From Propionivibrio sp. (GTDB lineage Bacteria; Pseudomonadota; Gammaproteobacteria; Burkholderiales; Rhodocyclaceae), in contig NZ_JAEUOI010000096.1 in the NCBI RefSeq assembly GCF_016790145.1, positions 1-57,270 of the forward strand: 57,270 nt of DNA. The letters are read 5' to 3'. Position numbers and translations under genes: made by a program. How positions within the stretch are numbered: position 1 is the stretch's first letter; each line of letters starts with the position of its first letter. The notes under the pieces were generated by a model. The model did no database searches and had not been told where the DNA came from. It saw only the letters and a program-made list of their open reading frames with translations. Of the stretch, positions 1 through 57,270 are shown one piece after another.

Positions 1-80
1 CGAATGTGCTTGATCCAAACAGCCTGAATCCCCAGAACATTCGCAACCGCCTTTATTTTGCCTTGCTCTATCGGTTCTAG
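1..80 (+). CDS. 3' end of an unidentified protein (partial)
   Basis: From base 3 an open frame runs 25 codons into a TAG at 78-80 and ends in residues NIRNRLYFALLYRF. The composition, alternating basic and aromatic residues, looks like a genuine protein tail, and it is convergent with the next gene, whose stop lies 36 bases away. The start is outside the window, so the family cannot be named. It could also be a chance open frame, since only 78 bases are visible. Confidence 0.4.
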   Translation, partial: NVLDPNSLNPQNIRNRLYFALLYRF

Positions 81-115
81 CGATACAAAACTGAAGCTTC
101 CAGAGTATGTTGGAG

Positions 116-2125
116 TTATTCGCCTGATTGTATAAGTTGCCCCAGCGCTTCATCCGGGCTGGTGAAAAAAAGCGGCTTGACTGACCGTTGCTCCAGCGCA
201 TTGCCGAGCAGAGCGCGGGTAAAGGTGCTGGAGGTGTAGCGTGTGACGCGGATGTAATAACGCTCCACCAGGTCGCGTACCATATCCATGTAAGCGTCGA
301 TCAGTTCCGGAGCGAGCGCGAAGTTGTCGTAGTTGACAATCGCATAGACCTTGCGGCGCAAGGGTTGCAGCCGGGCTTCGATCACCCGGCGCAGGTTCTC
401 GATTTCCTCCCGGCTGTGCACGCCCAGTCCCTCGAAGTTGACGAAGAAGAGATTATGCCTTTCATCGTAGGTAAAGCGCTGTTCGAGCGGTAGCGCCAGC
501 ATGACTTCACGCATGCCAAATGCTTGTTCGCGGAAAAGGCGTGCATCCATCGTTTTCAGATCGGGGCTGATCGCCGGCCGGAAATCCATCAGCGCCAGAA
601 TGTCGCGCTCGAGATCGATACCGGGAGCGATCTCGATCAGTTCGAGTCCGCCTTCGATCAGACGGAAAACACAGCGCTCGGTAATGTATAGCACCGGCTG
701 GCGGCGCTTGAAGGCGTATTCGCCGCTGAACGTGCGGTGTTCGACGTGGGAGACGAATTTCTTCGTTTCGCCTTCCTTGACAATTTTCAGGGCGCCATCG
801 CAAACGGCAACGGCCAGTTGTCCTGCGGTAAAGGTGCCGACGAAGACCACCTTTTTGGCGTTCTGGCTGATGTTGATGAAGCCACCGGCACCGGCCAGGC
901 GCGGCCCGAACTTGCTGACATTGAGGTTGCCCTGGGCATCTGCCTGCGCCAGTCCGAGGAAGGCCAGATCCAGCCCGCCGCCGTCGTAAAAGTCGAACTG
1001 CGCAGGCTGGTCGATGATCGCCTCGGCGTTGGTCGCTGCACCGAAACTCAAGCCTCCGGCCGGAATGCCGCCGACCACGCCGGGTTCGGCGGTGAGCGTC
1101 ACCAGGTCGATGATTTTTTCTTCAGCGGCGATGTTGGCGATACCCTCGGGCATGCCGATACCTAGATTGACGATGTTGTTCGGCTTCAGTTCCAGTGCGG
1201 CACGGCGGGCGATGATCTTGCGTTCGGAGAGTTCCATCGCCGGGATCGCCGACATCGGCACACGAATCTCGCCGGCGAAGGCCGCGCTGTAGGGCTCGAT
1301 GAAGGTCTGCATCTGGTATTCGGGTTTCTCGGCAACCACCACGCAATCGACCAGAATGCCGGGAATCTTGACCTGGCGCGAGTTGAGCGTAGAGCGCTCG
1401 GCGATGCGCTCAACCTGGACAATGACCAGGCCGCCCGAGTTGTGTGCGGCCATGGCGATAGCCTGTGCTTCCAGCGTCAGCGCCTCCTTTTCCATGGTGA
1501 TATTGCCGTCGGGGTCGGCGGTGGTGCCGCGAATGATGCCGACGTTGATCGGGAAAGTCTTGTAGAAAAGATATTCCTGGCCGTCGATGATCATCAGTTC
1601 GACCAGATCCTTTTTGGTGAAGGCGTTGATTTTGCCGCCGCCATGGCGCGGGTCGACGAAGGTGCCAATACCGACGTGCGAGAGCAGTCCCGGCTTGCCC
1701 GCCGCAATGTCGCGAAAGAGATGGGTGATGATGCCCTGCGGCAGGTTGTAAGCCTCGATGCGGTTGCTCACCGCGAGCTGCTGGAGTTTTGGCGCCAGCC
1801 CCCAGTGACCGCCGATCACGCGCGCCACCAGACCCTCGTGGCCAAAGTGGTTGAGGCCGCGATCCTTGCCGTCGCCCTGACCCGCGGCGTAGGCCAGGGT
1901 CAGGTTACGCGGGCTGCCGGCTGGCGATTGGGGGTCGGCGCCAAGGAAGCGCTGTTCGATGGCAACGGCGATGTTCTCTGCAAAGCCGATGCCGATGAAA
2001 CCGCCGGTGGCCACCGTGTCACCGTCGTTGATCAGGCGCACAGCCTCGGCAGCGCTGACGATCTTGTTGCGTTTGCCCGACAGTTGCTGCGGGTTGGTCA
2101 GCAGTGGGTGGATGCTTGGGTGCAT
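116..2125 (-). CDS. YdiF/Pct-type acyl-CoA:carboxylate CoA-transferase with C-terminal extension
   Basis: This 669-residue protein belongs to the fused alpha-beta family I CoA-transferases, which move CoA between short-chain acyl-CoAs and free acids such as acetate or propionate through a glutamyl-CoA thioester. The N-terminal half has the glycine-rich [10 protein letters not shown] loop (about 41-50). The C-terminal half carries [16 protein letters not shown], placing the expected catalytic glutamate at E347. YdiF and Pct proteins are usually 520-540 residues. Here about 130 further residues (540-669) form a separate alpha/beta-looking region containing [17 protein letters not shown]. The start is supported by a GAGGGG box upstream. 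It stands alone, so the substrate is not shown by context. Confidence 0.88.
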
Positions 2126-2273
2126 GTCATAATTCCCCTCGGCGGATTTGGTCGGATTAGTGTATCACCCTGCTCAGCGAAGAGATGCGGGAGCCAAGGC
2201 GACACGTGGCTTCCAGATCGCTCGCTGAAGACTCCGCCTCATATGCCGTAGGGATTCGATACTCACCGTCAGA

Positions 2274-3383
2274 TCAGCCGCGATAGACGATGCGATAGAT
2301 CGCGCCCGCGTAATCGTCGGCTACCAGCAGCGAGCCATCGGGCATGACCAGCACGTCGGACGGGCGCCCCCAGGCGGTTTCGCCCTCAAGCCAGCCGCTG
2401 GCGAAAGTTTCGTAGGCCACTGCCTTGTTGCCTTTCAGGCGTACCAGTGAAACCCGGTAGCCGATCTTCCTTGAGCGGTTCCACGAACCGTGCTCGGCAA
2501 TGAAGATCTGGTTACGGTACTCCGGCGGAAACATTGTCCCGCTGTAGAAGCGCATGCCCAGCGCAGCGACATGGGGCCCCAGCTTTTGGGCTGGCGCGGC
2601 GAACTGATCGCATTTGCGCCTGCTGCCGAATTCCGGATCGGGCATGTCGCCGCCGTGGCAGTAGGGATAACCGAAATGCATCCCGGCGCGTGGTGCATGA
2701 TTGAGTTCATCGGGCGGCAAGTCGTCACCGAGCAGGTCGCGGCCGTTATCGGTGAACCAGAGCTCACGGGTCTGCGGCTGCCAGTCGAAACCGACGCTGT
2801 TGCGCACGCCATACGCATAGACTTCGATGGCGCTGCCGTCCGCATTCATGCGCATGATATTGGCAAAGCGCTGCGCATCGGGTTCGCAGATGTTGCAGGG
2901 AGCGCCCACCGGAACGTAGAGTTTGCCGTCCGGACCGAAAGCGATGAATTTCCAGCCATGGTGGGTTTCGGCGGGCAGCCGGTCAGTAACCAGCACGGCG
3001 GCTGGCGGATGCTCCAGGCGTCGCTCGATGTCGTCATAACGCAGGATACGGCTCACCGCTGACACATACAGATTGCCCTCCTTGAAGGCGACGCCGACCG
3101 GAAGTTGCAGTCCGCTTGCAAGCAGCGTTACCCGTTGTGCCTTGAAATCGGCGCCGAAGCTCACCGCATGCACTTTCCCCGCCTGCATCGAGCCGACGTA
3201 AAGCGTCCCGCCATGGCTGTCGTGGCGCCCCAGCGTCATCTGTCGGGCGTTGTCGACGCGTGCCCAAAGCTCAATGGCAAAGCCTGGCGGCAACTTGACA
3301 CGCTCCAGCGGCAGATCGGCTGCCGACACGGTCGGCGCAATCAATGCCACGGCAAGTCCAAAAAGGATACTGATTCTGCGCAT
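2274..3383 (-). CDS. Secreted PQQ-type sugar (sorbosone/glucose) dehydrogenase-like beta-propeller protein
   Basis: The 369-residue product starts MRRISILFGL and has a Sec signal peptide ending near TVSAADLP, so it should act in the periplasm. The open frame extends 43 codons further upstream, but only this start gives a signal peptide. The body matches the soluble glucose/sorbosone dehydrogenase propeller: FGPDGKLYVPVG, GVRNSVGFDWQP, LWFTDNGRD, the histidine-rich ELNHAPRAGMHFGYPYCHGG, and a final blade DVLVMPDGSLLVADDYAG. Family members oxidise sugars using PQQ and pass electrons to the respiratory chain, but many homologues are uncharacterised and the substrate here is unknown. No PQQ biosynthesis genes are in the window. 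Confidence 0.85.
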   Translation of the reverse strand: MRRISILFGLAVALIAPTVSAADLPLERVKLPPGFAIELWARVDNARQMTLGRHDSHGGTLYVGSMQAGKVHAVSFGADFKAQRVTLLASGLQLPVGVAFKEGNLYVSAVSRILRYDDIERRLEHPPAAVLVTDRLPAETHHGWKFIAFGPDGKLYVPVGAPCNICEPDAQRFANIMRMNADGSAIEVYAYGVRNSVGFDWQPQTRELWFTDNGRDLLGDDLPPDELNHAPRAGMHFGYPYCHGGDMPDPEFGSRRKCDQFAAPAQKLGPHVAALGMRFYSGTMFPPEYRNQIFIAEHGSWNRSRKIGYRVSLVRLKGNKAVAYETFASGWLEGETAWGRPSDVLVMPDGSLLVADDYAGAIYRIVYRG

Positions 3384-3703
3384 GTTGAGTCCCGCATCAA
3401 TGCAAGGCCTCAAATATAACTCCTGGGAGCCTGACTGGTGCCTTTGCGCCAAAATCCATCCTGATTGGTCATGCAGTTCAGCTCGTGACCCGAGGCCAGA
3501 CTTCGCGCTCATTCCGGCTGGATGACGCCTGCCCGCAAAACGTCGGGACAGGTTTTTTCTGACTCCAGGAAAATTTTGACTTCTCGGCGCTGTTAAGGGC
3601 TGAAGTGGCTATTCAAGCGACAAAGCATTCGGTGATAATAGGCAGCGCCATTGATTGGTCAATGCAGTGGCAGCATGTTTTATAAATAGAGATTTGCTTA
3701 GGG
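3384..3703. other. 320-base divergent intergenic region
   Basis: This region separates the divergent sugar dehydrogenase and penicillin-binding protein genes. It contains one copy of a dispersed repeat (3484-3523) and an AT-rich stretch at 3671-3690 that includes TTTATAAATAG and may hold a -10 element for the downstream gene. A short dyad, ATTGATTGGTCAAT, lies at 3650-3663. No -35 element at normal spacing was found, so I do not call a promoter. Confidence 0.5.
3484..3523 (+). repeat. Dispersed repeat, family A, copy 1
   Basis: The segment reads GTGACCCGAGGCCAGACTTC followed by GCGCTCATTCCGG. It matches, with one or two changes, the copies at 15244 and (inverted) 16567-16620. This copy is truncated: the matching half of the ATTCCGG hairpin is missing and the sequence diverges after CCGGCTGG. 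Confidence 0.7.
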
Positions 3704-6700
3704 ATGGAAAACAGAATGGAAAGCGAAAGCGCCCTCACCAGCGCGAGGCTCGTGAAGCGCCAAAGGAACCGCCTCTTTTTCTGGACTGCGATTACCCTTG
3801 CATTGTTAGCGGTGATAGCGACAGTGTCCTGGATCGAAGCTCGTGATTCGCGCCTGCAGGCGCATTACTTTTCCGAGTTTGCGCGCAGTATCAGCTGGGA
3901 AATTCAGGACGGGGCCAATGCCGAAATCTGGCTGCCAGAGTCCGGCCCCTACAGTATCCGTCTCGGTTACACCCAGATGCGGGCGATGTTGCCGCGACTC
4001 GCTGCAGCAGGCTACGAGGTTTCAGCGCAGGCCCGTCAGTCCGAAGCGTTTCGCGACATCACCGGTCGCGGTTACTACCCGATCTATCACGAAAAGTCAC
4101 AGGCCGGGCTGACCCTGCTCGACCGCAACGAAATCCCACTCTATGGCAGTCGTTATCCGGAGCGGCAGTACGCCTCGTTCGAGGCCATTCCACCGGTGCT
4201 GGTCAACGCCCTGCTCTATGTCGAGAACCAGGATCTGCTCGATCCCGAGCATCCGCTACGCAACCCGGCGGTTGACTGGGGCCGCTTTACTCGCGTGGCG
4301 CTGGGCCAGACCTTGCGCGCACTCAACCTCGAAGGCGGGCGTGCCGGCGGCAGCACGCTGGCCACCCAGATCGAGAAATTCCGGCATTCCCCAGGCGGGC
4401 GAACGCGCGATGCCGACGATAAATTGCGGCAGATGGTTTCTGCGTCGCTGCGGGCCTACCAGGATGGTGAAGACACCCTGGCCGCGCGGCGACGCATCGT
4501 CCTTGACTATCTCAACTCCGTGCCGCTGGCCGGGCTGGCTGGCTACGGCGAGGTCAATGGCCTGGGCGATGGCCTGTGGGCCTGGTATGGCCGCGACTTC
4601 GACGCCGCCAACCGCTTGCTGGCCGACCCCGACGCCGACCCGCTAGAGCGGGCGCAGGTATTCAGGGAAGTATTGTCGCTGATCGTTGCGCAGCGCCGAC
4701 CTTCCGGTCTCCTGCTCGAATCTACGGAGCGTCTCGACCGCCTGACCGACAGTTACCTGCGCTTGCTGACAAGTGATGGCGGGATCCCCGAAGTCTTGCG
4801 TGACGATGCCCTGCGCACCCGGTTGACCCTCGCGCGCAAGGCGCGCGAGGGTGAAGCCGTCTCCTTTGTCGAGCGCAAGGCCGTCAACGATGTGCGCGGG
4901 ACGCTTGGCGATCTCCTGGGTGTGGATGACCTCTATGCCCTCGATCGTTTCGATCTGCAGGCGCGAACCACACTGGACGCGCCTGCACAGTCCAAAGTGA
5001 CGGCTTATCTTGCTCGTCTCCAGCAGGCGGACTACCTGCGCTGTGCCGGCTTTAAGGAGCAGCGCATGCTCGACCGTGGCGATCCGGTCGGCGTCAACTA
5101 CAGCTTTACGCTTTACGAGAAGACGCCACTCGGCAACCTCTTGCGCGTGCAGGCAGACAATCTCAACCAGCCGCTCGACATCAACGCTGGAACCAAGCTC
5201 GATCTGGGCTCCAGCGCCAAGTTCCGTACCATGATCTCCTATCTGAGTGTCATCGCCGATCTGCACCAGCGCTATGCCGGCCTCGACGACAAGGAACTGG
5301 CCGCCATCGCCACCAAGCCGAGCGACCGTCTGAGTGTCTGGGCCATCGCCTATCTGCGCGGCAGCAAGGATCGCAGTCTGGCGCCGATGCTTGAGGCGGC
5401 CATGGAACGGCACTATTCGGCAAGTCCCGGCGAAGCTTTCTTCACCGGTGGTGGCGTGCACCATTTTTCCAACTTCAAGCATGAAGACGACGGGCAGTCG
5501 CCGAGCGTGGCCGGAGCGCTTGAGCAATCGGTAAATCTGGTGTTTGTCCGTATCATGCGCGATGTGGTGCACTACCACGCCTATGAGGCGATCAATGCAC
5601 CCGCACGCTCGCTGCGTGAGGGCAATGAGACGGCACGTCAGGATTTCCTCAACCGTTTTGCCGAGCGCGAAGGCATCGGCTTTCTGCGTACCTTCTGGCA
5701 CAAGTACCGCGACATCGAAGCACAGGAGCGTCTCGACGTTCTGGCTGATTCGGTTCCGGAACGACCCTCTCCGCTGGCGTCGGTATTTATGAGCGTTCAG
5801 CCGGAAAGCGACTTTGCCGCCTTTCTCGCCTTCATGCGTGAACGTCTTGGCGACAAGGCCGGTACCGACGCCGGCCTGCGTCGTCTTTACAACAACCATG
5901 CGACGCGCAACTACAACCTGTCCGACCAGGGCTATCTGGCGCACGTGCACCCGCTCGAACTGTGGCTCGTCCGTTATCTGCAAACTCATCCTGATGCCGG
6001 CCTGCGCGAAGTCGTCGCGGCCAGCGTCAGCGAACGCCGGGAAGCCTCGCGCTGGCTGTTCGCCAGCCGTTTCCGGCATGCCCAGCAGGTGCGCATCGAC
6101 ATTATCGTCGAGGTTACGGCCTTCGAACGGATCGCCGCCGAATGGCGCCGGCTGGGTTATCCCTTCGAGCATCTGGTTCCCTCGCTGGCGACCTCGATTG
6201 GCAGTTCAGCCGACCGCCCTGCGGCTCTCGCCGAACTCATGGGCATCGTTGTCAATGATGGCGTCCGGCGTCCGACCGTGCGCATCGATCAGTTGCACTT
6301 CGCTGCCGCTACACCTTTTGAAACCCTGCTTGAGCGCCGGGTCGAGCCGGGTGAACAGGTGTTGCCGGCCGAAGTTGCCCAGGTCGCGAGACGCGCACTC
6401 TTGCGCGTGGTCGATAGCGGCACAGCCCGGCGCGTCAAGGGAACTTACCGTGATGCCGACAACATGCCACTTCCGGTGGGCGGCAAGACGGGAACCGGTG
6501 ACCATCGCTTTCAGATCATCGGTGCAAACGGGTCGGTCAAGAGTTCTCGTGTAATGAACCGCGCGGCGACCTTCGCCTTTTACATCGGCGACCGCTTCTA
6601 CGGTGTCGTCACTGCTTTTGTTCCGGGGGCGAAAGCTGCCGGCTATGACTTCACCTCGGCAGTGCCGGTACAGATTCTCAAGGAGTTGCAGCCCGCACTG

Positions 6701-6829
6701 CTGCCCCTGATCGCCGGGAAAGACGCAGTTCCGGTGCGCTGCAGCGAGGTGCGCCGGGTTGAAACGCGGGCGGGCGAAGCAACAAAAAGCGACGCTCACG
6801 CGGCCAGGATCAGCAAAAAAGGGGGTTGA
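3704..6829 (+). CDS. Divergent class A penicillin-binding protein (GT51 plus transpeptidase)
   Basis: The 1041-residue protein has one N-terminal transmembrane anchor (about 25-45), so it is an inner-membrane protein facing the periplasm. A GT51 peptidoglycan glycosyltransferase-like region follows, with VENQDLLDPEH (motif 1) and GGSTLATQIEKF (motif 2). Then comes a transpeptidase domain with SSAK near residues 502-505, SVN near 608 and KTG near 928. It is longer than PBP1a/1b, and the gaps between the transpeptidase motifs (about 100 and 320 residues) exceed the usual 55 and 140, pointing to large insertions. The GT motif 3 glutamate appears to be glutamine (KLRQMV), so glycosyltransferase activity is uncertain. 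An ATG at 3716 has better spacing to AGGG than the one at 3704. Confidence 0.82.
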   Translation: MENRMESESALTSARLVKRQRNRLFFWTAITLALLAVIATVSWIEARDSRLQAHYFSEFARSISWEIQDGANAEIWLPESGPYSIRLGYTQMRAMLPRLAAAGYEVSAQARQSEAFRDITGRGYYPIYHEKSQAGLTLLDRNEIPLYGSRYPERQYASFEAIPPVLVNALLYVENQDLLDPEHPLRNPAVDWGRFTRVALGQTLRALNLEGGRAGGSTLATQIEKFRHSPGGRTRDADDKLRQMVSASLRAYQDGEDTLAARRRIVLDYLNSVPLAGLAGYGEVNGLGDGLWAWYGRDFDAANRLLADPDADPLERAQVFREVLSLIVAQRRPSGLLLESTERLDRLTDSYLRLLTSDGGIPEVLRDDALRTRLTLARKAREGEAVSFVERKAVNDVRGTLGDLLGVDDLYALDRFDLQARTTLDAPAQSKVTAYLARLQQADYLRCAGFKEQRMLDRGDPVGVNYSFTLYEKTPLGNLLRVQADNLNQPLDINAGTKLDLGSSAKFRTMISYLSVIADLHQRYAGLDDKELAAIATKPSDRLSVWAIAYLRGSKDRSLAPMLEAAMERHYSASPGEAFFTGGGVHHFSNFKHEDDGQSPSVAGALEQSVNLVFVRIMRDVVHYHAYEAINAPARSLREGNETARQDFLNRFAEREGIGFLRTFWHKYRDIEAQERLDVLADSVPERPSPLASVFMSVQPESDFAAFLAFMRERLGDKAGTDAGLRRLYNNHATRNYNLSDQGYLAHVHPLELWLVRYLQTHPDAGLREVVAASVSERREASRWLFASRFRHAQQVRIDIIVEVTAFERIAAEWRRLGYPFEHLVPSLATSIGSSADRPAALAELMGIVVNDGVRRPTVRIDQLHFAAATPFETLLERRVEPGEQVLPAEVAQVARRALLRVVDSGTARRVKGTYRDADNMPLPVGGKTGTGDHRFQIIGANGSVKSSRVMNRAATFAFYIGDRFYGVVTAFVPGAKAAGYDFTSAVPVQILKELQPALLPLIAGKDAVPVRCSEVRRVETRAGEATKSDAHAARISKKGG

Positions 6830-6949
6830 TCTGGCAGAAGGCCGAGGCGTCACCAGCAGGGTGGAACGTAGAAGCCATTAAAACCGATGGGGAAACTTTC
6901 CGCCAAGATCTACAGAGCAAATTCGGCATCATCCCCCAAGTCGTGACCA

Positions 6950-8152
6950 TCAACCGGCTGGAAGCCCGCCTTTAACAATCACTTTCTCGGCCCGGACCCA
7001 GTCGTCGGCAGGTGCGCCATCCTTGAACGCACGCTTCTCGGCCAGGTAGTAGGCTGTCTCGCGAATCGCTTGCTCTGGATCCGGGTAACCGTGTATTTGC
7101 TCATTCGCCGTGACCGCCACCTCCGGGCTTATTGGTTCAGACGCTTGAATTGCGGGCGGCTCGCTCTGATTCTGCGATTTTACAAGGTGAATCGCTTGGG
7201 GCTGCACTTCAGCATGAAGCGCGGTACTTTCTTCGCTGGCCTTGTCCCCGGGTATCGATACCCGGACCGGGCCGGCCAATTCCGTTGGCGTAGCGGCGGG
7301 CACCGCATCGGCAAGCTCACCCCGGTGCGGTGTCTCTGTGTCGGGTCTCGTTGCCACATCAACGCGGTTTGCCATATCAGGGGGCGTTACGCCGGCCACC
7401 GCTGCTGCCAGGTCGGAACGGGTCGCAACGGCCTTGTCGGATCGCTCGGAAGCGTCTGCCGGTCCGGGCAATTCTTTTTTACGCGTCTCCCACAGGAAGT
7501 TTCCAGCGACAAGAAGCGCAATCGCGAGCGGATCAAAAACAAAGATGATGATCAGGATCACGTACTTGACCGCCTGTTCCACCGACACGTTGAATGCCTC
7601 TGAAATGTAGACAATGGGTCCGGTATGCGTGTTGATGGTGATCTGTTGCGCGCGCATTTTAGGCAGTTCAGCGTCCAGTTGCCGTAGGCGCAGATTGATG
7701 CGGTCCGCCTCTCCCTTGAAGGCACTGATCAGCTTCTGACGCCCTTGCACGATGTGTGAGGGAAGGTTGGCTATCTGGGCATCAATCTCCTTCTTGCGCG
7801 CCTCCAGCTTCGCCTTCTCCTCCATGGCGGCGGTCACCAGAATTTGTTGCTGCTTCGTATCCTTGATGGCGCCCTGGAATGCGGCGGAGAGATACCCGAA
7901 TGCGCCGGCAGACGTGATGGCCATCAACACCGCGGTGGCCACTATCATGTAGAACCTGAGCACCCTGGGTGCCGTACTCCACCGCTTGTACAGAAAGGAA
8001 ACGGTGACAACCTTGCCCACGTCAAGCGCCGCCGCCAATGCAATAATGATGGGATCCGCGCTAAAGAGGCTCGACAAGCCGATTATTGAAATCCAGGTTC
8101 CGAGACCCTCGATCAAGAACGCCGAGGCAAAGGTCAGCAGTGAGAAGATCAT
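6950..8152 (-). CDS. Membrane protein with coiled coil and C-terminal DUF2934
   Basis: I recognise no characterised homologue for this 400-residue protein. Three hydrophobic segments (about 4-30, 33-55, 66-92) are followed by a charged helical stretch with coiled-coil character (about 98-165), a fourth membrane segment (about 185-212), and a long Ala/Pro/Thr-rich tail. The tail ends in a DUF2934-like unit (about 353-395), seen as IRETAYYLAEKRAF and DDWVRAEKVI. No ribosome binding site precedes the ATG. It lies just downstream of two tRNA-Lys genes on the same strand, a common landing place for integrated DNA, but I see no integrase. The topology could suit a membrane scaffold or sensor; that is a guess. 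Confidence 0.75.
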   Translation of the reverse strand: MIFSLLTFASAFLIEGLGTWISIIGLSSLFSADPIIIALAAALDVGKVVTVSFLYKRWSTAPRVLRFYMIVATAVLMAITSAGAFGYLSAAFQGAIKDTKQQQILVTAAMEEKAKLEARKKEIDAQIANLPSHIVQGRQKLISAFKGEADRINLRLRQLDAELPKMRAQQITINTHTGPIVYISEAFNVSVEQAVKYVILIIIFVFDPLAIALLVAGNFLWETRKKELPGPADASERSDKAVATRSDLAAAVAGVTPPDMANRVDVATRPDTETPHRGELADAVPAATPTELAGPVRVSIPGDKASEESTALHAEVQPQAIHLVKSQNQSEPPAIQASEPISPEVAVTANEQIHGYPDPEQAIRETAYYLAEKRAFKDGAPADDWVRAEKVIVKGGLPAG

Positions 8153-8274
8153 GGGGGAAGAAAGTGTCGGGAAATTTTCGCTAACGCTCGTTGCTACTGG
8201 GCAGCACCAGCGTGAAGGTGAGAATACGCCAAACCTCGATAACTGTTATAAGCTATTGATTTAGTTGGTTTATG

Positions 8275-8350
8275 TGGTAGGGCGTGACAGATTCGAACTG
8301 TCGACCTACGGATTAAGAGTCCGCTGCTCTACCAGCTGAGCTAACGCCCC
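8275..8350 (-). tRNA. tRNA-Lys (CTT anticodon)
   Basis: The reverse strand folds into a 76-base cloverleaf. Acceptor GGGGCGT pairs with ACGCCCT, the D-arm reads GCTCAGCTGGTAGAGC, the anticodon loop is CTCTTAA, and the T-arm contains GTTCGAAC. The CCA end is encoded. The first acceptor pair is G-U. It lies 41 bases downstream of a second tRNA-Lys and is probably co-transcribed with it. Confidence 0.96.
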
Positions 8351-8391
8351 ACATAATGACTTCAAACAAACTGCCGACCGCTGAAGTTTCC

Positions 8392-8467
8392 TGGTAGGTC
8401 GGGCGAGATTCGAACTCGCGACCAACGGATTAAAAGTCCGCTGCTCTACCAACTGAGCTACCGACCC
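8392..8467 (-). tRNA. tRNA-Lys (TTT anticodon)
   Basis: A 76-base cloverleaf on the reverse strand: acceptor GGGTCGG pairs with CCGACCT, the anticodon loop is CTTTTAA, the T-loop is GTTCGAA, and the CCA end is encoded. It shares its D-arm layout and most of its anticodon arm with the tRNA-Lys(CTT) downstream, so the pair probably arose by duplication. Together they read both lysine codons. Confidence 0.97.
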
Positions 8468-8542
8468 GGAAAAACGGGAACGCCGGATTATAGGGAGCGG
8501 TCATTCGCCTGTCAACGCGAGCCTGCCGCGAGCAAGCCAGGA

Positions 8543-9256
8543 TTACGCCTCTTGCGTACCGATGACGTAAGGTGTCGGGTCACTCAGGCCAAGCGCCGAA
8601 AAGCCTTCCCGGCGTAGCCGGCAGGAATCGCAGACACCGCAGGCACGGCCCCATTCGTCGGCCTGGTAGCAGGAAACCGTTTTGCCGTAATCAACGCCTA
8701 GGGCACTGCCGCGCCGTATGATCTCCGCCTTCGATAGATCGATCAATGGTGCGTGGATGCTCAGTGTTTCGCCTTCCACGCCGGCCCGGGTCGCCAGTCG
8801 GGCCATGGTCTCGAAGGCGGCAATGTATTCCGGCCGGCAATCCGGGTAGCCCGAATAGTCGACGGCATTGACGCCGACGAAGATATCGCGGCTTTCCAAT
8901 ACCTCGGCCCAGGCCAGCGCCAGCGAAAGCATGATGGTATTGCGCGCCGGTACATAGGTTACTGGTATGCCGGGCTGGACGCCATCGACCGGAACGGCGA
9001 TGGCGTTATCGGTGAGCGCCGAGCCGCCGAACTCGCCGAGCGCCACATGCAGCACGCGATGCTCGCTGGCGCCCAGGGCTTTGGCTACGCGCGCGGCCGC
9101 GTCGAGTTCAATGCGATGTCGCTGGCCATAGTCAAGGGACAGACAGTAGCAGTCAAACCCGGCGTCACGGGCAATGGCCAGCGTGGTGGCCGAGTCAAGA
9201 CCGCCGGAAAGCAGGACAACGGCGCGTCGGCGGGGGGAGGTTAGCGGTGTACTCAT
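8543..9256 (-). CDS. queC: 7-cyano-7-deazaguanine synthase QueC
   Basis: QueC converts 7-carboxy-7-deazaguanine to preQ0 with ATP and ammonia in queuosine biosynthesis. The 237-residue protein has the PP-loop [11 protein letters not shown] near the N-terminus, YVPARNT, a conserved VDYSGYPDC segment, and a C-terminal zinc site with four cysteines in [18 protein letters not shown] chose the ATG at 9256 (MSTPLTS), which puts the P-loop at the usual distance from the start; an upstream GTG at 9280 would add eight residues. Neither start has a strong ribosome binding site. It is divergent from the liv cluster, and no other queuosine genes are nearby. Confidence 0.97.
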
Positions 9257-9380
9257 GATGGGAAATTGACAATTAGTCACTTACAAAACAGCCGTCATTC
9301 TAACGGTTTGGGGAAGAGTATCTCCCGGCATGGTGCGCTACAATCTCCCCCTTTCAGCCTGATTTCCATTTCCGGAGAAA

Positions 9381-10568
9381 ATGATGCGCCCTACGAAATG
9401 CCTTTTCGCCCTGGCTACCCTGCTCCTGCTGGGCACCTCCGTTCATGCGGCCGAAGCGAGCCGAACGTCAGTGAAAGTCGGCTTCCTGTCCACGCTCTCC
9501 GGCCCCGGCGCCGGTCTCGGTATCGATATTCGTGACGGCTTCAATCTGGCGGTCAAGCAACTCAACGGAAAACTGGGCGGGTTGCCCGCCGAAGTGATCG
9601 TCGTCGACGACCAGCAGAAACCCGAGGTCGCGCAGCAGGTCGCCGAGAAGTTCATGAAGAAGGACAAGGTTGATTTCATGACCGGCATCGTCTTCTCCAA
9701 CATCATGCTGGCCGTGGGTCAGCCGGTCTTCGACAACAAGACCTTCTATATCTCGGCCAATGCCGGTCCCTCGCAGTATGCCGGCGAGCAATGCAACCCG
9801 TACTTCTTCAACGTTGCCTGGCAGAACGACAACCTGCATGAGGCGGTTGGCAAGTACGTTATGGACAAGGGCTTCAAGAACGTTGTTCTGGTCGCGCCCA
9901 ATTATCCCGGCGGCAAGGACGCGATGGTCGGCTTCAAGCGCTTCTACAAGGGCAAGGTCAGCGAGGAGATTTACACCAAGCTGGGGCAACTCGATTACGC
10001 GGCCGAACTGGCGCAGATTCGCTCGCTCAAACCCGATGCCGTATTCTTCTTCCTGCCCGGCGGCATGGGCATCAACTTCGTCAAGCAGTTTGTCGCGGCC
10101 GGCCTGTCGTCCGATACTCAGCTCTTTGCACCCGGCTTCTCGGCTGATGAGGACGTGATCAAGGCCGTCGGGGCGCCGATGCTCGGCATGTTCAACTCCT
10201 CGCACTGGGCGCACGACATGGAGAACGCCGAGAACAAGCGCTTCGTCGCCGACTTCCAGAAGGAATACGGACGTTTGCCCTCACTCTACGCCTCGCAGGG
10301 CTACGACGCCGCGTTCCTGATCGACGGTGCCGTGCGCGATGTGAAAGGCAGGCTCGACGACAAGGAAGCGCTGAGAAAGGCGCTCGAAGCCAAGCACTTC
10401 AAGTCGGTGCGCGGCGACTTCAAGTTCAACCGCAACCACTACCCGGTACAGAACTACTATCTGCGCGTGATCGGTCGCGACGCCCAGGGCCGTATAACCA
10501 ACAAGACGATGGGAACGGTGTTTACGAATCATGCCGATGCCTATGTCGCGCAGTGCAAGATGAAATGA
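9381..10568 (+). CDS. Periplasmic substrate-binding protein of a Liv-type ABC importer
   Basis: The 395-residue product has a Sec signal peptide ending near SVHAAEA and the Leu/Ile/Val-binding fold. It starts with KVGFLSTLSGPGAGLGIDIRDG, followed by VIVVDDQQKP and SANAGPSQYAG, and it has hinge and C-terminal features typical of LivK-like receptors. Such proteins capture branched-chain amino acids, amides or aromatic carboxylates and hand them to the LivHM permease. The ligand cannot be told from sequence alone. GGAG lies just upstream of two consecutive ATGs, and the second (9384) has the better spacing. It leads the cluster livK-H-M-G-F. Confidence 0.92.
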   Translation: MMRPTKCLFALATLLLLGTSVHAAEASRTSVKVGFLSTLSGPGAGLGIDIRDGFNLAVKQLNGKLGGLPAEVIVVDDQQKPEVAQQVAEKFMKKDKVDFMTGIVFSNIMLAVGQPVFDNKTFYISANAGPSQYAGEQCNPYFFNVAWQNDNLHEAVGKYVMDKGFKNVVLVAPNYPGGKDAMVGFKRFYKGKVSEEIYTKLGQLDYAAELAQIRSLKPDAVFFFLPGGMGINFVKQFVAAGLSSDTQLFAPGFSADEDVIKAVGAPMLGMFNSSHWAHDMENAENKRFVADFQKEYGRLPSLYASQGYDAAFLIDGAVRDVKGRLDDKEALRKALEAKHFKSVRGDFKFNRNHYPVQNYYLRVIGRDAQGRITNKTMGTVFTNHADAYVAQCKMK

Positions 10569-10580
10569 TGACTTGAAACT

Positions 10581-10680
10581 CTTTCAACACAGAGTACGCA
10601 GAAGCGCAGAGTTCGCAAAGACAAGCGAAAGCAATTCTCTCTCTGCGCCCTCTGTATCTCAGCGATTTCTGCGTTGAAAG
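10581..10680. repeat. 100-bp imperfect inverted-repeat element between livK-like and livH-like genes
   Basis: The element opens with CTTTCAACACAGAGTACGCA and closes with the inverted GTTGAAAG. Internal CGCAGAG and CTCTGCG segments also pair, so the whole unit can form a long imperfect hairpin. It fills almost the entire gap between the binding-protein stop and the permease start. No open frame or transposase is present, so it is best read as a small non-autonomous palindromic element. Confidence 0.65.
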
Positions 10681-10699
10681 CGGTTTGCTATCTTGACCA

Positions 10700-11614
10700 A
10701 TGACCCAGCTCATCCTTGAACAGGCGCTCAACGGCCTGCAATTCGGTCTCATGCTGTTCCTGCTCGCCGCCGGGTTGACGCTGGTGTTCGGGATCATGGA
10801 CATGATCAATCTGGCGCATGGATCGCTGTACATGGTCGGAGCCTACCTGGCGGCAGCGGTAACGCAGGCCAGCGGGTCCTTCATGGTCGGAATCGGCACC
10901 GCCATGCTGGTTACGGCCCTGCTCGGCGCACTGCTTGAAGTGTCGCTGCTGCGCCGCCTGTATGCGCGTGATCACCTGGCGCAGGTACTGGCCACATTCG
11001 CCCTGATCCTGATCGCCAACGAAGTGGTGCGCATGATCTGGGGCGCGCAGCCGATGTTGCTCAATGCGCCGGAGGCGCTTTCCGGGCCGGTCAGCCTCGC
11101 TGGTTTCTTCTATCCTGCTTACCGTCTGCTGCTGATCGGCGTCGGCGTGCTGGTCGCCGGCCTGCTTTACCTTCTGGTGTCCCACACTCGGCTCGGGATG
11201 TGGGTGCGTGCCGGTGCATCGAATCGTGAAATGACCGAGGCGCTGGGAGTCAATGTCCGTCTGCTGTTTACCGCCGTCTTTGCTGCCGGTGCGGCGCTTT
11301 GCGCGCTGGCCGGCGCCATGCTCGGGCCGCTGCTGGCGGTTCAGGTCGGCATGGGAGAGAGCATTCTGATACTGGCCTTCGTGGTCATCGTCATCGGCGG
11401 CATCGGGTCGATTCGCGGTGCGCTGGTCGGCAGCCTCATGGTTGGTCTGGTCGATACGCTGGGCCGCGCTGCGCTACCCTCCTTGTTGCGCGAGTTTTTG
11501 TCGCCGGAGGTGGCGTCGAGTCTCGGCCCGGCGCTCGCCTCCATCCTCATCTACGTCCTCATGGCGGCCATTCTTTTCTGGCGCCCGGAAGGCCTCTTCC
11601 CGGCGCGGGGTTAA
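10700..11614 (+). CDS. livH: LivH-type ABC permease
   Basis: The 304-residue hydrophobic protein is the first of two membrane subunits of the Liv-type importer. Typical features are the N-terminal QALNGLQFGLMLFLLAAGLTLVFGIMDMINLAHG, given here as two motifs (GLQFGLMLFLLAAGLTL and MDMINLAHG), and the late VIVIGGIGSIRGALVGS loop that contacts the ATPases. About eight membrane helices are evident. I see no good ribosome binding site ahead of the ATG, and an inverted-repeat element occupies the upstream gap, so translation may depend on coupling or a weak site. Confidence 0.93.
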   Translation: MTQLILEQALNGLQFGLMLFLLAAGLTLVFGIMDMINLAHGSLYMVGAYLAAAVTQASGSFMVGIGTAMLVTALLGALLEVSLLRRLYARDHLAQVLATFALILIANEVVRMIWGAQPMLLNAPEALSGPVSLAGFFYPAYRLLLIGVGVLVAGLLYLLVSHTRLGMWVRAGASNREMTEALGVNVRLLFTAVFAAGAALCALAGAMLGPLLAVQVGMGESILILAFVVIVIGGIGSIRGALVGSLMVGLVDTLGRAALPSLLREFLSPEVASSLGPALASILIYVLMAAILFWRPEGLFPARG

Positions 11615-11648
11615 TGATCAGTTATGTTGAAAGGCATAGAAAAGCTTC

Positions 11649-11729
11649 ACCACCAAGTCACCAAGGACACAAAGTTTCACCAAGAAAAATCAAGCGGGTT
11701 TCCCTTGGTGAACCTGGTGTCATGGTGGT
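11649..11729. repeat. 81-bp imperfect inverted-repeat element between livH- and livM-like genes
   Basis: ACCACCAAGTCACCAAGG at the left end is matched by the inverted CCTGGTGTCATGGTGGT at the right end. Inner CACCAAG and CTTGGTG also pair. The sequence differs from the element upstream of livH but has the same layout and position within the operon. No coding capacity is visible. Confidence 0.65.
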
Positions 11730-11757
11730 TTGCATTTTCGTGCTAACTCAATTCTAA

Positions 11758-12711
11758 ATGGGACTATACGCCTCCTCACCGCGCCGCCGCATCGCTGCAG
11801 CAATGACGCTGGTGGCGCTGCTTGCGCTGCCCTGGCTGATGCAATCGCTCGACCAGGGCTTCTACGTCAGCCTGGCCAGCCGCGTGCTGATCTTTGCGCT
11901 GGCGGCAACCAGCCTCAACCTGGTAATCGGCTTCGGCGGCATGATCTCCTTCGGGCATGCCGCCTTTTTCGGCGCCGGTGCTTATACGGTGGCCATCCTC
12001 GCCGAGAGCGGAGTGGTTTCTGCCGCGCTGGCGTGGCCGCTGGCGCTCGCTGTGGCCGCATTGCTGGCGCTGTTGATCGGCGCCATCAGCCTGCGCACGC
12101 GCGGCGTCTATTTCATCATGATCACGCTGGCTTTTGCGCAGATGGTTTTTTATCTGGTCGTCTCGCTGAAGTCCTGGGGTGGCGATGACGGGCTGTTGTT
12201 GCTGCGTCGTTCGACTTTCGGTAGCCTCGATCTGAAGGACGACACGACGTTCTATTTCGTGGTGTTGGCGACGCTGGCGCTGGTGCTGCTGGCGCTCGAC
12301 CGTCTCGCCCATTCGCGCTTCGGGCGCGTCATCCAGAGTATCCGCGAGAACGAAACGCGAATGGAGGCGCTCGGCTATCCGGTGTTTTCCTACAAGCTGG
12401 TCTGTTTCGTGATCGGCGGCGCGCTGGCCGGTCTGGCCGGAGCGCTGCTGGTCAATCAGAGCGGGCTGGCCAGTCCGAACCTGTTGCACTGGATGCAGTC
12501 CGGAACGCTGATGGTGATGATTGTGATCGGCGGTGTCGGCAGCGTGTTTGGCGGTGTTGTGGGTGCCGTTCTGTTGCTGCTCTGCGAAGAATTTTTCGTC
12601 GAGATATCGCCCCATTGGCAGATCGGACTCGGCCTGCTGTTGCTGGCCGTTGTGTTGTGGGCGCCGCTAGGAATAGCCGGCCTGTTTGGCTGGGGTCGAA
12701 GCCGTGAGTGA
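11758..12711 (+). CDS. livM: LivM-type ABC permease
   Basis: The 317-residue membrane protein is the second permease subunit. The segment ALAATSLNLVIGFGGMISFGHAAFFGAGAY is characteristic of LivM (motifs LNLVIGFGGMISFGHAAFFG), and a late VIGGVGSVFGGVVGAV loop mirrors that of LivH. About ten hydrophobic helices are evident. Its end overlaps the start of the first ATPase gene by eight bases, a sign of translational coupling. The ATG has no clear ribosome binding site and follows an inverted-repeat element. Confidence 0.93.
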   Translation: MGLYASSPRRRIAAAMTLVALLALPWLMQSLDQGFYVSLASRVLIFALAATSLNLVIGFGGMISFGHAAFFGAGAYTVAILAESGVVSAALAWPLALAVAALLALLIGAISLRTRGVYFIMITLAFAQMVFYLVVSLKSWGGDDGLLLLRRSTFGSLDLKDDTTFYFVVLATLALVLLALDRLAHSRFGRVIQSIRENETRMEALGYPVFSYKLVCFVIGGALAGLAGALLVNQSGLASPNLLHWMQSGTLMVMIVIGGVGSVFGGVVGAVLLLLCEEFFVEISPHWQIGLGLLLLAVVLWAPLGIAGLFGWGRSRE

Positions 12712-13467
12712 GCGCCGTACGATCCTGCTCGAAGTCCGTGATGTGAGCAAGCACTTCGGCGGTATCTATGCGCTCAATGGGGCTTCGCTGGCGCTTGAGA
12801 GCGGCGAGGTGCATGCGCTGATCGGCCCCAACGGCGCCGGAAAGACGACGCTGATTCACGTTCTGTCAGGCGCCCTGACGGCGGATGCCGGGCAAGTGAT
12901 CTTCAACGGCAACGATCTGGCGTGGCGCGCGATGCACGAGCGCGTCGCACTCGGTCTTGCGCGTTCGTATCAGATCACCAATCTGTTCTCGCGTCTTACG
13001 GTGCTCGACAACGTGACGATGGCGGTGCAATCGCGGGTGCGCGACTGGGGTTCGAGCTTCAGCTTCTGGAAACCCTTTTCGCTCGATTCGGCGATTGTCG
13101 ACGAAGCCCAAGATTTGCTTGATCAGGTCTCGCTCACCGGTCTGGCCGGGCGTCGGGCCTGCCAGCTCTCGCATGGCGAGCAGCGCTGTCTGGAGGTGGC
13201 GCTGGTGCTGGCCACGAAACCAAAGCTGCTGCTGCTCGACGAACCGATGGCCGGAATGGGGCCTGAGGAGTCGGTGCGCATGGTCGAACTGATCGAAAAT
13301 CTGGCGCGCCGGGTGACGATGCTGCTCGTCGAACACGATATGGATGCCGTTTTCCGCCTGGCCGACCGTATTTCGGTGCTGGTTGGCGGTCGCGTCATTG
13401 CCAGCGGCGCGCCAGCGGCTATTCGTGCCGACCATGAGGTGAGACGCGCCTATCTGGGAGACGCGCA

Positions 13468-13471
<4 letters not shown>
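12704..13471 (+). CDS. livG: LivG-type ABC transporter ATPase
   Basis: The 255-residue cytoplasmic ATPase has Walker A GPNGAGKTT (residues 41-49), signature LSHGEQRCLEVALVL (LSHGE instead of the usual LSxGQ), Walker B LLLLDEPMAGM and a switch histidine in LLVEHDMD. It powers the LivHM channel together with LivF. I start it at the GTG (12704, MSERRT) because the longer frame begins with a TTG inside livM. It overlaps livM by eight bases and livF by four. Confidence 0.93.
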
Positions 13472-14178
<707 letters not shown>

Positions 14179-14402
14179 GGTGCGCAGCGACTGGTGCGAT
14201 CCTGCAAAAAATTCCTGGCAGCGAACCGGTATCGTTGTCCTGCAACACCGGGAGGGCCGCTCGAACGACGCGTAGAGCTTCGAGCCAAAGGGTCAGCGTA
14301 ATTTCCAGATTTCACCACGGTTAAATGTCACCGACGGCATAGACGCCAATCCAGCTTGTCTCATGGGCCGATGCGGTTGTGGTTTGTAGGCGGGCGACCT
14401 GA

Positions 14403-15191
14403 TTATTCCTTCGGTTTGATGATCCACGCCGCGATCAGGTCGACTACTTCGTTCTCCATGCCGATGAAGCCATGGTGGTGCATGGCTTCGCAGGGGTCGC
14501 CGCTGGCGCCCGAGCCGCCGCTGACGAAGACGGTCTTCCTGAGTGGGGCGTTCTTCAGATCGTCGGCGATGTTCTTCGCCTCATGCGGACGGCAGGCCCA
14601 GCAGGCATCGTTCTCGTTGTGCACGACCAGCGTCGGCACGCGGATTCTTTCGAGATCCTGCTTCGGTACCGCGCCAGGAACCTTGTAGGCCACGATCGAG
14701 GACGTCAGCACAACGCCCGAAACCAACTTTTCGCTGTCCTCAATCGCCGCGGCGGCGGCCGAAATCGTCCCCATGCTGGTACCGATCACCCAGATCGGGA
14801 GCGGGCTTTTGCGCTTGATTTCCCTGAAAATTGCCACATTGTCTGCGTTGTGTTTTTCTCCCGTCCGCACGCTGCCGAGCGCGAGGTCGATGCCGTCCGA
14901 CGGGCGACCGATCATGACGACATTGAAGGGGAAACCGGTCCAGTGCTTGCCGGTGCGGATCAGGAAGTTGCCGCTGCCCGGCCAGCCGTCTGCGCCGATC
15001 TTGCCGTAACCCCCGGCACCGCCCGAGAAGAGCACGACGGTAGCCAGCGCATCGTTGCGCCAGTAGGTGTAGATCGGTACGCTGACGCCCTCGCGCGTGG
15101 CGACCTGCTGCACCTCGCCGATGCCGACCTCCTGCGCGCGTAGCAGGCCACAGCAGGCCAGGGCAAAGAGAACGGTCAGGGTTCGAATCAT
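14403..15191 (-). CDS. Exported alpha/beta hydrolase
   Basis: The 262-residue protein has a short signal peptide (MIRTLTVLFALACCGLLRAQ) and an alpha/beta-hydrolase core. The nucleophile elbow GTSMG places Ser139, with a likely acid at Asp195 (HNENDACWACRP) and a histidine at 240 (MHHHGFIG). The segment LFSGGAGGYG forms the oxyanion-hole strand. Extra cysteines (CWAC, DPCEA) suggest disulfides, fitting a periplasmic location. The natural substrate is unknown; esterase or peptidase-like activity is possible. It is transcribed against the liv cluster. Confidence 0.78.
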   Translation of the reverse strand: MIRTLTVLFALACCGLLRAQEVGIGEVQQVATREGVSVPIYTYWRNDALATVVLFSGGAGGYGKIGADGWPGSGNFLIRTGKHWTGFPFNVVMIGRPSDGIDLALGSVRTGEKHNADNVAIFREIKRKSPLPIWVIGTSMGTISAAAAAIEDSEKLVSGVVLTSSIVAYKVPGAVPKQDLERIRVPTLVVHNENDACWACRPHEAKNIADDLKNAPLRKTVFVSGGSGASGDPCEAMHHHGFIGMENEVVDLIAAWIIKPKE

Positions 15192-15243
15192 TGTTGAGCT
15201 AATTCTCTGAGGCAGTATGATTAATCGATAAACACCTTCAAAA

Positions 15244-15368
15244 CCGTGGCCCGAGGCCAGGCTTCGCGCTCATTCCGGCGGAAGCCGGAATCCAGTAACT
15301 TCCTCCGATATCCATAAATACAACCGGATAAACGTGCTGGACCCCGGCTTTTGCCGGGGTGGCGGAAG
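15244..15368. repeat. Dispersed repeat, family A, copy 2, with two hairpins
   Basis: It begins CCGTGGCCCGAGGCCAGGCT, continues with TTCGCGCTCATTCCGG, and forms a small hairpin (CATTCCGGC, loop, GCCGGAATCCAG). About 45 bases later a second perfect hairpin, CCCCGGC-TTTT-GCCGGGG, lies at 15342-15359. The region sits downstream of arsC and upstream of the exported hydrolase. No T-tract follows either stem on the minus strand, so it is not a standard terminator. Confidence 0.7.
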
Positions 15369-15389
15369 GAATTATTTTTTCACAGACTA

Positions 15390-15755
15390 TCAGTCGTCGT
15401 GCTCGAGCAACTCCAGCACCTTTTCTGGCGGGCGCCCGATCACTGCCCTGGCGCCGCAGACCACGATCGGTCGCTCGATCAGGATCGGGTGTGCGACGAG
15501 GGCTTCAAGCCACTGTTCGTCGCTCAGGGTCTGGCCGGCGTAGTGTTCCTTGAACACCGCCTCGCCACGACGCACCAGTTCTTCCGGTTTCATGCCGAGC
15601 TTCTTTAACAAACCGCGCAGTTCATCCTGGTTCGGCGGCGTCTTCAGGTAGTCGATCACCTCGGCGTTGATGCCACGGGCAGCGATCAGTTCGCAGGCGG
15701 AGCGGCTCTTCGAGCAGCGGGGATTGTGATAGATCACGATGGGATTGTTGTTCAT
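15390..15755 (-). CDS. arsC: Glutaredoxin-type arsenate reductase family protein
   Basis: The 121-residue protein matches the ArsC family that reduces arsenate to arsenite using glutathione and glutaredoxin. The catalytic cysteine is Cys14 in YHNPRCSKSR, and the arginines expected around the oxyanion are present in the segments DELRGLL, LIERPIVV and VIGRPPEKV. An AAGGA box precedes the ATG. It follows the CBS-domain gene by 17 bases and is probably co-transcribed with it. No arsR or arsB is nearby, so it may be a housekeeping YffB/ArsC-like protein rather than part of an ars operon. Confidence 0.9.
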   Translation of the reverse strand: MNNNPIVIYHNPRCSKSRSACELIAARGINAEVIDYLKTPPNQDELRGLLKKLGMKPEELVRRGEAVFKEHYAGQTLSDEQWLEALVAHPILIERPIVVCGARAVIGRPPEKVLELLEHDD

Positions 15756-15772
15756 GGAGGGTCCTTAAAAAA

Positions 15773-16420
15773 TCAGCGCCAGATGCTGAGCGGTGGATCG
15801 GTAACCACGGCGCGCATGATGTCGCTGCGCGAGACGAAGCCGACCAGCGTGCCGGCGTCGTTGACGATGGGTACGCCATCCACGTCACGATCGAGCATCA
15901 CGCGCGCAATGCGCCGGATGTCGGTCACCGGGCTGGCGGCTACGACCGGCGTAGTCATCACGTCGCTAACCCGCTTGGCCAGCACATCGCGCACCTGGCC
16001 GTCGTCGACATTGAGCGTGGTCAGCAGATCCCGCTCGCTGACGATGCCGATCAGGCGCTGCCCGCTGTCCAGTACCGGTGCCTGATGGATCTGGTGTTCG
16101 ACCAGAACGCGCCAGGCCCGCGCCACGTCGTCGTCGGCATTCACCGTGACGAGTTGTCGCTGCATGATCTGGTTGGCGTGGTAGAGTGGCCCGCGCTCAA
16201 TGTTCTGCGGCAGCATGGACTTGTAGGCCTCGACGGCCTGGCTACCCAGGGCGCTGGCTTCCGTTGCGCCTGAATCGGTCGGGATGACGGTTTCCTCGAT
16301 TTGATCGCCGACGCGACGCGCAGCAATAACCGGGCCGCGCCGCGCTACCGGCGAAATCCGGGGGAGATTTTCGAGTGTGCCCTGATAAATCGGGCCACTG
16401 GTACCGTAGATTGCGAACAT
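15773..16420 (-). CDS. CBS-domain protein
   Basis: The 215-residue soluble protein has two CBS repeats in its C-terminal half. The first is around IMQRQLVTVNADDD to LIGIVSERDLL (about 88-140), the second around VSDVMTTPVVAASP to LVGFVSRSDIM (about 150-208). CBS pairs usually bind adenine nucleotides and act as energy or ionic sensors. The N-terminal 80 residues (YGTSGPIYQGTLE, PVARRGP) are not recognised. AGGAGG precedes the start. It leads a two-gene unit with arsC. Confidence 0.85.
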   Translation of the reverse strand: MFAIYGTSGPIYQGTLENLPRISPVARRGPVIAARRVGDQIEETVIPTDSGATEASALGSQAVEAYKSMLPQNIERGPLYHANQIMQRQLVTVNADDDVARAWRVLVEHQIHQAPVLDSGQRLIGIVSERDLLTTLNVDDGQVRDVLAKRVSDVMTTPVVAASPVTDIRRIARVMLDRDVDGVPIVNDAGTLVGFVSRSDIMRAVVTDPPLSIWR

Positions 16421-16767
16421 TGACGTGCCTCCTGCTGTCTATCTTACACCGAGTCATGCGACGCCCCGCGTTGCGCTCGGAGGCTGCCAAGCCGTCATTC
16501 CGGCAAAAGCCGGAATCCAGTTTCGTTCATCTGATCAAAATGTTAAAAGAGTTGTTTGTTTAACAAACTGGATTCCGGGTCAAGCCCGGAATGAGCGCGA
16601 AGCCTGGCCTAGGGCCACGGAAATAAATGAGTTAACGGAAGAACAAATTTACCGTTGTTTCATTTGGACTGAGGCCTTGATTTCGACCCTGATTTGACTC
16701 AGTCTTGGCATTCGTGGTCGCCAGTCCGGAAAGAATGGGTTGCGCGACCGATTGGGCATGGAAAGCA
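16421..16767. other. 347-base intergenic region dominated by repeats
   Basis: The region divides the CBS gene and the lipase-like gene, which are divergent. Positions 16494-16620 are an inverted arrangement of repeat family A. The rest shows no convincing open frame, no clear promoter pair and no terminator. Confidence 0.5.
16494..16620. repeat. Dispersed repeat, family A, copy 3 (inverted, paired arms)
   Basis: The left arm CATTCCGGCAAAAGCCGGAA plus TCCAGTTT is matched by the right arm AAACTGGATTCCGGG, after which the family A core runs in reverse to end at GGCCTAGGGCCACGG. The two arms can pair with each other across about 40 bases, and each arm also folds on itself. Compared with copy 2, the core differs at only a few positions. 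Confidence 0.72.
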
Positions 16768-17403
16768 ATGGCTGACAAAACGGAAACTGTCATTCTGGTT
16801 CACGGGTTGTGGATGCGCGGCCAGGTCATGCTGCCGCAGCAGCACTGGCTGCGTGCCGAAGGTTTTGCTGCACAGCGGTTTTCATACCCCTCCTGGCGCG
16901 ACGGCCTGGCCGACAATGTCGGCCTGCTCTGCCGCTTTGTCAATAAAACGCAGGGTAGCGTCATCCATCTTGTCGCGCACAGCCTGGGCGGCCTGATCAC
17001 GCTCAGGATGCTGGCGCAGGAGCCCGATGCGCGCATCGGCCGCGTAGTCCTGCTCGGCACGCCTTATGCGGGCTGTCATTGCGGCGCCACGCTGGAGGCA
17101 ACGCCTGGTCTTGCGCGATTGGTCGGACGAACGTTCGAAGACTGGTTCAGTCTGCCTCGCCCCGACCTGCCCCCGGCGACGGAGGTCGGCATCATTGCCG
17201 GCACGCGTCGCCTCGGTTTCGGGCGATTGATCCCCGGGTTGCCGCGACCCAACGATGGCCTGATTACCGTGGACGAAACACGCCTTGATACGGCAAGCGA
17301 CAGCATCGCGCTGAACGTCAGCCATTCCGGAATGCTCGTCTCGCGCGCCTGCACCGGGCAGATCGCCAGTTTTCTCAAGACGGGAAAGTTCATTCATGTT
17401 TAA
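16768..17403 (+). CDS. Lipase-like alpha/beta hydrolase
   Basis: The 211-residue protein has the oxyanion strand VILVHGLWMRG near residue 8 and the nucleophile elbow VAHSLGG with Ser72, followed by VLLGTPYAG. This is the pattern of triacylglycerol lipase/PGAP1-like hydrolases. A late histidine in LNVSHSGMLVS is the probable catalytic base. No signal peptide is seen if the ATG at 16768 is used; it has a GGAAAG box, and upstream in-frame starts lack one. Its end overlaps the next gene by eight bases, so the two are probably co-translated. Confidence 0.82.
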   Translation: MADKTETVILVHGLWMRGQVMLPQQHWLRAEGFAAQRFSYPSWRDGLADNVGLLCRFVNKTQGSVIHLVAHSLGGLITLRMLAQEPDARIGRVVLLGTPYAGCHCGATLEATPGLARLVGRTFEDWFSLPRPDLPPATEVGIIAGTRRLGFGRLIPGLPRPNDGLITVDETRLDTASDSIALNVSHSGMLVSRACTGQIASFLKTGKFIHV

Positions 17404-18457
17404 AGTTATTCTTGCGGCGACCCTGTTTCTGCTCATAGGTGGCTGTTCGAATATTGCCTATTATGCGCAGTCGGTCGAAGGGCATCTGCGCCTGATGGCG
17501 AAGATGCGAGCGATTCCCGACGTGGTCACCGATGCCGCCACCGATCCGGCGTTACGCAAGCAACTCGAACGGGTAAGCGCCATACGCGAATTCGCCAGCC
17601 ACCAACTCGCCCTGCCGGATAACGAAAACTATCGCTCCTACGCCGACCTCGGGCGCCCCTACGTTGTCTGGAATGTCTTCGCTGCGCCAGAGTTTTCGCT
17701 TGAGTTGAAGCAGTGGTGCATGCTGTTCGTCGGCTGCGTCAATTATCGCGGCTACTTTGACCAGAACGACGCAAACCGCTACGCCGGCGAGCTGGTTGCT
17801 GCGGGCACCGAAACCCATGTCAGCGGCGTTCCCGCCTATACCACCCTCGGCTATTTCAACGACCCGGTGCTCAATACCTTCCTGCGCTACGGCGACCAGG
17901 AAGTCGCCCGCATCGTCTTCCATGAACTTGCGCATCAGATTGTTTACGTCAATGGCGATACGGCGTTCAACGAATCGTTTGCCGTCAGCGTCGAGATTGA
18001 AGGCGTGCGGCGCTGGCTGACCGAGGCGGTGACACCGGAAAGGCTGCGGGAATTCGAGAAAAGGCAGGAGCGCAAGGAACAGTTCCATCAGTTGGTGGCG
18101 GAGACTCGCGACCAGTTGCGCACTCTGTATGCCTCATCGCTGGCACCCGAGGCGATGCGAGCAGCCAAGACGGACGTGATTGCAGCAATGAATCAAAGCT
18201 ACGCCAACCTGAAAGCAAGCTGGGGCGGCTATGCAGGATATGACCCGTGGTTCAGCCAGCCCATGAACAACGCCACCCTCGGTTCGATCAGCCTGTACAC
18301 AAAATGGGTTCCGGCATTTCAAGCTCTGCTCGAACAGGAGGGAGGCGATCTGCCGCGCTTTTACCTGCGCGTGGCCATGCTCGCCGATCTGCCGAAGGAG
18401 GAACGGATCATCGCGCTCGACATGCTCCAGTCGAGCCGCCTGGCCTCAGCAAAATAA
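17396..18457 (+). CDS. Predicted lipoprotein aminopeptidase (COG4324-like)
   Basis: The 353-residue product has a lipoprotein signal with lipobox LLIGGC near residue 17. A zinc-peptidase motif HELAH starts at His176 (IVFHELAHQIVYV), with a downstream glutamate in FNESFAVSVEIEG. This matches a family of predicted aminopeptidases in proteobacteria. A conserved N-terminal segment YYAQSVEGHL and WNVFAAPEFSLE support the assignment. Its true substrates are not established. It is expected to be anchored in the cell envelope. The overlap with the upstream hydrolase suggests a shared role, though none is known. Confidence 0.86.
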   Translation: MFKVILAATLFLLIGGCSNIAYYAQSVEGHLRLMAKMRAIPDVVTDAATDPALRKQLERVSAIREFASHQLALPDNENYRSYADLGRPYVVWNVFAAPEFSLELKQWCMLFVGCVNYRGYFDQNDANRYAGELVAAGTETHVSGVPAYTTLGYFNDPVLNTFLRYGDQEVARIVFHELAHQIVYVNGDTAFNESFAVSVEIEGVRRWLTEAVTPERLREFEKRQERKEQFHQLVAETRDQLRTLYASSLAPEAMRAAKTDVIAAMNQSYANLKASWGGYAGYDPWFSQPMNNATLGSISLYTKWVPAFQALLEQEGGDLPRFYLRVAMLADLPKEERIIALDMLQSSRLASAK

Positions 18458-18484
18458 GCCTCGCTTGAATGGCTAGAACAGGAT

Positions 18485-19069
18485 TTAAATACCGATCCGA
18501 CTCGGGTCGCTCGACAATTCAGCGAGCCAGACCAGGACTTCTTCAGCATTCTGGTCTGGCGGGAAAACGGGATAGAAGATCTTCTCGATCCGTCCTTCGT
18601 GAGCGATCAGGGTCAGGCGCTTGTATAGCTCCATTCCGGCCACCGTGAACGTGGGGAGCCGCATAGTGCTCCTGAGCCGCAAGGTGCTGTCGCTCAATAA
18701 CTGGAATGGCAAGTGCAGCCGGTCTCTGACTTCACGCTGATATTCTGTGGTCTGGGTACTCAAACCGATCACTCCGGCGTTCAGCGCCTTGAGTTCTGCG
18801 TAGTGGTCGCGAAAGCTGCAAGACTCTGGTGTACAGCCACGAGCGCCGGGGATTCCATCCCACCCGTCGGGCAATGGAACATCTGGGCGACCCGTCATCG
18901 GGTAAACGTAGATTACCCAGCGGCCGCTTAAACCGGTGAAATTTACGCTTGATCCATCCGTGCTTTGAAGCACGAGATCTGGCAGCAGCGAACCCTCGAG
19001 GTGAGAAGCGGCACCGTCGTCAACGGGTGTCGGGAGATCTTGTGGTAGCTGAGAGAGGTTTGCGTTCAT
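18485..19069 (-). CDS. BCP-like peroxiredoxin
   Basis: The 194-residue protein has a thioredoxin-fold peroxiredoxin core. WVIYVYPMTG is followed by the motif GCTPESCSFRDHY, in which the first cysteine is the likely peroxidatic residue and the second, five residues on, the likely resolving one, as in bacterioferritin comigratory proteins. An insertion of about ten residues (RPDVPLPDGWDG) lies between YP and GCT. I start it at the ATG at 19069; the longer frame adds an unlike N-terminus. It is divergent from kefF. Confidence 0.84.
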   Translation of the reverse strand: MNANLSQLPQDLPTPVDDGAASHLEGSLLPDLVLQSTDGSSVNFTGLSGRWVIYVYPMTGRPDVPLPDGWDGIPGARGCTPESCSFRDHYAELKALNAGVIGLSTQTTEYQREVRDRLHLPFQLLSDSTLRLRSTMRLPTFTVAGMELYKRLTLIAHEGRIEKIFYPVFPPDQNAEEVLVWLAELSSDPSRIGI

Positions 19070-19174
19070 GAGATTCCATTGGGGCGAGACGCCCAAGACA
19101 AAATTATGGCATGTCGGCCTATGAAAATATCGCTCCCGCAAGCGACTGCCGCGATTGTGAGATATTCTTCGCTG

Positions 19175-19750
19175 ATGATTCTGATTATCCACGCCCATCC
19201 GTATCCGCAACACTCACGCGCCGGACGCGCCTTGCTTGAGGCGGTGCGCGATCTGCCCGATCTCGATGTTCGTTCGCTCTACGATCTTTATCCCGATTTT
19301 GATATCGACGTCGCTGCGGAGCAAGCCGCATTGGTGCGCGCCGACCTCGTGGTCTGGCTGCACCCGATCTACTGGTACAGCGTGCCGGCGATGCTGAAAC
19401 ACTGGTTTGACGTGGTCCATCTGCGCGACTGGGCATACGGCGAAGGCGGCGACAAGCTACGCGGCAAACACTGCCTCTGGGTAACAACAAGCGGCGGGGA
19501 AACGTCTTCCTTTTCCGAGACCGGCGTCCATCAATTGCCATTTGCGGCATTCGAGGCACCGCTTCGGCAAACGGCATTATTCTGTGGCATGGTTTGGGAA
19601 ACGCCCATCGTGCTGCATGGCGCGCATGTAATCACGGAAGATGAAATCGGGGCGGCCGCATTGGCCTTTCGTGAACGGCTGGCGACGTGGCGCCCCAACC
19701 CGCCCTCGCAAGCAGCGAAGCCAATCCGGAGGCCAAGCGATGTTGACTGA
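19175..19750 (+). CDS. kefF: KefF-like NAD(P)H oxidoreductase
   Basis: The 191-residue protein belongs to the flavodoxin-fold quinone reductases that serve as ancillary subunits of KefC. Visible motifs are MILIIHAHPYPQHSRAG, LVVWLHPIYWYSVPAMLKHW and a VTTSGGE loop. In the Kef system this subunit activates potassium efflux when glutathione adducts form. The ATG at 19175 gives the usual N-terminus; the frame runs further upstream with no homology-like sequence. It overlaps kefC by 11 bases. Confidence 0.9.
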   Translation: MILIIHAHPYPQHSRAGRALLEAVRDLPDLDVRSLYDLYPDFDIDVAAEQAALVRADLVVWLHPIYWYSVPAMLKHWFDVVHLRDWAYGEGGDKLRGKHCLWVTTSGGETSSFSETGVHQLPFAAFEAPLRQTALFCGMVWETPIVLHGAHVITEDEIGAAALAFRERLATWRPNPPSQAAKPIRRPSDVD

Positions 19751-21551
19751 TGCACTGATCTATCTTGCCGCTGCGGTCATTTTTGTTCCCATCGCGCAGC
19801 GTTTCAAACTGGGCGCGGTGCTGGGCTACCTGATCGCCGGAGCCGCCATCGGGCCGTGGGGCTTGCGCTTTGTTTCCGATGTCGAGTCGATCATGCACTT
19901 CTCCGAATTCGGCGTCGTGCTGATGCTGTTCGTGATCGGGCTGGAGCTTGAACCCCGGCGCCTGATCGAAATGCGCAAAAGCGTTTTCGGCGGTGGCGCG
20001 CTGCAAGTGGGGCTGACCGGCATGGCGCTTGCTCTGGCCGCCGGAGCCGCAGGCCTCGGCTGGAAAGCCGCGCTGGTTGTGGGTCTGGCGCTGGCGCTCT
20101 CGTCGACCGCGATTGCCATAGCGACCATGAACGAGCGCAATTTTCTGCCGACCCCAACCGGCCAATCAAGCTTTGCGCTGCTGCTCTTCCAGGATATTGC
20201 GGCCATTCCCCTGCTCGCCGTCATTCCGCTTCTGGGTGCGGCAGCAGTCGCAAGCGGTGGGGCCGGTGCCGAGGAGCCGGGCTGGATGGCAGCGGCAAAA
20301 GCCATCGCCGCAGTTGTCGCCGTGATTATCATCGGCCTCTATCTGACGCGGCCGCTGTTGCGGCTGGTGGCCCGGACGAATCTGCGCGAAGTCTTTACCG
20401 CGTTTGCCCTGTTGCTGGTGATCGGCATCGCTCAGATCATGTCGCTGGTTGGCCTTTCGATGGGCCTGGGGGCGTTTCTCGCGGGCGTTTTGCTGGCCAG
20501 CTCCGAATATCGTCATGCGCTGGAAACGGATATCGAGCCCTTCAAAGGCTTGCTCTTGGGGCTTTTCTTTATTTCGGTCGGCATGGCCATCGATTTCGGT
20601 CTGCTGGTGAGTCAACCGGCGATGCTTGTTATGCTGTTGCTGGGTTTTCTTGCGCTCAAGCTGGCCACGTTGTGGCTTACTGCACGCCTGATCGACGTGA
20701 CTTCCCGCCAGCGCTGGTTGTTTGCCATTCTGCTTTCGCAAGGCGGTGAGTTCGCCTTTGTGGTGTTTGCTGCCGCGCGCTCGGTCGGCGTTTTATCCAG
20801 CGAGTGGGCGGCCCTGCTCAACATGACCATCGCGCTCTCGATGGCCACCACGCCACTGTTACTGCTGCTGCACGATTGGTGGATCGCGCACGTCGAATGC
20901 GCCAGTGGGGAACGGACTAAAGCCGATGAAATCGATGAAACAGAGGCGCGTGTGATCATCGCCGGTTTCGGACGTTTCGGGCAGATCATCGGCCGCCTGT
21001 TGTTTGCCAACGGCATCAATGCGGTGGTGCTCGATCACGACCCGGATCAGATCGAGATGCTGCGCAAGTTTGGCTACAAGGTTTTTTATGGCGATGCCGC
21101 GCGCATCGACCTTTTGCACGCTGCCGGTGCCGCCGAGGCTACGCTGATTGTCAATGCGATTGACGATATCGAGGACAATCTGCTGCTGACCGACATCGTG
21201 AAGGAAAATTTCCCGAAGCTGAAAATGATCGCCCGCGCGCGCAATGTGACGCACTTTATCGAGCTGCGGGCACGCGGAGTGGAGATCATCGAGCGGGAAT
21301 CCTTTGAAGCCGCTCTCAAGGCCGGACGGCATACACTTGAAATGTTGGGTTTTGAACGTTTCAGGGCGCGTGACATGGCCAATATTTTCCGGCGCCATAA
21401 CATCAACGCCATGGAATCGCTGATTCCGGTCTTCAAGGATGAAGCGAGTCGGGTCTCTGCGGTCAAGATTGGCCGCGACGAGCTTGATGCCCTGTTTGCC
21501 CGCGACCGCAAGCAATTCGAGTCCGAGCATTCGTCGAAGGGTTGGCATTGA
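19740..21551 (+). CDS. kefC: Glutathione-regulated K+ efflux antiporter (KefC/KefB type)
   Basis: The 603-residue protein combines a CPA2 antiporter membrane domain of about twelve helices (residues 1-380, with LGYLIAGAAIGPWG and EFGVVLMLFVIGLELEP) with a cytoplasmic RCK/TrkA-N domain. The latter is seen as VIIAGFGRFGQIIGRLL and VLDHDPDQIEMLR. In the Kef family, glutathione keeps the channel closed and glutathione conjugates open it, acidifying the cytoplasm against electrophiles. A GGAGG box lies seven bases before the ATG at 19740. kefF directly upstream and the gsh genes elsewhere in the window support this role. Confidence 0.93.
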   Translation: MLTDALIYLAAAVIFVPIAQRFKLGAVLGYLIAGAAIGPWGLRFVSDVESIMHFSEFGVVLMLFVIGLELEPRRLIEMRKSVFGGGALQVGLTGMALALAAGAAGLGWKAALVVGLALALSSTAIAIATMNERNFLPTPTGQSSFALLLFQDIAAIPLLAVIPLLGAAAVASGGAGAEEPGWMAAAKAIAAVVAVIIIGLYLTRPLLRLVARTNLREVFTAFALLLVIGIAQIMSLVGLSMGLGAFLAGVLLASSEYRHALETDIEPFKGLLLGLFFISVGMAIDFGLLVSQPAMLVMLLLGFLALKLATLWLTARLIDVTSRQRWLFAILLSQGGEFAFVVFAAARSVGVLSSEWAALLNMTIALSMATTPLLLLLHDWWIAHVECASGERTKADEIDETEARVIIAGFGRFGQIIGRLLFANGINAVVLDHDPDQIEMLRKFGYKVFYGDAARIDLLHAAGAAEATLIVNAIDDIEDNLLLTDIVKENFPKLKMIARARNVTHFIELRARGVEIIERESFEAALKAGRHTLEMLGFERFRARDMANIFRRHNINAMESLIPVFKDEASRVSAVKIGRDELDALFARDRKQFESEHSSKGWH

Positions 21552-21586
21552 GCTGCGGGCGACGTTTGGCGAGCTGGTTGCATCGC

Positions 21587-21621
21587 GTAGGTCGGGTTAG
21601 CGCCAGCGTAACCCGACCTAC
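21587..21621. repeat. Palindromic intergenic repeat, family B, copy 1
   Basis: Perfect 13-base arms GTAGGTCGGGTTA and TAACCCGACCTAC flank GCGCCAGCG, which can itself pair. It lies between the convergent kefC and acyltransferase genes and could end both transcripts, although no T-tract follows. Confidence 0.85.
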
Positions 21622-21638
21622 ACATTCAGCGCGTTCTG

Positions 21639-22193
21639 CTACTTGAAGCGGATGTCGCCCGCTTTTTCGGGATAGCAGCCGCTCTTGTCGGCGTAGTACG
21701 TGCGGAACAGGGCGAGGTCGGTTTCCTCGTCTCCGGTTAGGCTTATCCAGCGTTCGACACCGATACGCCTGTTGCCATAATCGATGAAGCCCAGCCCGAC
21801 CGGCACGCCGGTAGCCAGCGCCAGCCGGTAGAAGCCGGTTTTCCAGTGCTCGCTTCTTGAACGCGTTCCTTCCGGTGTGATGCACATGCAGAAGCTCTCG
21901 CTCTGCGCAAAAATGTCTATCAGTTGCCTGATCATTCCCGTGTTCTCGCGCCGGTTGATCGGCACGCCGCCGAGCCAGATGAAAAACCCCTTCAGCGGCC
22001 AGCGAAAGAGCGAGTCCTTGCCCGCCCAGTTGAGGATCATCCGGTGCCTGGCCTTGAACAGCACACCGAGCGGAAAGTCCCAGTTCGAGGTGTGCGGATA
22101 GACCAGTACTACCGATTTCGGCCCCGGCGGCGGAACGAACACGCTACGCCAGCCAATCAGCCGGAGGATGAGTGCAGCCAGTCGGCTGATCAA
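21639..22193 (-). CDS. PlsC-like 1-acyl-glycerol-phosphate acyltransferase family protein
   Basis: The 184-residue protein carries the acyltransferase motif HTSNWD (an H-x4-D type site; residues near 34) and the substrate motif TPEGTRS (about 106-112), with GGVPINRRE between them. These are diagnostic for the PlsC superfamily, which acylates lysophospholipids or glycerol derivatives at the inner membrane. It is shorter than PlsC proper (about 245) and resembles the small DUF-like acyltransferases. It begins 12 bases after the ybiT stop, so it is likely in the same operon. The acceptor is unknown. Confidence 0.84.
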   Translation of the reverse strand: MISRLAALILRLIGWRSVFVPPPGPKSVVLVYPHTSNWDFPLGVLFKARHRMILNWAGKDSLFRWPLKGFFIWLGGVPINRRENTGMIRQLIDIFAQSESFCMCITPEGTRSRSEHWKTGFYRLALATGVPVGLGFIDYGNRRIGVERWISLTGDEETDLALFRTYYADKSGCYPEKAGDIRFK

Positions 22194-22205
22194 GTTTGCG
22201 GCGCC

Positions 22206-23828
<1,623 letters not shown>

Positions 23829-23904
23829 TAAGAAACCTCGGGAAAGTCATTGATTTGAAAAGGCGGCTATTGTAACCGAGGCCGGACCTTTCTGAGCGCG
23901 GCAG

Positions 23905-23992
23905 GTAGGTCGGGTTAGCGGTTTTATCGCGTAACCCGACACGGTAGTCTGCCAGGGAAGATGCCGGGTTACGCTGCGCCAACCCGACCTAC
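23905..23992. repeat. Compound palindromic repeat, family B, copy 2
   Basis: Two units of the family B palindrome are nested. The outer arms GTAGGTCGGGTTAGCG (23905-23920) and CGCCAACCCGACCTAC (23977-23992) pair at 15 of 16 positions. The inner arms GCGTAACCCGAC (23929-23940) and GCCGGGTTACGC (23963-23974) pair at 11 of 12. The structure lies between the divergent ybiT and ahpC genes, upstream of the OxyR site. Confidence 0.85.
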
Positions 23993-24013
23993 GAGAAGTC
24001 AAGTGATTAAATT

Positions 24014-24050
24014 ATAGCAATAGGCTATCAAATAAATTGCAACAATCAAT
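24014..24050 (+). promoter_or_regulatory. OxyR operator upstream of ahpC
   Basis: The spacing ATAG-N7-CTAT-N7-ATTG-N7-CAAT fits the OxyR tetramer consensus (ATAG-N7-CTAT repeated): the first two half-sites are exact and the other two differ by one base each. It ends at the -35 element of the ahpC promoter, the position expected for an activator in contact with RNA polymerase. No oxyR gene is in the window. Confidence 0.85.
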
Positions 24051-24079
24051 TGGATAAATACAAGTCGCGCCTCTACCAT
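24050..24079 (+). promoter_or_regulatory. Candidate sigma-70 promoter of ahpCF
   Basis: TTGGAT at 24050-24055 and TACCAT at 24074-24079, separated by 18 bases. The weak -10 suits activator dependence. The start of transcription would be about 40 bases before the ahpC ATG. Confidence 0.55.
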
Positions 24080-24127
24080 TCATCTGTCGCATCACTTTAT
24101 CAACCCGTAACACAAGGAGAAATCACC

Positions 24128-24694
24128 ATGCAATCGTTGATCAATACTGAAATCATGCCTTTCAAGGCTACTGCTTACCACAATGGGAAGTTTGTCCCGG
24201 TGTCCGATGCCGACCTGCGCGGCAAGTGGTCGGTCGTCTTCTTCTACCCGGCCGATTTCACGTTTGTCTGCCCGACCGAACTGGGCGATGTCGCCGACGA
24301 GTACGCCGACTTCAAAAAAATGGGCGTCGAGGTATATTCGGTGTCGACCGACACGCACTTCACGCACAAGGCCTGGCACGACGCGTCGGACACGATCAAG
24401 AAGATTCAGTACCCGATGATCGGCGACCCGACCGGCACCATCACCCGCAACTTCGGCGTAATGATCGAAGAGGAAGGCCTGGCCTTGCGCGGAACCTTCG
24501 TCATCAATCCGGAAGGGGTGATCAAGGTCTGCGAAATTCACGACCTCGGCATCGGACGTGACGCCAAGGAACTGAAGCGCAAGATCCAGGCCGCCCAGTA
24601 CGTTGCCACGCATCCGGGCGAAGTGTGCCCGGCCAAGTGGACGCCGGGCGATGCCACGCTGGCCCCGTCGCTCGATCTGGTTGGCAAGATTTAA
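24128..24694 (+). CDS. ahpC: Alkyl hydroperoxide reductase subunit C (peroxiredoxin)
   Basis: The 188-residue typical 2-Cys peroxiredoxin reduces hydrogen peroxide, organic peroxides and peroxynitrite. The peroxidatic residue is Cys48 in [11 protein letters not shown] and the resolving residue is Cys167 in [10 protein letters not shown]; the segment GIGRDAKEL is also typical. AAGGAG precedes the ATG at 24128, and the longer frame upstream lies in the promoter region. AhpF follows 69 bases downstream. Induction by OxyR is expected from the upstream operator. Confidence 0.98.
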
Positions 24695-24763
24695 GACCGG
24701 CAGCAAACCACGGAGGGCACGCCCTTCGTGGTTGATCCAGCAATTGCCATTGGGAGAACAAAA

Positions 24764-26323
24764 ATGCTCGACGCCACCATCAAGACCCAGCTCAAGGCCT
24801 ATCTCGAACGCCTTCAACAACCGATCGAACTCATCGCCTCGCTCGACGACAGCAGCCAGGCGCAGGAGATGCGCGCTCTGCTCGACGACATCGCACTGCT
24901 TTCCGACAAGGTCAGCGTACGCAACGATGGCGTCGATAAAAGGAAACCTTCGTTTGCCGTGACTCGCCCCGGCACAGCGGCGCGCATCGGCTTTGCCGGA
25001 ATTCCGATGGGGCATGAATTCACCTCGCTGGTACTGGCGCTGCTACAGACCGGTGGCCACCCGCCAAAGATCGAGGCCGAACTGATCGAGCAGATTCGCG
25101 CCATTCCGGGCAGCTTCCATTTCGAAACCTTCATTTCACTATCCTGCCACAACTGCCCCGACGTGGTGCAGGCGCTCAATCTGATGTCCGTGCTCAACCC
25201 CGGCATCAGCCACACGATGATCGACGGCGCGCTCTATCAGGACGAAGTGAACGAGCGCAAGATCATGGCCGTGCCGACCATCTATCTGAACGGCGAGCCG
25301 TTCGGGCAGGGACGCATGACGCTCGAAGAGCTCATCGCCAAAATCGACACCGGCGCCATTGCGCGTGAAGCCGAGAAAATTGCGGCCAAGGACACTTTCG
25401 ACGTACTTATCGTCGGCGGCGGCCCCGCCGGTGCGGCAGCGGCAATCTACGCGGCACGCAAGGGCGTGCGTACCGGCGTGGTCGCCGAACGCTTCGGCGG
25501 ACAGGTACTCGACACGATGGCGATCGAGAATTTCATTTCGGTCACCGAAACCGACGGCCCCAAGCTTGCCGCCGGGCTGGAGCAACACGTTCGCGCATAC
25601 GAGGTCGACATCATGAACCTGCAACGCGCCGAGGCACTGGTGCAGGGCGAGGATGGCCTCAAGGAAGTCCGGCTGGCCAGCGGTGCGGTGCTGAAAAGCA
25701 GGTCGGTGATCATTTCCACCGGCGCACGCTGGCGTGAAATGAACGTGCCCGGCGAGAAGGAATACCGCGGTCGCGGTGTGGCCTACTGCCCGCACTGCGA
25801 TGGCCCGCTGTTCAAGGGCAAGCGCGTTGCGGTGATCGGCGGCGGCAACTCGGGCGTCGAAGCGGCTATCGACCTCGCCGGGGTCGTCGCACACGTTACC
25901 CTGATCGAATTCGACAAGGTTCTGCGCGCCGACGCGGTGTTACAGAAAAAACTCTTCAGCCTGTCCAACGTGACGGTCATCACCAACGCGCTGACTACCG
26001 AAGCGACGGGTAATGGCGAAAAGGTGAATGGCCTCATCTACAAGGACCGGGCCAGCAACGCGTTGCACACCCTCCCGCTCGAAGGCATCTTCGTGCAGAT
26101 CGGCTTGCTGCCCAATACCGACTGGCTGAATGGAACGATTGCCCTCTCGCCGCGCGGCGAGATCGAAGTCGATGCGCGCGGCCAGACCTCGCTGCCCGGC
26201 GTTTTTGCCGCCGGAGACTGCACAACGGTACCGTTTAAGCAGATCATCATCGCCCTGGGCGAAGGAGCCAAGGCCTCACTCGGCGCCTTCGATCATTTGA
26301 TCCGCAGTTCGGCGCCGGCATGA
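24764..26323 (+). CDS. ahpF: Alkyl hydroperoxide reductase subunit F
   Basis: The 519-residue flavoprotein carries electrons from NADH to AhpC. The N-terminal domain has the redox pair Cys128/Cys131 (LSCHNC), and the thioredoxin-reductase part has FAD motif [11 protein letters not shown], the pair Cys342/Cys345 (YCPHCD) and NADH motif [12 protein letters not shown]. These positions line up within a few residues of E. coli AhpF. A GGGAGA box precedes the ATG at 24764. The gene is cotranscribed with ahpC. Confidence 0.98.
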
Positions 26324-26354
26324 CGAAACGGGGTATCTTGTGGCGTTGTCCGTA

Positions 26355-26684
26355 TCAACCAAAAATCGTGACTCTCAAACGTTCAAGGTAGCCGAGACTC
26401 TCCCACCAGATCACTCCATTATCGCGTAATCGCTTGCCGGATTCGGTCAGGGTGAGCTTCCTGGCACCGAACTCGGTGGCGCCGCTATCGACAAGAAAGT
26501 CACCGTTCATGAGGTACGTGGCGATCCCTGGCTGCACCTGCATGCCATCAAGCAGCCAGCGGGTGCCATAGCCATCGTCGCTGCCCCTCAGCATCAGCAT
26601 CGGCCGATAGGTCCCCATGTGGCGCAGCACGTCAAGCGTCTGCGCGCGGCAGGGAATCAAGCTCGTTGATGAGTAGGTGTCCAT
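26355..26684 (-). CDS. Conserved-looking hypothetical protein (109 aa)
   Basis: I do not recognise this protein. It starts after a weak GGA box, has no signal or membrane segment, and its C-terminal half (FGARKLTLTESGKRLRDNG, then IWWESLGYLERL) has the alternating polar pattern of a small winged-helix-like or alpha/beta fold. Its coding look, with third-position GC like its neighbours, suggests a real gene, but it may be a short truncated unit. It is convergent with ahpF, 31 bases away. Confidence 0.6.
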   Translation of the reverse strand: MDTYSSTSLIPCRAQTLDVLRHMGTYRPMLMLRGSDDGYGTRWLLDGMQVQPGIATYLMNGDFLVDSGATEFGARKLTLTESGKRLRDNGVIWWESLGYLERLRVTIFG

Positions 26685-26997
26685 GGTTCGTCCAATTATG
26701 AACCTTACTGGAGGGTCGCAGTTCAGGGCTTATTTGCTTTTTTAGCCGACATACAATAATGAGCGGACAGGTCGGCAAATTCAATACGCGGGAGGCGGAA
26801 ATTTATCTCGAAAACAGTAGCTCATGCGCTCTTGTTGTATGCTTTTGCACTTGAGTACGTGGAACAAATCCTGTAATGCCTTGACAAGTCGGGCGCTGAA
26901 ATTACCAAATTTGAATTGATCGATGCTGGTGATTGGTATTGTTCCAGGCTTACGGTCTCGAATTCCATTCACGTATAAATCAAAAGGGAGCTACAGC
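26685..26997. other. 313-base divergent intergenic region
   Basis: This gap lies between the hypothetical gene and the SPFH gene. It is less GC-rich than its surroundings and has one candidate promoter (26881-26908). The open frames in it are short and unconvincing. Confidence 0.45.
26881..26908 (+). promoter_or_regulatory. Candidate sigma-70 promoter of the SPFH gene
   Basis: TTGACA at 26881-26886, matching the consensus, is followed after 16 bases by TACCAA at 26903-26908. The -10 is weak, and the start codon is about 80 bases downstream. Confidence 0.35.
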
Positions 26998-27870
26998 ATG
27001 AGTGACCAGGCAATCATGGAAAAGGAAGCGCACTACATCTCCGGCTGGCTGGCTTTGTTTTTGTGGCTGCTGGCCCTGGCCGGCGTCATCTGGCTTTTTA
27101 TCGGCAGCGTGCTGCGCCACGGCGAACCGCCGGTGCTGGCGGTTCTCGGTATCCTGCTGCTCGGCTTTCTGGCCAAGGGATTTGTCATCCTGCAGCCGAA
27201 TATTGCCGGCGTGCTGATTTTCTTCGGTCGCTATTCCGGCACCATCCGCGAGGGCGGCTTCTTCTGGTACAACCCCTTCAGCAAGCGGCAGAATATCTCG
27301 CTGCGCGTGGTCAATCTCAACACCCCGACGCTCAAGGTCAACGACATGGCCGGCAACCCGATCGAGGTTGCCGCCGTCATCGCCTGGCGCGTGAACGACA
27401 CCGCCAAGGCCAGCTTCGAGGTGGATAACTACGCCAGTTTCCTGGCCATTCAGGGCGAGTCGGCGATTCGCGCGGTGACCAGCACGCGCTTCTACGATGG
27501 CGACCAGCACGGGCGCAATTCATTGCGCGGCGATCTGGTGGCCGTGGCCCAGATGCTCTCAGAAACGATCCAGTCGCACGTCGAGCTGGCCGGGCTGGAG
27601 ATCATCGAAGCCAAGATCACCCACCTCGCCTACGCGCCGGAAATCGCCTCGGCAATGCTGCGCCGGCAGCAGGCGGCGGCGGTTATCGCGGCGCGTCAGC
27701 TCATTGTCGAAGGTGCCGTCGGCATGGTGAAAATGGCACTGGACAAGTTGCAGGTGGAGGGGGTGGTGACGCTATCCGATGCCGATCGGGTGCATCTGAC
27801 CAGCAATCTGCTGACCGTTCTGGTGTCGGAGTCGGAAACGCAACCGGTACTGTCGGTATCGCGTTCCTGA
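26998..27870 (+). CDS. SPFH/Band 7 domain membrane protein
   Basis: The 290-residue protein has two N-terminal membrane helices (about 14-35 and 43-66) and an SPFH domain from about 75 to 240. The motif VGVLIFFGRYSGTIREGG is seen here as GVLIFFGRYSGTIREGGFFW, followed by FDAAV-like strands IEVAAVIAWRV. Such proteins form oligomeric membrane microdomains or control proteases; this branch lacks the flotillin repeats. AAGGGAG precedes the ATG at 26998. No NfeD-like gene is adjacent, so the partner is unknown. Confidence 0.88.
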   Translation: MSDQAIMEKEAHYISGWLALFLWLLALAGVIWLFIGSVLRHGEPPVLAVLGILLLGFLAKGFVILQPNIAGVLIFFGRYSGTIREGGFFWYNPFSKRQNISLRVVNLNTPTLKVNDMAGNPIEVAAVIAWRVNDTAKASFEVDNYASFLAIQGESAIRAVTSTRFYDGDQHGRNSLRGDLVAVAQMLSETIQSHVELAGLEIIEAKITHLAYAPEIASAMLRRQQAAAVIAARQLIVEGAVGMVKMALDKLQVEGVVTLSDADRVHLTSNLLTVLVSESETQPVLSVSRS

Positions 27871-27936
27871 GGCAGGGTCCGCCAGCTCTGCGCCAATTTA
27901 GATTTCCCCGCCCCCTTTTTTCAGAGAGAGAGCTTG

Positions 27937-27970
27937 CTCCTCCCCTGAAAAGGTGAGGCCGGGAGGGGTT
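27937..27970. repeat. Short palindromic repeat, CTCC/GGAG type
   Basis: CTCCTCCCCTGAAAAGGTGAGG is followed by CCGGGAGGGG; the runs of C and G pair in two alternative stems. It sits downstream of the SPFH gene and resembles the CCCTCACCCC-type unit at 40945. Confidence 0.45.
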
Positions 27971-28134
27971 GCTGCGTTGTATTCATCAGTGACTGCAGTC
28001 GCCCACAGCGTCAGATACTGCACATCCGGGCGAGCAAACCCTTGTTGCGAGCGCTAACCTGTATCATGTGACACCCTGCCGCTTTGGCGGCAACTCCGGC
28101 GTAGTCAAATCCTGCTCGCCACTGAGGAATCAAA

Positions 28135-29151
28135 GTGTCCGCAAATTTGACTGATCTCCTGGCGGCTGCCCTTGCCACGCGTCGTTCCCTGCTTGATCAA
28201 CTGCACGCTGAACAGACCAGCGCTTACCGCCTGTTTCATGGCAGCGTCGATGGTGAAGCCGGCTTGAGCGTCGATCGCTACGGCGATGTCTTGCTGGTGC
28301 AGAGCTTTCATCGCCCGCTGGTGCCGGATCAACTGGCGGCGATCGAAGCTTTTTACGCCGACGCGTTTTCCGGCTTGCCGGTGTTCTACAACGAGCGCAG
28401 CCAGGCCAACTCGCGGATTGCCAATGCCTTGCTGCCAGAACAGATTGCCGCCGCGCACGCGCCGCGCCAGTTCCAGGAAATGGGCGTCAATTACCGCTTT
28501 AAGGTGCGCCATGCCGGGCAGGACCCGTGGCTTTTCCTCGATCTGCGTGCCGGGCGCCGGCGGGTGATGCAGGAAATCGCCGGCAAATCGCTGCTCAATC
28601 TTTTCGCCTACACCTGCGGCGTCGGCATTGCCGCCGCCAAAGCCGGCGCGCGGCATGTGGTGAATGTGGATTTTTCCGAAGCCAGCCTTTCCATCGGCAA
28701 GGAGAATGCGCGTCTCAATGCGTTGCCGATCCGCCTGCGCTTCGTTAAAAGCGACGTCTTCGCTGCCCTGCGCCAGCTTTCCGGGCAGGGGCAGGCGGAG
28801 CGGGTGCGCGGCAAACGCATGCCGCCCTTCCCAAAGCTCGAACCGCACTCGTTCGATGTCGTTTTTCTCGATCCGCCGCGCTATGCCAAAAGCCCGTTTG
28901 GCGTTGTCGATCTGGTCAATGACTACGCCGCACTGTTCAAGCCGGCGCTGTTGTGCACAGCCGAAGGCGGCACGCTGATCTGTTGCAACAACGTCGCCGA
29001 AGTCTCGCGCGCAGACTGGCTGGATCTGCTCGAACGCAGTGCGCGCAAGGCCGGGCGGGGTATTCGCGAAGTCGAGTGGATGGCTCCCGAGGCTGATTTC
29101 CCCAGCCTCGACGGGCAAGCGCCGCTGAAAATGGCCTTGTTGCGGGTTTGA
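28135..29151 (+). CDS. RlmI-like 23S rRNA cytosine methyltransferase family protein
   Basis: The 338-residue SAM-dependent methyltransferase resembles RlmI/RlmK. It shares the pre-domain segment DGEAGLSVDRYGD, the SAM motif NLFAYTCGVGIAAAKAGA and the catalytic-region motif DPPRYAKS. It lacks the N-terminal PUA domain of about 70 residues found in RlmI, and the SCSG-type active-site cysteine segment appears as LICCNN. It starts at a GTG with GAGG eight bases upstream. The substrate may be rRNA but is not proven. Confidence 0.82.
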   Translation: MSANLTDLLAAALATRRSLLDQLHAEQTSAYRLFHGSVDGEAGLSVDRYGDVLLVQSFHRPLVPDQLAAIEAFYADAFSGLPVFYNERSQANSRIANALLPEQIAAAHAPRQFQEMGVNYRFKVRHAGQDPWLFLDLRAGRRRVMQEIAGKSLLNLFAYTCGVGIAAAKAGARHVVNVDFSEASLSIGKENARLNALPIRLRFVKSDVFAALRQLSGQGQAERVRGKRMPPFPKLEPHSFDVVFLDPPRYAKSPFGVVDLVNDYAALFKPALLCTAEGGTLICCNNVAEVSRADWLDLLERSARKAGRGIREVEWMAPEADFPSLDGQAPLKMALLRV

Positions 29152-29227
29152 TCGTTTGCGCCTTACTTGTTTTTCGGTAGCCAGTGTCGACTTATGCTGC
29201 GAAGTAAATCCTCCTGGGGGACGCTTC

Positions 29228-29243
29228 ACTAACCCGACCTGCA
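29228..29243. repeat. Half unit of palindromic repeat, family B
   Basis: ACTAACCCGACCTGCAA matches one arm of the palindrome at 21609-21621 but has no partner arm nearby. It is probably a decayed copy. Confidence 0.4.
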
Positions 29244-29283
29244 ATCGACTATTCTCCTGACTTGATGGAACCCCTACCCATAC

Positions 29284-30120
29284 ATGAAAACCCCGAAAAG
29301 ACTCACCGCACTGGTTGAAGAAGGCCTCGTTGATGAAGTGATTGGCCAACTGATGAGCGGCAAGGAAGCCACTGTCTATGTCGTGCGCTGTGGCGAAGCC
29401 ATTCGCTGCGCGAAGGTTTACAAGGAAGCCAATCAGCGCAGCTTCCGCAAGAACGCCTCCTACCAGGAAGGCCGCAAGGTAAAAAACAGCCGGCAAGCGC
29501 GCGCCATGGACAAAGGCAGCCGCTATGGGCGCCAGATGCAGGAAGAGGTCTGGCAGAGTGCCGAGGTCGATGCCCTCTATCGCTTGTCCGCTGCCGGGGT
29601 GCGGGTGCCGCAGCCGCATCTCTGCTTCGCGGGGGTGTTGCTGATGGATCTGGTGCTCGATGCCGAGGGGCATGCGGCACCGCGCCTCAACGATGTCGAA
29701 CTCTCCGAGGAACTGGCGCTGGCGTTTCACGCCCTGCTGGTCAATCAGGTGGTACGCATGCTGTGCGCCGGAGTCATCCACGGCGACCTTTCCGAATACA
29801 ACATCCTGGTCGGCGAAGGCGGACCAGTGATCATCGACCTGCCGCAAGCCATCGATGCGGCGGGCAACAGCAACGCCGCCGAAATGTTCGAGCGTGACGT
29901 GATTAATCTACGCACCTACTTCAGCGCCTTCGCCCCGTCGCTCAAGGACACCCAGTATGGCAAGGAAATCTGGGCGCACTACGAAAGCGGCTTGCTCACC
30001 CCGGACCTGCCCTTGACCGGCCAGGTCGTCCTCGACGAACGACTCGCCGACGTCGACGCCGTTCTGCTCCAGGTCGAGCTGGCCATCAGGGAGAATGAAA
30101 TCCGGCGCATGTGCCAGTAA
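29284..30120 (+). CDS. RIO family serine protein kinase
   Basis: The 278-residue protein has an atypical kinase fold of the RIO1 family. It has a nucleotide loop SGKEATVYVV (about 25-34) and a lysine in CAKVYKEAN, the catalytic loop HGDLSEYN (Asp168) and the metal-binding DLPQ at Asp185. There is no substrate-binding activation loop. RIO kinases in archaea and eukaryotes help mature the small ribosomal subunit; in bacteria the role is unclear. No ribosome-maturation gene is adjacent except the RlmI-like methyltransferase upstream, which gives weak support for a link to ribosomes. Confidence 0.9.
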   Translation: MKTPKRLTALVEEGLVDEVIGQLMSGKEATVYVVRCGEAIRCAKVYKEANQRSFRKNASYQEGRKVKNSRQARAMDKGSRYGRQMQEEVWQSAEVDALYRLSAAGVRVPQPHLCFAGVLLMDLVLDAEGHAAPRLNDVELSEELALAFHALLVNQVVRMLCAGVIHGDLSEYNILVGEGGPVIIDLPQAIDAAGNSNAAEMFERDVINLRTYFSAFAPSLKDTQYGKEIWAHYESGLLTPDLPLTGQVVLDERLADVDAVLLQVELAIRENEIRRMCQ

Positions 30121-30435
30121 GTTGCACTCGTACTCATCATCCCCATTTCGGGGCTGATCAGCCCCAATCCAGGGAACGCCTGCCGGCTACTATTGATGCT
30201 GGGGCGTCTCCAAGTGCCTGGCGATTGCGAAACATCAGTGTTTCTCCGACGCACATGGCCGGGGGGGTCGTATCACGTATCGTCATCGCCATGACCAGCG
30301 AACGGGTATTCCCGAGCAGTTTGGCCTGAAGAGTCTTCTGCGCTACGATGAATTACTGCGCCGTCCTGGTGTCAAAATTTATTCTTTCTTCCAGGCGTTG
30401 GTGTCACCCTTATGTGAGCGTCAAGAAATCCAAAA
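30121..30435. other. 315-base intergenic region with two overlapping palindromes
   Basis: Between the RIO kinase and the HD-GYP gene there is no convincing open frame. CCCCATTTCGGGG (30141-30153) and the perfect 16-base palindrome GGGGCTGATCAGCCCC (30150-30165) share the GGGG at 30150-30153, so only one can form at a time. No T-tract follows. Confidence 0.55.
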
Positions 30436-31698
30436 ATGAAAATCAATCTGCAGCGAACTATTACCTCTCTGACCAACGCCCTCGATTTTGTTGGCACCGA
30501 CGAATATCACCACGGCAAGCGTGTGGCGCTGATGGCGGTGGCGATTGCCAATGAAATGAACTGGTCGCAGCCGCGCTGCGAAAGAATGCTTTACGCCGGG
30601 ATGCTGCATGACTGCGGCGTCTCGCGTACCAAGGAGCACCGCGCCATTACTGAAACCCTCGAATGGGAGGGAGCGCAGCAGCACTGTCTGCGCGGTGCCG
30701 ATTTTCTGGCAGCCTGCCCGCCGCTGGCCGGTTTCTCGTTGATTGTTCTCTGGCATCACACACGCTGGGAAACACTACTGCTTGAAGATCTCGACGACAA
30801 TCTGCGTCTCGAAACCAATCTTGTATTTCTCGCCGACCGTGCCGACGTTCTTCTCGCGCCCTATTTCATCGGTCCGGCGCTGAAGAACGAAATCCTCTGG
30901 GAATACCCCGGGATCATCGAGCGCATAACCGGTCTTGGCGGCACCTTGTTTGCACCGGTACTGGTCGAGGCTTTCCGACGTGCCGCTACCCGCGAATCGT
31001 TCTGGCTGGCCATGGATCCAAGCTACATCGAAGACCAGATCGAGGAGCATCTGCACCGTGGCCAGCCGGTCGAACTCGGTACCGCCGATACACTAGCCAT
31101 CGCCGGAATGTTCGCGCACACCGTTGATGCCAAGAGTTCCTACACACTCGAGCATTCGACCCGTGTGGCCCGTATCGCGCGTCATCTGGCCTATGCCTCC
31201 GGCATTCGCGGCGAACATCTTGACCAGGTCGAAATTGCCGGTCTGCTGCACGATATCGGCAAACTGCGCGTACCGGAGGAAATCATTGACAAGCCGGGCG
31301 TCCTGACACGCGAGGAACGGGCCTTTGTCATGCGTCACAGCTATGACACCGGTCACATTCTGAGGAAAGTATTCCCTGGGCAGCCGATTGCCGACTGGGC
31401 CTCGATGCATCACGAAAACCTGCTCGGCACCGGCTACCCTTTCCATAGCCAGGCCTCGGAGATCCCGCTCGAAGCGCGGCTGATCTCCGTCGCAGATATT
31501 TTCCAGGCACTGTCGCAGGAACGGCCATACCGTGGCCATATAGCCAAAAGCGAAGTGATGTCACGCCTTGACAGTCTGAGTGCGCAAGGGCGCATCGATC
31601 CGGAAATGGTCAAACTGCTGCACAGCCAGCTTGATCGCTGCTATGCGCTGGCGGTCGACCCGGATGAGTTGTCACCGCGAGCAACAGTCTGTGGATGA
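30436..31698 (+). CDS. HD-GYP protein with an additional N-terminal HD domain
   Basis: The 420-residue protein has two metal-dependent phosphohydrolase-like domains. The N-terminal one has H25/H26, an LHDCG signature (HD at 58-59) and HH at 107-108. The C-terminal one is a full HD-GYP domain, with LEHSTRVA (His240), LLHDIGK (HD at 272-273), HHENLLGTGYP (residues 325-335) and DIFQALSQERPYR. HD-GYP proteins hydrolyse c-di-GMP to GMP. There is no receiver, PAS or membrane domain, so the N-terminal HD domain is probably the regulatory part. The degree of activity of that domain is unknown. Confidence 0.88.
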   Translation: MKINLQRTITSLTNALDFVGTDEYHHGKRVALMAVAIANEMNWSQPRCERMLYAGMLHDCGVSRTKEHRAITETLEWEGAQQHCLRGADFLAACPPLAGFSLIVLWHHTRWETLLLEDLDDNLRLETNLVFLADRADVLLAPYFIGPALKNEILWEYPGIIERITGLGGTLFAPVLVEAFRRAATRESFWLAMDPSYIEDQIEEHLHRGQPVELGTADTLAIAGMFAHTVDAKSSYTLEHSTRVARIARHLAYASGIRGEHLDQVEIAGLLHDIGKLRVPEEIIDKPGVLTREERAFVMRHSYDTGHILRKVFPGQPIADWASMHHENLLGTGYPFHSQASEIPLEARLISVADIFQALSQERPYRGHIAKSEVMSRLDSLSAQGRIDPEMVKLLHSQLDRCYALAVDPDELSPRATVCG

Positions 31699-31701
31699 GG
31701 A

Positions 31702-32490
31702 CTATTCGGGCAAGGTCATGGTGGCTACCAGCACAGTGACGGCGGAGCCTGAAAGCAGTACCCGGTCGGCCTTGAGCGCGCACAGCAGGTCGCCCCCGCG
31801 TCTGGAAACCTGCCGGGCAGCCAGTGAATTCTTTCCCAGCCGCTTTGCCCAGTAGGGCGCCAGTGCGCAATGCGCGGAACCGGTCACCGGATCTTCAGGG
31901 ATACCGTACTTCGGCGCAAAGAAACGGCTGACAAAGTCGACGTCGCTACCCGCTGCGGTGACGATCACGCCTCGCCGGTCAAGCCGGCTGAGCAACGAGT
32001 GATCGGGGGTGATCGCGCGGACGATATCCTCGCTGCCGAAAACGGCGATGTAATCATCTGCCGCCAGTACCTCGAGCGGACGCTGTCCGAGGCCTTCGGC
32101 CAGGGCTTCCGGCGCAGGACAGGCCAGAGGCGGCTGCGCAGGAAAGTCCATTTCGAGCAGGCCGCCCCGGCGCCCGACGGTCAGATCGCCACTGTGCGTT
32201 TCGAAGACGATCGTCGGGTTTGGATAGCCGAGTATCTCGAACAGTACATGCGCCGCCGCGAGGGTGGCGTGTCCGCACAGATCGACTTCCCTGACCGGCG
32301 TAAACCAGCGCAGCCGGAAGCCCTTGACCGATGGCACGAAAAAGGCCGTTTCCGAAAGATTGTTCTCCTCGGCAATGGCCTGCATCAGGCTGTCGTCCGG
32401 CCAACTGGCGAGCGGGCAAACCGCCGCCGGGTTCCCGGCGAAAGCGCGGGTGGCGAAGGCGTCAACCTGATATTGCCTGATGCTGTACAA
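31702..32490 (-). CDS. PhzF-family isomerase-like protein
   Basis: The 262-residue protein is of the PhzF/diaminopimelate epimerase-like fold, with the family signature VDAFATRAFAGNPAAVC near the N-terminus and the catalytic-region motifs NNLSETAFF, LCGHATLAAAH and EDPVTGSAHCALAPYW. The true PhzF makes phenazine precursors, but most proteins of this type are uncharacterised isomerases. It starts at a TTG, with AAGGAG eight bases upstream. There are no other phenazine genes nearby. Confidence 0.88.
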   Translation of the reverse strand: MYSIRQYQVDAFATRAFAGNPAAVCPLASWPDDSLMQAIAEENNLSETAFFVPSVKGFRLRWFTPVREVDLCGHATLAAAHVLFEILGYPNPTIVFETHSGDLTVGRRGGLLEMDFPAQPPLACPAPEALAEGLGQRPLEVLAADDYIAVFGSEDIVRAITPDHSLLSRLDRRGVIVTAAGSDVDFVSRFFAPKYGIPEDPVTGSAHCALAPYWAKRLGKNSLAARQVSRRGGDLLCALKADRVLLSGSAVTVLVATMTLPE

Positions 32491-32534
32491 GGGCGGGCTC
32501 CTTCAATGAAACTGCCGGCAAACACAATCAAAGG

Positions 32535-33464
32535 TCAGTTCGTCGCCGCCTGACGACGGATAGCGTAAGCCTGCAGATGCGAATAGGCGAGCCTGAGCAT
32601 CGGGGCTTCAACCCCATTCGCTTGTGCGCGGGCAAGCATGTCGCCAAGAATGTGATCTGCTTCGGTCGGCCCGCCGCGTTCGATATCGCGCAGCATCGAG
32701 GCCATCAGCCCCGACCCGCTGTCGGTCAACTGCTTGCGATAAGCGGCCAGTTGCGCATCAGCCACGGCGTGGCCGCTGGCTTCGGCAACCCTGGCACATT
32801 CGGCAAGCAGGCCGGTAATGAAGGCTTGACCAGCCACCGTGCTCAGAATGTTACCGATACTGGCGCGAAACAGGCAGGTTGAACCGGCCAGAGTGGACAA
32901 GAAAACGAACTTGTCCCACATCGCCTGTTCGATATTGTCTGAGAGTGTAAAGTCGAACCCTGACGAAGAGAGCAACTGCGCCACCGGCTGCAGCCATTGC
33001 GAGGGCTGCGGCGCAAGCGCACCGGTGAAGAGCTTGTGCAACTTGAAATGGTGTTTTATTTCACCGTCCGGCGTCAGCATGACCGATATGAATGCCACAC
33101 CGCCCAGCACGCGCTGCGGACCAAAGCGGGCGACCAGGGTATCGATGTGCAAAACGCCGTTCAACAAGGGCAGGATGACGCTCTGTTCGCCAACGGCCGG
33201 CGTGATCGCCTCAATCGACGATTCCAGATCGTAGGCCTTGCAGGAGAGCATGATTACGTCAAAGTGAACGCTCAGCTCGTCCCTGGTCAACACCCTGGGG
33301 TTGATCTGCAAGTCGCCGGAAGGGCTGGAAACTTTCAGCCCGTTTTCGCGCAACTGCGCCGCCCTGGCCGGACGCACCAGAAAGGTGACATCGCCGCCTG
33401 CGGCATGAATTCTGGCTCCGAAATAGCCGCCAATTCCGCCCGCTCCCAAAACAAGAATACGCAT
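32535..33464 (-). CDS. panE: Ketopantoate reductase family protein (PanE/ApbA type)
   Basis: The 309-residue protein has the Rossmann motif ILVLGAGGIGGYFGA at the N-terminus, a central cofactor segment LPLLNGVLH and the C-terminal helical segment TEADHILGDMLARAQANGV, which match the PanE/ApbA family. The enzyme reduces 2-dehydropantoate to pantoate with NADPH in the pathway to CoA. The ATG at 33464 has a GGGAG box; a longer frame adds 55 unsupported residues. Other pan genes are not in the window, so a paralogue with another substrate is possible. Confidence 0.87.
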   Translation of the reverse strand: MRILVLGAGGIGGYFGARIHAAGGDVTFLVRPARAAQLRENGLKVSSPSGDLQINPRVLTRDELSVHFDVIMLSCKAYDLESSIEAITPAVGEQSVILPLLNGVLHIDTLVARFGPQRVLGGVAFISVMLTPDGEIKHHFKLHKLFTGALAPQPSQWLQPVAQLLSSSGFDFTLSDNIEQAMWDKFVFLSTLAGSTCLFRASIGNILSTVAGQAFITGLLAECARVAEASGHAVADAQLAAYRKQLTDSGSGLMASMLRDIERGGPTEADHILGDMLARAQANGVEAPMLRLAYSHLQAYAIRRQAATN

Positions 33465-33627
33465 CAAAGATCTCCCGGGAATCGTAAAAAATAAAGTCCG
33501 GTACTTTACCTCATTTGTGCTCTCGACATAGCCTTGCGTCGGAAAATGGGGTGTCGGAGCAAAGTTGAAAAATGCTTCGCTTTTCAAGCGTATACTCCCG
33601 TCTCCTGTATTCCTGCCTGCCCACAAC

Positions 33628-34902
33628 ATGTCCGCACCGCTTGCCCTGTCTCCCGCCTCCGCCTATGAGGTTGCCACCCTCGGCCAGATCTTCACGCCGC
33701 CGGCTATCGTCGATTGCATGTGCACGCTGGTACGCAACAGTGGCCGAGTGCTCGAACCGGCCTGTGGCGACGGCGCTTTTCTCCGGCATTTCCCCGGTGC
33801 GCTGGGGATCGAGATCGACCCCCGGCATACACCGCCGGGCGCCGAAGTCATGAATTTCTTCGAACTGGCGGAGGATGAGCTTTTCGACACGATCATCGGC
33901 AATCCCCCCTACGTGCGCTATCAGGATATTTCACCGGGGACGCGGCGACTGGCCAGAGGCAGTGTGCTCGACAAGCGATCCAACCTCTATCTGTTCTTCA
34001 TCGAGAAGTGCCTGCGCCACCTGGAGACCGGCGGTGAACTGATCTTCATTACGCCACGCGACCTGCTCAAATCGACTTCGGCCGTACCACTCAACCGCAT
34101 TCTGTTTGCCGAGGGAACGATCACCGATTTCATCGATCTGGGCGACTCGCGGATGTTCGACGGCGCAACGCCGAATTGCGCGATCTGGCGCTTCGAGAAG
34201 GGCAATCGCTCACGACTGACTCGGTATGCCACGCTTGGCCTGGCTGATGGAGCGGCCGGACTTCAGCGTTTGTCGTGGGAGGATCGACGCTTCATGGAAA
34301 GCGGCGGCCACCTGTTGTTCACACGTCACGACTATCCGCTTTGTCTTTCTGACATTGCTTTCGTCAAGGTGGGCGCGGTGTCGGCGGCTGACGATCTTTA
34401 CACCAGTGACGAGTTCGGCAACCGCGACTTTGTCTGTTCATCAACAGTGGCCGATGGCAAGACGCGTCGCATGATCTGGTGCGAGCCCGGTGAGCCTCCG
34501 CCGGCGGTGCTGTTGCCGCACAAGGAGCGCCTGATAGCGCGCCGCATCCGCAACTATGACGAGTTCAACTGGTGGCAGTGGGGGCGCGGTTATTACCAGT
34601 CGGCGCAGCCGCGTATTTACGTGAATGGCAAGACGCGCCGCTCGCAACCGTTCTTCGTTCATGATTGCCCGAATTACGACGGCTCCGTACTCGCCATTTT
34701 TCTCCGTGACCCGACGCTCGATGTGCACCTGCTGGCCGAGGCCCTGAATGGCGTCGACTGGGCCGATCTCGGCTTTGTCTGCGACGGACGCTTTCTGTTC
34801 ACCCAGCGCAGTCTGGAGCAGACGCCGCTGCCCGGTTCCTTCCATGCTTACCTGTCACAGTCCGGTGTAACATGGTTGGACAAACTCAGAAAACTGTTCT
34901 GA
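33628..34902 (+). CDS. Orphan N6-adenine DNA methyltransferase (TaqI/Eco57I-like)
   Basis: The 424-residue protein has SAM motif LEPACGDGAFL (motif I) and catalytic NPPYVRYQ (motif IV), as in adenine methyltransferases of the gamma class, followed by a C-terminal half of about 220 residues that is probably the target-recognition region. No endonuclease domain or neighbouring restriction gene is visible, so it may be a solitary methyltransferase. The first in-frame start is a TTG at 33565; I prefer the ATG at 33628, giving MSAPLALSP. A possible -10 TATACT lies at 33591. It sits 41 bases ahead of gshA. Confidence 0.82.
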   Translation: MSAPLALSPASAYEVATLGQIFTPPAIVDCMCTLVRNSGRVLEPACGDGAFLRHFPGALGIEIDPRHTPPGAEVMNFFELAEDELFDTIIGNPPYVRYQDISPGTRRLARGSVLDKRSNLYLFFIEKCLRHLETGGELIFITPRDLLKSTSAVPLNRILFAEGTITDFIDLGDSRMFDGATPNCAIWRFEKGNRSRLTRYATLGLADGAAGLQRLSWEDRRFMESGGHLLFTRHDYPLCLSDIAFVKVGAVSAADDLYTSDEFGNRDFVCSSTVADGKTRRMIWCEPGEPPPAVLLPHKERLIARRIRNYDEFNWWQWGRGYYQSAQPRIYVNGKTRRSQPFFVHDCPNYDGSVLAIFLRDPTLDVHLLAEALNGVDWADLGFVCDGRFLFTQRSLEQTPLPGSFHAYLSQSGVTWLDKLRKLF

Positions 34903-34943
34903 AACTGAAAGATCACGCTGCACGGCCTGATCGGAGACAAGCC

Positions 34944-36239
34944 ATGGTTCCTCAACTGAAAACCGCCCTCACCGGACCGCTGCTGGCGCTTGAGGCGAAG
35001 TTCCTCGACGCCACACCGGATATTGAACGCTGGCTGCGTGGCCAATGGCAGGAGCACACGCCGCCATTCTACGGTTCGGTCGATCTGCGCAACTCCGGCT
35101 TCAAACTGGCGCCGGTCGATATGAATCTCTTTCCCGGCGGTTTCAATAACCTGAATTCGGCCTTCCTGCCGCTCTGCGTGCAAGCCGCGATGACGGCTAT
35201 CGAAAAAATCTGCCCGAGCGCAAAGAGCCTGTTGCTGATTCCCGAAAACCACACACGCAACCTCTTCTACCTCCAGAATGTGGCCCAACTGGTGAGCATT
35301 CTGCGCCTGACGGGTCTCAACGTTCGTCTGGGCTCGTTGCTGCCGGAGATCGACAAACCGACGCCGGTCGAGCTGCCCAACGGCAAGACACTGCTGCTCG
35401 AACCGCTGCTGCGTAGCCAATACCGCCTTGGCGTCGAGGGCTTCGATCCGTGCGCGATCCTGCTCAACAACGATCTGTCGGCCGGCATTCCGGAAATTCT
35501 GCAGAATCTCGAAGAGCAGTTCGTGTTGCCGCCGCTGCATGCCGGCTGGGCGGTACGGCGCAAATCCAACCACTTTGCCGCCTACGACGAAGTGGCGGGT
35601 GAATTTGCCAGTCTGGTGGGTATCGACCCGTGGCAGATCAACCCTTACTTCGCGGTATGCGACAGCGTCAATTTCCATGAACGGCAGGGCGAGGAGTGCC
35701 TGGCGTCCAACGTGCATGCGGTGCTCGGCATGATCCGCGAGAAATACAGGGAATACGGTATCAAGGAGACGCCCTATGTGGTGGTCAAGGCCGATGCCGG
35801 TACGTACGGCATGGGCGTGATGACGGTCAAGGATGCTTCCGAAGTCACCGGCCTCAACCGCAAGCAACGCAACAAGATGTCAGTCATCAAGGAGGGCATG
35901 AGCGTCTCGCAGGTGATCATTCAGGAGGGCGTACATACCCACGAACGCGTCGGCAAGGGCGAAAAGGCGGGTGTCGCCGAGCCGGTGGTATATATGATCG
36001 ACCGCTTTGTCGTCGGCGGTTTCTACCGCGTGCACTCCGGACGCGGCAAGGATGAAAACCTCAACGCTCCAGGCATGCACTTTGAGCCGCTGGCCTTCGA
36101 AACCAGTTGCTCGCTGCCCGACCACGGCCAGAACCCCGATGCGCCGCCGAACCGTTTTTACGCCTATGGCGTGGTCGCGCGCCTGGCACAGCTTGCCGCC
36201 TCGCTGGAACTGGAACGTACGGCACCGGCGGAAGCCTAG
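34944..36239 (+). CDS. gshA: Glutamate-cysteine ligase (proteobacterial type)
   Basis: The 431-residue enzyme joins glutamate and cysteine with ATP, the first step of glutathione synthesis. It is of the short type known from Acidithiobacillus and other beta/gamma-proteobacteria and differs from E. coli GshA. Motifs include PVDMNLFPGGFNNLN, YVVVKADAGTYGMGV and FYRVHSGRGKDENLN, which form an ATP-grasp-like core. GGAG lies eight bases before the ATG at 34944. gshB follows after 86 bases, consistent with one operon. Confidence 0.93.
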   Translation: MVPQLKTALTGPLLALEAKFLDATPDIERWLRGQWQEHTPPFYGSVDLRNSGFKLAPVDMNLFPGGFNNLNSAFLPLCVQAAMTAIEKICPSAKSLLLIPENHTRNLFYLQNVAQLVSILRLTGLNVRLGSLLPEIDKPTPVELPNGKTLLLEPLLRSQYRLGVEGFDPCAILLNNDLSAGIPEILQNLEEQFVLPPLHAGWAVRRKSNHFAAYDEVAGEFASLVGIDPWQINPYFAVCDSVNFHERQGEECLASNVHAVLGMIREKYREYGIKETPYVVVKADAGTYGMGVMTVKDASEVTGLNRKQRNKMSVIKEGMSVSQVIIQEGVHTHERVGKGEKAGVAEPVVYMIDRFVVGGFYRVHSGRGKDENLNAPGMHFEPLAFETSCSLPDHGQNPDAPPNRFYAYGVVARLAQLAASLELERTAPAEA

Positions 36240-36325
36240 GGATGTTGAGATTGATTCAAGTCTTGGTGGTTCGCCTTTTCTCGTTAACCGAATACCCGCT
36301 TTGACACTCGTCAGGAGTTGATGAA

Positions 36326-37294
36326 ATGCGCTTCGCTTTCGTTCTCGATCCGCTCGATTCGCTGAAGGCCTACAAGGATTCGAGCGTAGCCATGATGCGT
36401 GCGGCGCAGGCGGCCGGTCATGCCGTGTGGGCGATTCAGCAGTCGGCCATTCATTGGTCGGCGCTGCACGGCGTGTGCGCCGAAGCGGTGCATCTGGAAC
36501 TGCTCGTAGACGATGCCGAGTGGTTCGTCGAAATTGACCGCCATGTCGTTCCGCTGCGCGATTTCGCCGCCGTGGTGATGCGCAAGGATCCACCCTTCGA
36601 CTTCGAGTACATTACCAGCACCTGGCTGCTCGCCCGCGCCGAAGCCGAAGGCGGGCGAATTTTCAACCGGCCGCAGGCGCTGCGCGATCACTCCGAGAAG
36701 CTTGCCGTCGCTGAATTTTCACGCTTCGCGGTGCCGACGCTGGTGGCGCGCGAGGCCGCCCGGATCCATGGCTTCATCGACAACCAGCGCGATGTCATTC
36801 TCAAGCCGCTCGACGGCATGGGCGGAAGCCAGATTTTTCGTGTCCGCCACGACGATCCGAACCGCAACGTCATCGTCGAGACCTTGATGCAGGACCGGCT
36901 GGCGCATGATGGAACGCGCACGATCATGGCGCAACTCTATATCCCCGAAATCGTCGACGGCGACAAGCGTATTCTGATCGTTGGCGGTGAAGTCGTTCCG
37001 TTTTGTCTGGCACGCATCCCGAGGGCGGGTGAGACGCGAGGCAATCTGGCCGCCGGCGGAACCGGTGTGGCGCGCGAACTGAGCGCCCGCGACCGCGAAA
37101 TTGCCGGCGCGCTTGCACCGGTACTGGCAGCGCGTGGACTGCTGCTGGTCGGTATCGACGTGATCGGCGACTGGCTCACCGAAATCAACGTCACCAGCCC
37201 GACGTGCATGGTCGAAATCTGCGAACAGACGGGTTTTGACGCCGCCGCTTTTTTCATTGCCGCGCTGGAGCGTGAATGCCCGCTGCCCGCCTAG
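36326..37294 (+). CDS. gshB: Glutathione synthetase
   Basis: The 322-residue ATP-grasp enzyme adds glycine to gamma-glutamylcysteine. It shows the N-terminal FVLDPLDSLKAYKDSS, RKDPPFDFEY, the ATP-grasp segment VILKPLDGMGGSQIFRV and the C-terminal GIDVIGDWLTEINVTSPT, all diagnostic. The gene overlaps apbE by 19 bases. With gshA, kefFC and ahpCF it gives the organism a complete glutathione system in this window. Confidence 0.97.
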   Translation: MRFAFVLDPLDSLKAYKDSSVAMMRAAQAAGHAVWAIQQSAIHWSALHGVCAEAVHLELLVDDAEWFVEIDRHVVPLRDFAAVVMRKDPPFDFEYITSTWLLARAEAEGGRIFNRPQALRDHSEKLAVAEFSRFAVPTLVAREAARIHGFIDNQRDVILKPLDGMGGSQIFRVRHDDPNRNVIVETLMQDRLAHDGTRTIMAQLYIPEIVDGDKRILIVGGEVVPFCLARIPRAGETRGNLAAGGTGVARELSARDREIAGALAPVLAARGLLLVGIDVIGDWLTEINVTSPTCMVEICEQTGFDAAAFFIAALERECPLPA

Positions 37295-38313
37295 TTTATC
37301 TGGCTGTCCTGGTATTTTTTCTTGCGGCCTGCGCCAAGGCACCACTGCACCATCAGGAGTCCTTCGTTTTCGGCACCCGTGTCGAAGTGCTGATCGCCGG
37401 CCTCGACGAAGCGCAGGCGCGTCCGGCGGCGGCGGCCGTGTTGCGCGAATTCGACCGCCTGCATCGTACCTACCACGCCTGGCAGGCGTCTGACCTGAGC
37501 ACGCTGAACGAGTCTATCGCCGCCGGCAAAACGCTGGAAGTGACGCCGGAGATGGCGGCTCTGATCGCCGACGCACAGCGCATTGCGGCGGACGGCGAGC
37601 AGCTTTTCGACCCCGGCATCGGTGGTCTGATCCGCCTGTGGGGCTTTCAGTCGGATGAATTCAAGGCCAAACTGCCCGATCCTGAGTTGCTCGCCAGGTG
37701 GCGTGCGGCTCATCCCGGCATTGCCGACCTGCAACTTGACGGGTTGCGCGTGAGCAGCCGCAACCGTGCCGTAGCGCTGGATTTCGGCGGTTATCTCAAA
37801 GGGGTTGCACTTGACCGGGCGGCGGACATCCTGCGCGCGCAGGGCGTGAGTAACGCATTGATCAACATTGGCGGCAACGTCCTGGCGCTCGGAACGAAGA
37901 ACGGCGAGCGCTGGCGCGTCGGCATCCAGCATCCGCGTCAGCCGGGGCCGCTGGCCACGCTGGAGCTCAACGACGGCGAAGCCATTGGCACATCCGGCGA
38001 CTACCAGCGCTACTTTGAACTCGACGGCAAGCGCTATTGTCATCTGCTCGATCCGCGCAGTGGCGTGCCGGTCATGCACACGCAGTCGTTGACCGTGCTG
38101 ATTACGCCGCGCCCGGCGGCGGGCACGCTCTCCGATGCGGCGTCCAAGCCACTCTTCATCGCCGGTCCCGACTGGCCGCCGCTGGCGAAAAAGATGGGGG
38201 TCGGCCAGGTGTTGCGTATTGATTCCGAGGGACGCCTGCAGATCAGTTCCGCTCTGCATCGCCGCCTTGAATTCGTCGGTACGCAAGCAAAAATGCCGGA
38301 AATAATTCCCTGA
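37276..38313 (+). CDS. apbE: FAD:protein FMN transferase (ApbE) lipoprotein
   Basis: The 345-residue protein has a lipobox LAAC near residue 19 and so should be anchored in the periplasm. ApbE attaches FMN to threonine in flavoproteins such as NqrB/C and RnfG. Motifs seen are FGTRVEVLIAGLD, FDRLHRTYHAW, FDPGIGGLIRLWGF, DFGGYLKGVALD and the FAD-binding GTSGDYQRYFE, then LDPRSGVPV. No Nqr or Rnf genes are in the window. Translation is coupled to gshB. Confidence 0.93.
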   Translation: MPAARLVYLAVLVFFLAACAKAPLHHQESFVFGTRVEVLIAGLDEAQARPAAAAVLREFDRLHRTYHAWQASDLSTLNESIAAGKTLEVTPEMAALIADAQRIAADGEQLFDPGIGGLIRLWGFQSDEFKAKLPDPELLARWRAAHPGIADLQLDGLRVSSRNRAVALDFGGYLKGVALDRAADILRAQGVSNALINIGGNVLALGTKNGERWRVGIQHPRQPGPLATLELNDGEAIGTSGDYQRYFELDGKRYCHLLDPRSGVPVMHTQSLTVLITPRPAAGTLSDAASKPLFIAGPDWPPLAKKMGVGQVLRIDSEGRLQISSALHRRLEFVGTQAKMPEIIP

Positions 38314-38381
38314 GGTGGTTCCGGCACTTCCGAAAACCACGGAATCACTTAGAATGCTGGCTGATCTCACAGGAACGCACG

Positions 38382-38771
38382 ATGATTGGCATTCTTCTGA
38401 TAACGCACGGCACGTTTGGCGAAAGCCTGATTCAGAACGTGTGCCAGGTTCTCAACAAACGCCCGCCATTGATCGGCCAGCTCGGCGTTGCCGCGCAGGA
38501 CGACCCGCTGGACATGCTGCCTCTCGCCCGCTTGCGATTGAGGGAGGTTGATGAGGGCGACGGGGTGTTGATCATGACCGATATATTGGGCGCCACGCCG
38601 TCCAATCTCGGCTTGAAGCTTCTGGTACCGGGCCGGGTCGAAGGCGTTGCCGGCGTCAGTCTGCCGATGCTGTTGCGCGTCCTGACCTATCGCAAGAGCA
38701 GTATGGAAACATTGTTGCAAAAAGCCATCAGCGGTGGTCACGATGGCGTCATTTGCATGCCCCTACCCTAG
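38382..38771 (+). CDS. PTS EIIA (mannose/fructose family) regulatory protein
   Basis: The 129-residue protein is an EIIA of the mannose superfamily, with the phosphorylated residue His9 in LLITHGTFGES and the segment DILGATPSNLG. In betaproteobacteria this protein is found next to HPr and EI without any sugar EIIB/EIIC, forming a regulatory phosphorelay rather than a transporter. It follows apbE by 68 bases and precedes ptsH by 23. Confidence 0.92.
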   Translation: MIGILLITHGTFGESLIQNVCQVLNKRPPLIGQLGVAAQDDPLDMLPLARLRLREVDEGDGVLIMTDILGATPSNLGLKLLVPGRVEGVAGVSLPMLLRVLTYRKSSMETLLQKAISGGHDGVICMPLP

Positions 38772-38794
38772 CAGATTGATCGACTGGAATCTTG

Positions 38795-39064
38795 ATGGCA
38801 CGTGCTGAAACCGAAATTGTCAACAAACTGGGCTTGCATGCACGCGCTTCGGCCAAGCTGACACAGTTGGCCGGCAGCTTCGATTCCGAAGTCTGGCTGG
38901 AGAAGGGGGCGCGCCGGATCAACGCCAAAAGCATCATGGGGGTGATGATGCTGGCGGCCGGCAAGGGATCGAGGATTGTGATTGAAACCATCGGCCACGA
39001 TGAGCAGGCGGCACTCGAATCGCTCCTCAATCTGATCGCTGACAAATTCGGCGAAGGAGAATAA
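38795..39064 (+). CDS. ptsH: Phosphocarrier protein HPr
   Basis: The 89-residue protein has the active-site His15 in LGLHARASAKL and Ser46 in INAKSIMGVMML, the site phosphorylated by HprK in bacteria that have that kinase. I use the ATG at 38795; the frame also opens at a TTG three bases earlier. It passes phosphate from EI to EIIA. Neither hprK nor a sugar permease is in the window. Confidence 0.97.
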   Translation: MARAETEIVNKLGLHARASAKLTQLAGSFDSEVWLEKGARRINAKSIMGVMMLAAGKGSRIVIETIGHDEQAALESLLNLIADKFGEGE

Positions 39065-39071
39065 GCAAACC

Positions 39072-40814
39072 ATGAGCTTCACTCTGCACGGTCTCGCCGT
39101 CTCGAACGGTATCGCCATTGGCCAGGCGCACCTGATCTCGCAGGCAACGCTTGAGGTCTCGCATCTGGTCATTGCGCAGCGCATGGTGGAGAAGGAAGTC
39201 ACCCGTTTCGAAACGGCACTGGCCAAGGTACGCACCGAGTTCGGGGTGATCAAGAATGGACTGGGCAAGGCACCGACCGATATCGGTGCCTTCATTGACC
39301 TGCATCTGCTGATCCTGTCCGATCCCGAGCTCTCCGAGGTGCCCAAGCAAATCATTCGTGAACGGCGTTGCAACGCTGAATGGGCGATCGTCCAGCAGAT
39401 GGAGCTTCTGGTCGCCCAGTTCGAGAAGATCGAAGATGTTTATTTGCGCGAGCGCAGTTACGATGTGCGCCAGGTCGTCGAACGTATCGTCCGCGAACTG
39501 GTTGGCCGGTCGGGCCATGCCGCTGCCAAGTCCGCCAAGGGGGTCAAGGGAGAAAACCTGATTGTCGTTGCCCATGATCTTTCCCCGTCCGACGTCATGG
39601 CCTTCAAGGACCAGAATTTCGCTTCGTTTGTTACCGATGTCGGTGGTTCCACCTCGCATACCGCGATCCTGGCGCGCGGCATGGGCATTCCGGCCGTGCT
39701 CGGTCTGCACAACGCCCGGCAGTTGATTCGCGACAAGGAAACGCTGATTGTCGACGGCACGCGCGGCGTGGTGATCGTCAACCCCGATGCGCGAATCCTG
39801 GAGGAATACGAGCTCAAGAAATGTCAGATCGAGATCGAGCGCTCGAAGCTCAAGCTGCTGAAAACCACGCGCTCAACAACACTCGACCGGGTCAAAATCG
39901 ATCTGCTCGCCAATATCGAAGAGCCAAGCGACGTTACGGTGGCACTTGAAAGCGGCGCCGAAGGTGTGGGTCTGTTCCGTACCGAGTTCATCTTTCTCGG
40001 TCGCGGCGACATGCCGAGCGAGGACGAGCAGTTCGAGGCTTATCGCAAGGTCGTCAAAGGCATGCAGGGACGACCGGTAACGATCCGTACCTTTGATCTG
40101 GGCAATGACAAAAACATTCATTCGGACGACGCGATCGGTGAGCGAAAACGCGACAACCCGGCGCTAGGCCTGCGCTCGATTCGTCTCTCGCTGGCCGAAC
40201 CGAAAACGTTCCAGTCGCAGTTGCGCGCCATCCTGCGCGTCTCCAAGCTGGGCAAGGTCAAGATCCTGATCCCGATGCTGTCGCACGCGCATCAGATCGA
40301 CCAGACACTGGCCGCGCTGGAGCAGGCAAAATCCAGCCTGCGCGGGGAAAAGATTGCTTTCGACGAGAGTATCGAAATTGGCGGGATGATCGAGGTTCCG
40401 GCGGCGGCACTGGCGGTCGGCATATTCCTGCGCCGCATGAATTTTCTTTCGATCGGCACCAATGACCTGATCCAGTACACGCTGGCCATTGACCGCAGCG
40501 ATGAGCAGGTCTCGTATCTCTACGATCCGCTGCACCCCGCGGTACTGATGCTGCTGGCACACGTCATCAGCACCGCCGAGAAAGTCAATATTCCGGTTTC
40601 GATGTGCGGCGAACTGGCGGGCGACCCCAAGCTGACCCGCCTGCTGCTGGGCATGGGTTTGCGCCAGTTTTCGATGCATCCGGCGCAGATCCCCGCAGTC
40701 AAGCAGAAAGTGAAGCAGAGCAATATTTCCGAAGTCATTCCGATCGTACGTCGCATACTGCGTCTTGAGGAGTCAGCGAAAATTCAGGAACAGATTGAAC
40801 GCCTCAATGCCTGA
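39072..40814 (+). CDS. ptsI: PTS enzyme I
   Basis: The 580-residue enzyme autophosphorylates from phosphoenolpyruvate and passes the phosphate to HPr. The active-site histidine is His196 in GGSTSHTAIL, and the C-terminal barrel has GVGLFRTEFIFLGR, the PEP-binding FLSIGTNDLIQYTLAIDR and catalytic Cys512 in VSMCGELAGD. GGAG lies upstream of the ATG, and only seven bases separate it from ptsH. It closes a run of six genes from gshA. Confidence 0.97.
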   Translation: MSFTLHGLAVSNGIAIGQAHLISQATLEVSHLVIAQRMVEKEVTRFETALAKVRTEFGVIKNGLGKAPTDIGAFIDLHLLILSDPELSEVPKQIIRERRCNAEWAIVQQMELLVAQFEKIEDVYLRERSYDVRQVVERIVRELVGRSGHAAAKSAKGVKGENLIVVAHDLSPSDVMAFKDQNFASFVTDVGGSTSHTAILARGMGIPAVLGLHNARQLIRDKETLIVDGTRGVVIVNPDARILEEYELKKCQIEIERSKLKLLKTTRSTTLDRVKIDLLANIEEPSDVTVALESGAEGVGLFRTEFIFLGRGDMPSEDEQFEAYRKVVKGMQGRPVTIRTFDLGNDKNIHSDDAIGERKRDNPALGLRSIRLSLAEPKTFQSQLRAILRVSKLGKVKILIPMLSHAHQIDQTLAALEQAKSSLRGEKIAFDESIEIGGMIEVPAAALAVGIFLRRMNFLSIGTNDLIQYTLAIDRSDEQVSYLYDPLHPAVLMLLAHVISTAEKVNIPVSMCGELAGDPKLTRLLLGMGLRQFSMHPAQIPAVKQKVKQSNISEVIPIVRRILRLEESAKIQEQIERLNA

Positions 40815-40944
40815 ATCAGCGTACACGTCGCGAATGCTCACGCTTGGCATGGAGCCAGCCCGGTCAGTTTTTTCAGGCCGACTGGTTTATCCTAGAAGGA
40901 GCAGTTGAGCGCGACCGCCGCAACACCAAGTTTGGTGAGTGTTT

Positions 40945-41023
40945 GGCCCTCACCCCAACCCTCTTCCGCGGGGAGAGGGGGTTTGCACCCTTCGCCCTGC
41001 GGGAGAAGGGCCGGGGATGAGGG
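40945..41023. repeat. Compound palindromic repeat, CCCTCACCCC/GGGGATGAGGG type
   Basis: Outer arms CCCTCACCCC and GGGGATGAGGG enclose two separate hairpins, one around CCGCGGGGAGAGGG and one around CCCTTCGCCCTGCGGGAGAAGGG (paired CCCTTC and GAAGGG). It lies between ptsI and metX and may end the gsh-pts transcript. The form resembles a widespread class of REP-like elements. Confidence 0.75.
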
Positions 41024-41081
41024 ACTACGATATTGCCATTATGCTCAACTGCGTTTTTAGGTTTATTTTTCCAATTCGATA

Positions 41082-42212
41082 ATGATGTCAAAAGAAAATT
41101 CTGTCGGAGTCGTTGTCCCGCAACGAGTCCGTTTCAATGAGCCGATGCGGCTCAAGAGTGGCGCCTTGCTGCCCGGTTTCGATCTCGCCTTCGAAACCTA
41201 CGGCACGCTCAACAGCGCACGCACTAATGCCGTGCTGGTTTGTCACGCCCTTTCCGGTGGCCATCACGTTGCCGGTGTGTACGCCGGCGAGCCGAGGAAC
41301 GTCGGCTGGTGGGATAACCTGGTCGGACCGGGCAAGCCACTGGATACCAACAAGTTTTTTGTTGTCGGAGTCAACAATCTCGGGGGCTGCTACGGTTCGA
41401 CCGGCCCGATCTCGCTCAACCCGGAAACCGGCAAGCGCTACGGCGCGGATTTTCCGATGGTCACGGTCGAGGACTGGGTGGCGGCACATGCCCGGCTCGC
41501 CGACTATCTCGGTATTGACACCTGGGCCGCCGTCATCGGCGGCAGCCTTGGCGGAATGCAGGCGCTCGAATGGTCGTTGCAGTTTCCGGAGCGCATCCGG
41601 CACGCCATGGTGATTGCCTCGGCACCCAAGCTTTCGGCGCAGAACATCGCCTTCAACGCGGTGGCCCGGCAGGCCATCCTTTCCGACCCCGACTTTCATG
41701 GCGGCCACTACGCCGAACACGGTGTGGTGCCACGCAAAGGGCTGCGGCTGGCGCGCATGGTCGGACACATCACCTACCTGTCGGACAGCCAGATGGGCGA
41801 GAAATTCGGTCGCCAGTTGCATCATGGCGAACACCAGTTCAGCTATGACGTCGACTTCGAGATCGAATCCTACCTGCGCTATCAGGGCGACAAGTTCGCC
41901 AGCTTCTTCGATGCCAATACCTATCTGATTACAACCAAGGCGCTCGACTATTTCGATCCGGCCTACGCCTACCAGGGCGATCTCGCTGCTGCCCTGGCGC
42001 GTGCCAGCGCCCGCTTCTTTGTCGCCAGCTTCTCGACCGACTGGCGCTTTGCACCGGCACGTTCGCGCGAGATCGTTTTCGCCCTTCTGCACAACCGGCG
42101 CCATGTCGCCTACGCCGAGATCGATTGCGACGCCGGGCACGACTCCTTTCTGCTCGATGACGCCCACTATCACGCCGTGCTGCGCGCTTATCTGGAGAAC
42201 ATATCGACATGA
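41082..42212 (+). CDS. metX: Homoserine O-acetyl/succinyltransferase MetX
   Basis: The 376-residue alpha/beta-hydrolase-fold enzyme acylates homoserine in methionine biosynthesis. The triad is Ser155 in [10 protein letters not shown], Asp320 in FSTDWRFAP and His353 in DAGHDSFLL. The oxyanion segment [11 protein letters not shown] is typical. The acyl donor (acetyl- or succinyl-CoA) cannot be told by eye. The second ATG (41085) may be the true start. metW follows with a four-base overlap. Confidence 0.95.
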
Positions 42213-42841
42213 GCAATGGGAATCCGCACAATCCGCTTACGGCCAAGGAACGAGAACGTTTCGACTTTGCCGTCATCGCCAACTGGATTCCGCCGGGCGA
42301 GCGCGTACTCGACCTGGGCTGTGGCGACGGCAAGCTGCTGCGTTATCTGCGCGAAACCAAGGGAGTCATCGGTTACGGAGTCGAGATCGATCACGGCAGC
42401 GTGCTCGGCTGCATCAGCAACGATGTCGATGTGATCCAGATCGACATCGAGGGCGGCCTCTCGGGTTTTGAGGACCAGTCGTTCAATCACGTCATCATTT
42501 CCCAGGCGCTGCAGGCGATGCACGCCACCGAACGCATCCTCGGCGAAATGCTGCGCGTTGCCGAAGAGGCCGTCGTGAGTTTCCCCAACTTCGCCTATCG
42601 CGCCAACCGGGCGGCGATTGCCGAAGGCCACATGCCGGTTTCCGAAGACCTGCCTTACGCCTGGTATGAAACGCCGAACGTACGTTTTTTCACCCTCGCC
42701 GATTTTGAGTCGCTGTGCCGCAAGCTGGACATCGAGATCCGCGAGCGGCTGGCATTTGACGAAGCCGGGCAGTTGGTGAGCGACGATCCCAATCTCAACG
42801 GCAGTCTGGCCTTCTACCGCCTCGGCCGCCGGCGCGGATGA
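42209..42841 (+). CDS. metW: MetW methionine biosynthesis protein
   Basis: The 210-residue protein has a methyltransferase-like fold with [14 protein letters not shown] as its SAM motif, and [20 protein letters not shown] and the NFAYRANR segment. MetW always accompanies MetX in many proteobacteria and is needed for full transferase activity there. Start and stop overlap both neighbours by ATGA. Confidence 0.95.
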
Positions 42842-44121
42842 GCATTGCCTTGCCGGAGTCCTTGCGCGTCCTGCTGACGCGCAAGATGTTGATCTGCGTG
42901 TTTACCGGATTCAGCTCGGGGCTGCCGCTTTACCTGCTGCTCAACCTGCTTCCCGCCTGGTTGCGCAGCGAGGGGGTCAACCTCAAAACGATTGGCTTCT
43001 TTGCGCTGATCCAGTTTCCCTACACCTGGAAATTTCTCTGGTCGCCCTTTCTCGATCGTTATGCCCTGCCCATACTCGGTCGCCGGCGTAGCTGGTCGCT
43101 GCTCATGCAGATTGGCTTGCTGCTGTGCATTGGACTGCTCGGCGGGCTTTCGCCGGGCACCGACATCGTCCCGGTGCTGTGGCTCGCGGCGCTGCTCGCA
43201 CTTTTCTCGGCCACCCAGGACATCGCGCTCGACGCCTACCGGCGCGAGTTGCTGTCCGATGTCGAACTGGGTCTGGGCAACGCCGTGCATGTCAATGCCT
43301 ATCGGGTAGCCGGTCTGGTGCCGGGTTCGCTGTCGCTGATCCTTGCCGACCTGCTACCGTGGTCGCAGGTGTTCTGGATCACCGCCGCCTTCATGCTGCC
43401 GGGCATGCTGATGATCCTGCGGGTCAGCGAGCCGGTGGCGGCGCATGCCGCGCCGAAGACCCTGCGCCAGGCGGTGGTCGAGCCTTTCAACGAATTCATG
43501 GGGCGCAACGGTGTGCGTGGCGCGCTGCTGGTGCTGGCCTTCATTTTCCTCTACAAGCTGGGCGACTCGCTGTGCACGGCGCTGGCCACCCCTTTTTATC
43601 TCGACATGGGTTTCACGAAAACCGACATCGGCCTGATCGCCAAACACGCCGGTCTGTGGCCGGCAGTCATCGGTGGTCTGCTCGGCGGTCTGTGGATGGT
43701 GCGTCTGGGGATCAATCGCGCACTGTGGTTGTTCGGCGTCGTGCAACTCGTTTCCATTCTCGGCTTCGCCTGGCTGGCCTGGCTCGGGCCGCAGACGGCG
43801 ATCGGCATCGACCAGCGCCTGGCGCTTGCTGCCGTCATCGGCGTCGAGGCGCTCGGCGTCGGCCTGGGCACTGCCGCTTTTGTCGCCTTCATTGCCCGCT
43901 CGACGCACCCGGCTTACACGGCAACGCAATTTGCCCTGTTCACCAGCCTGGCCGCCGTTCCGCGCACCTTCATCAATGCCTCGGCCGGCTGGTTGGTGGA
44001 AGGCCTGGGCTGGTTCAATTTCTTCCTGCTGTGCACCGCGCTGGCGGTTCCCGGAATGCTCCTGCTTTCGCGCGTGGCACCATGGAATGCAGCGCCGGTG
44101 AAAGGGGCGCAAGGTGCGTGA
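42838..44121 (+). CDS. ampG: AmpG-like muropeptide/MFS transporter
   Basis: The 427-residue protein has about 12 to 14 hydrophobic segments and the AmpG features GFSSGLPLYLLLNLLPAWLR, PYTWKFLWSPFLDRY and SATQDIALDAYRREL. AmpG imports anhydro-muropeptides for peptidoglycan recycling. It overlaps metW by four bases and the DNA glycosylase gene by eight, so the four genes are probably one operon. Confidence 0.92.
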   Translation: MSIALPESLRVLLTRKMLICVFTGFSSGLPLYLLLNLLPAWLRSEGVNLKTIGFFALIQFPYTWKFLWSPFLDRYALPILGRRRSWSLLMQIGLLLCIGLLGGLSPGTDIVPVLWLAALLALFSATQDIALDAYRRELLSDVELGLGNAVHVNAYRVAGLVPGSLSLILADLLPWSQVFWITAAFMLPGMLMILRVSEPVAAHAAPKTLRQAVVEPFNEFMGRNGVRGALLVLAFIFLYKLGDSLCTALATPFYLDMGFTKTDIGLIAKHAGLWPAVIGGLLGGLWMVRLGINRALWLFGVVQLVSILGFAWLAWLGPQTAIGIDQRLALAAVIGVEALGVGLGTAAFVAFIARSTHPAYTATQFALFTSLAAVPRTFINASAGWLVEGLGWFNFFLLCTALAVPGMLLLSRVAPWNAAPVKGAQGA

Positions 44122-44845
44122 GACGGATTCGGCGATTGCCGACGCACTGGTCGACGCCGCCCGCGAGTTGTCGGCCAAGGTCGAAAGGCTTGATTTTGCG
44201 GCACCGGTTTCACACCGCTACAACCCGCTGGACTACGCCTGGGCGCCGCATGAGCTGTATTTGCGCCGCTACGGAGCCAACCGCAAGAAGGTGGTATTCA
44301 TCGGCATGAATCCCGGCCCCTTCGGCATGGTGCAATGCGGCGTTCCCTTCGGCGAGATCGCCGCCGTGCGCGACTGGATGGGAATCGACGCAAAAGTCGA
44401 TAGGCCGGCGCTGGAAAATCCAAAACGGCCGATCGAGGGCTTCGCCTGTACCCGTTCCGAAGTCAGCGGCCGGCGCTTGTGGGCTTTGTTTCAACAGCGC
44501 TTCGGCACGGCCGAGGCCCTCTTTGCCGAGCATTTTGTGGCCAACTATTGCCCGCTGGCCTTTTTCGAGCACAGCCGGAATCTGACTCCGGACAAACTGC
44601 CAGCCGACGAGGCCGCGCCGCTCTATGCCGCCTGCGATGCACATCTCAGGCAACTCGTGGCGATACTCAAGCCGCATTGGGTGATCGGAATCGGAGGCTT
44701 TGCCGAAGCGCGTGCCGCGCTGGCTCTGAGCGGGATGAACGTCAGCCTCGGGAAAGTCCTGCATCCCAGCCCGGCCAGTCCGGCGGCCAACCGCGGCTGG
44801 GCCGAAGCGGCTACCCGGCAACTGACGGCGCTCGGAATCTGGTGA
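44114..44845 (+). CDS. SMUG1-like uracil-DNA glycosylase
   Basis: The 243-residue protein shows the family 3 glycosylase motif GMNPGPFGMVQCGVPFGE (motif A) and the late HPSPASPAANRGW (motif B). These enzymes remove uracil and 5-hydroxymethyluracil from DNA. A GTG start is used. It overlaps the ampG end by eight bases, an unusual genomic partner, but the spacing is probably just gene packing. Confidence 0.9.
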   Translation: MRETDSAIADALVDAARELSAKVERLDFAAPVSHRYNPLDYAWAPHELYLRRYGANRKKVVFIGMNPGPFGMVQCGVPFGEIAAVRDWMGIDAKVDRPALENPKRPIEGFACTRSEVSGRRLWALFQQRFGTAEALFAEHFVANYCPLAFFEHSRNLTPDKLPADEAAPLYAACDAHLRQLVAILKPHWVIGIGGFAEARAALALSGMNVSLGKVLHPSPASPAANRGWAEAATRQLTALGIW

Positions 44846-44989
44846 ACTGCCCAGGCTGAAAACGCTGTCGAGCCAACCGAATGTTTCCGTTGAACCCGGC
44901 GCACTCGATTTCTTGCCTTACGGTCGTCTTCGCAGCGGTTGAAGCCTTGCCCTCAGGGCCATCAATTATGAAAACGACACCTCATTGAT

Positions 44990-45005
44990 TAGTCCTAATG
45001 GACTA
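44990..45005. promoter_or_regulatory. Perfect dyad abutting the PEP-CTERM gene promoter
   Basis: TAGTCC-TAAT-GGACTA (6-base arms) ends at the base before the -35 element TTGACT. A regulator bound here could affect RNA polymerase. The regulator is unknown. Confidence 0.6.
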
Positions 45006-45034
45006 TTGACTTCAAGTAACATTGTTCCTAGCAT
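45006..45034 (+). promoter_or_regulatory. Sigma-70 promoter of the PEP-CTERM gene
   Basis: TTGACT at 45006-45011 and TAGCAT at 45029-45034 with 17 bases between, about 35 bases upstream of the start codon. This is a clearer match than others in the window. I found no sigma-54 -24/-12 pair. Confidence 0.65.
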
Positions 45035-45070
45035 GGTTTTAGTTATCAATAAAACTAGTGGGAGAATGCC

Positions 45071-45886
45071 ATGTTACCCAAGCCTGTCATGAAATCACTT
45101 CGGTTTCCGGTAGCCCATCTTGCCTTGGCGTTTGCGCTTGTAATCCCGGGTCTCTCGGTCGCCAGCCCATCTGCCAGCGTGGATGGTTCAATGGAAACCA
45201 GCGAAGGGTTCAGATACGACGACGGCGCAACCTCCCCCACGTTGGCTGTAAGTATTGCCCATAGTTATAGCGACGGCGTGCTTTCTTTTATGGCGTCGGC
45301 GGGTGGCGGGAGCATTTCCGGCGGAGCCAATCCTTTCATCACCATATCGACCTACGCCTCTAACAATGGTGCGTTTCGAACCGCGTCCGGGGCGCACGCT
45401 GGTACATGGAGTTCTTTCTATGTTGGAACAAAACCGGGGTTTTCTCCCCCGGCGGAGAAAATGTACGTTCCCGTCAAGGTTCATTACACCAGTACTCTGA
45501 CGGAGCAGTTCGGGAAAGTTCCTGCCAGTTGGAACACCAACGAACCGGACAAAATGGCGTTTTACCTTGACAGTGTGAACTGGCGTCCTTATAACGAAGA
45601 CGGCTATCTATCTGGTAATTTCTATTACGGCGATGTACGCAGCGTTGGCATCTACACGTCCTTGTCGTCGATCACCCGGAACGATATCGGGCCGGGCGCA
45701 TGGGCGAGAGCGGATCTGTACGCCTCGATAACACCGTATGTCGATCCAGCATGGAATGCCGAACACGGCAACGGCTATAAGGTGTTCTACGTGGGACAGG
45801 TCCCCGAACCCGAAACCTACGGCATGATGATGGCGGGTCTGGGGTTGATCGGATTTCTTGTCCGGCGCAGAAAACTGAACGCCTGA
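45071..45886 (+). CDS. PEP-CTERM exported protein
   Basis: The 271-residue protein has a Sec signal peptide (ALVIPGLSVASP) and ends in a PEP-CTERM sorting tail: VPEPETYGMMMAGLGLIGFL followed by RRRK. This marks secretion and processing by an exosortase, linked in these bacteria to extracellular polysaccharide. The mature part is beta-rich and aromatic, with no recognised catalytic motif. GGGAGA precedes an ATG. A strong terminator follows. No exosortase is in the window. Confidence 0.93.
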   Translation: MLPKPVMKSLRFPVAHLALAFALVIPGLSVASPSASVDGSMETSEGFRYDDGATSPTLAVSIAHSYSDGVLSFMASAGGGSISGGANPFITISTYASNNGAFRTASGAHAGTWSSFYVGTKPGFSPPAEKMYVPVKVHYTSTLTEQFGKVPASWNTNEPDKMAFYLDSVNWRPYNEDGYLSGNFYYGDVRSVGIYTSLSSITRNDIGPGAWARADLYASITPYVDPAWNAEHGNGYKVFYVGQVPEPETYGMMMAGLGLIGFLVRRRKLNA

Positions 45887-45908
45887 TAAGCTACCAACCT
45901 GAATGACA

Positions 45909-45936
45909 GCCCCGCTAGGGCGGGGTTCGTCTTTTT
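45909..45936 (+). terminator. Rho-independent terminator after the PEP-CTERM gene
   Basis: CCCCGC-TAGG-GCGGGG forms a stem of six GC pairs, followed by TTCGTCTTTTT. It lies 23 bases after the stop codon. Confidence 0.88.
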
Positions 45937-46089
45937 ATGGCGTCTGTTAATGGCCGACTGCCAAAGTCGGTAACTCTGACGTCAATGGCTGCTGCATATC
46001 TATCACGGACTACGGATACCCAAACCTCAAAGGCGCGACAGCGTCCAGGTGCAGGCTCTGCATTCCCTTCAGCCAGATTTGCTTCGCGG

Positions 46090-46141
46090 CACAAAGTTCG
46101 CCAGGAAGCCGATGGTGCCGGTTCACCTGGCGAACTTTGTG
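46090..46141. repeat. 16-base perfect inverted repeat with 20-base loop, downstream of leuA
   Basis: CACAAAGTTCGCCAGG (46090-46105) and CCTGGCGAACTTTGTG (46126-46141) are exact reverse complements. The stem begins 16 bases past the leuA stop on the minus strand. No T-tract follows, so it is not a standard terminator; it could be an mRNA 3' stabiliser, a protein binding site or the trace of an element. Confidence 0.85.
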
Positions 46142-46156
46142 ACTTCGCGCTGATGC

Positions 46157-47845
46157 TCAGGCAGCCTTGACGTTCCTGCCGGCGATGTTCAGGCGGTTCA
46201 CGCCACTCATCAGCGCCTTGATCGAAGCGGTGACGATGTTCGCATCCATGCCGACGCCGTAGCATTCGCGTTCGTTGCCGGCCTGCATGACCTCCATGAA
46301 GGCGCAGGCTTTGGCGTCGCCGCCTTCGCGGCTGCTGCCCATCGAACGCTCTTCATAACTGCGCACCTGCAGCGTGATGCCGAGTTTGCGCAAGGCATGG
46401 ACGGCCGCATCGATCGGGCCATTGCCTTCGCCGGTCAGCACATGCGTCTCGCCGTTCATCTCTACGGTCAGGCGAATACCCTGCGCCGCTCCGTCCTCAA
46501 AGAGCTGATGTTTGACGTAGCTGACCGGGTTGCCTGCTTCAAGGTAAGTTTGCGAGAACAGCGCCCAGATGTCGGACGCTTCCATCTCGCCGCCGTGCTG
46601 GTCGGTATAGCGCTGAACCTCGGCCGAGAATTCAACCTGCAAGCGGCGCGGCATGACCACGCCGTATTCGGTTTCAAGCAGATAGGCGACGCCGCCCTTG
46701 CCCGACTGGCTGTTGATACGGATCACCGAATCGTAGCTGCGGCCGAGATCGGCCGGGTCGATCGGCAGGTAGGGCAGGTTCCAGAGCGCATCGGCCTCCT
46801 GTGCGGAGAAGCCCTTTTTTATCGCGTCCTGGTGCGTCCCGGAGAAGGCCGTGAACACCAGGTCGCCGACGTAGGGATGGCGCGGGTGGATCGGCATCTG
46901 CGTGCAGTATTCGAAGTTGCGCGCGACGGCGTTGATGTCCGAGAAGTCGAGATTCGGCGATACGCCCTGGGTGTAGAGATTGAGCGCCAGCGTGACGAGG
47001 TCGACATTGCCGGTGCGCTCTCCGTTGCCGAACAGGCAGCCTTCAACGCGGTCGGCACCGGCCATCAGGCCCAGTTCGGCGGCGGCAACCGCCGTGCCGC
47101 GGTCGTTGTGCGGGTGCAGGCTGATCAGGATACTGTCGCGGCGTGCGAGATTGCGGTGCATCCATTCGATCTGGTCGGCATAAACATTCGGCGTGGCTAT
47201 TTCCACCGTGGTCGGCAGATTGAGAATGATCTTCCTGTCCGGCCTCGCATCCCAGGCTTCGCTGACCGCGTTGCATACCTCGAGTGCAAAGTCGAGTTCG
47301 GTGGCGGTGAAGTTTTCCGGGCTGTATTCGAGCACCCATTCCGTCGCCGGATTCTCCTCGCTGAGCTGTTTGACGAGCTTCACGGCGGCCACGGCCATGG
47401 CCACCACCTCGGCCTTGCTCATGCCGAAAACAATCTCGCGGAAGGGTTTCGACGTGGCGTTGTAGATATGCACGATGGCGCGGCGGGCGCCCTTTAACGA
47501 CTCGAAGGTGCGGCGGATGAGCGCTTCACGCGCCGGCGCCAGCACCTCGATCGTCACGTCGTCCGGAATGTGCTTGTCTTCGATCAGCTTGCGAACGAAG
47601 TCGAAATCGGTCTGCGATGCCGAGGGAAAAGCGACTTCGATTTCCTTGAAGCCGACTTCGCACAGTGTCTTGAACATGCGCATCTTGCGCTCGGCATTCA
47701 TCGGCTCGAACAGCGCCTGATTGCCGTCGCGCAGGTCGGTGCTCATCCACACCGGTGCGCTGGTGATGCTGCGGCTCGGCCACTGGCGCTGGTCGATGTT
47801 GACCGGTGGGAAGGCGGTGTATTTGGTGGCGGGTTGTTTCAACAT
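46157..47845 (-). CDS. leuA: 2-isopropylmalate synthase
   Basis: The 562-residue enzyme condenses acetyl-CoA and 2-oxoisovalerate, the first step of leucine synthesis. The TIM-barrel half shows [29 protein letters not shown], the metal-binding [15 protein letters not shown] and [11 protein letters not shown]. The last 130 residues form the leucine-sensing regulatory domain. The overall sequence and length match the longer class found in beta/actinobacteria. GGAG lies 9 bases upstream. It is divergent from an Lrp-family gene. Confidence 0.97.
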
Positions 47846-47925
47846 GATCGGTACTCCTCAAGTCGGCGCAGAGGCCTGTTTCGATGGAGAGATGATAGCG
47901 AATGATGCACGGCAAGTGCTTGCGT

Positions 47926-48021
47926 TTTGTAGTAAGCCTAGCCTGTAATTAGGAATAATATTGCTTATATTATTATTATTACGATTTATAATTGCTAAAT
48001 AATAAACTTGGTGGCCATATC
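47926..48021. promoter_or_regulatory. AT-rich divergent control region of leuA and the Lrp-like gene
   Basis: This stretch is far richer in A and T than its surroundings and includes a run of TTA repeats (TATTATTATTATTACG) and TATAAT at 47987. The half-sites TTGCTTATA and TTATAATTGC resemble Lrp-type recognition elements, but I cannot fix a consensus site. Binding of the adjacent regulator here is an inference from position. Confidence 0.4.
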
Positions 48022-48486
48022 ATGGAAATCGATCGCTTTGACCGGCAGATCTTGCAGGTGATTCAGCAGGACGGACGCATCAGCAATCAGGATCTGGCGG
48101 ATCGCATCGGCCTCTCGCCTTCACCCTGCCTGCGCCGCGTGCGCGCACTCGAGGAAGCGGGAATCGTCACCGGCTACCGAGCCCTGGTCAACGCCAAGGC
48201 GCTCGGCTATACGCTGATGGCGCTGATCTACATCTCGATGGACAAGCACACGCCGGAGCGCTTTGAACACTTCGAGAAAGAAATCAGCCAGATCTCCGAG
48301 GTGCTCGAATGCCTGCTGATCACCGGGCAGGATGCCGATTACCAGATCAAGGTCATCGTCAGGGACATGGATGCCTTTCAGGAACTCCTGCTCAACCGCA
48401 TCAACCGCATACAGGGCGTGACCGGCGTACATTCGAGCTTCGTTCTTCGTCGCGTGGTCGACAAGACGGCAGTGCCGGTGGGATAG
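48022..48486 (+). CDS. Lrp/AsnC family transcriptional regulator
   Basis: The 154-residue protein has an N-terminal winged helix-turn-helix (FDRQILQVIQQDGRISNQDL, then LSPSPCLRRVRALEEAGIV) and a RAM effector-binding domain (residues about 65-145) with the hallmark GQDADYQIKVIV. Such proteins sense amino acids. The ATG at 48022 is chosen over an upstream TTG. The gene is divergent from leuA and convergent with an EamA exporter, so leucine or a related amino acid is a plausible ligand; this is inference. Confidence 0.93.
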   Translation: MEIDRFDRQILQVIQQDGRISNQDLADRIGLSPSPCLRRVRALEEAGIVTGYRALVNAKALGYTLMALIYISMDKHTPERFEHFEKEISQISEVLECLLITGQDADYQIKVIVRDMDAFQELLLNRINRIQGVTGVHSSFVLRRVVDKTAVPVG

Positions 48487-48566
48487 CTTCAGGATTTTTT
48501 CGCGGTTGTCGCACTTGACTGCGGTTAACAGGTTTAATCCGCCCTTGCCAGGGGTATTTACTGCAC

Positions 48567-49499
48567 TCACCTCGGCGATGGATTTTTTTTCACAAAAACC
48601 TGGCGCCGCGACACCAGCCAGACACCGGTCAGTACCAGCGCGGCACCGGCCATCTGTGACAGCGAAAGCGGTTCGCCGAGCAGCCACCAGCCGAAGAAGA
48701 TAGTCAGCACCGGTCCCAGGGTGCCGATCAGCACCGCCCTGGAAGAACCGATGCGACGGATCGCCGCCGACTGCATGAATACCGGCAACACGGTCGAGAA
48801 GAGTGCCATGCCAATACCATAGGCGTAGATGGTAAACGGCTGGCTGAGTGCCGACAGCGGCTGCACGACGAAGAAGTGCGCTTGCGTCGCCGCCGTCGAC
48901 ACCAGCATGGCCAGCGCCGTGAAGCGCGCTGCGCCGAGACGGTGGATCATTGGCGCGCTGCCGGCCAGATAGAAGGCATAGGAAATCGACGAAGCGAAGA
49001 CGAAGGTCGCGCCGAGCAGGACGCTCGCGCTGTCGCCGCTCAGCTCAAGGTCGTGGGCGAAGGCGAGGGCGATTCCGGAATACGACAGCACCAGCGAACC
49101 CACCTCGCGCCGCTCCAGCGGCTGGCCCATGAACAGTACCCCGATCAGTATCGTCAGCGTCGGGTAGGTAAAAAGAATCAGGCGTTCGAGCCCGGCAGTG
49201 ATATAGCGTAGCCCGATGAAGTCGAGCAGGCTGGCGCCGTAATAACCCAGCAGGCCGAGCACGATGAGCATCAGCCAGTCGCGCCGCGTCAGCGGCGGCG
49301 CCGAGCGACTGGAGTGGAATCCGACCCAGAGAAAGACCGGCAGTGAAAACACCATGCGCAGCGAAAGCAACGTCACCGCATCGACCGGTGCCGCCGCATA
49401 GGCCAGCTTGACGAAAATCGCCTTGAACGAGAAACCGAGCGCGGCGAGGATGGAGAAGGCGACGCCAAGACGTTCGGCAGAAAAATGCTTCCAGGGCAT
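48567..49499 (-). CDS. EamA/DMT-family transporter
   Basis: The 310-residue protein has ten hydrophobic helices in two EamA repeats (first: LAALGFSFKAIFVKLAY; second: LLGATFVFASSISYAFYLAG and LGPVLTIFFGWWLLGEPLS). Members of this family export amino acids or other small metabolites. The adjacent Lrp-type regulator gene is convergent, which suggests an amino-acid exporter, but the substrate is unknown. Confidence 0.9.
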   Translation of the reverse strand: MPWKHFSAERLGVAFSILAALGFSFKAIFVKLAYAAAPVDAVTLLSLRMVFSLPVFLWVGFHSSRSAPPLTRRDWLMLIVLGLLGYYGASLLDFIGLRYITAGLERLILFTYPTLTILIGVLFMGQPLERREVGSLVLSYSGIALAFAHDLELSGDSASVLLGATFVFASSISYAFYLAGSAPMIHRLGAARFTALAMLVSTAATQAHFFVVQPLSALSQPFTIYAYGIGMALFSTVLPVFMQSAAIRRIGSSRAVLIGTLGPVLTIFFGWWLLGEPLSLSQMAGAALVLTGVWLVSRRQVFVKKNPSPR

Positions 49500-49801
49500 G
49501 AGGGATCAAGCGTGCGGGTTCAAGTGCATCGGAGAATAGTGCAGCCATGGGCTGTTCAGCCCAGGTGCAACAGGGCGACGCAGGTTAACACAAAGTGCAC
49601 TCTTGATACAGACAATCAGTCTGACGAGATGGGCGTATGGGTATCCGGCCTGGTGACTTCACCCGCTCTTGTCATGAAATACGGGAAGCAGAGCAATCGT
49701 TTGCATATACTAGGTTTTCATGCGGGTCGTTGTTATCATTCCCCATGTCATTACCCGTAAGCGATATGTTTGCAGTGCTCAAGGCGGGTTGGGAGGATTA
49801 T
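49500..49801. other. 302-base divergent intergenic region
   Basis: It separates eamA and the binding-protein gene. A perfect palindrome TGGGCTGTTCAGCCCA lies at 49548-49563. TGTTATCAT at 49731-49739 fits an extended -10 (TG-N-TATCAT) for the downstream gene, but the -35 is weak (TAGGTT at 49711). The open frames here are not convincing. Confidence 0.5.
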
Positions 49802-50905
49802 ATGAAAGTGTATAGTCGTTTTTTTGGCCTGGCTCTGCTGCTGGCACTGGCCGCTTGTTCTCCGCCGGAGCCGTTGAAACTCGGTTTTCTCGGCGGGCTC
49901 TCCGGCCGTGTCGCCGACCTCGGCGAGGCCGGGCGCAACGGCACCTTGCTGGCTGTCGAGGAGGCCAATACGGCTGGCGGCGTCAACAGGCGCAAGATCG
50001 AATTGCTGATTTACGACGACGAGCAGCAGGCTGCCGCCGCTGTCAAGGCGACCGAGGCGCTGATCGCAGCACGCGTCGAAGCCATCATTGGGCCAATGAC
50101 GAGTTCGATGGGCGATGCGATTTTACCTGTGGCTACCCGCGCCGGCATGGTCGTGGTCAGCCCGACCGTCACTGCGTCCTCGCTGTCCGGCAAGGATGAC
50201 ATTCTGTTCAAGGTGGCACCGTCGGTGGAGACCAGTACCCGGCTCAGCGCAGCATTCGAGTACGCCCGCGGGGTTCGTCGCGCAGCCATCGTCAATGACC
50301 TCAGCAATCGTGCCTATACCGCAGACTGGGCGGGGCACTTCCGCAGGGATTTCACCGCGCTCGGCGGAGAGGTCGTCGCCGAGGCCAGCTTCACGTCGGG
50401 TGACGACGCCAGCTACACCGAGGCGATCACGAAAATCGCCAAAGCGAAGCCGGATCTGCTGCACCTGGTCGCCAACGCCGTCGATACGGTGCGCCTGACG
50501 CAGCTTGCCCGCAATCTCGGTTTGACGCTGCCGGTAACGACGTCGACCTGGGCCGCGACCGAGCACCTGATCCAACTGGGCGGACGCACGGTCGAAGGCG
50601 TCACGCTGACGCAGTTCTTCAATCGCGACGATGCCTCGCCGCGCTATCGTGCATTTTCCACGGCCTACACGGCGCGCTTCAAGCAGGAGCCGGGCTTTGC
50701 CAGCGTCGCCGCCTACGACGCGACGCGGTCGATTCTCACGGCGCTGGCCAAGGCGGGCAAGGGCCAGCCGCTGAAGGAAGCCTTGCTTACCGCCGGCCCC
50801 TACGAGGGACTACAGGACCGCTGGAACTTCGACCGCTACGGCGACGCCCAGCGCCAAACCCACATCTCGGTCGTGCGCAACGGTCGTTTAGTCCTTGTCG
50901 AGTAG
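49802..50905 (+). CDS. Lipoprotein Leu/Ile/Val-type periplasmic binding protein
   Basis: The 367-residue product has a lipobox LAAC near residue 19 and the periplasmic-binding fold, with KLGFLGGLSGRVADLGEAGRNG at the start and VEAIIGPMTSSMGDAI and VVSPTVTASSL following. The family is that of LivK receptors, but no permease or ATPase is adjacent. A sensor kinase gene begins nine bases downstream, so it probably serves as the ligand receptor of that kinase. GGGAGGA gives a strong ribosome binding site at the ATG. Confidence 0.88.
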   Translation: MKVYSRFFGLALLLALAACSPPEPLKLGFLGGLSGRVADLGEAGRNGTLLAVEEANTAGGVNRRKIELLIYDDEQQAAAAVKATEALIAARVEAIIGPMTSSMGDAILPVATRAGMVVVSPTVTASSLSGKDDILFKVAPSVETSTRLSAAFEYARGVRRAAIVNDLSNRAYTADWAGHFRRDFTALGGEVVAEASFTSGDDASYTEAITKIAKAKPDLLHLVANAVDTVRLTQLARNLGLTLPVTTSTWAATEHLIQLGGRTVEGVTLTQFFNRDDASPRYRAFSTAYTARFKQEPGFASVAAYDATRSILTALAKAGKGQPLKEALLTAGPYEGLQDRWNFDRYGDAQRQTHISVVRNGRLVLVE

Positions 50906-50914
50906 ACTCATCGC

Positions 50915-53656
50915 ATGCGCGAACTGCGGCTGCGAACATCGTTGATCCTGCTGCTGGTCACGGCAGTCACGCTGACCTTTGCGCTGGTCGGCAGTATGAT
51001 TCTGGCATACCGCCTGCCGCAGATCGAGGCAAATAACCGTGCCGACCTGCAGGAACGGGCGGTGAATGCGTCACGCCTGCTCGACCACTACATGGCCGGC
51101 ATCGAGGCGCAGATCAGGACGCAGGCTCGACTGGTGGCCAATCGATCGCCCGCCGAACTGCAGGCCTTCCTTGAAGCCGTAGTCGGCGATGGTGAAACAA
51201 TGCAGGCCGCGTATGTGGTGGCCGCCGATGGCAGTGTGGAGGCTCTCGGCCTGCCAGGCACCCGCCGGCAGGCCGAGGCGGAACTGCGTGGCGCGGACTT
51301 TTCAAACATCCCGCTGTTCCAGTCGGCGCGCGCGGCAGCGACAGCAAAGGGAGATGTCGCACCGGCAATCTGGAGCGACAATTTTCTGTCGGCGATCTCC
51401 GGCAAACTCGCTGTCGGCGTTGCCGTGCCGACTGGCGACAAGGTTGTCATTGGCGAGGTCGCGCTGGAACGCGTACTGTCAATGTTCAGCAGTCTTGATC
51501 CGGGTTCCGAGTCCTTCGTGCTCGTTATCGATCGTCAGGGTCAGTGGCTGGCGGCCTCGCGTGACAATCCGACGGGGCGCTTTATCAACTATGCCGCAAT
51601 GCCCACCTTCCAGGCGATTCTTGCCGGCCGAGCACTGCCCGAGTACGAGATTTCTCAAGGTGAACGTTTCCTGGTAGGGGGCGTGCTGGCCAGTAATCTG
51701 AATTGGGTGATCACTACGGCGGCGCCCTCCGGCACGGGGAGCTCCAGGTATCTGTCGACGATTTTTCTGGTCGTCGGTGGGTTTGCCGGATCGCTGCTGC
51801 TGAGCTTGATACTTGCACCCTTGTGGGCCGCACGCATGGTGCGCCCGCTCAAAGCGCTGATCGAGAGAACTCACCGCGTCATCGAGGGCGACTACGGTTC
51901 ACCGTGGCCGCGCCGCGGGGCCATTAGCGAACTGAATCAGTTGACGATGGATCTTGGGCGCATGGTCGAGGTAATCCAGACCCGCGAAGCCGGGATGGCA
52001 CGCAGTGAAGAACGGCTGCGCGCCACGCTGGAGAACACGCCGTCGATCGCGGTTCAGTGGTTTGACGCCAGCGGACGCATACTGTACTGGAACAAGGCCT
52101 CGGAGATCATTTACGGATTCACTGCGGCAGAGGCCGTTGGCGCGGTCATTGGCGAGAAGCTGCTGATGTATCCGGACCGGCAGCAGACTGACGATTTCAT
52201 CGGCGTACTCGGTGATATTGAGCGTAGCGGGAAGCCCTTCGGCCCCGCCGAGTTTACACTGCGCAAGAAGGACGGGAGCGAGATCGTGGTGCTGGCGACG
52301 ACCTTCGCCATTCCCGGCGAGGGCGACAGCAAGATATTCGTCTGCATGGATGTCGATGTCACCGAACGCAAGCGTGCCGAGGCCAATCTGCTGGACAGCG
52401 AAAAGAAACTCGAGGCAATTTTCAACGCCTCGCCGGCGGCCATGTCGGTGACCGACGTCAAAAATAATTTCAGAGTGATCACGGTCAATGCCGCCTGGGA
52501 GAGACAGTTCCAGCGTCGGCGACAGGATGTCGCCGGTCTCAACGGACTCGAAATGGGTTTGTGGGCTGATCCTGCTGACCGCGTCTTCTTGCTCGCCGCA
52601 TTGAGAAGCGGCAGTACTCCCGATGTGATGGAGGCCGAACTGCTTGCCGGAGACGGGCGGCGGATGCTGTGCAGCATTTCCGCCCAGATCACCGAGATTC
52701 GCGGCAATCGTTTGTTGCTGATGATGACGGTCGACATCACCGAACGGCGACGCATCGAAAACGAGATTCGCGAACTCAATACCGATCTGGAGCAGCGCGT
52801 GGCCCGGCGTACCGGGCAGTTGTCCGAAGCCAACATCGAGCTCGCGGCGAGCGTGGAAAACCTCAGGACGGCACAGAAACAGCTTGTACAGTCGGAAAAA
52901 CTCGCGGCCTTGGGCAACCTGGTGGCCGGCATCGCGCACGAACTCAACACGCCGATTGGCAACGCCGTGACGGTTGCCAGTACGCTACTCGATCACCACC
53001 GGCAGATCAGTGGCCAACTGCAATCCGGGCTCACCCGATCTTCCCTGAATGCCTTCATTGACACCCTGGGCGAAGCGGCAAGCATACTCGAGCGGAACTT
53101 GCATCGTGCCGCAGAATTGATCGGCAATTTCAGGCAGATCGCCGTCGATCAGGCGAGTTATCAGCGGCGTACCTTCGATCTGCGTGAAGCGGTCGAGGAG
53201 GTGCGACTGGTCATGACTCCGGCGATCCGCAAGTCACCGGTCGAGCTGAAAAATGAGGTTCCCGAAGGAATTCTCATGGACGGATACCCTGGGCCGCTGA
53301 CGCAGGTGCTGATGATTCTGGTGAATAACTCGCTGATTCATGCGTTCGCAGGAAGAGATCGCGGAAGCATACGGATAGAAGCCAGCGCACCGCTATCGGG
53401 CAATGTCCGTTTACGCTTCAGTGACGACGGCACAGGCATTCCAGCAGAGAATCTGGAGCGGATATTCGAACCATTTTTCACTACCCGTCTCGGCCAGGGA
53501 GGCTCCGGACTTGGCCTGCATATCCTGTTCAACCTGGTCACCGGCTTGCTCGGTGGCCGGGTCGCAGTCAGCAGCGATCACGGCAACGGAACCGAGTTTG
53601 TTATTGACCTGCCACAGAGCGCTCCCGTAATCGCAGAGACTGTCTTGCAAGACTAG
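50915..53656 (+). CDS. Membrane sensor histidine kinase with two PAS domains
   Basis: The 913-residue kinase has a transmembrane helix at about 8-32, a periplasmic sensor region of about 240 residues (Cache-like, with AAYVVAADGSVE and FVLVIDRQGQWLAAS), a second helix near 279-303, and HAMP. Then follow two PAS domains (about 366-610), a coiled coil and a histidine kinase core. The phospho-acceptor is His675 in HELNTPIGN. The ATPase domain shows NNSLIHAF, DDGTGIP, FEPFFTT and GSGLGLHI. It starts nine bases after the binding-protein gene, and the response regulator follows after 46 bases. Confidence 0.93.
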   Translation: MRELRLRTSLILLLVTAVTLTFALVGSMILAYRLPQIEANNRADLQERAVNASRLLDHYMAGIEAQIRTQARLVANRSPAELQAFLEAVVGDGETMQAAYVVAADGSVEALGLPGTRRQAEAELRGADFSNIPLFQSARAAATAKGDVAPAIWSDNFLSAISGKLAVGVAVPTGDKVVIGEVALERVLSMFSSLDPGSESFVLVIDRQGQWLAASRDNPTGRFINYAAMPTFQAILAGRALPEYEISQGERFLVGGVLASNLNWVITTAAPSGTGSSRYLSTIFLVVGGFAGSLLLSLILAPLWAARMVRPLKALIERTHRVIEGDYGSPWPRRGAISELNQLTMDLGRMVEVIQTREAGMARSEERLRATLENTPSIAVQWFDASGRILYWNKASEIIYGFTAAEAVGAVIGEKLLMYPDRQQTDDFIGVLGDIERSGKPFGPAEFTLRKKDGSEIVVLATTFAIPGEGDSKIFVCMDVDVTERKRAEANLLDSEKKLEAIFNASPAAMSVTDVKNNFRVITVNAAWERQFQRRRQDVAGLNGLEMGLWADPADRVFLLAALRSGSTPDVMEAELLAGDGRRMLCSISAQITEIRGNRLLLMMTVDITERRRIENEIRELNTDLEQRVARRTGQLSEANIELAASVENLRTAQKQLVQSEKLAALGNLVAGIAHELNTPIGNAVTVASTLLDHHRQISGQLQSGLTRSSLNAFIDTLGEAASILERNLHRAAELIGNFRQIAVDQASYQRRTFDLREAVEEVRLVMTPAIRKSPVELKNEVPEGILMDGYPGPLTQVLMILVNNSLIHAFAGRDRGSIRIEASAPLSGNVRLRFSDDGTGIPAENLERIFEPFFTTRLGQGGSGLGLHILFNLVTGLLGGRVAVSSDHGNGTEFVIDLPQSAPVIAETVLQD

Positions 53657-53702
53657 CGTGGTAAGCTGCTAATTAAATTAATTTGTCAAAAATTATTCGA
53701 TC

Positions 53703-55895
53703 ATGATTCCAGCAAGCCCTGATGATGTGTTGGTTTTCATTGACGAACCCGAGCCGCTGCCGACGGATGGCAATCCGATCTGGCGGGTGCTCATTGTCGA
53801 TGACGAACCTGATGTCCATCAGGCGACATTGCTGGCCTTGAAGGATGTTGCCATCGAGGGGCGGCAACTGGAGTTTGTGCACGCCTTTTCGGCGGCGGAA
53901 GCACGGGACTGCCTTCGCCAGCACAGGGATCTGTCCGTTGTCTTGCTCGACGTGGTGATGGAATCCAACGATGCCGGTCTGCAATTGATCGGCTACGTTC
54001 GCAATGAACTTGCCAACAGGGCATTGCGCTTCATTCTGCGTACCGGGCAACCGGGTTATGCCCCCGAGATTGATACCATTCGTTTGTACGACATCAACGA
54101 CTACAAGACCAAATCGGAGCTGACACGTGTACGGCTGTTTACCAGCCTGACCGTTGCCATTCGCTCGTACTGGCAGATTCATCAACTTGAGGCCAATCGG
54201 CGCGGTCTTGAGCTGATTGTGGCGGCCAGCACCGAGCTGTGCAAGCCCAGAGGCCTGCGTCGTTTTGCCGAAGGAGTTGTCACCCAGTTGTGTGCCTTGC
54301 TGAGGGTCAGCGAGGAGGGCGTTGTTTGTGCTGCAGCCGAAGTTTCCGGTGTATCGCCCTACGTTCTGGCCGCCGCCGGGCGTTACTCGGACTGGATAGG
54401 CCAGCCCTTGACTTCCATTCCCGACGAACGGGTACGTCAGGATTTGACAAGGACGCTGGCCGAGCGCAACCATGTTCTTGGTGAAACAACCTGCCTTTTT
54501 TTCAGCGTTCCCGGAGATCATTCACTGGCGGCGTTTGTTGGTGTCAATCATCACATCAATGAACTGGATCGAAATCTGCTTGAGGTATTCTGCAGCAACA
54601 TTTCTGTCGCTTTCGAAAACACTCAGCTCTACCAGCGGATCAGCACTCTGGCCTACGAAGACCTGCTGTTGAACCTGCCTAATCGCAACAATTTTCTGGC
54701 GCGCATCGATCAGCGCCCGGACCATTTGGATACACTGGCGCTGGTCGATATTGACGGCTTTTCCGACATCAACAGCATTCTTGACCAGGATTTTGGGGAT
54801 GCCGTTTTACGTGTGGTAGCAAGGCGTTTGCGTCATGCCTTTACTTCGCAAGTGGTCGTTGCCCGTGTCGGGAGCGATGTTTTCGGCCTACTGGGGTCAC
54901 AAAGCGAAGTCAATCCAGAACGCATTACCGATGTTTTTTCCACGCCATTCGATGTCGGCGATGAGAACCTTCGTGTATCAGTGACCAGCGGTCTGGTCAG
55001 GCTTGACGATTCCTCGCTCAAAGGGGTGGAACTGCTCAGGAATGGCAGTGTGGCATTGAAAAAGGCCAAGACCTTCAGTCGCGGCAAGGCGCTATACTTC
55101 GAGGTCGCCCATGCCACCGCAGCCCGCGAGCGCATGCTGATGTTGAGCCGACTGCGCCTGGCCTTTTCCGCAGAACAATTATTCCTCGTTTATCAGCCTT
55201 TCATCGAACTGGCCAGTGGCCGCATTGTCGGCGCCGAGGCGCTGCTACGCTGGCGTACGGAGCAGGGGGAATTTATCGCCCCGGACAGCTTCATTCCTGT
55301 CGCCGAACAGTCTGGCCTGATGGTGCCCATTGGCGACTGGCTTACCCTCAGTGCATTGCAGTTTCTCAAACGTCTGGTCGAACTCGGCCATCACGACTTC
55401 AGGATGGCCATCAACGTCTCGCACGTCCAGTTTCGTGAACCTGATTTTGTCGAGAAACTGCTCAATGCGATAGATGAGCACCGTGTGAATCCTGCCAATC
55501 TCGAGATTGAACTGACCGAGTCAGTGGCCATCGATGATATTGAATTGATCGGGCAGAAACTTGCAGCCGTTCGTGCCGCAGGCGTAGCCATCGCCATCGA
55601 CGATTTCGGCACGGGCTATTCATCGCTGAACATTCTGCGCAAGATGAATGTAGACCGCTTGAAGATTGACCGCGCGTTCGTCAGTGGCGAAGACAGCCTA
55701 CATGAGGATTACAGCATCGCCGGAATGGTGCTGCAACTGGCGGGGCAGCTTGGGCTCGAATCAATCGCCGAGGGTATCGAAACGCAGGCTCAGCGTGACA
55801 CGCTGCTGAGCATGGGTTGTCGCGATGGACAGGGGTATTTTTTCTCCAGGCCTCTGACGAGCGAGCAGTTCGCTGCGTTTCTACAGGACAGATAG
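53703..55895 (+). CDS. Response regulator with DUF3369, degenerate GGDEF and EAL domains
   Basis: The 730-residue protein has a receiver domain with phospho-acceptor Asp83 (VVLLDVVME), then DUF3369 (about 155-320, often linked to sensing), a GGDEF domain and an EAL domain. The GGDEF signature is replaced by GSDVF near residue 390, so diguanylate cyclase activity is unlikely. The EAL motif EALLRW (near 510) and DDFGTGYSSL are intact, so it should degrade c-di-GMP when phosphorylated. It is the evident partner of the upstream kinase. The ATG has no clear ribosome binding site. Confidence 0.93.
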   Translation: MIPASPDDVLVFIDEPEPLPTDGNPIWRVLIVDDEPDVHQATLLALKDVAIEGRQLEFVHAFSAAEARDCLRQHRDLSVVLLDVVMESNDAGLQLIGYVRNELANRALRFILRTGQPGYAPEIDTIRLYDINDYKTKSELTRVRLFTSLTVAIRSYWQIHQLEANRRGLELIVAASTELCKPRGLRRFAEGVVTQLCALLRVSEEGVVCAAAEVSGVSPYVLAAAGRYSDWIGQPLTSIPDERVRQDLTRTLAERNHVLGETTCLFFSVPGDHSLAAFVGVNHHINELDRNLLEVFCSNISVAFENTQLYQRISTLAYEDLLLNLPNRNNFLARIDQRPDHLDTLALVDIDGFSDINSILDQDFGDAVLRVVARRLRHAFTSQVVVARVGSDVFGLLGSQSEVNPERITDVFSTPFDVGDENLRVSVTSGLVRLDDSSLKGVELLRNGSVALKKAKTFSRGKALYFEVAHATAARERMLMLSRLRLAFSAEQLFLVYQPFIELASGRIVGAEALLRWRTEQGEFIAPDSFIPVAEQSGLMVPIGDWLTLSALQFLKRLVELGHHDFRMAINVSHVQFREPDFVEKLLNAIDEHRVNPANLEIELTESVAIDDIELIGQKLAAVRAAGVAIAIDDFGTGYSSLNILRKMNVDRLKIDRAFVSGEDSLHEDYSIAGMVLQLAGQLGLESIAEGIETQAQRDTLLSMGCRDGQGYFFSRPLTSEQFAAFLQDR

Positions 55896-56014
55896 TTGCC
55901 ATGGCTGGATTCCCCTCATTTACATTGCCCGGATTGTTAATTTGCTGAAGAGTGTTGGATTTTTTGTTTATTGTGCAACATACGCTTGCTTTACATATGG
56001 TTACAGAAGATACT

Positions 56015-56032
56015 TGATCATATATATGAACA
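56015..56032. promoter_or_regulatory. Near-perfect 18-base palindrome upstream of the chemoreceptor gene
   Basis: TGATCATATATATGAACA pairs at eight of nine positions about its centre, 100 bases before the start codon. It lies in an AT-rich stretch, which lowers its significance. A regulator binding site is possible. Confidence 0.45.
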
Positions 56033-56133
56033 TTTCAGTCATTACATGGCGATAACGTCAAGTACTCGAAGTACCTGTGAATAGGTTTGGCTGAGCGGAC
56101 TATTTTGCATAACAAATTTTTAAGGAGATGATG

Positions 56134-57270
56134 ATGCTTGATCGCATGAAACTAAGAACAAAAATTATCCTTCTGGTCGTCGCCGCCCTGCTCGGCATGG
56201 TGGTTATCGCCAGCTTGTCTGCCTTTGCCACCAAACGCGATCTGACCGAGGGGCGCAAGGTGCTGATCAAGTCAATCATCGAGTCGGCGCACAACACGGC
56301 GGCTTTCTATCATGCGCAGGAGGTGGCCGGAGCGCTGACCCGCGAGCAGGCGCAGAAGGCCGTCATCGACACCCTGCTGGCGGCACGCTACGGTGGAGCC
56401 GACGGCAAGACAGATTATGTTTATGCGCTTACGACGGAAGGGGTCTTCGTCGCACACGTCAAAACCGAATTGATCGGCCAGAACGTGCTGGAGAAGTTTG
56501 TGGACGGGCAAGGACGTTTTGCGCTGAAAGACATTATCGCGGGGGCTAAGTCCGCTCCGGGCGGTGCTTTTATCGATACCGCCTTCCCGCGTCCGGGTGA
56601 GAAGGTCGCTGTCGAAAAGCTGCAGTTTGCCAAAACCTTCGACCCCTGGAGCTGGGTCATTGGTACCGGTGTATACATGGATGACATTGACACCGAGTTC
56701 AATCACCGACTGGCCAAGGATCTGACAGTGACCGGCGTGCTGCTGGTGGCGATCGCCTTGCTTGGCTTTACCATTGCCCGCGGCGTGCTGCGCCAGGTTG
56801 GCGGCGAACCGGCCGAAGCCATCGAACTGATGTCACGCGCGGCCAGCGGCGATCTGACGGTGGAAATGCGCTCGGCTCCCAAAGGCAGCATGCTGGCTTC
56901 GTTGGGAGATATGGTCGGCGCGATTCGCACCATGGTGTCGGAAATCAGCCAAAGCTCGACCCGGCTTACGAAGGGCGCTGAAAGCATCAGCACCGCTTCA
57001 CGCGAGGTGGCCATTGCCTCCGAAAGGCAATCCGATGCCACACAGACGATGGCCGCAGCGATCGAAGAAATGACGGTCAGCATCAATCACATTTCCGACA
57101 GCGCGAAAGACACCCAGGAGAACTCACTCACCTCGGTCAGCCTGTCCGAGGATGGCTATGGACGGGTTGAGACGGCCACGCATGAAATCAAGGAGATTGC
57201 AACGCGCGTCAGCGACGCCTCCGGGCGCATTCGCAAGCTGGAGGAACGCGCCAACCAGATTTCCTCGATC
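56134..57270 (+). CDS. Methyl-accepting chemotaxis protein (partial, runs past the window end)
   Basis: 379 residues are visible. There is a membrane helix at about 10-30, a periplasmic sensor region of single-Cache type (DYVYALTTEGVFVAHV and FDPWSWVIGTGVYMDDID), a second helix near 190-210, a HAMP domain (GEPAEAIELMSRAASGDL) and the beginning of the cytoplasmic signalling rod. The gene lacks its highly conserved tip (E-x-x-GRGF-type hairpin) because the window ends first. Three ATGs occur in a row; the third (56134) is best placed after AAGGAG. It may act with the upstream kinase/EAL module, or be independent. Confidence 0.92.
   Translation, partial: MLDRMKLRTKIILLVVAALLGMVVIASLSAFATKRDLTEGRKVLIKSIIESAHNTAAFYHAQEVAGALTREQAQKAVIDTLLAARYGGADGKTDYVYALTTEGVFVAHVKTELIGQNVLEKFVDGQGRFALKDIIAGAKSAPGGAFIDTAFPRPGEKVAVEKLQFAKTFDPWSWVIGTGVYMDDIDTEFNHRLAKDLTVTGVLLVAIALLGFTIARGVLRQVGGEPAEAIELMSRAASGDLTVEMRSAPKGSMLASLGDMVGAIRTMVSEISQSSTRLTKGAESISTASREVAIASERQSDATQTMAAAIEEMTVSINHISDSAKDTQENSLTSVSLSEDGYGRVETATHEIKEIATRVSDASGRIRKLEERANQISSI

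Follow-up and report, generated by a model that had tools for sequence, protein, structure and literature searches.

Binding proteins of the LivK type normally feed the LivHMGF transporter, which raises the question of what such a protein does at a locus of Propionivibrio sp. where its neighbours encode a sensor kinase and a response regulator. We analysed the 57,270-nucleotide stretch of contig NZ_JAEUOI010000096.1 that carries this locus (hereafter the window). Between positions 49802 and 55895, on the forward strand, it encodes a LivK-type lipoprotein (the receptor), a dCache-PAS histidine kinase and a REC-DUF3369-GSDVF-EAL regulator, with gaps of 9 bases between receptor and kinase and 46 bases between kinase and regulator. 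No permease or ATPase gene adjoins this trio in the window, whose own liv operon lies apart from it at 9381-14178 (Pfam). Open reading frames and Pfam searches confirmed the layout given in the initial annotation: three genes on one strand, closely spaced, with neither permease nor ATPase.

The receptor gene (49802-50905, 367 aa) is preceded by a ribosome-binding sequence, GGAGG, read at 49792-49796. Its product matches Peripla_BP_6 (9e-53, Pfam; a value obtained for the longer reading frame beginning at 49637), its AlphaFold model has a mean pLDDT of 94.3, and the nearest solved folds are LivK and LivJ (Foldseek TM 0.87 to 3td9). It has the Peripla_BP_6 fold of a LivK-type ABC binding protein; liv-type permease genes, the second mark of such a protein, do not stand beside it. 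When the genome was searched for receptors, two members scored 514 and 507 bits and the next protein 143 bits. The lipobox, read in the sequence as L16-A17-A18-C19 (LAAC, 49847-49858), recurs as a pattern in 115 of 120 receptors from the source organism's family, and Asp directly follows the lipid cysteine in none of these 115. By the E. coli rule, under which a lipoprotein without Asp after the lipid cysteine goes to the outer membrane, the receptor would therefore reside there, away from the kinase. Position 249 is Glu or Asp in 93 of 116 family members and Thr in the window, which leaves the ligand class uncertain.

The kinase (50915-53656, 913 aa) has the architecture dCache-PAS-PAS-HisKA-HATPase (open reading frame and Pfam). 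Its dCache_1 match (1.4e-5, 25.2 bits) lies below the Pfam cut-off of 45 and its HisKA match slightly under the corresponding threshold; residues 1-296 form a confident Cache-type fold in the AlphaFold model, and the best PDB sequence match of the dCache profile is KinD (4JGO/4JGP, E 3.4e-13). The double-PAS (dCache) periplasmic sensor domain of a LuxP-LuxQ-like pair is present here, then, with a Pfam score below the cut-off and with fold support. Pfam, AlphaFold, solved folds and its co-travel with the receptor make this periplasmic domain (51017-51700) the likely docking partner of the lipoprotein.

The arrangement is not confined to one place in the genome, since a second trio encodes a receptor 41% and a regulator 45% identical to those of the window, in a different gene order. 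Within the source organism's family, the receptor was found in 91 of 395 sampled genomes, with at least 120 genes, copy counts being lower bounds because four candidates were scored per genome; domains outside the Pfam and NCBIfam searches were assigned with small custom profiles. A dCache sensor lies directly downstream of 86 of the 120 family receptors; the partner is an sCache3 sensor for 24 (20 of them divergent), another sensor for four and none for six. Among the 71 of 86 receptor-dCache sensor pairs that were measurable, the median gap was 0 bases. In a second class, a dCache gene follows directly downstream in 28 of the 30 best-scoring loci out of 70 matches, so that in both samples (86/120 and 28/30) the binding-protein gene stands beside a sensor gene, as expected of a LuxP-LuxQ-like pair. 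The second trio, the family counts and the second-class counts together place the receptor-sensor linkage far beyond chance neighbourhood. A lack of conserved receptor-kinase linkage, which the initial annotation had named as evidence against its proposal, was not seen; instead the receptor and the sensor kinase are conserved as a unit, and a trio with the same regulator type recurs in 30 of the 120 family rows (window included). The receptor clade occurs in Betaproteobacteria, a few Gammaproteobacteria and Desulfobacterota, and four of five further receptor genes in a phylum sample had no recognised sensor alongside. An apparent receptor-kinase fusion at locus L053, a single open frame of 1102 aa, proved to be two genes in different frames.

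The receptor and the dCache domain are the fixed part of this unit, and the intracellular output behind them has been swapped repeatedly. The dCache is identified as the fixed partner because a close relative, L064, retains it before another kinase (receptor 72% and kinase residues 1-514 66% identical to the window's, then a different hybrid-kinase core, with no EAL regulator found in that stretch), and because in other places it precedes hybrid kinases or GGDEF-EAL. Over 53 rows, distance correlations were 0.90 for receptor-dCache, 0.70 for receptor-core and 0.72 for dCache-core (partial receptor-dCache correlation 0.79); adjacent DNA is co-inherited, so this correlation is by itself no proof of contact.

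We considered whether the lipoprotein might serve an unlinked ABC transporter while the kinase dCache senses a ligand of its own, the genes being merely co-regulated for scavenging and sensing. This would suit the usual allegiance of LivK-type proteins to LivHMGF, the liv operons of the genome and the many ligand complexes among the solved dCache domains nearest in fold, and transporters do adjoin the receptor at L257, L127, L051 and L221. A liv operon precedes L257, and 1 of 20 Desulfuromonadia stretches has one; weaker permease matches occur at L045, L051 and L221 (family) and at L127. However, at each locus with an adjacent transporter, that transporter has its own binding protein of the Bmp or Peripla_BP_6 kind, the receptor pairs with dCache irrespective of output, and LivH or LivM above 40 bits was found in none of the 120 family stretches, 12 of which have less than 3 kb on one side; the 40-bit cut-off missed the permeases of L051 and L221 (31 and 34 bits). 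Nor was either found at that threshold in the 63 rows of a named receptor set, searched with two short patterns from six receptors, from which L124 and L125 (27-28% identity) were left out before counting and which overlaps the family sample (L063, L064, L088, L105) and is no independent count. The same genome supplies a control: of its seven other Peripla_BP_6 genes, four adjoin LivH/LivM-type permeases. Relatives of the receptor are thus not mostly beside permeases, the finding that had been expected to count against a signalling role, and we regard service to an unlinked transporter as unlikely.

Other neighbours were examined as ligand clues or parts of the unit. When 1180 non-signalling neighbours were clustered, the 45 largest clusters, viewed without annotation, had the appearance of genus synteny. 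The initial annotation had proposed an exported molecule as ligand from an EamA exporter nearby; of 186 loci, four have a relative of EamA close to the receptor (three of them from a single genus), one has a relative of Lrp and one a relative of LeuA. An EamA gene is present in 249 of 395 family genomes and, among the places listed, adjoins the receptor in the window and in genome G109 alone, so we abandoned all three neighbours as ligand clues. The chemoreceptor (MCP) at 56134, suggested as completing the unit, fared no better: MCP genes occur in just 11 of 120 family stretches (a count that excludes the window's own cut-off MCP), and one of 186 loci has a relative of the MCP found in the window. 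In L150 and L151, both of one genus, the MCP gene precedes the receptor on the same strand by at most 100 bases; in L201 it is divergent, at a distance of 280 bases, and in L039 it lies 1 kb downstream. With five L127 proteins as queries, we found genes that this inspection had missed: L051 and L221 also carry Bmp-type (nucleoside-type) transporter genes, and these two loci, together with L218 and L188, have amidohydrolases. Transporter and amidohydrolase thus occur jointly near the receptor in one genus (L051 and L221) and in another family (L127); they are a lead, not a conserved part.

LuxP-LuxQ, a close parallel, has a binding protein of a different family and signals to transcription through a phosphorelay. 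In this Vibrio AI-2 system, as two accounts describe it, the kinase reads a periplasmic binding protein through a double-PAS domain that has no ligand of its own (PMC8534201, PMC8694187). Unlike LuxP-LuxQ, the window encodes a LivK-type lipoprotein and a predicted c-di-GMP phosphodiesterase regulator. NspS-MbaA of Vibrio cholerae has yet another binding-protein family and a one-protein receptor, with no kinase or response regulator. Its c-di-GMP signalling is reportedly under the control of a periplasmic binding protein for polyamines, and it is comparable to the dCache-GGDEF-EAL variants of the receptor family. KinD of Bacillus subtilis needs the lipoprotein Med, and its pathway controls sporulation. 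The KinD domain, the best PDB match noted above, was reportedly crystallised with pyruvate bound. The genes for the Pseudomonas aeruginosa sensor kinases AgtS and AruS have a binding-protein gene nearby, whose products bind GABA and 5-aminovalerate; the excerpted passages mention no c-di-GMP regulator (PMC11113362).

Dret_0059 of Desulfohalobium retbaense (PDB 5ERE) has a LivK-type domain and then a dCache, the order of the two window genes, in one chain rather than two genes: the receptor profile matches residues 32-319 and the Cache profile residues 331-464. This protein speaks for the pairing of receptor and dCache, and it also suggests a two-input gate, in which both proteins would bind ligand, the receptor taking for instance an acid and the dCache a nucleobase-like compound; a table lists cytosine for the dCache of Dret_0059 (PMC8694187), and receptor-kinase pairs lie beside a Bmp-type transporter and an amidohydrolase in two unrelated lineages. 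The transporter finds slightly lowered our confidence in indirect sensing and slightly raised that in such a gate. Against such a gate, the dCache profile matches 5ERE weakly (E 0.032), the position of the KinD pocket Arg (mutated in R131A) is occupied by Ile132 in the window and by Arg in 33 of 116 family dCaches, and no conserved ligand motif was identified; we regard the gate as quite unlikely.

The regulator (53703-55895, 730 aa; REC-DUF3369-GGDEF-EAL) matches DUF3369 at 5.8e-48, EAL at 2e-65 and GGDEF at 1.9e-14, with GSDVF where the GGDEF motif would stand, i.e. a degenerate domain, and its REC scores 21.8 bits against a Pfam cut-off of 30.2. Compared by sight with the motifs known for such domains, the translation holds a receiver Asp83 and EALLRW, NVS, ELTES, DDFGTGYSS, EGIE and QG; receiver and EAL motifs appear intact, as in a REC-EAL phosphodiesterase. 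The NCBIfam models that score highest are those of phosphodiesterases, each below its cut-off. The kinase core (52805-53653) is of a HELNTPIGN type associated with c-di-GMP phosphodiesterase regulators: in the family sample an EAL regulator accompanies 29 of 47 such cores (18 have none) vs. 0 of 39 other dCache sensors, and some of these kinases adjoin REC-HD-GYP, the other phosphodiesterase type. That the regulator is a c-di-GMP receptor or protein switch, in a pathway without c-di-GMP breakdown, is very unlikely given these motifs, models and REC-HD-GYP neighbours, although its GGDEF is degenerate, Pfam assigns no function to DUF3369 and there are EAL proteins that lack enzyme activity.

We consider it likely that the trio is an indirect-sensing signal chain, similar to LuxP-LuxQ, that ends in c-di-GMP breakdown; through it, an outside chemical probably causes the cell to degrade c-di-GMP. 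The two-lobed LivK-type lipoprotein, which has no transporter of its own nearby, would bind a small molecule in the periplasm and dock on the dCache domain of the kinase, and docking would alter the activity of the kinase through the membrane. The kinase would then phosphorylate Asp83 of the regulator, a step suggested by gene order, by motifs that are intact by sight and by the tie between kinase type and regulator type, and the EAL domain would hydrolyse c-di-GMP, so that the cell may leave the attached state.

A broader proposal, which we hold tentatively and with slightly more doubt than conviction, is that this LivK-type lipoprotein clade left transport to become an exchangeable outside antenna, with receptor and dCache forming an input cassette rejoined to kinases, hybrid kinases and c-di-GMP enzymes, and with the dCaches acting as docking platforms rather than ligand pockets. 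If this is true, docking-platform dCaches would account for dCache sensors for which no ligand has been found. About ten sensor kinases activated by a binding protein had been characterised by 2022, according to an excerpted account (PMC9602780). Here, gene linkage ties one receptor family, with far more than a hundred members, to a single sensor-domain type, and many orphan dCache sensors, including those that set c-di-GMP, thereby gain a concrete candidate switch in the receptor.

The initial annotation had described a receptor, a kinase and a regulator standing together, and the sequence and Pfam returned all three genes as described. The receptor gene (49802-50905) is preceded by a ribosome-binding sequence and encodes a lipobox and a Peripla_BP_6 fold; the nearest folds to its AlphaFold model (mean pLDDT 94.3) are LivK/LivJ proteins, and aromatic-acid-binding proteins are also within its 50 best fold matches. 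The kinase (50915-53656) has a periplasmic dCache-like domain, two PAS domains, a HisKA variant (AHELNTPIGN) and an ATPase, with its His box and ATPase boxes present by sight. Its periplasmic domain matches Pfam dCache_1 weakly, and the AlphaFold model of that domain (mean pLDDT 92.5) matches Cache domains (KinD, CtaA, rpHK1S-Z16, and DctB or PctB among the first fold matches). The regulator (53703-55895) runs from a receiver with Asp83 through DUF3369 and a GGDEF domain degenerated to GSDVF into an EAL domain, whose catalytic motifs are present by sight. Elsewhere in the window, a PEP-CTERM protein (45071-45886) adjoins a uracil-DNA-glycosylase-like gene at 44114.

Among 395 sampled genomes of the window's family, receptor members (counted at E 1e-80) are present in 91, giving 120 genes, and we read all 120 neighbourhoods with our own domain profiles (12 have less than 3 kb on one side). 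In 86 of the 120 the receptor is followed immediately, and on its own strand, by a dCache sensor gene: 47 have the window's kinase-core type, 11 are hybrid kinases, 1 is another kinase, 23 are GGDEF-EAL proteins and 4 have only part of the protein in view. An sCache3 sensor lies beside 24 (20 divergent, 4 downstream), another sensor type beside 4 (one being the first of two tandem receptors), and no sensor was recognised beside 6. LivH or LivM above 40 bits was found in none of the 120 stretches, 12 of which are the short ones. For control, the window's genome has 7 further Peripla_BP_6 genes, of which 4 adjoin LivH/LivM-type permeases; the transporter-linked relative for comparison was the window's own classical liv operon (9381-14178; binding protein, two BPD_transp_2 permeases and two ATPases by Pfam), which is complete. 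The mostly divergent, sCache3-paired receptors form a subgroup (loci L037, L039, L042, L131-L135, L137, L138 and others), and at locus L154 a gene with a T6SS Tle1-like phospholipase domain (9084-10616; Pfam 1.6e-77) follows a receptor without a recognised sensor.

Beyond the family, a phylum-wide draw of 398 genomes held a receptor member in 5, counting the window's own; five further receptor genes were read, with a dCache kinase at one and no recognised sensor at four. In the class of Desulfuromonas a member is present in 58 of 244 genomes, and at its 30 best loci a dCache gene lies directly downstream in 28, a receiver gene intervening in one of the others and a contig end cutting the last. 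In the 20 longer stretches from this class, none held a DUF3369-EAL regulator, and one (L257, 4077-13105) had the receptor and a dCache hybrid kinase behind a full liv operon equipped with a separate Peripla_BP_6 gene; no other stretch read was liv-linked.

Receptor and dCache appear to travel as a pair while outputs change. At locus L064, identity to the window is 72% for the receptor and 66% for kinase residues 1-514, which span the dCache, the membrane segment and the first PAS; from there on the core is a different one, of hybrid-kinase type. A single quick tree of 160 distinct receptors, without branch support, shows at least 12 changes among the four output labels carried by 134 of them. 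For the 53 rows that share the window's core type, pairwise distances correlate at r 0.90 for receptor and dCache, 0.70 for receptor and core and 0.72 for dCache and core, with a receptor-dCache partial correlation of 0.79 given the core; with all types pooled (116 rows) r is 0.86, against 0.10 for the highest of 500 permutations. Members that share descent are not independent data points. DNA linkage can inflate the receptor-dCache correlation; however, dCache and core lie in one gene, yet fit no better than receptor and core.

The trio recurs on contig C207 of the window's genome in the order regulator-receptor-kinase, with 41% identity to the window for the receptor, 45% for the regulator, and 44% (residues 482-909) and 32% (residues 2-359) for the kinase. 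Chance would hardly account for two diverged copies that combine the same parts in another order. A receptor-family profile gives these two members 514 and 507 bits, against 143 for the next Peripla_BP_6 protein of the genome. The genome also holds a third kinase with the window's core type (L226, 5525-8683, contig C92), with no receptor-family gene seen within its 12-kb stretch, and a REC-DUF3369 protein too short for GGDEF-EAL (L059, 8220-9359, contig C108).

Dret_0059 (5ERE) carries in one chain a LivK-type domain (receptor profile, residues 32-319) and then a dCache, matching the kinase Cache model (Foldseek 1.5e-9) and, weakly, its profile (E 0.032, residues 331-464); because this is the order of the window's receptor and kinase genes, direct receptor-dCache contact is plausible. 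In a profile search of the PDB, the window's dCache is closest in sequence to KinD, which needs the lipoprotein Med. The residue after the lipid Cys is Asp in none of 115 members with a pattern-matched lipobox, and since in E. coli the lack of Asp there favours the outer membrane, that location, away from the kinase, is favoured for the receptors, insofar as the E. coli rule holds here. Two papers describe loaded binding proteins as widespread activators, with about ten kinase cases characterised, and state that genes for such kinases often adjoin the binding-protein gene (PMC9602780, PMC11113362). A literature search covering few subscription papers found no description of this family of receptors or of the trio; DUF3369 is mentioned in two of the papers covered.

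Two pocket stretches, T100-S101 and S120-P121-T122, are conserved in 105-115 of 116 rows and line up with their counterparts in solved amino-acid receptors, where they hold a carboxylate, so a carboxylate ligand is likely for most members. In 93 of 116 rows position 249 is E or D; it is T in the window, L063 and L064, and because of this T the ligand's amino group may not be read in that subclade. A Bmp-type (PnrA-like) ABC transporter with an amidohydrolase adjoins the module at L051 (31-5953) and L221 (11563-16501), full trios of one genus of the window's family, and at L127 (7103-17562), a receptor and kinase of another family; receptors of the two lineages are only 33-36% identical, and this recurrence in unrelated lineages makes a nucleobase-like ligand possible for these three members. 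Neither gene adjoins the window's module.

The window's kinase-core type was sharply set apart in a first set (339-439 bits vs at most 148), and a larger set adds scores of 320 (L127) and 262 (L215). A DUF3369-EAL regulator lies near 29 of the 47 family kinases of this type and near none of the 39 other dCache sensors of the family sample. The EAL regulator precedes the receptor on the same strand in 28 of the 30 rows that have it (two being the tandem receptors of L044, and the L051 regulator reading as two overlapping frames); only in the window does it follow the receptor on that strand, and at L057 it is convergent. Among the 18 kinases without an EAL regulator, a REC-HD-GYP gene adjoins 4, all of one genus, g8 (L041 by Pfam; L047, L157 and L161 by our own profile), and another adjoins the kinase of L121 (Pelomonas; by Pfam) in the named set from a pattern-based search. 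Besides EAL proteins, HD-GYP proteins are the second class of c-di-GMP phosphodiesterases, and as this kinase type stands beside regulators of both kinds, it seems, judging by gene neighbourhood, to be coupled to c-di-GMP breakdown in at least two ways.
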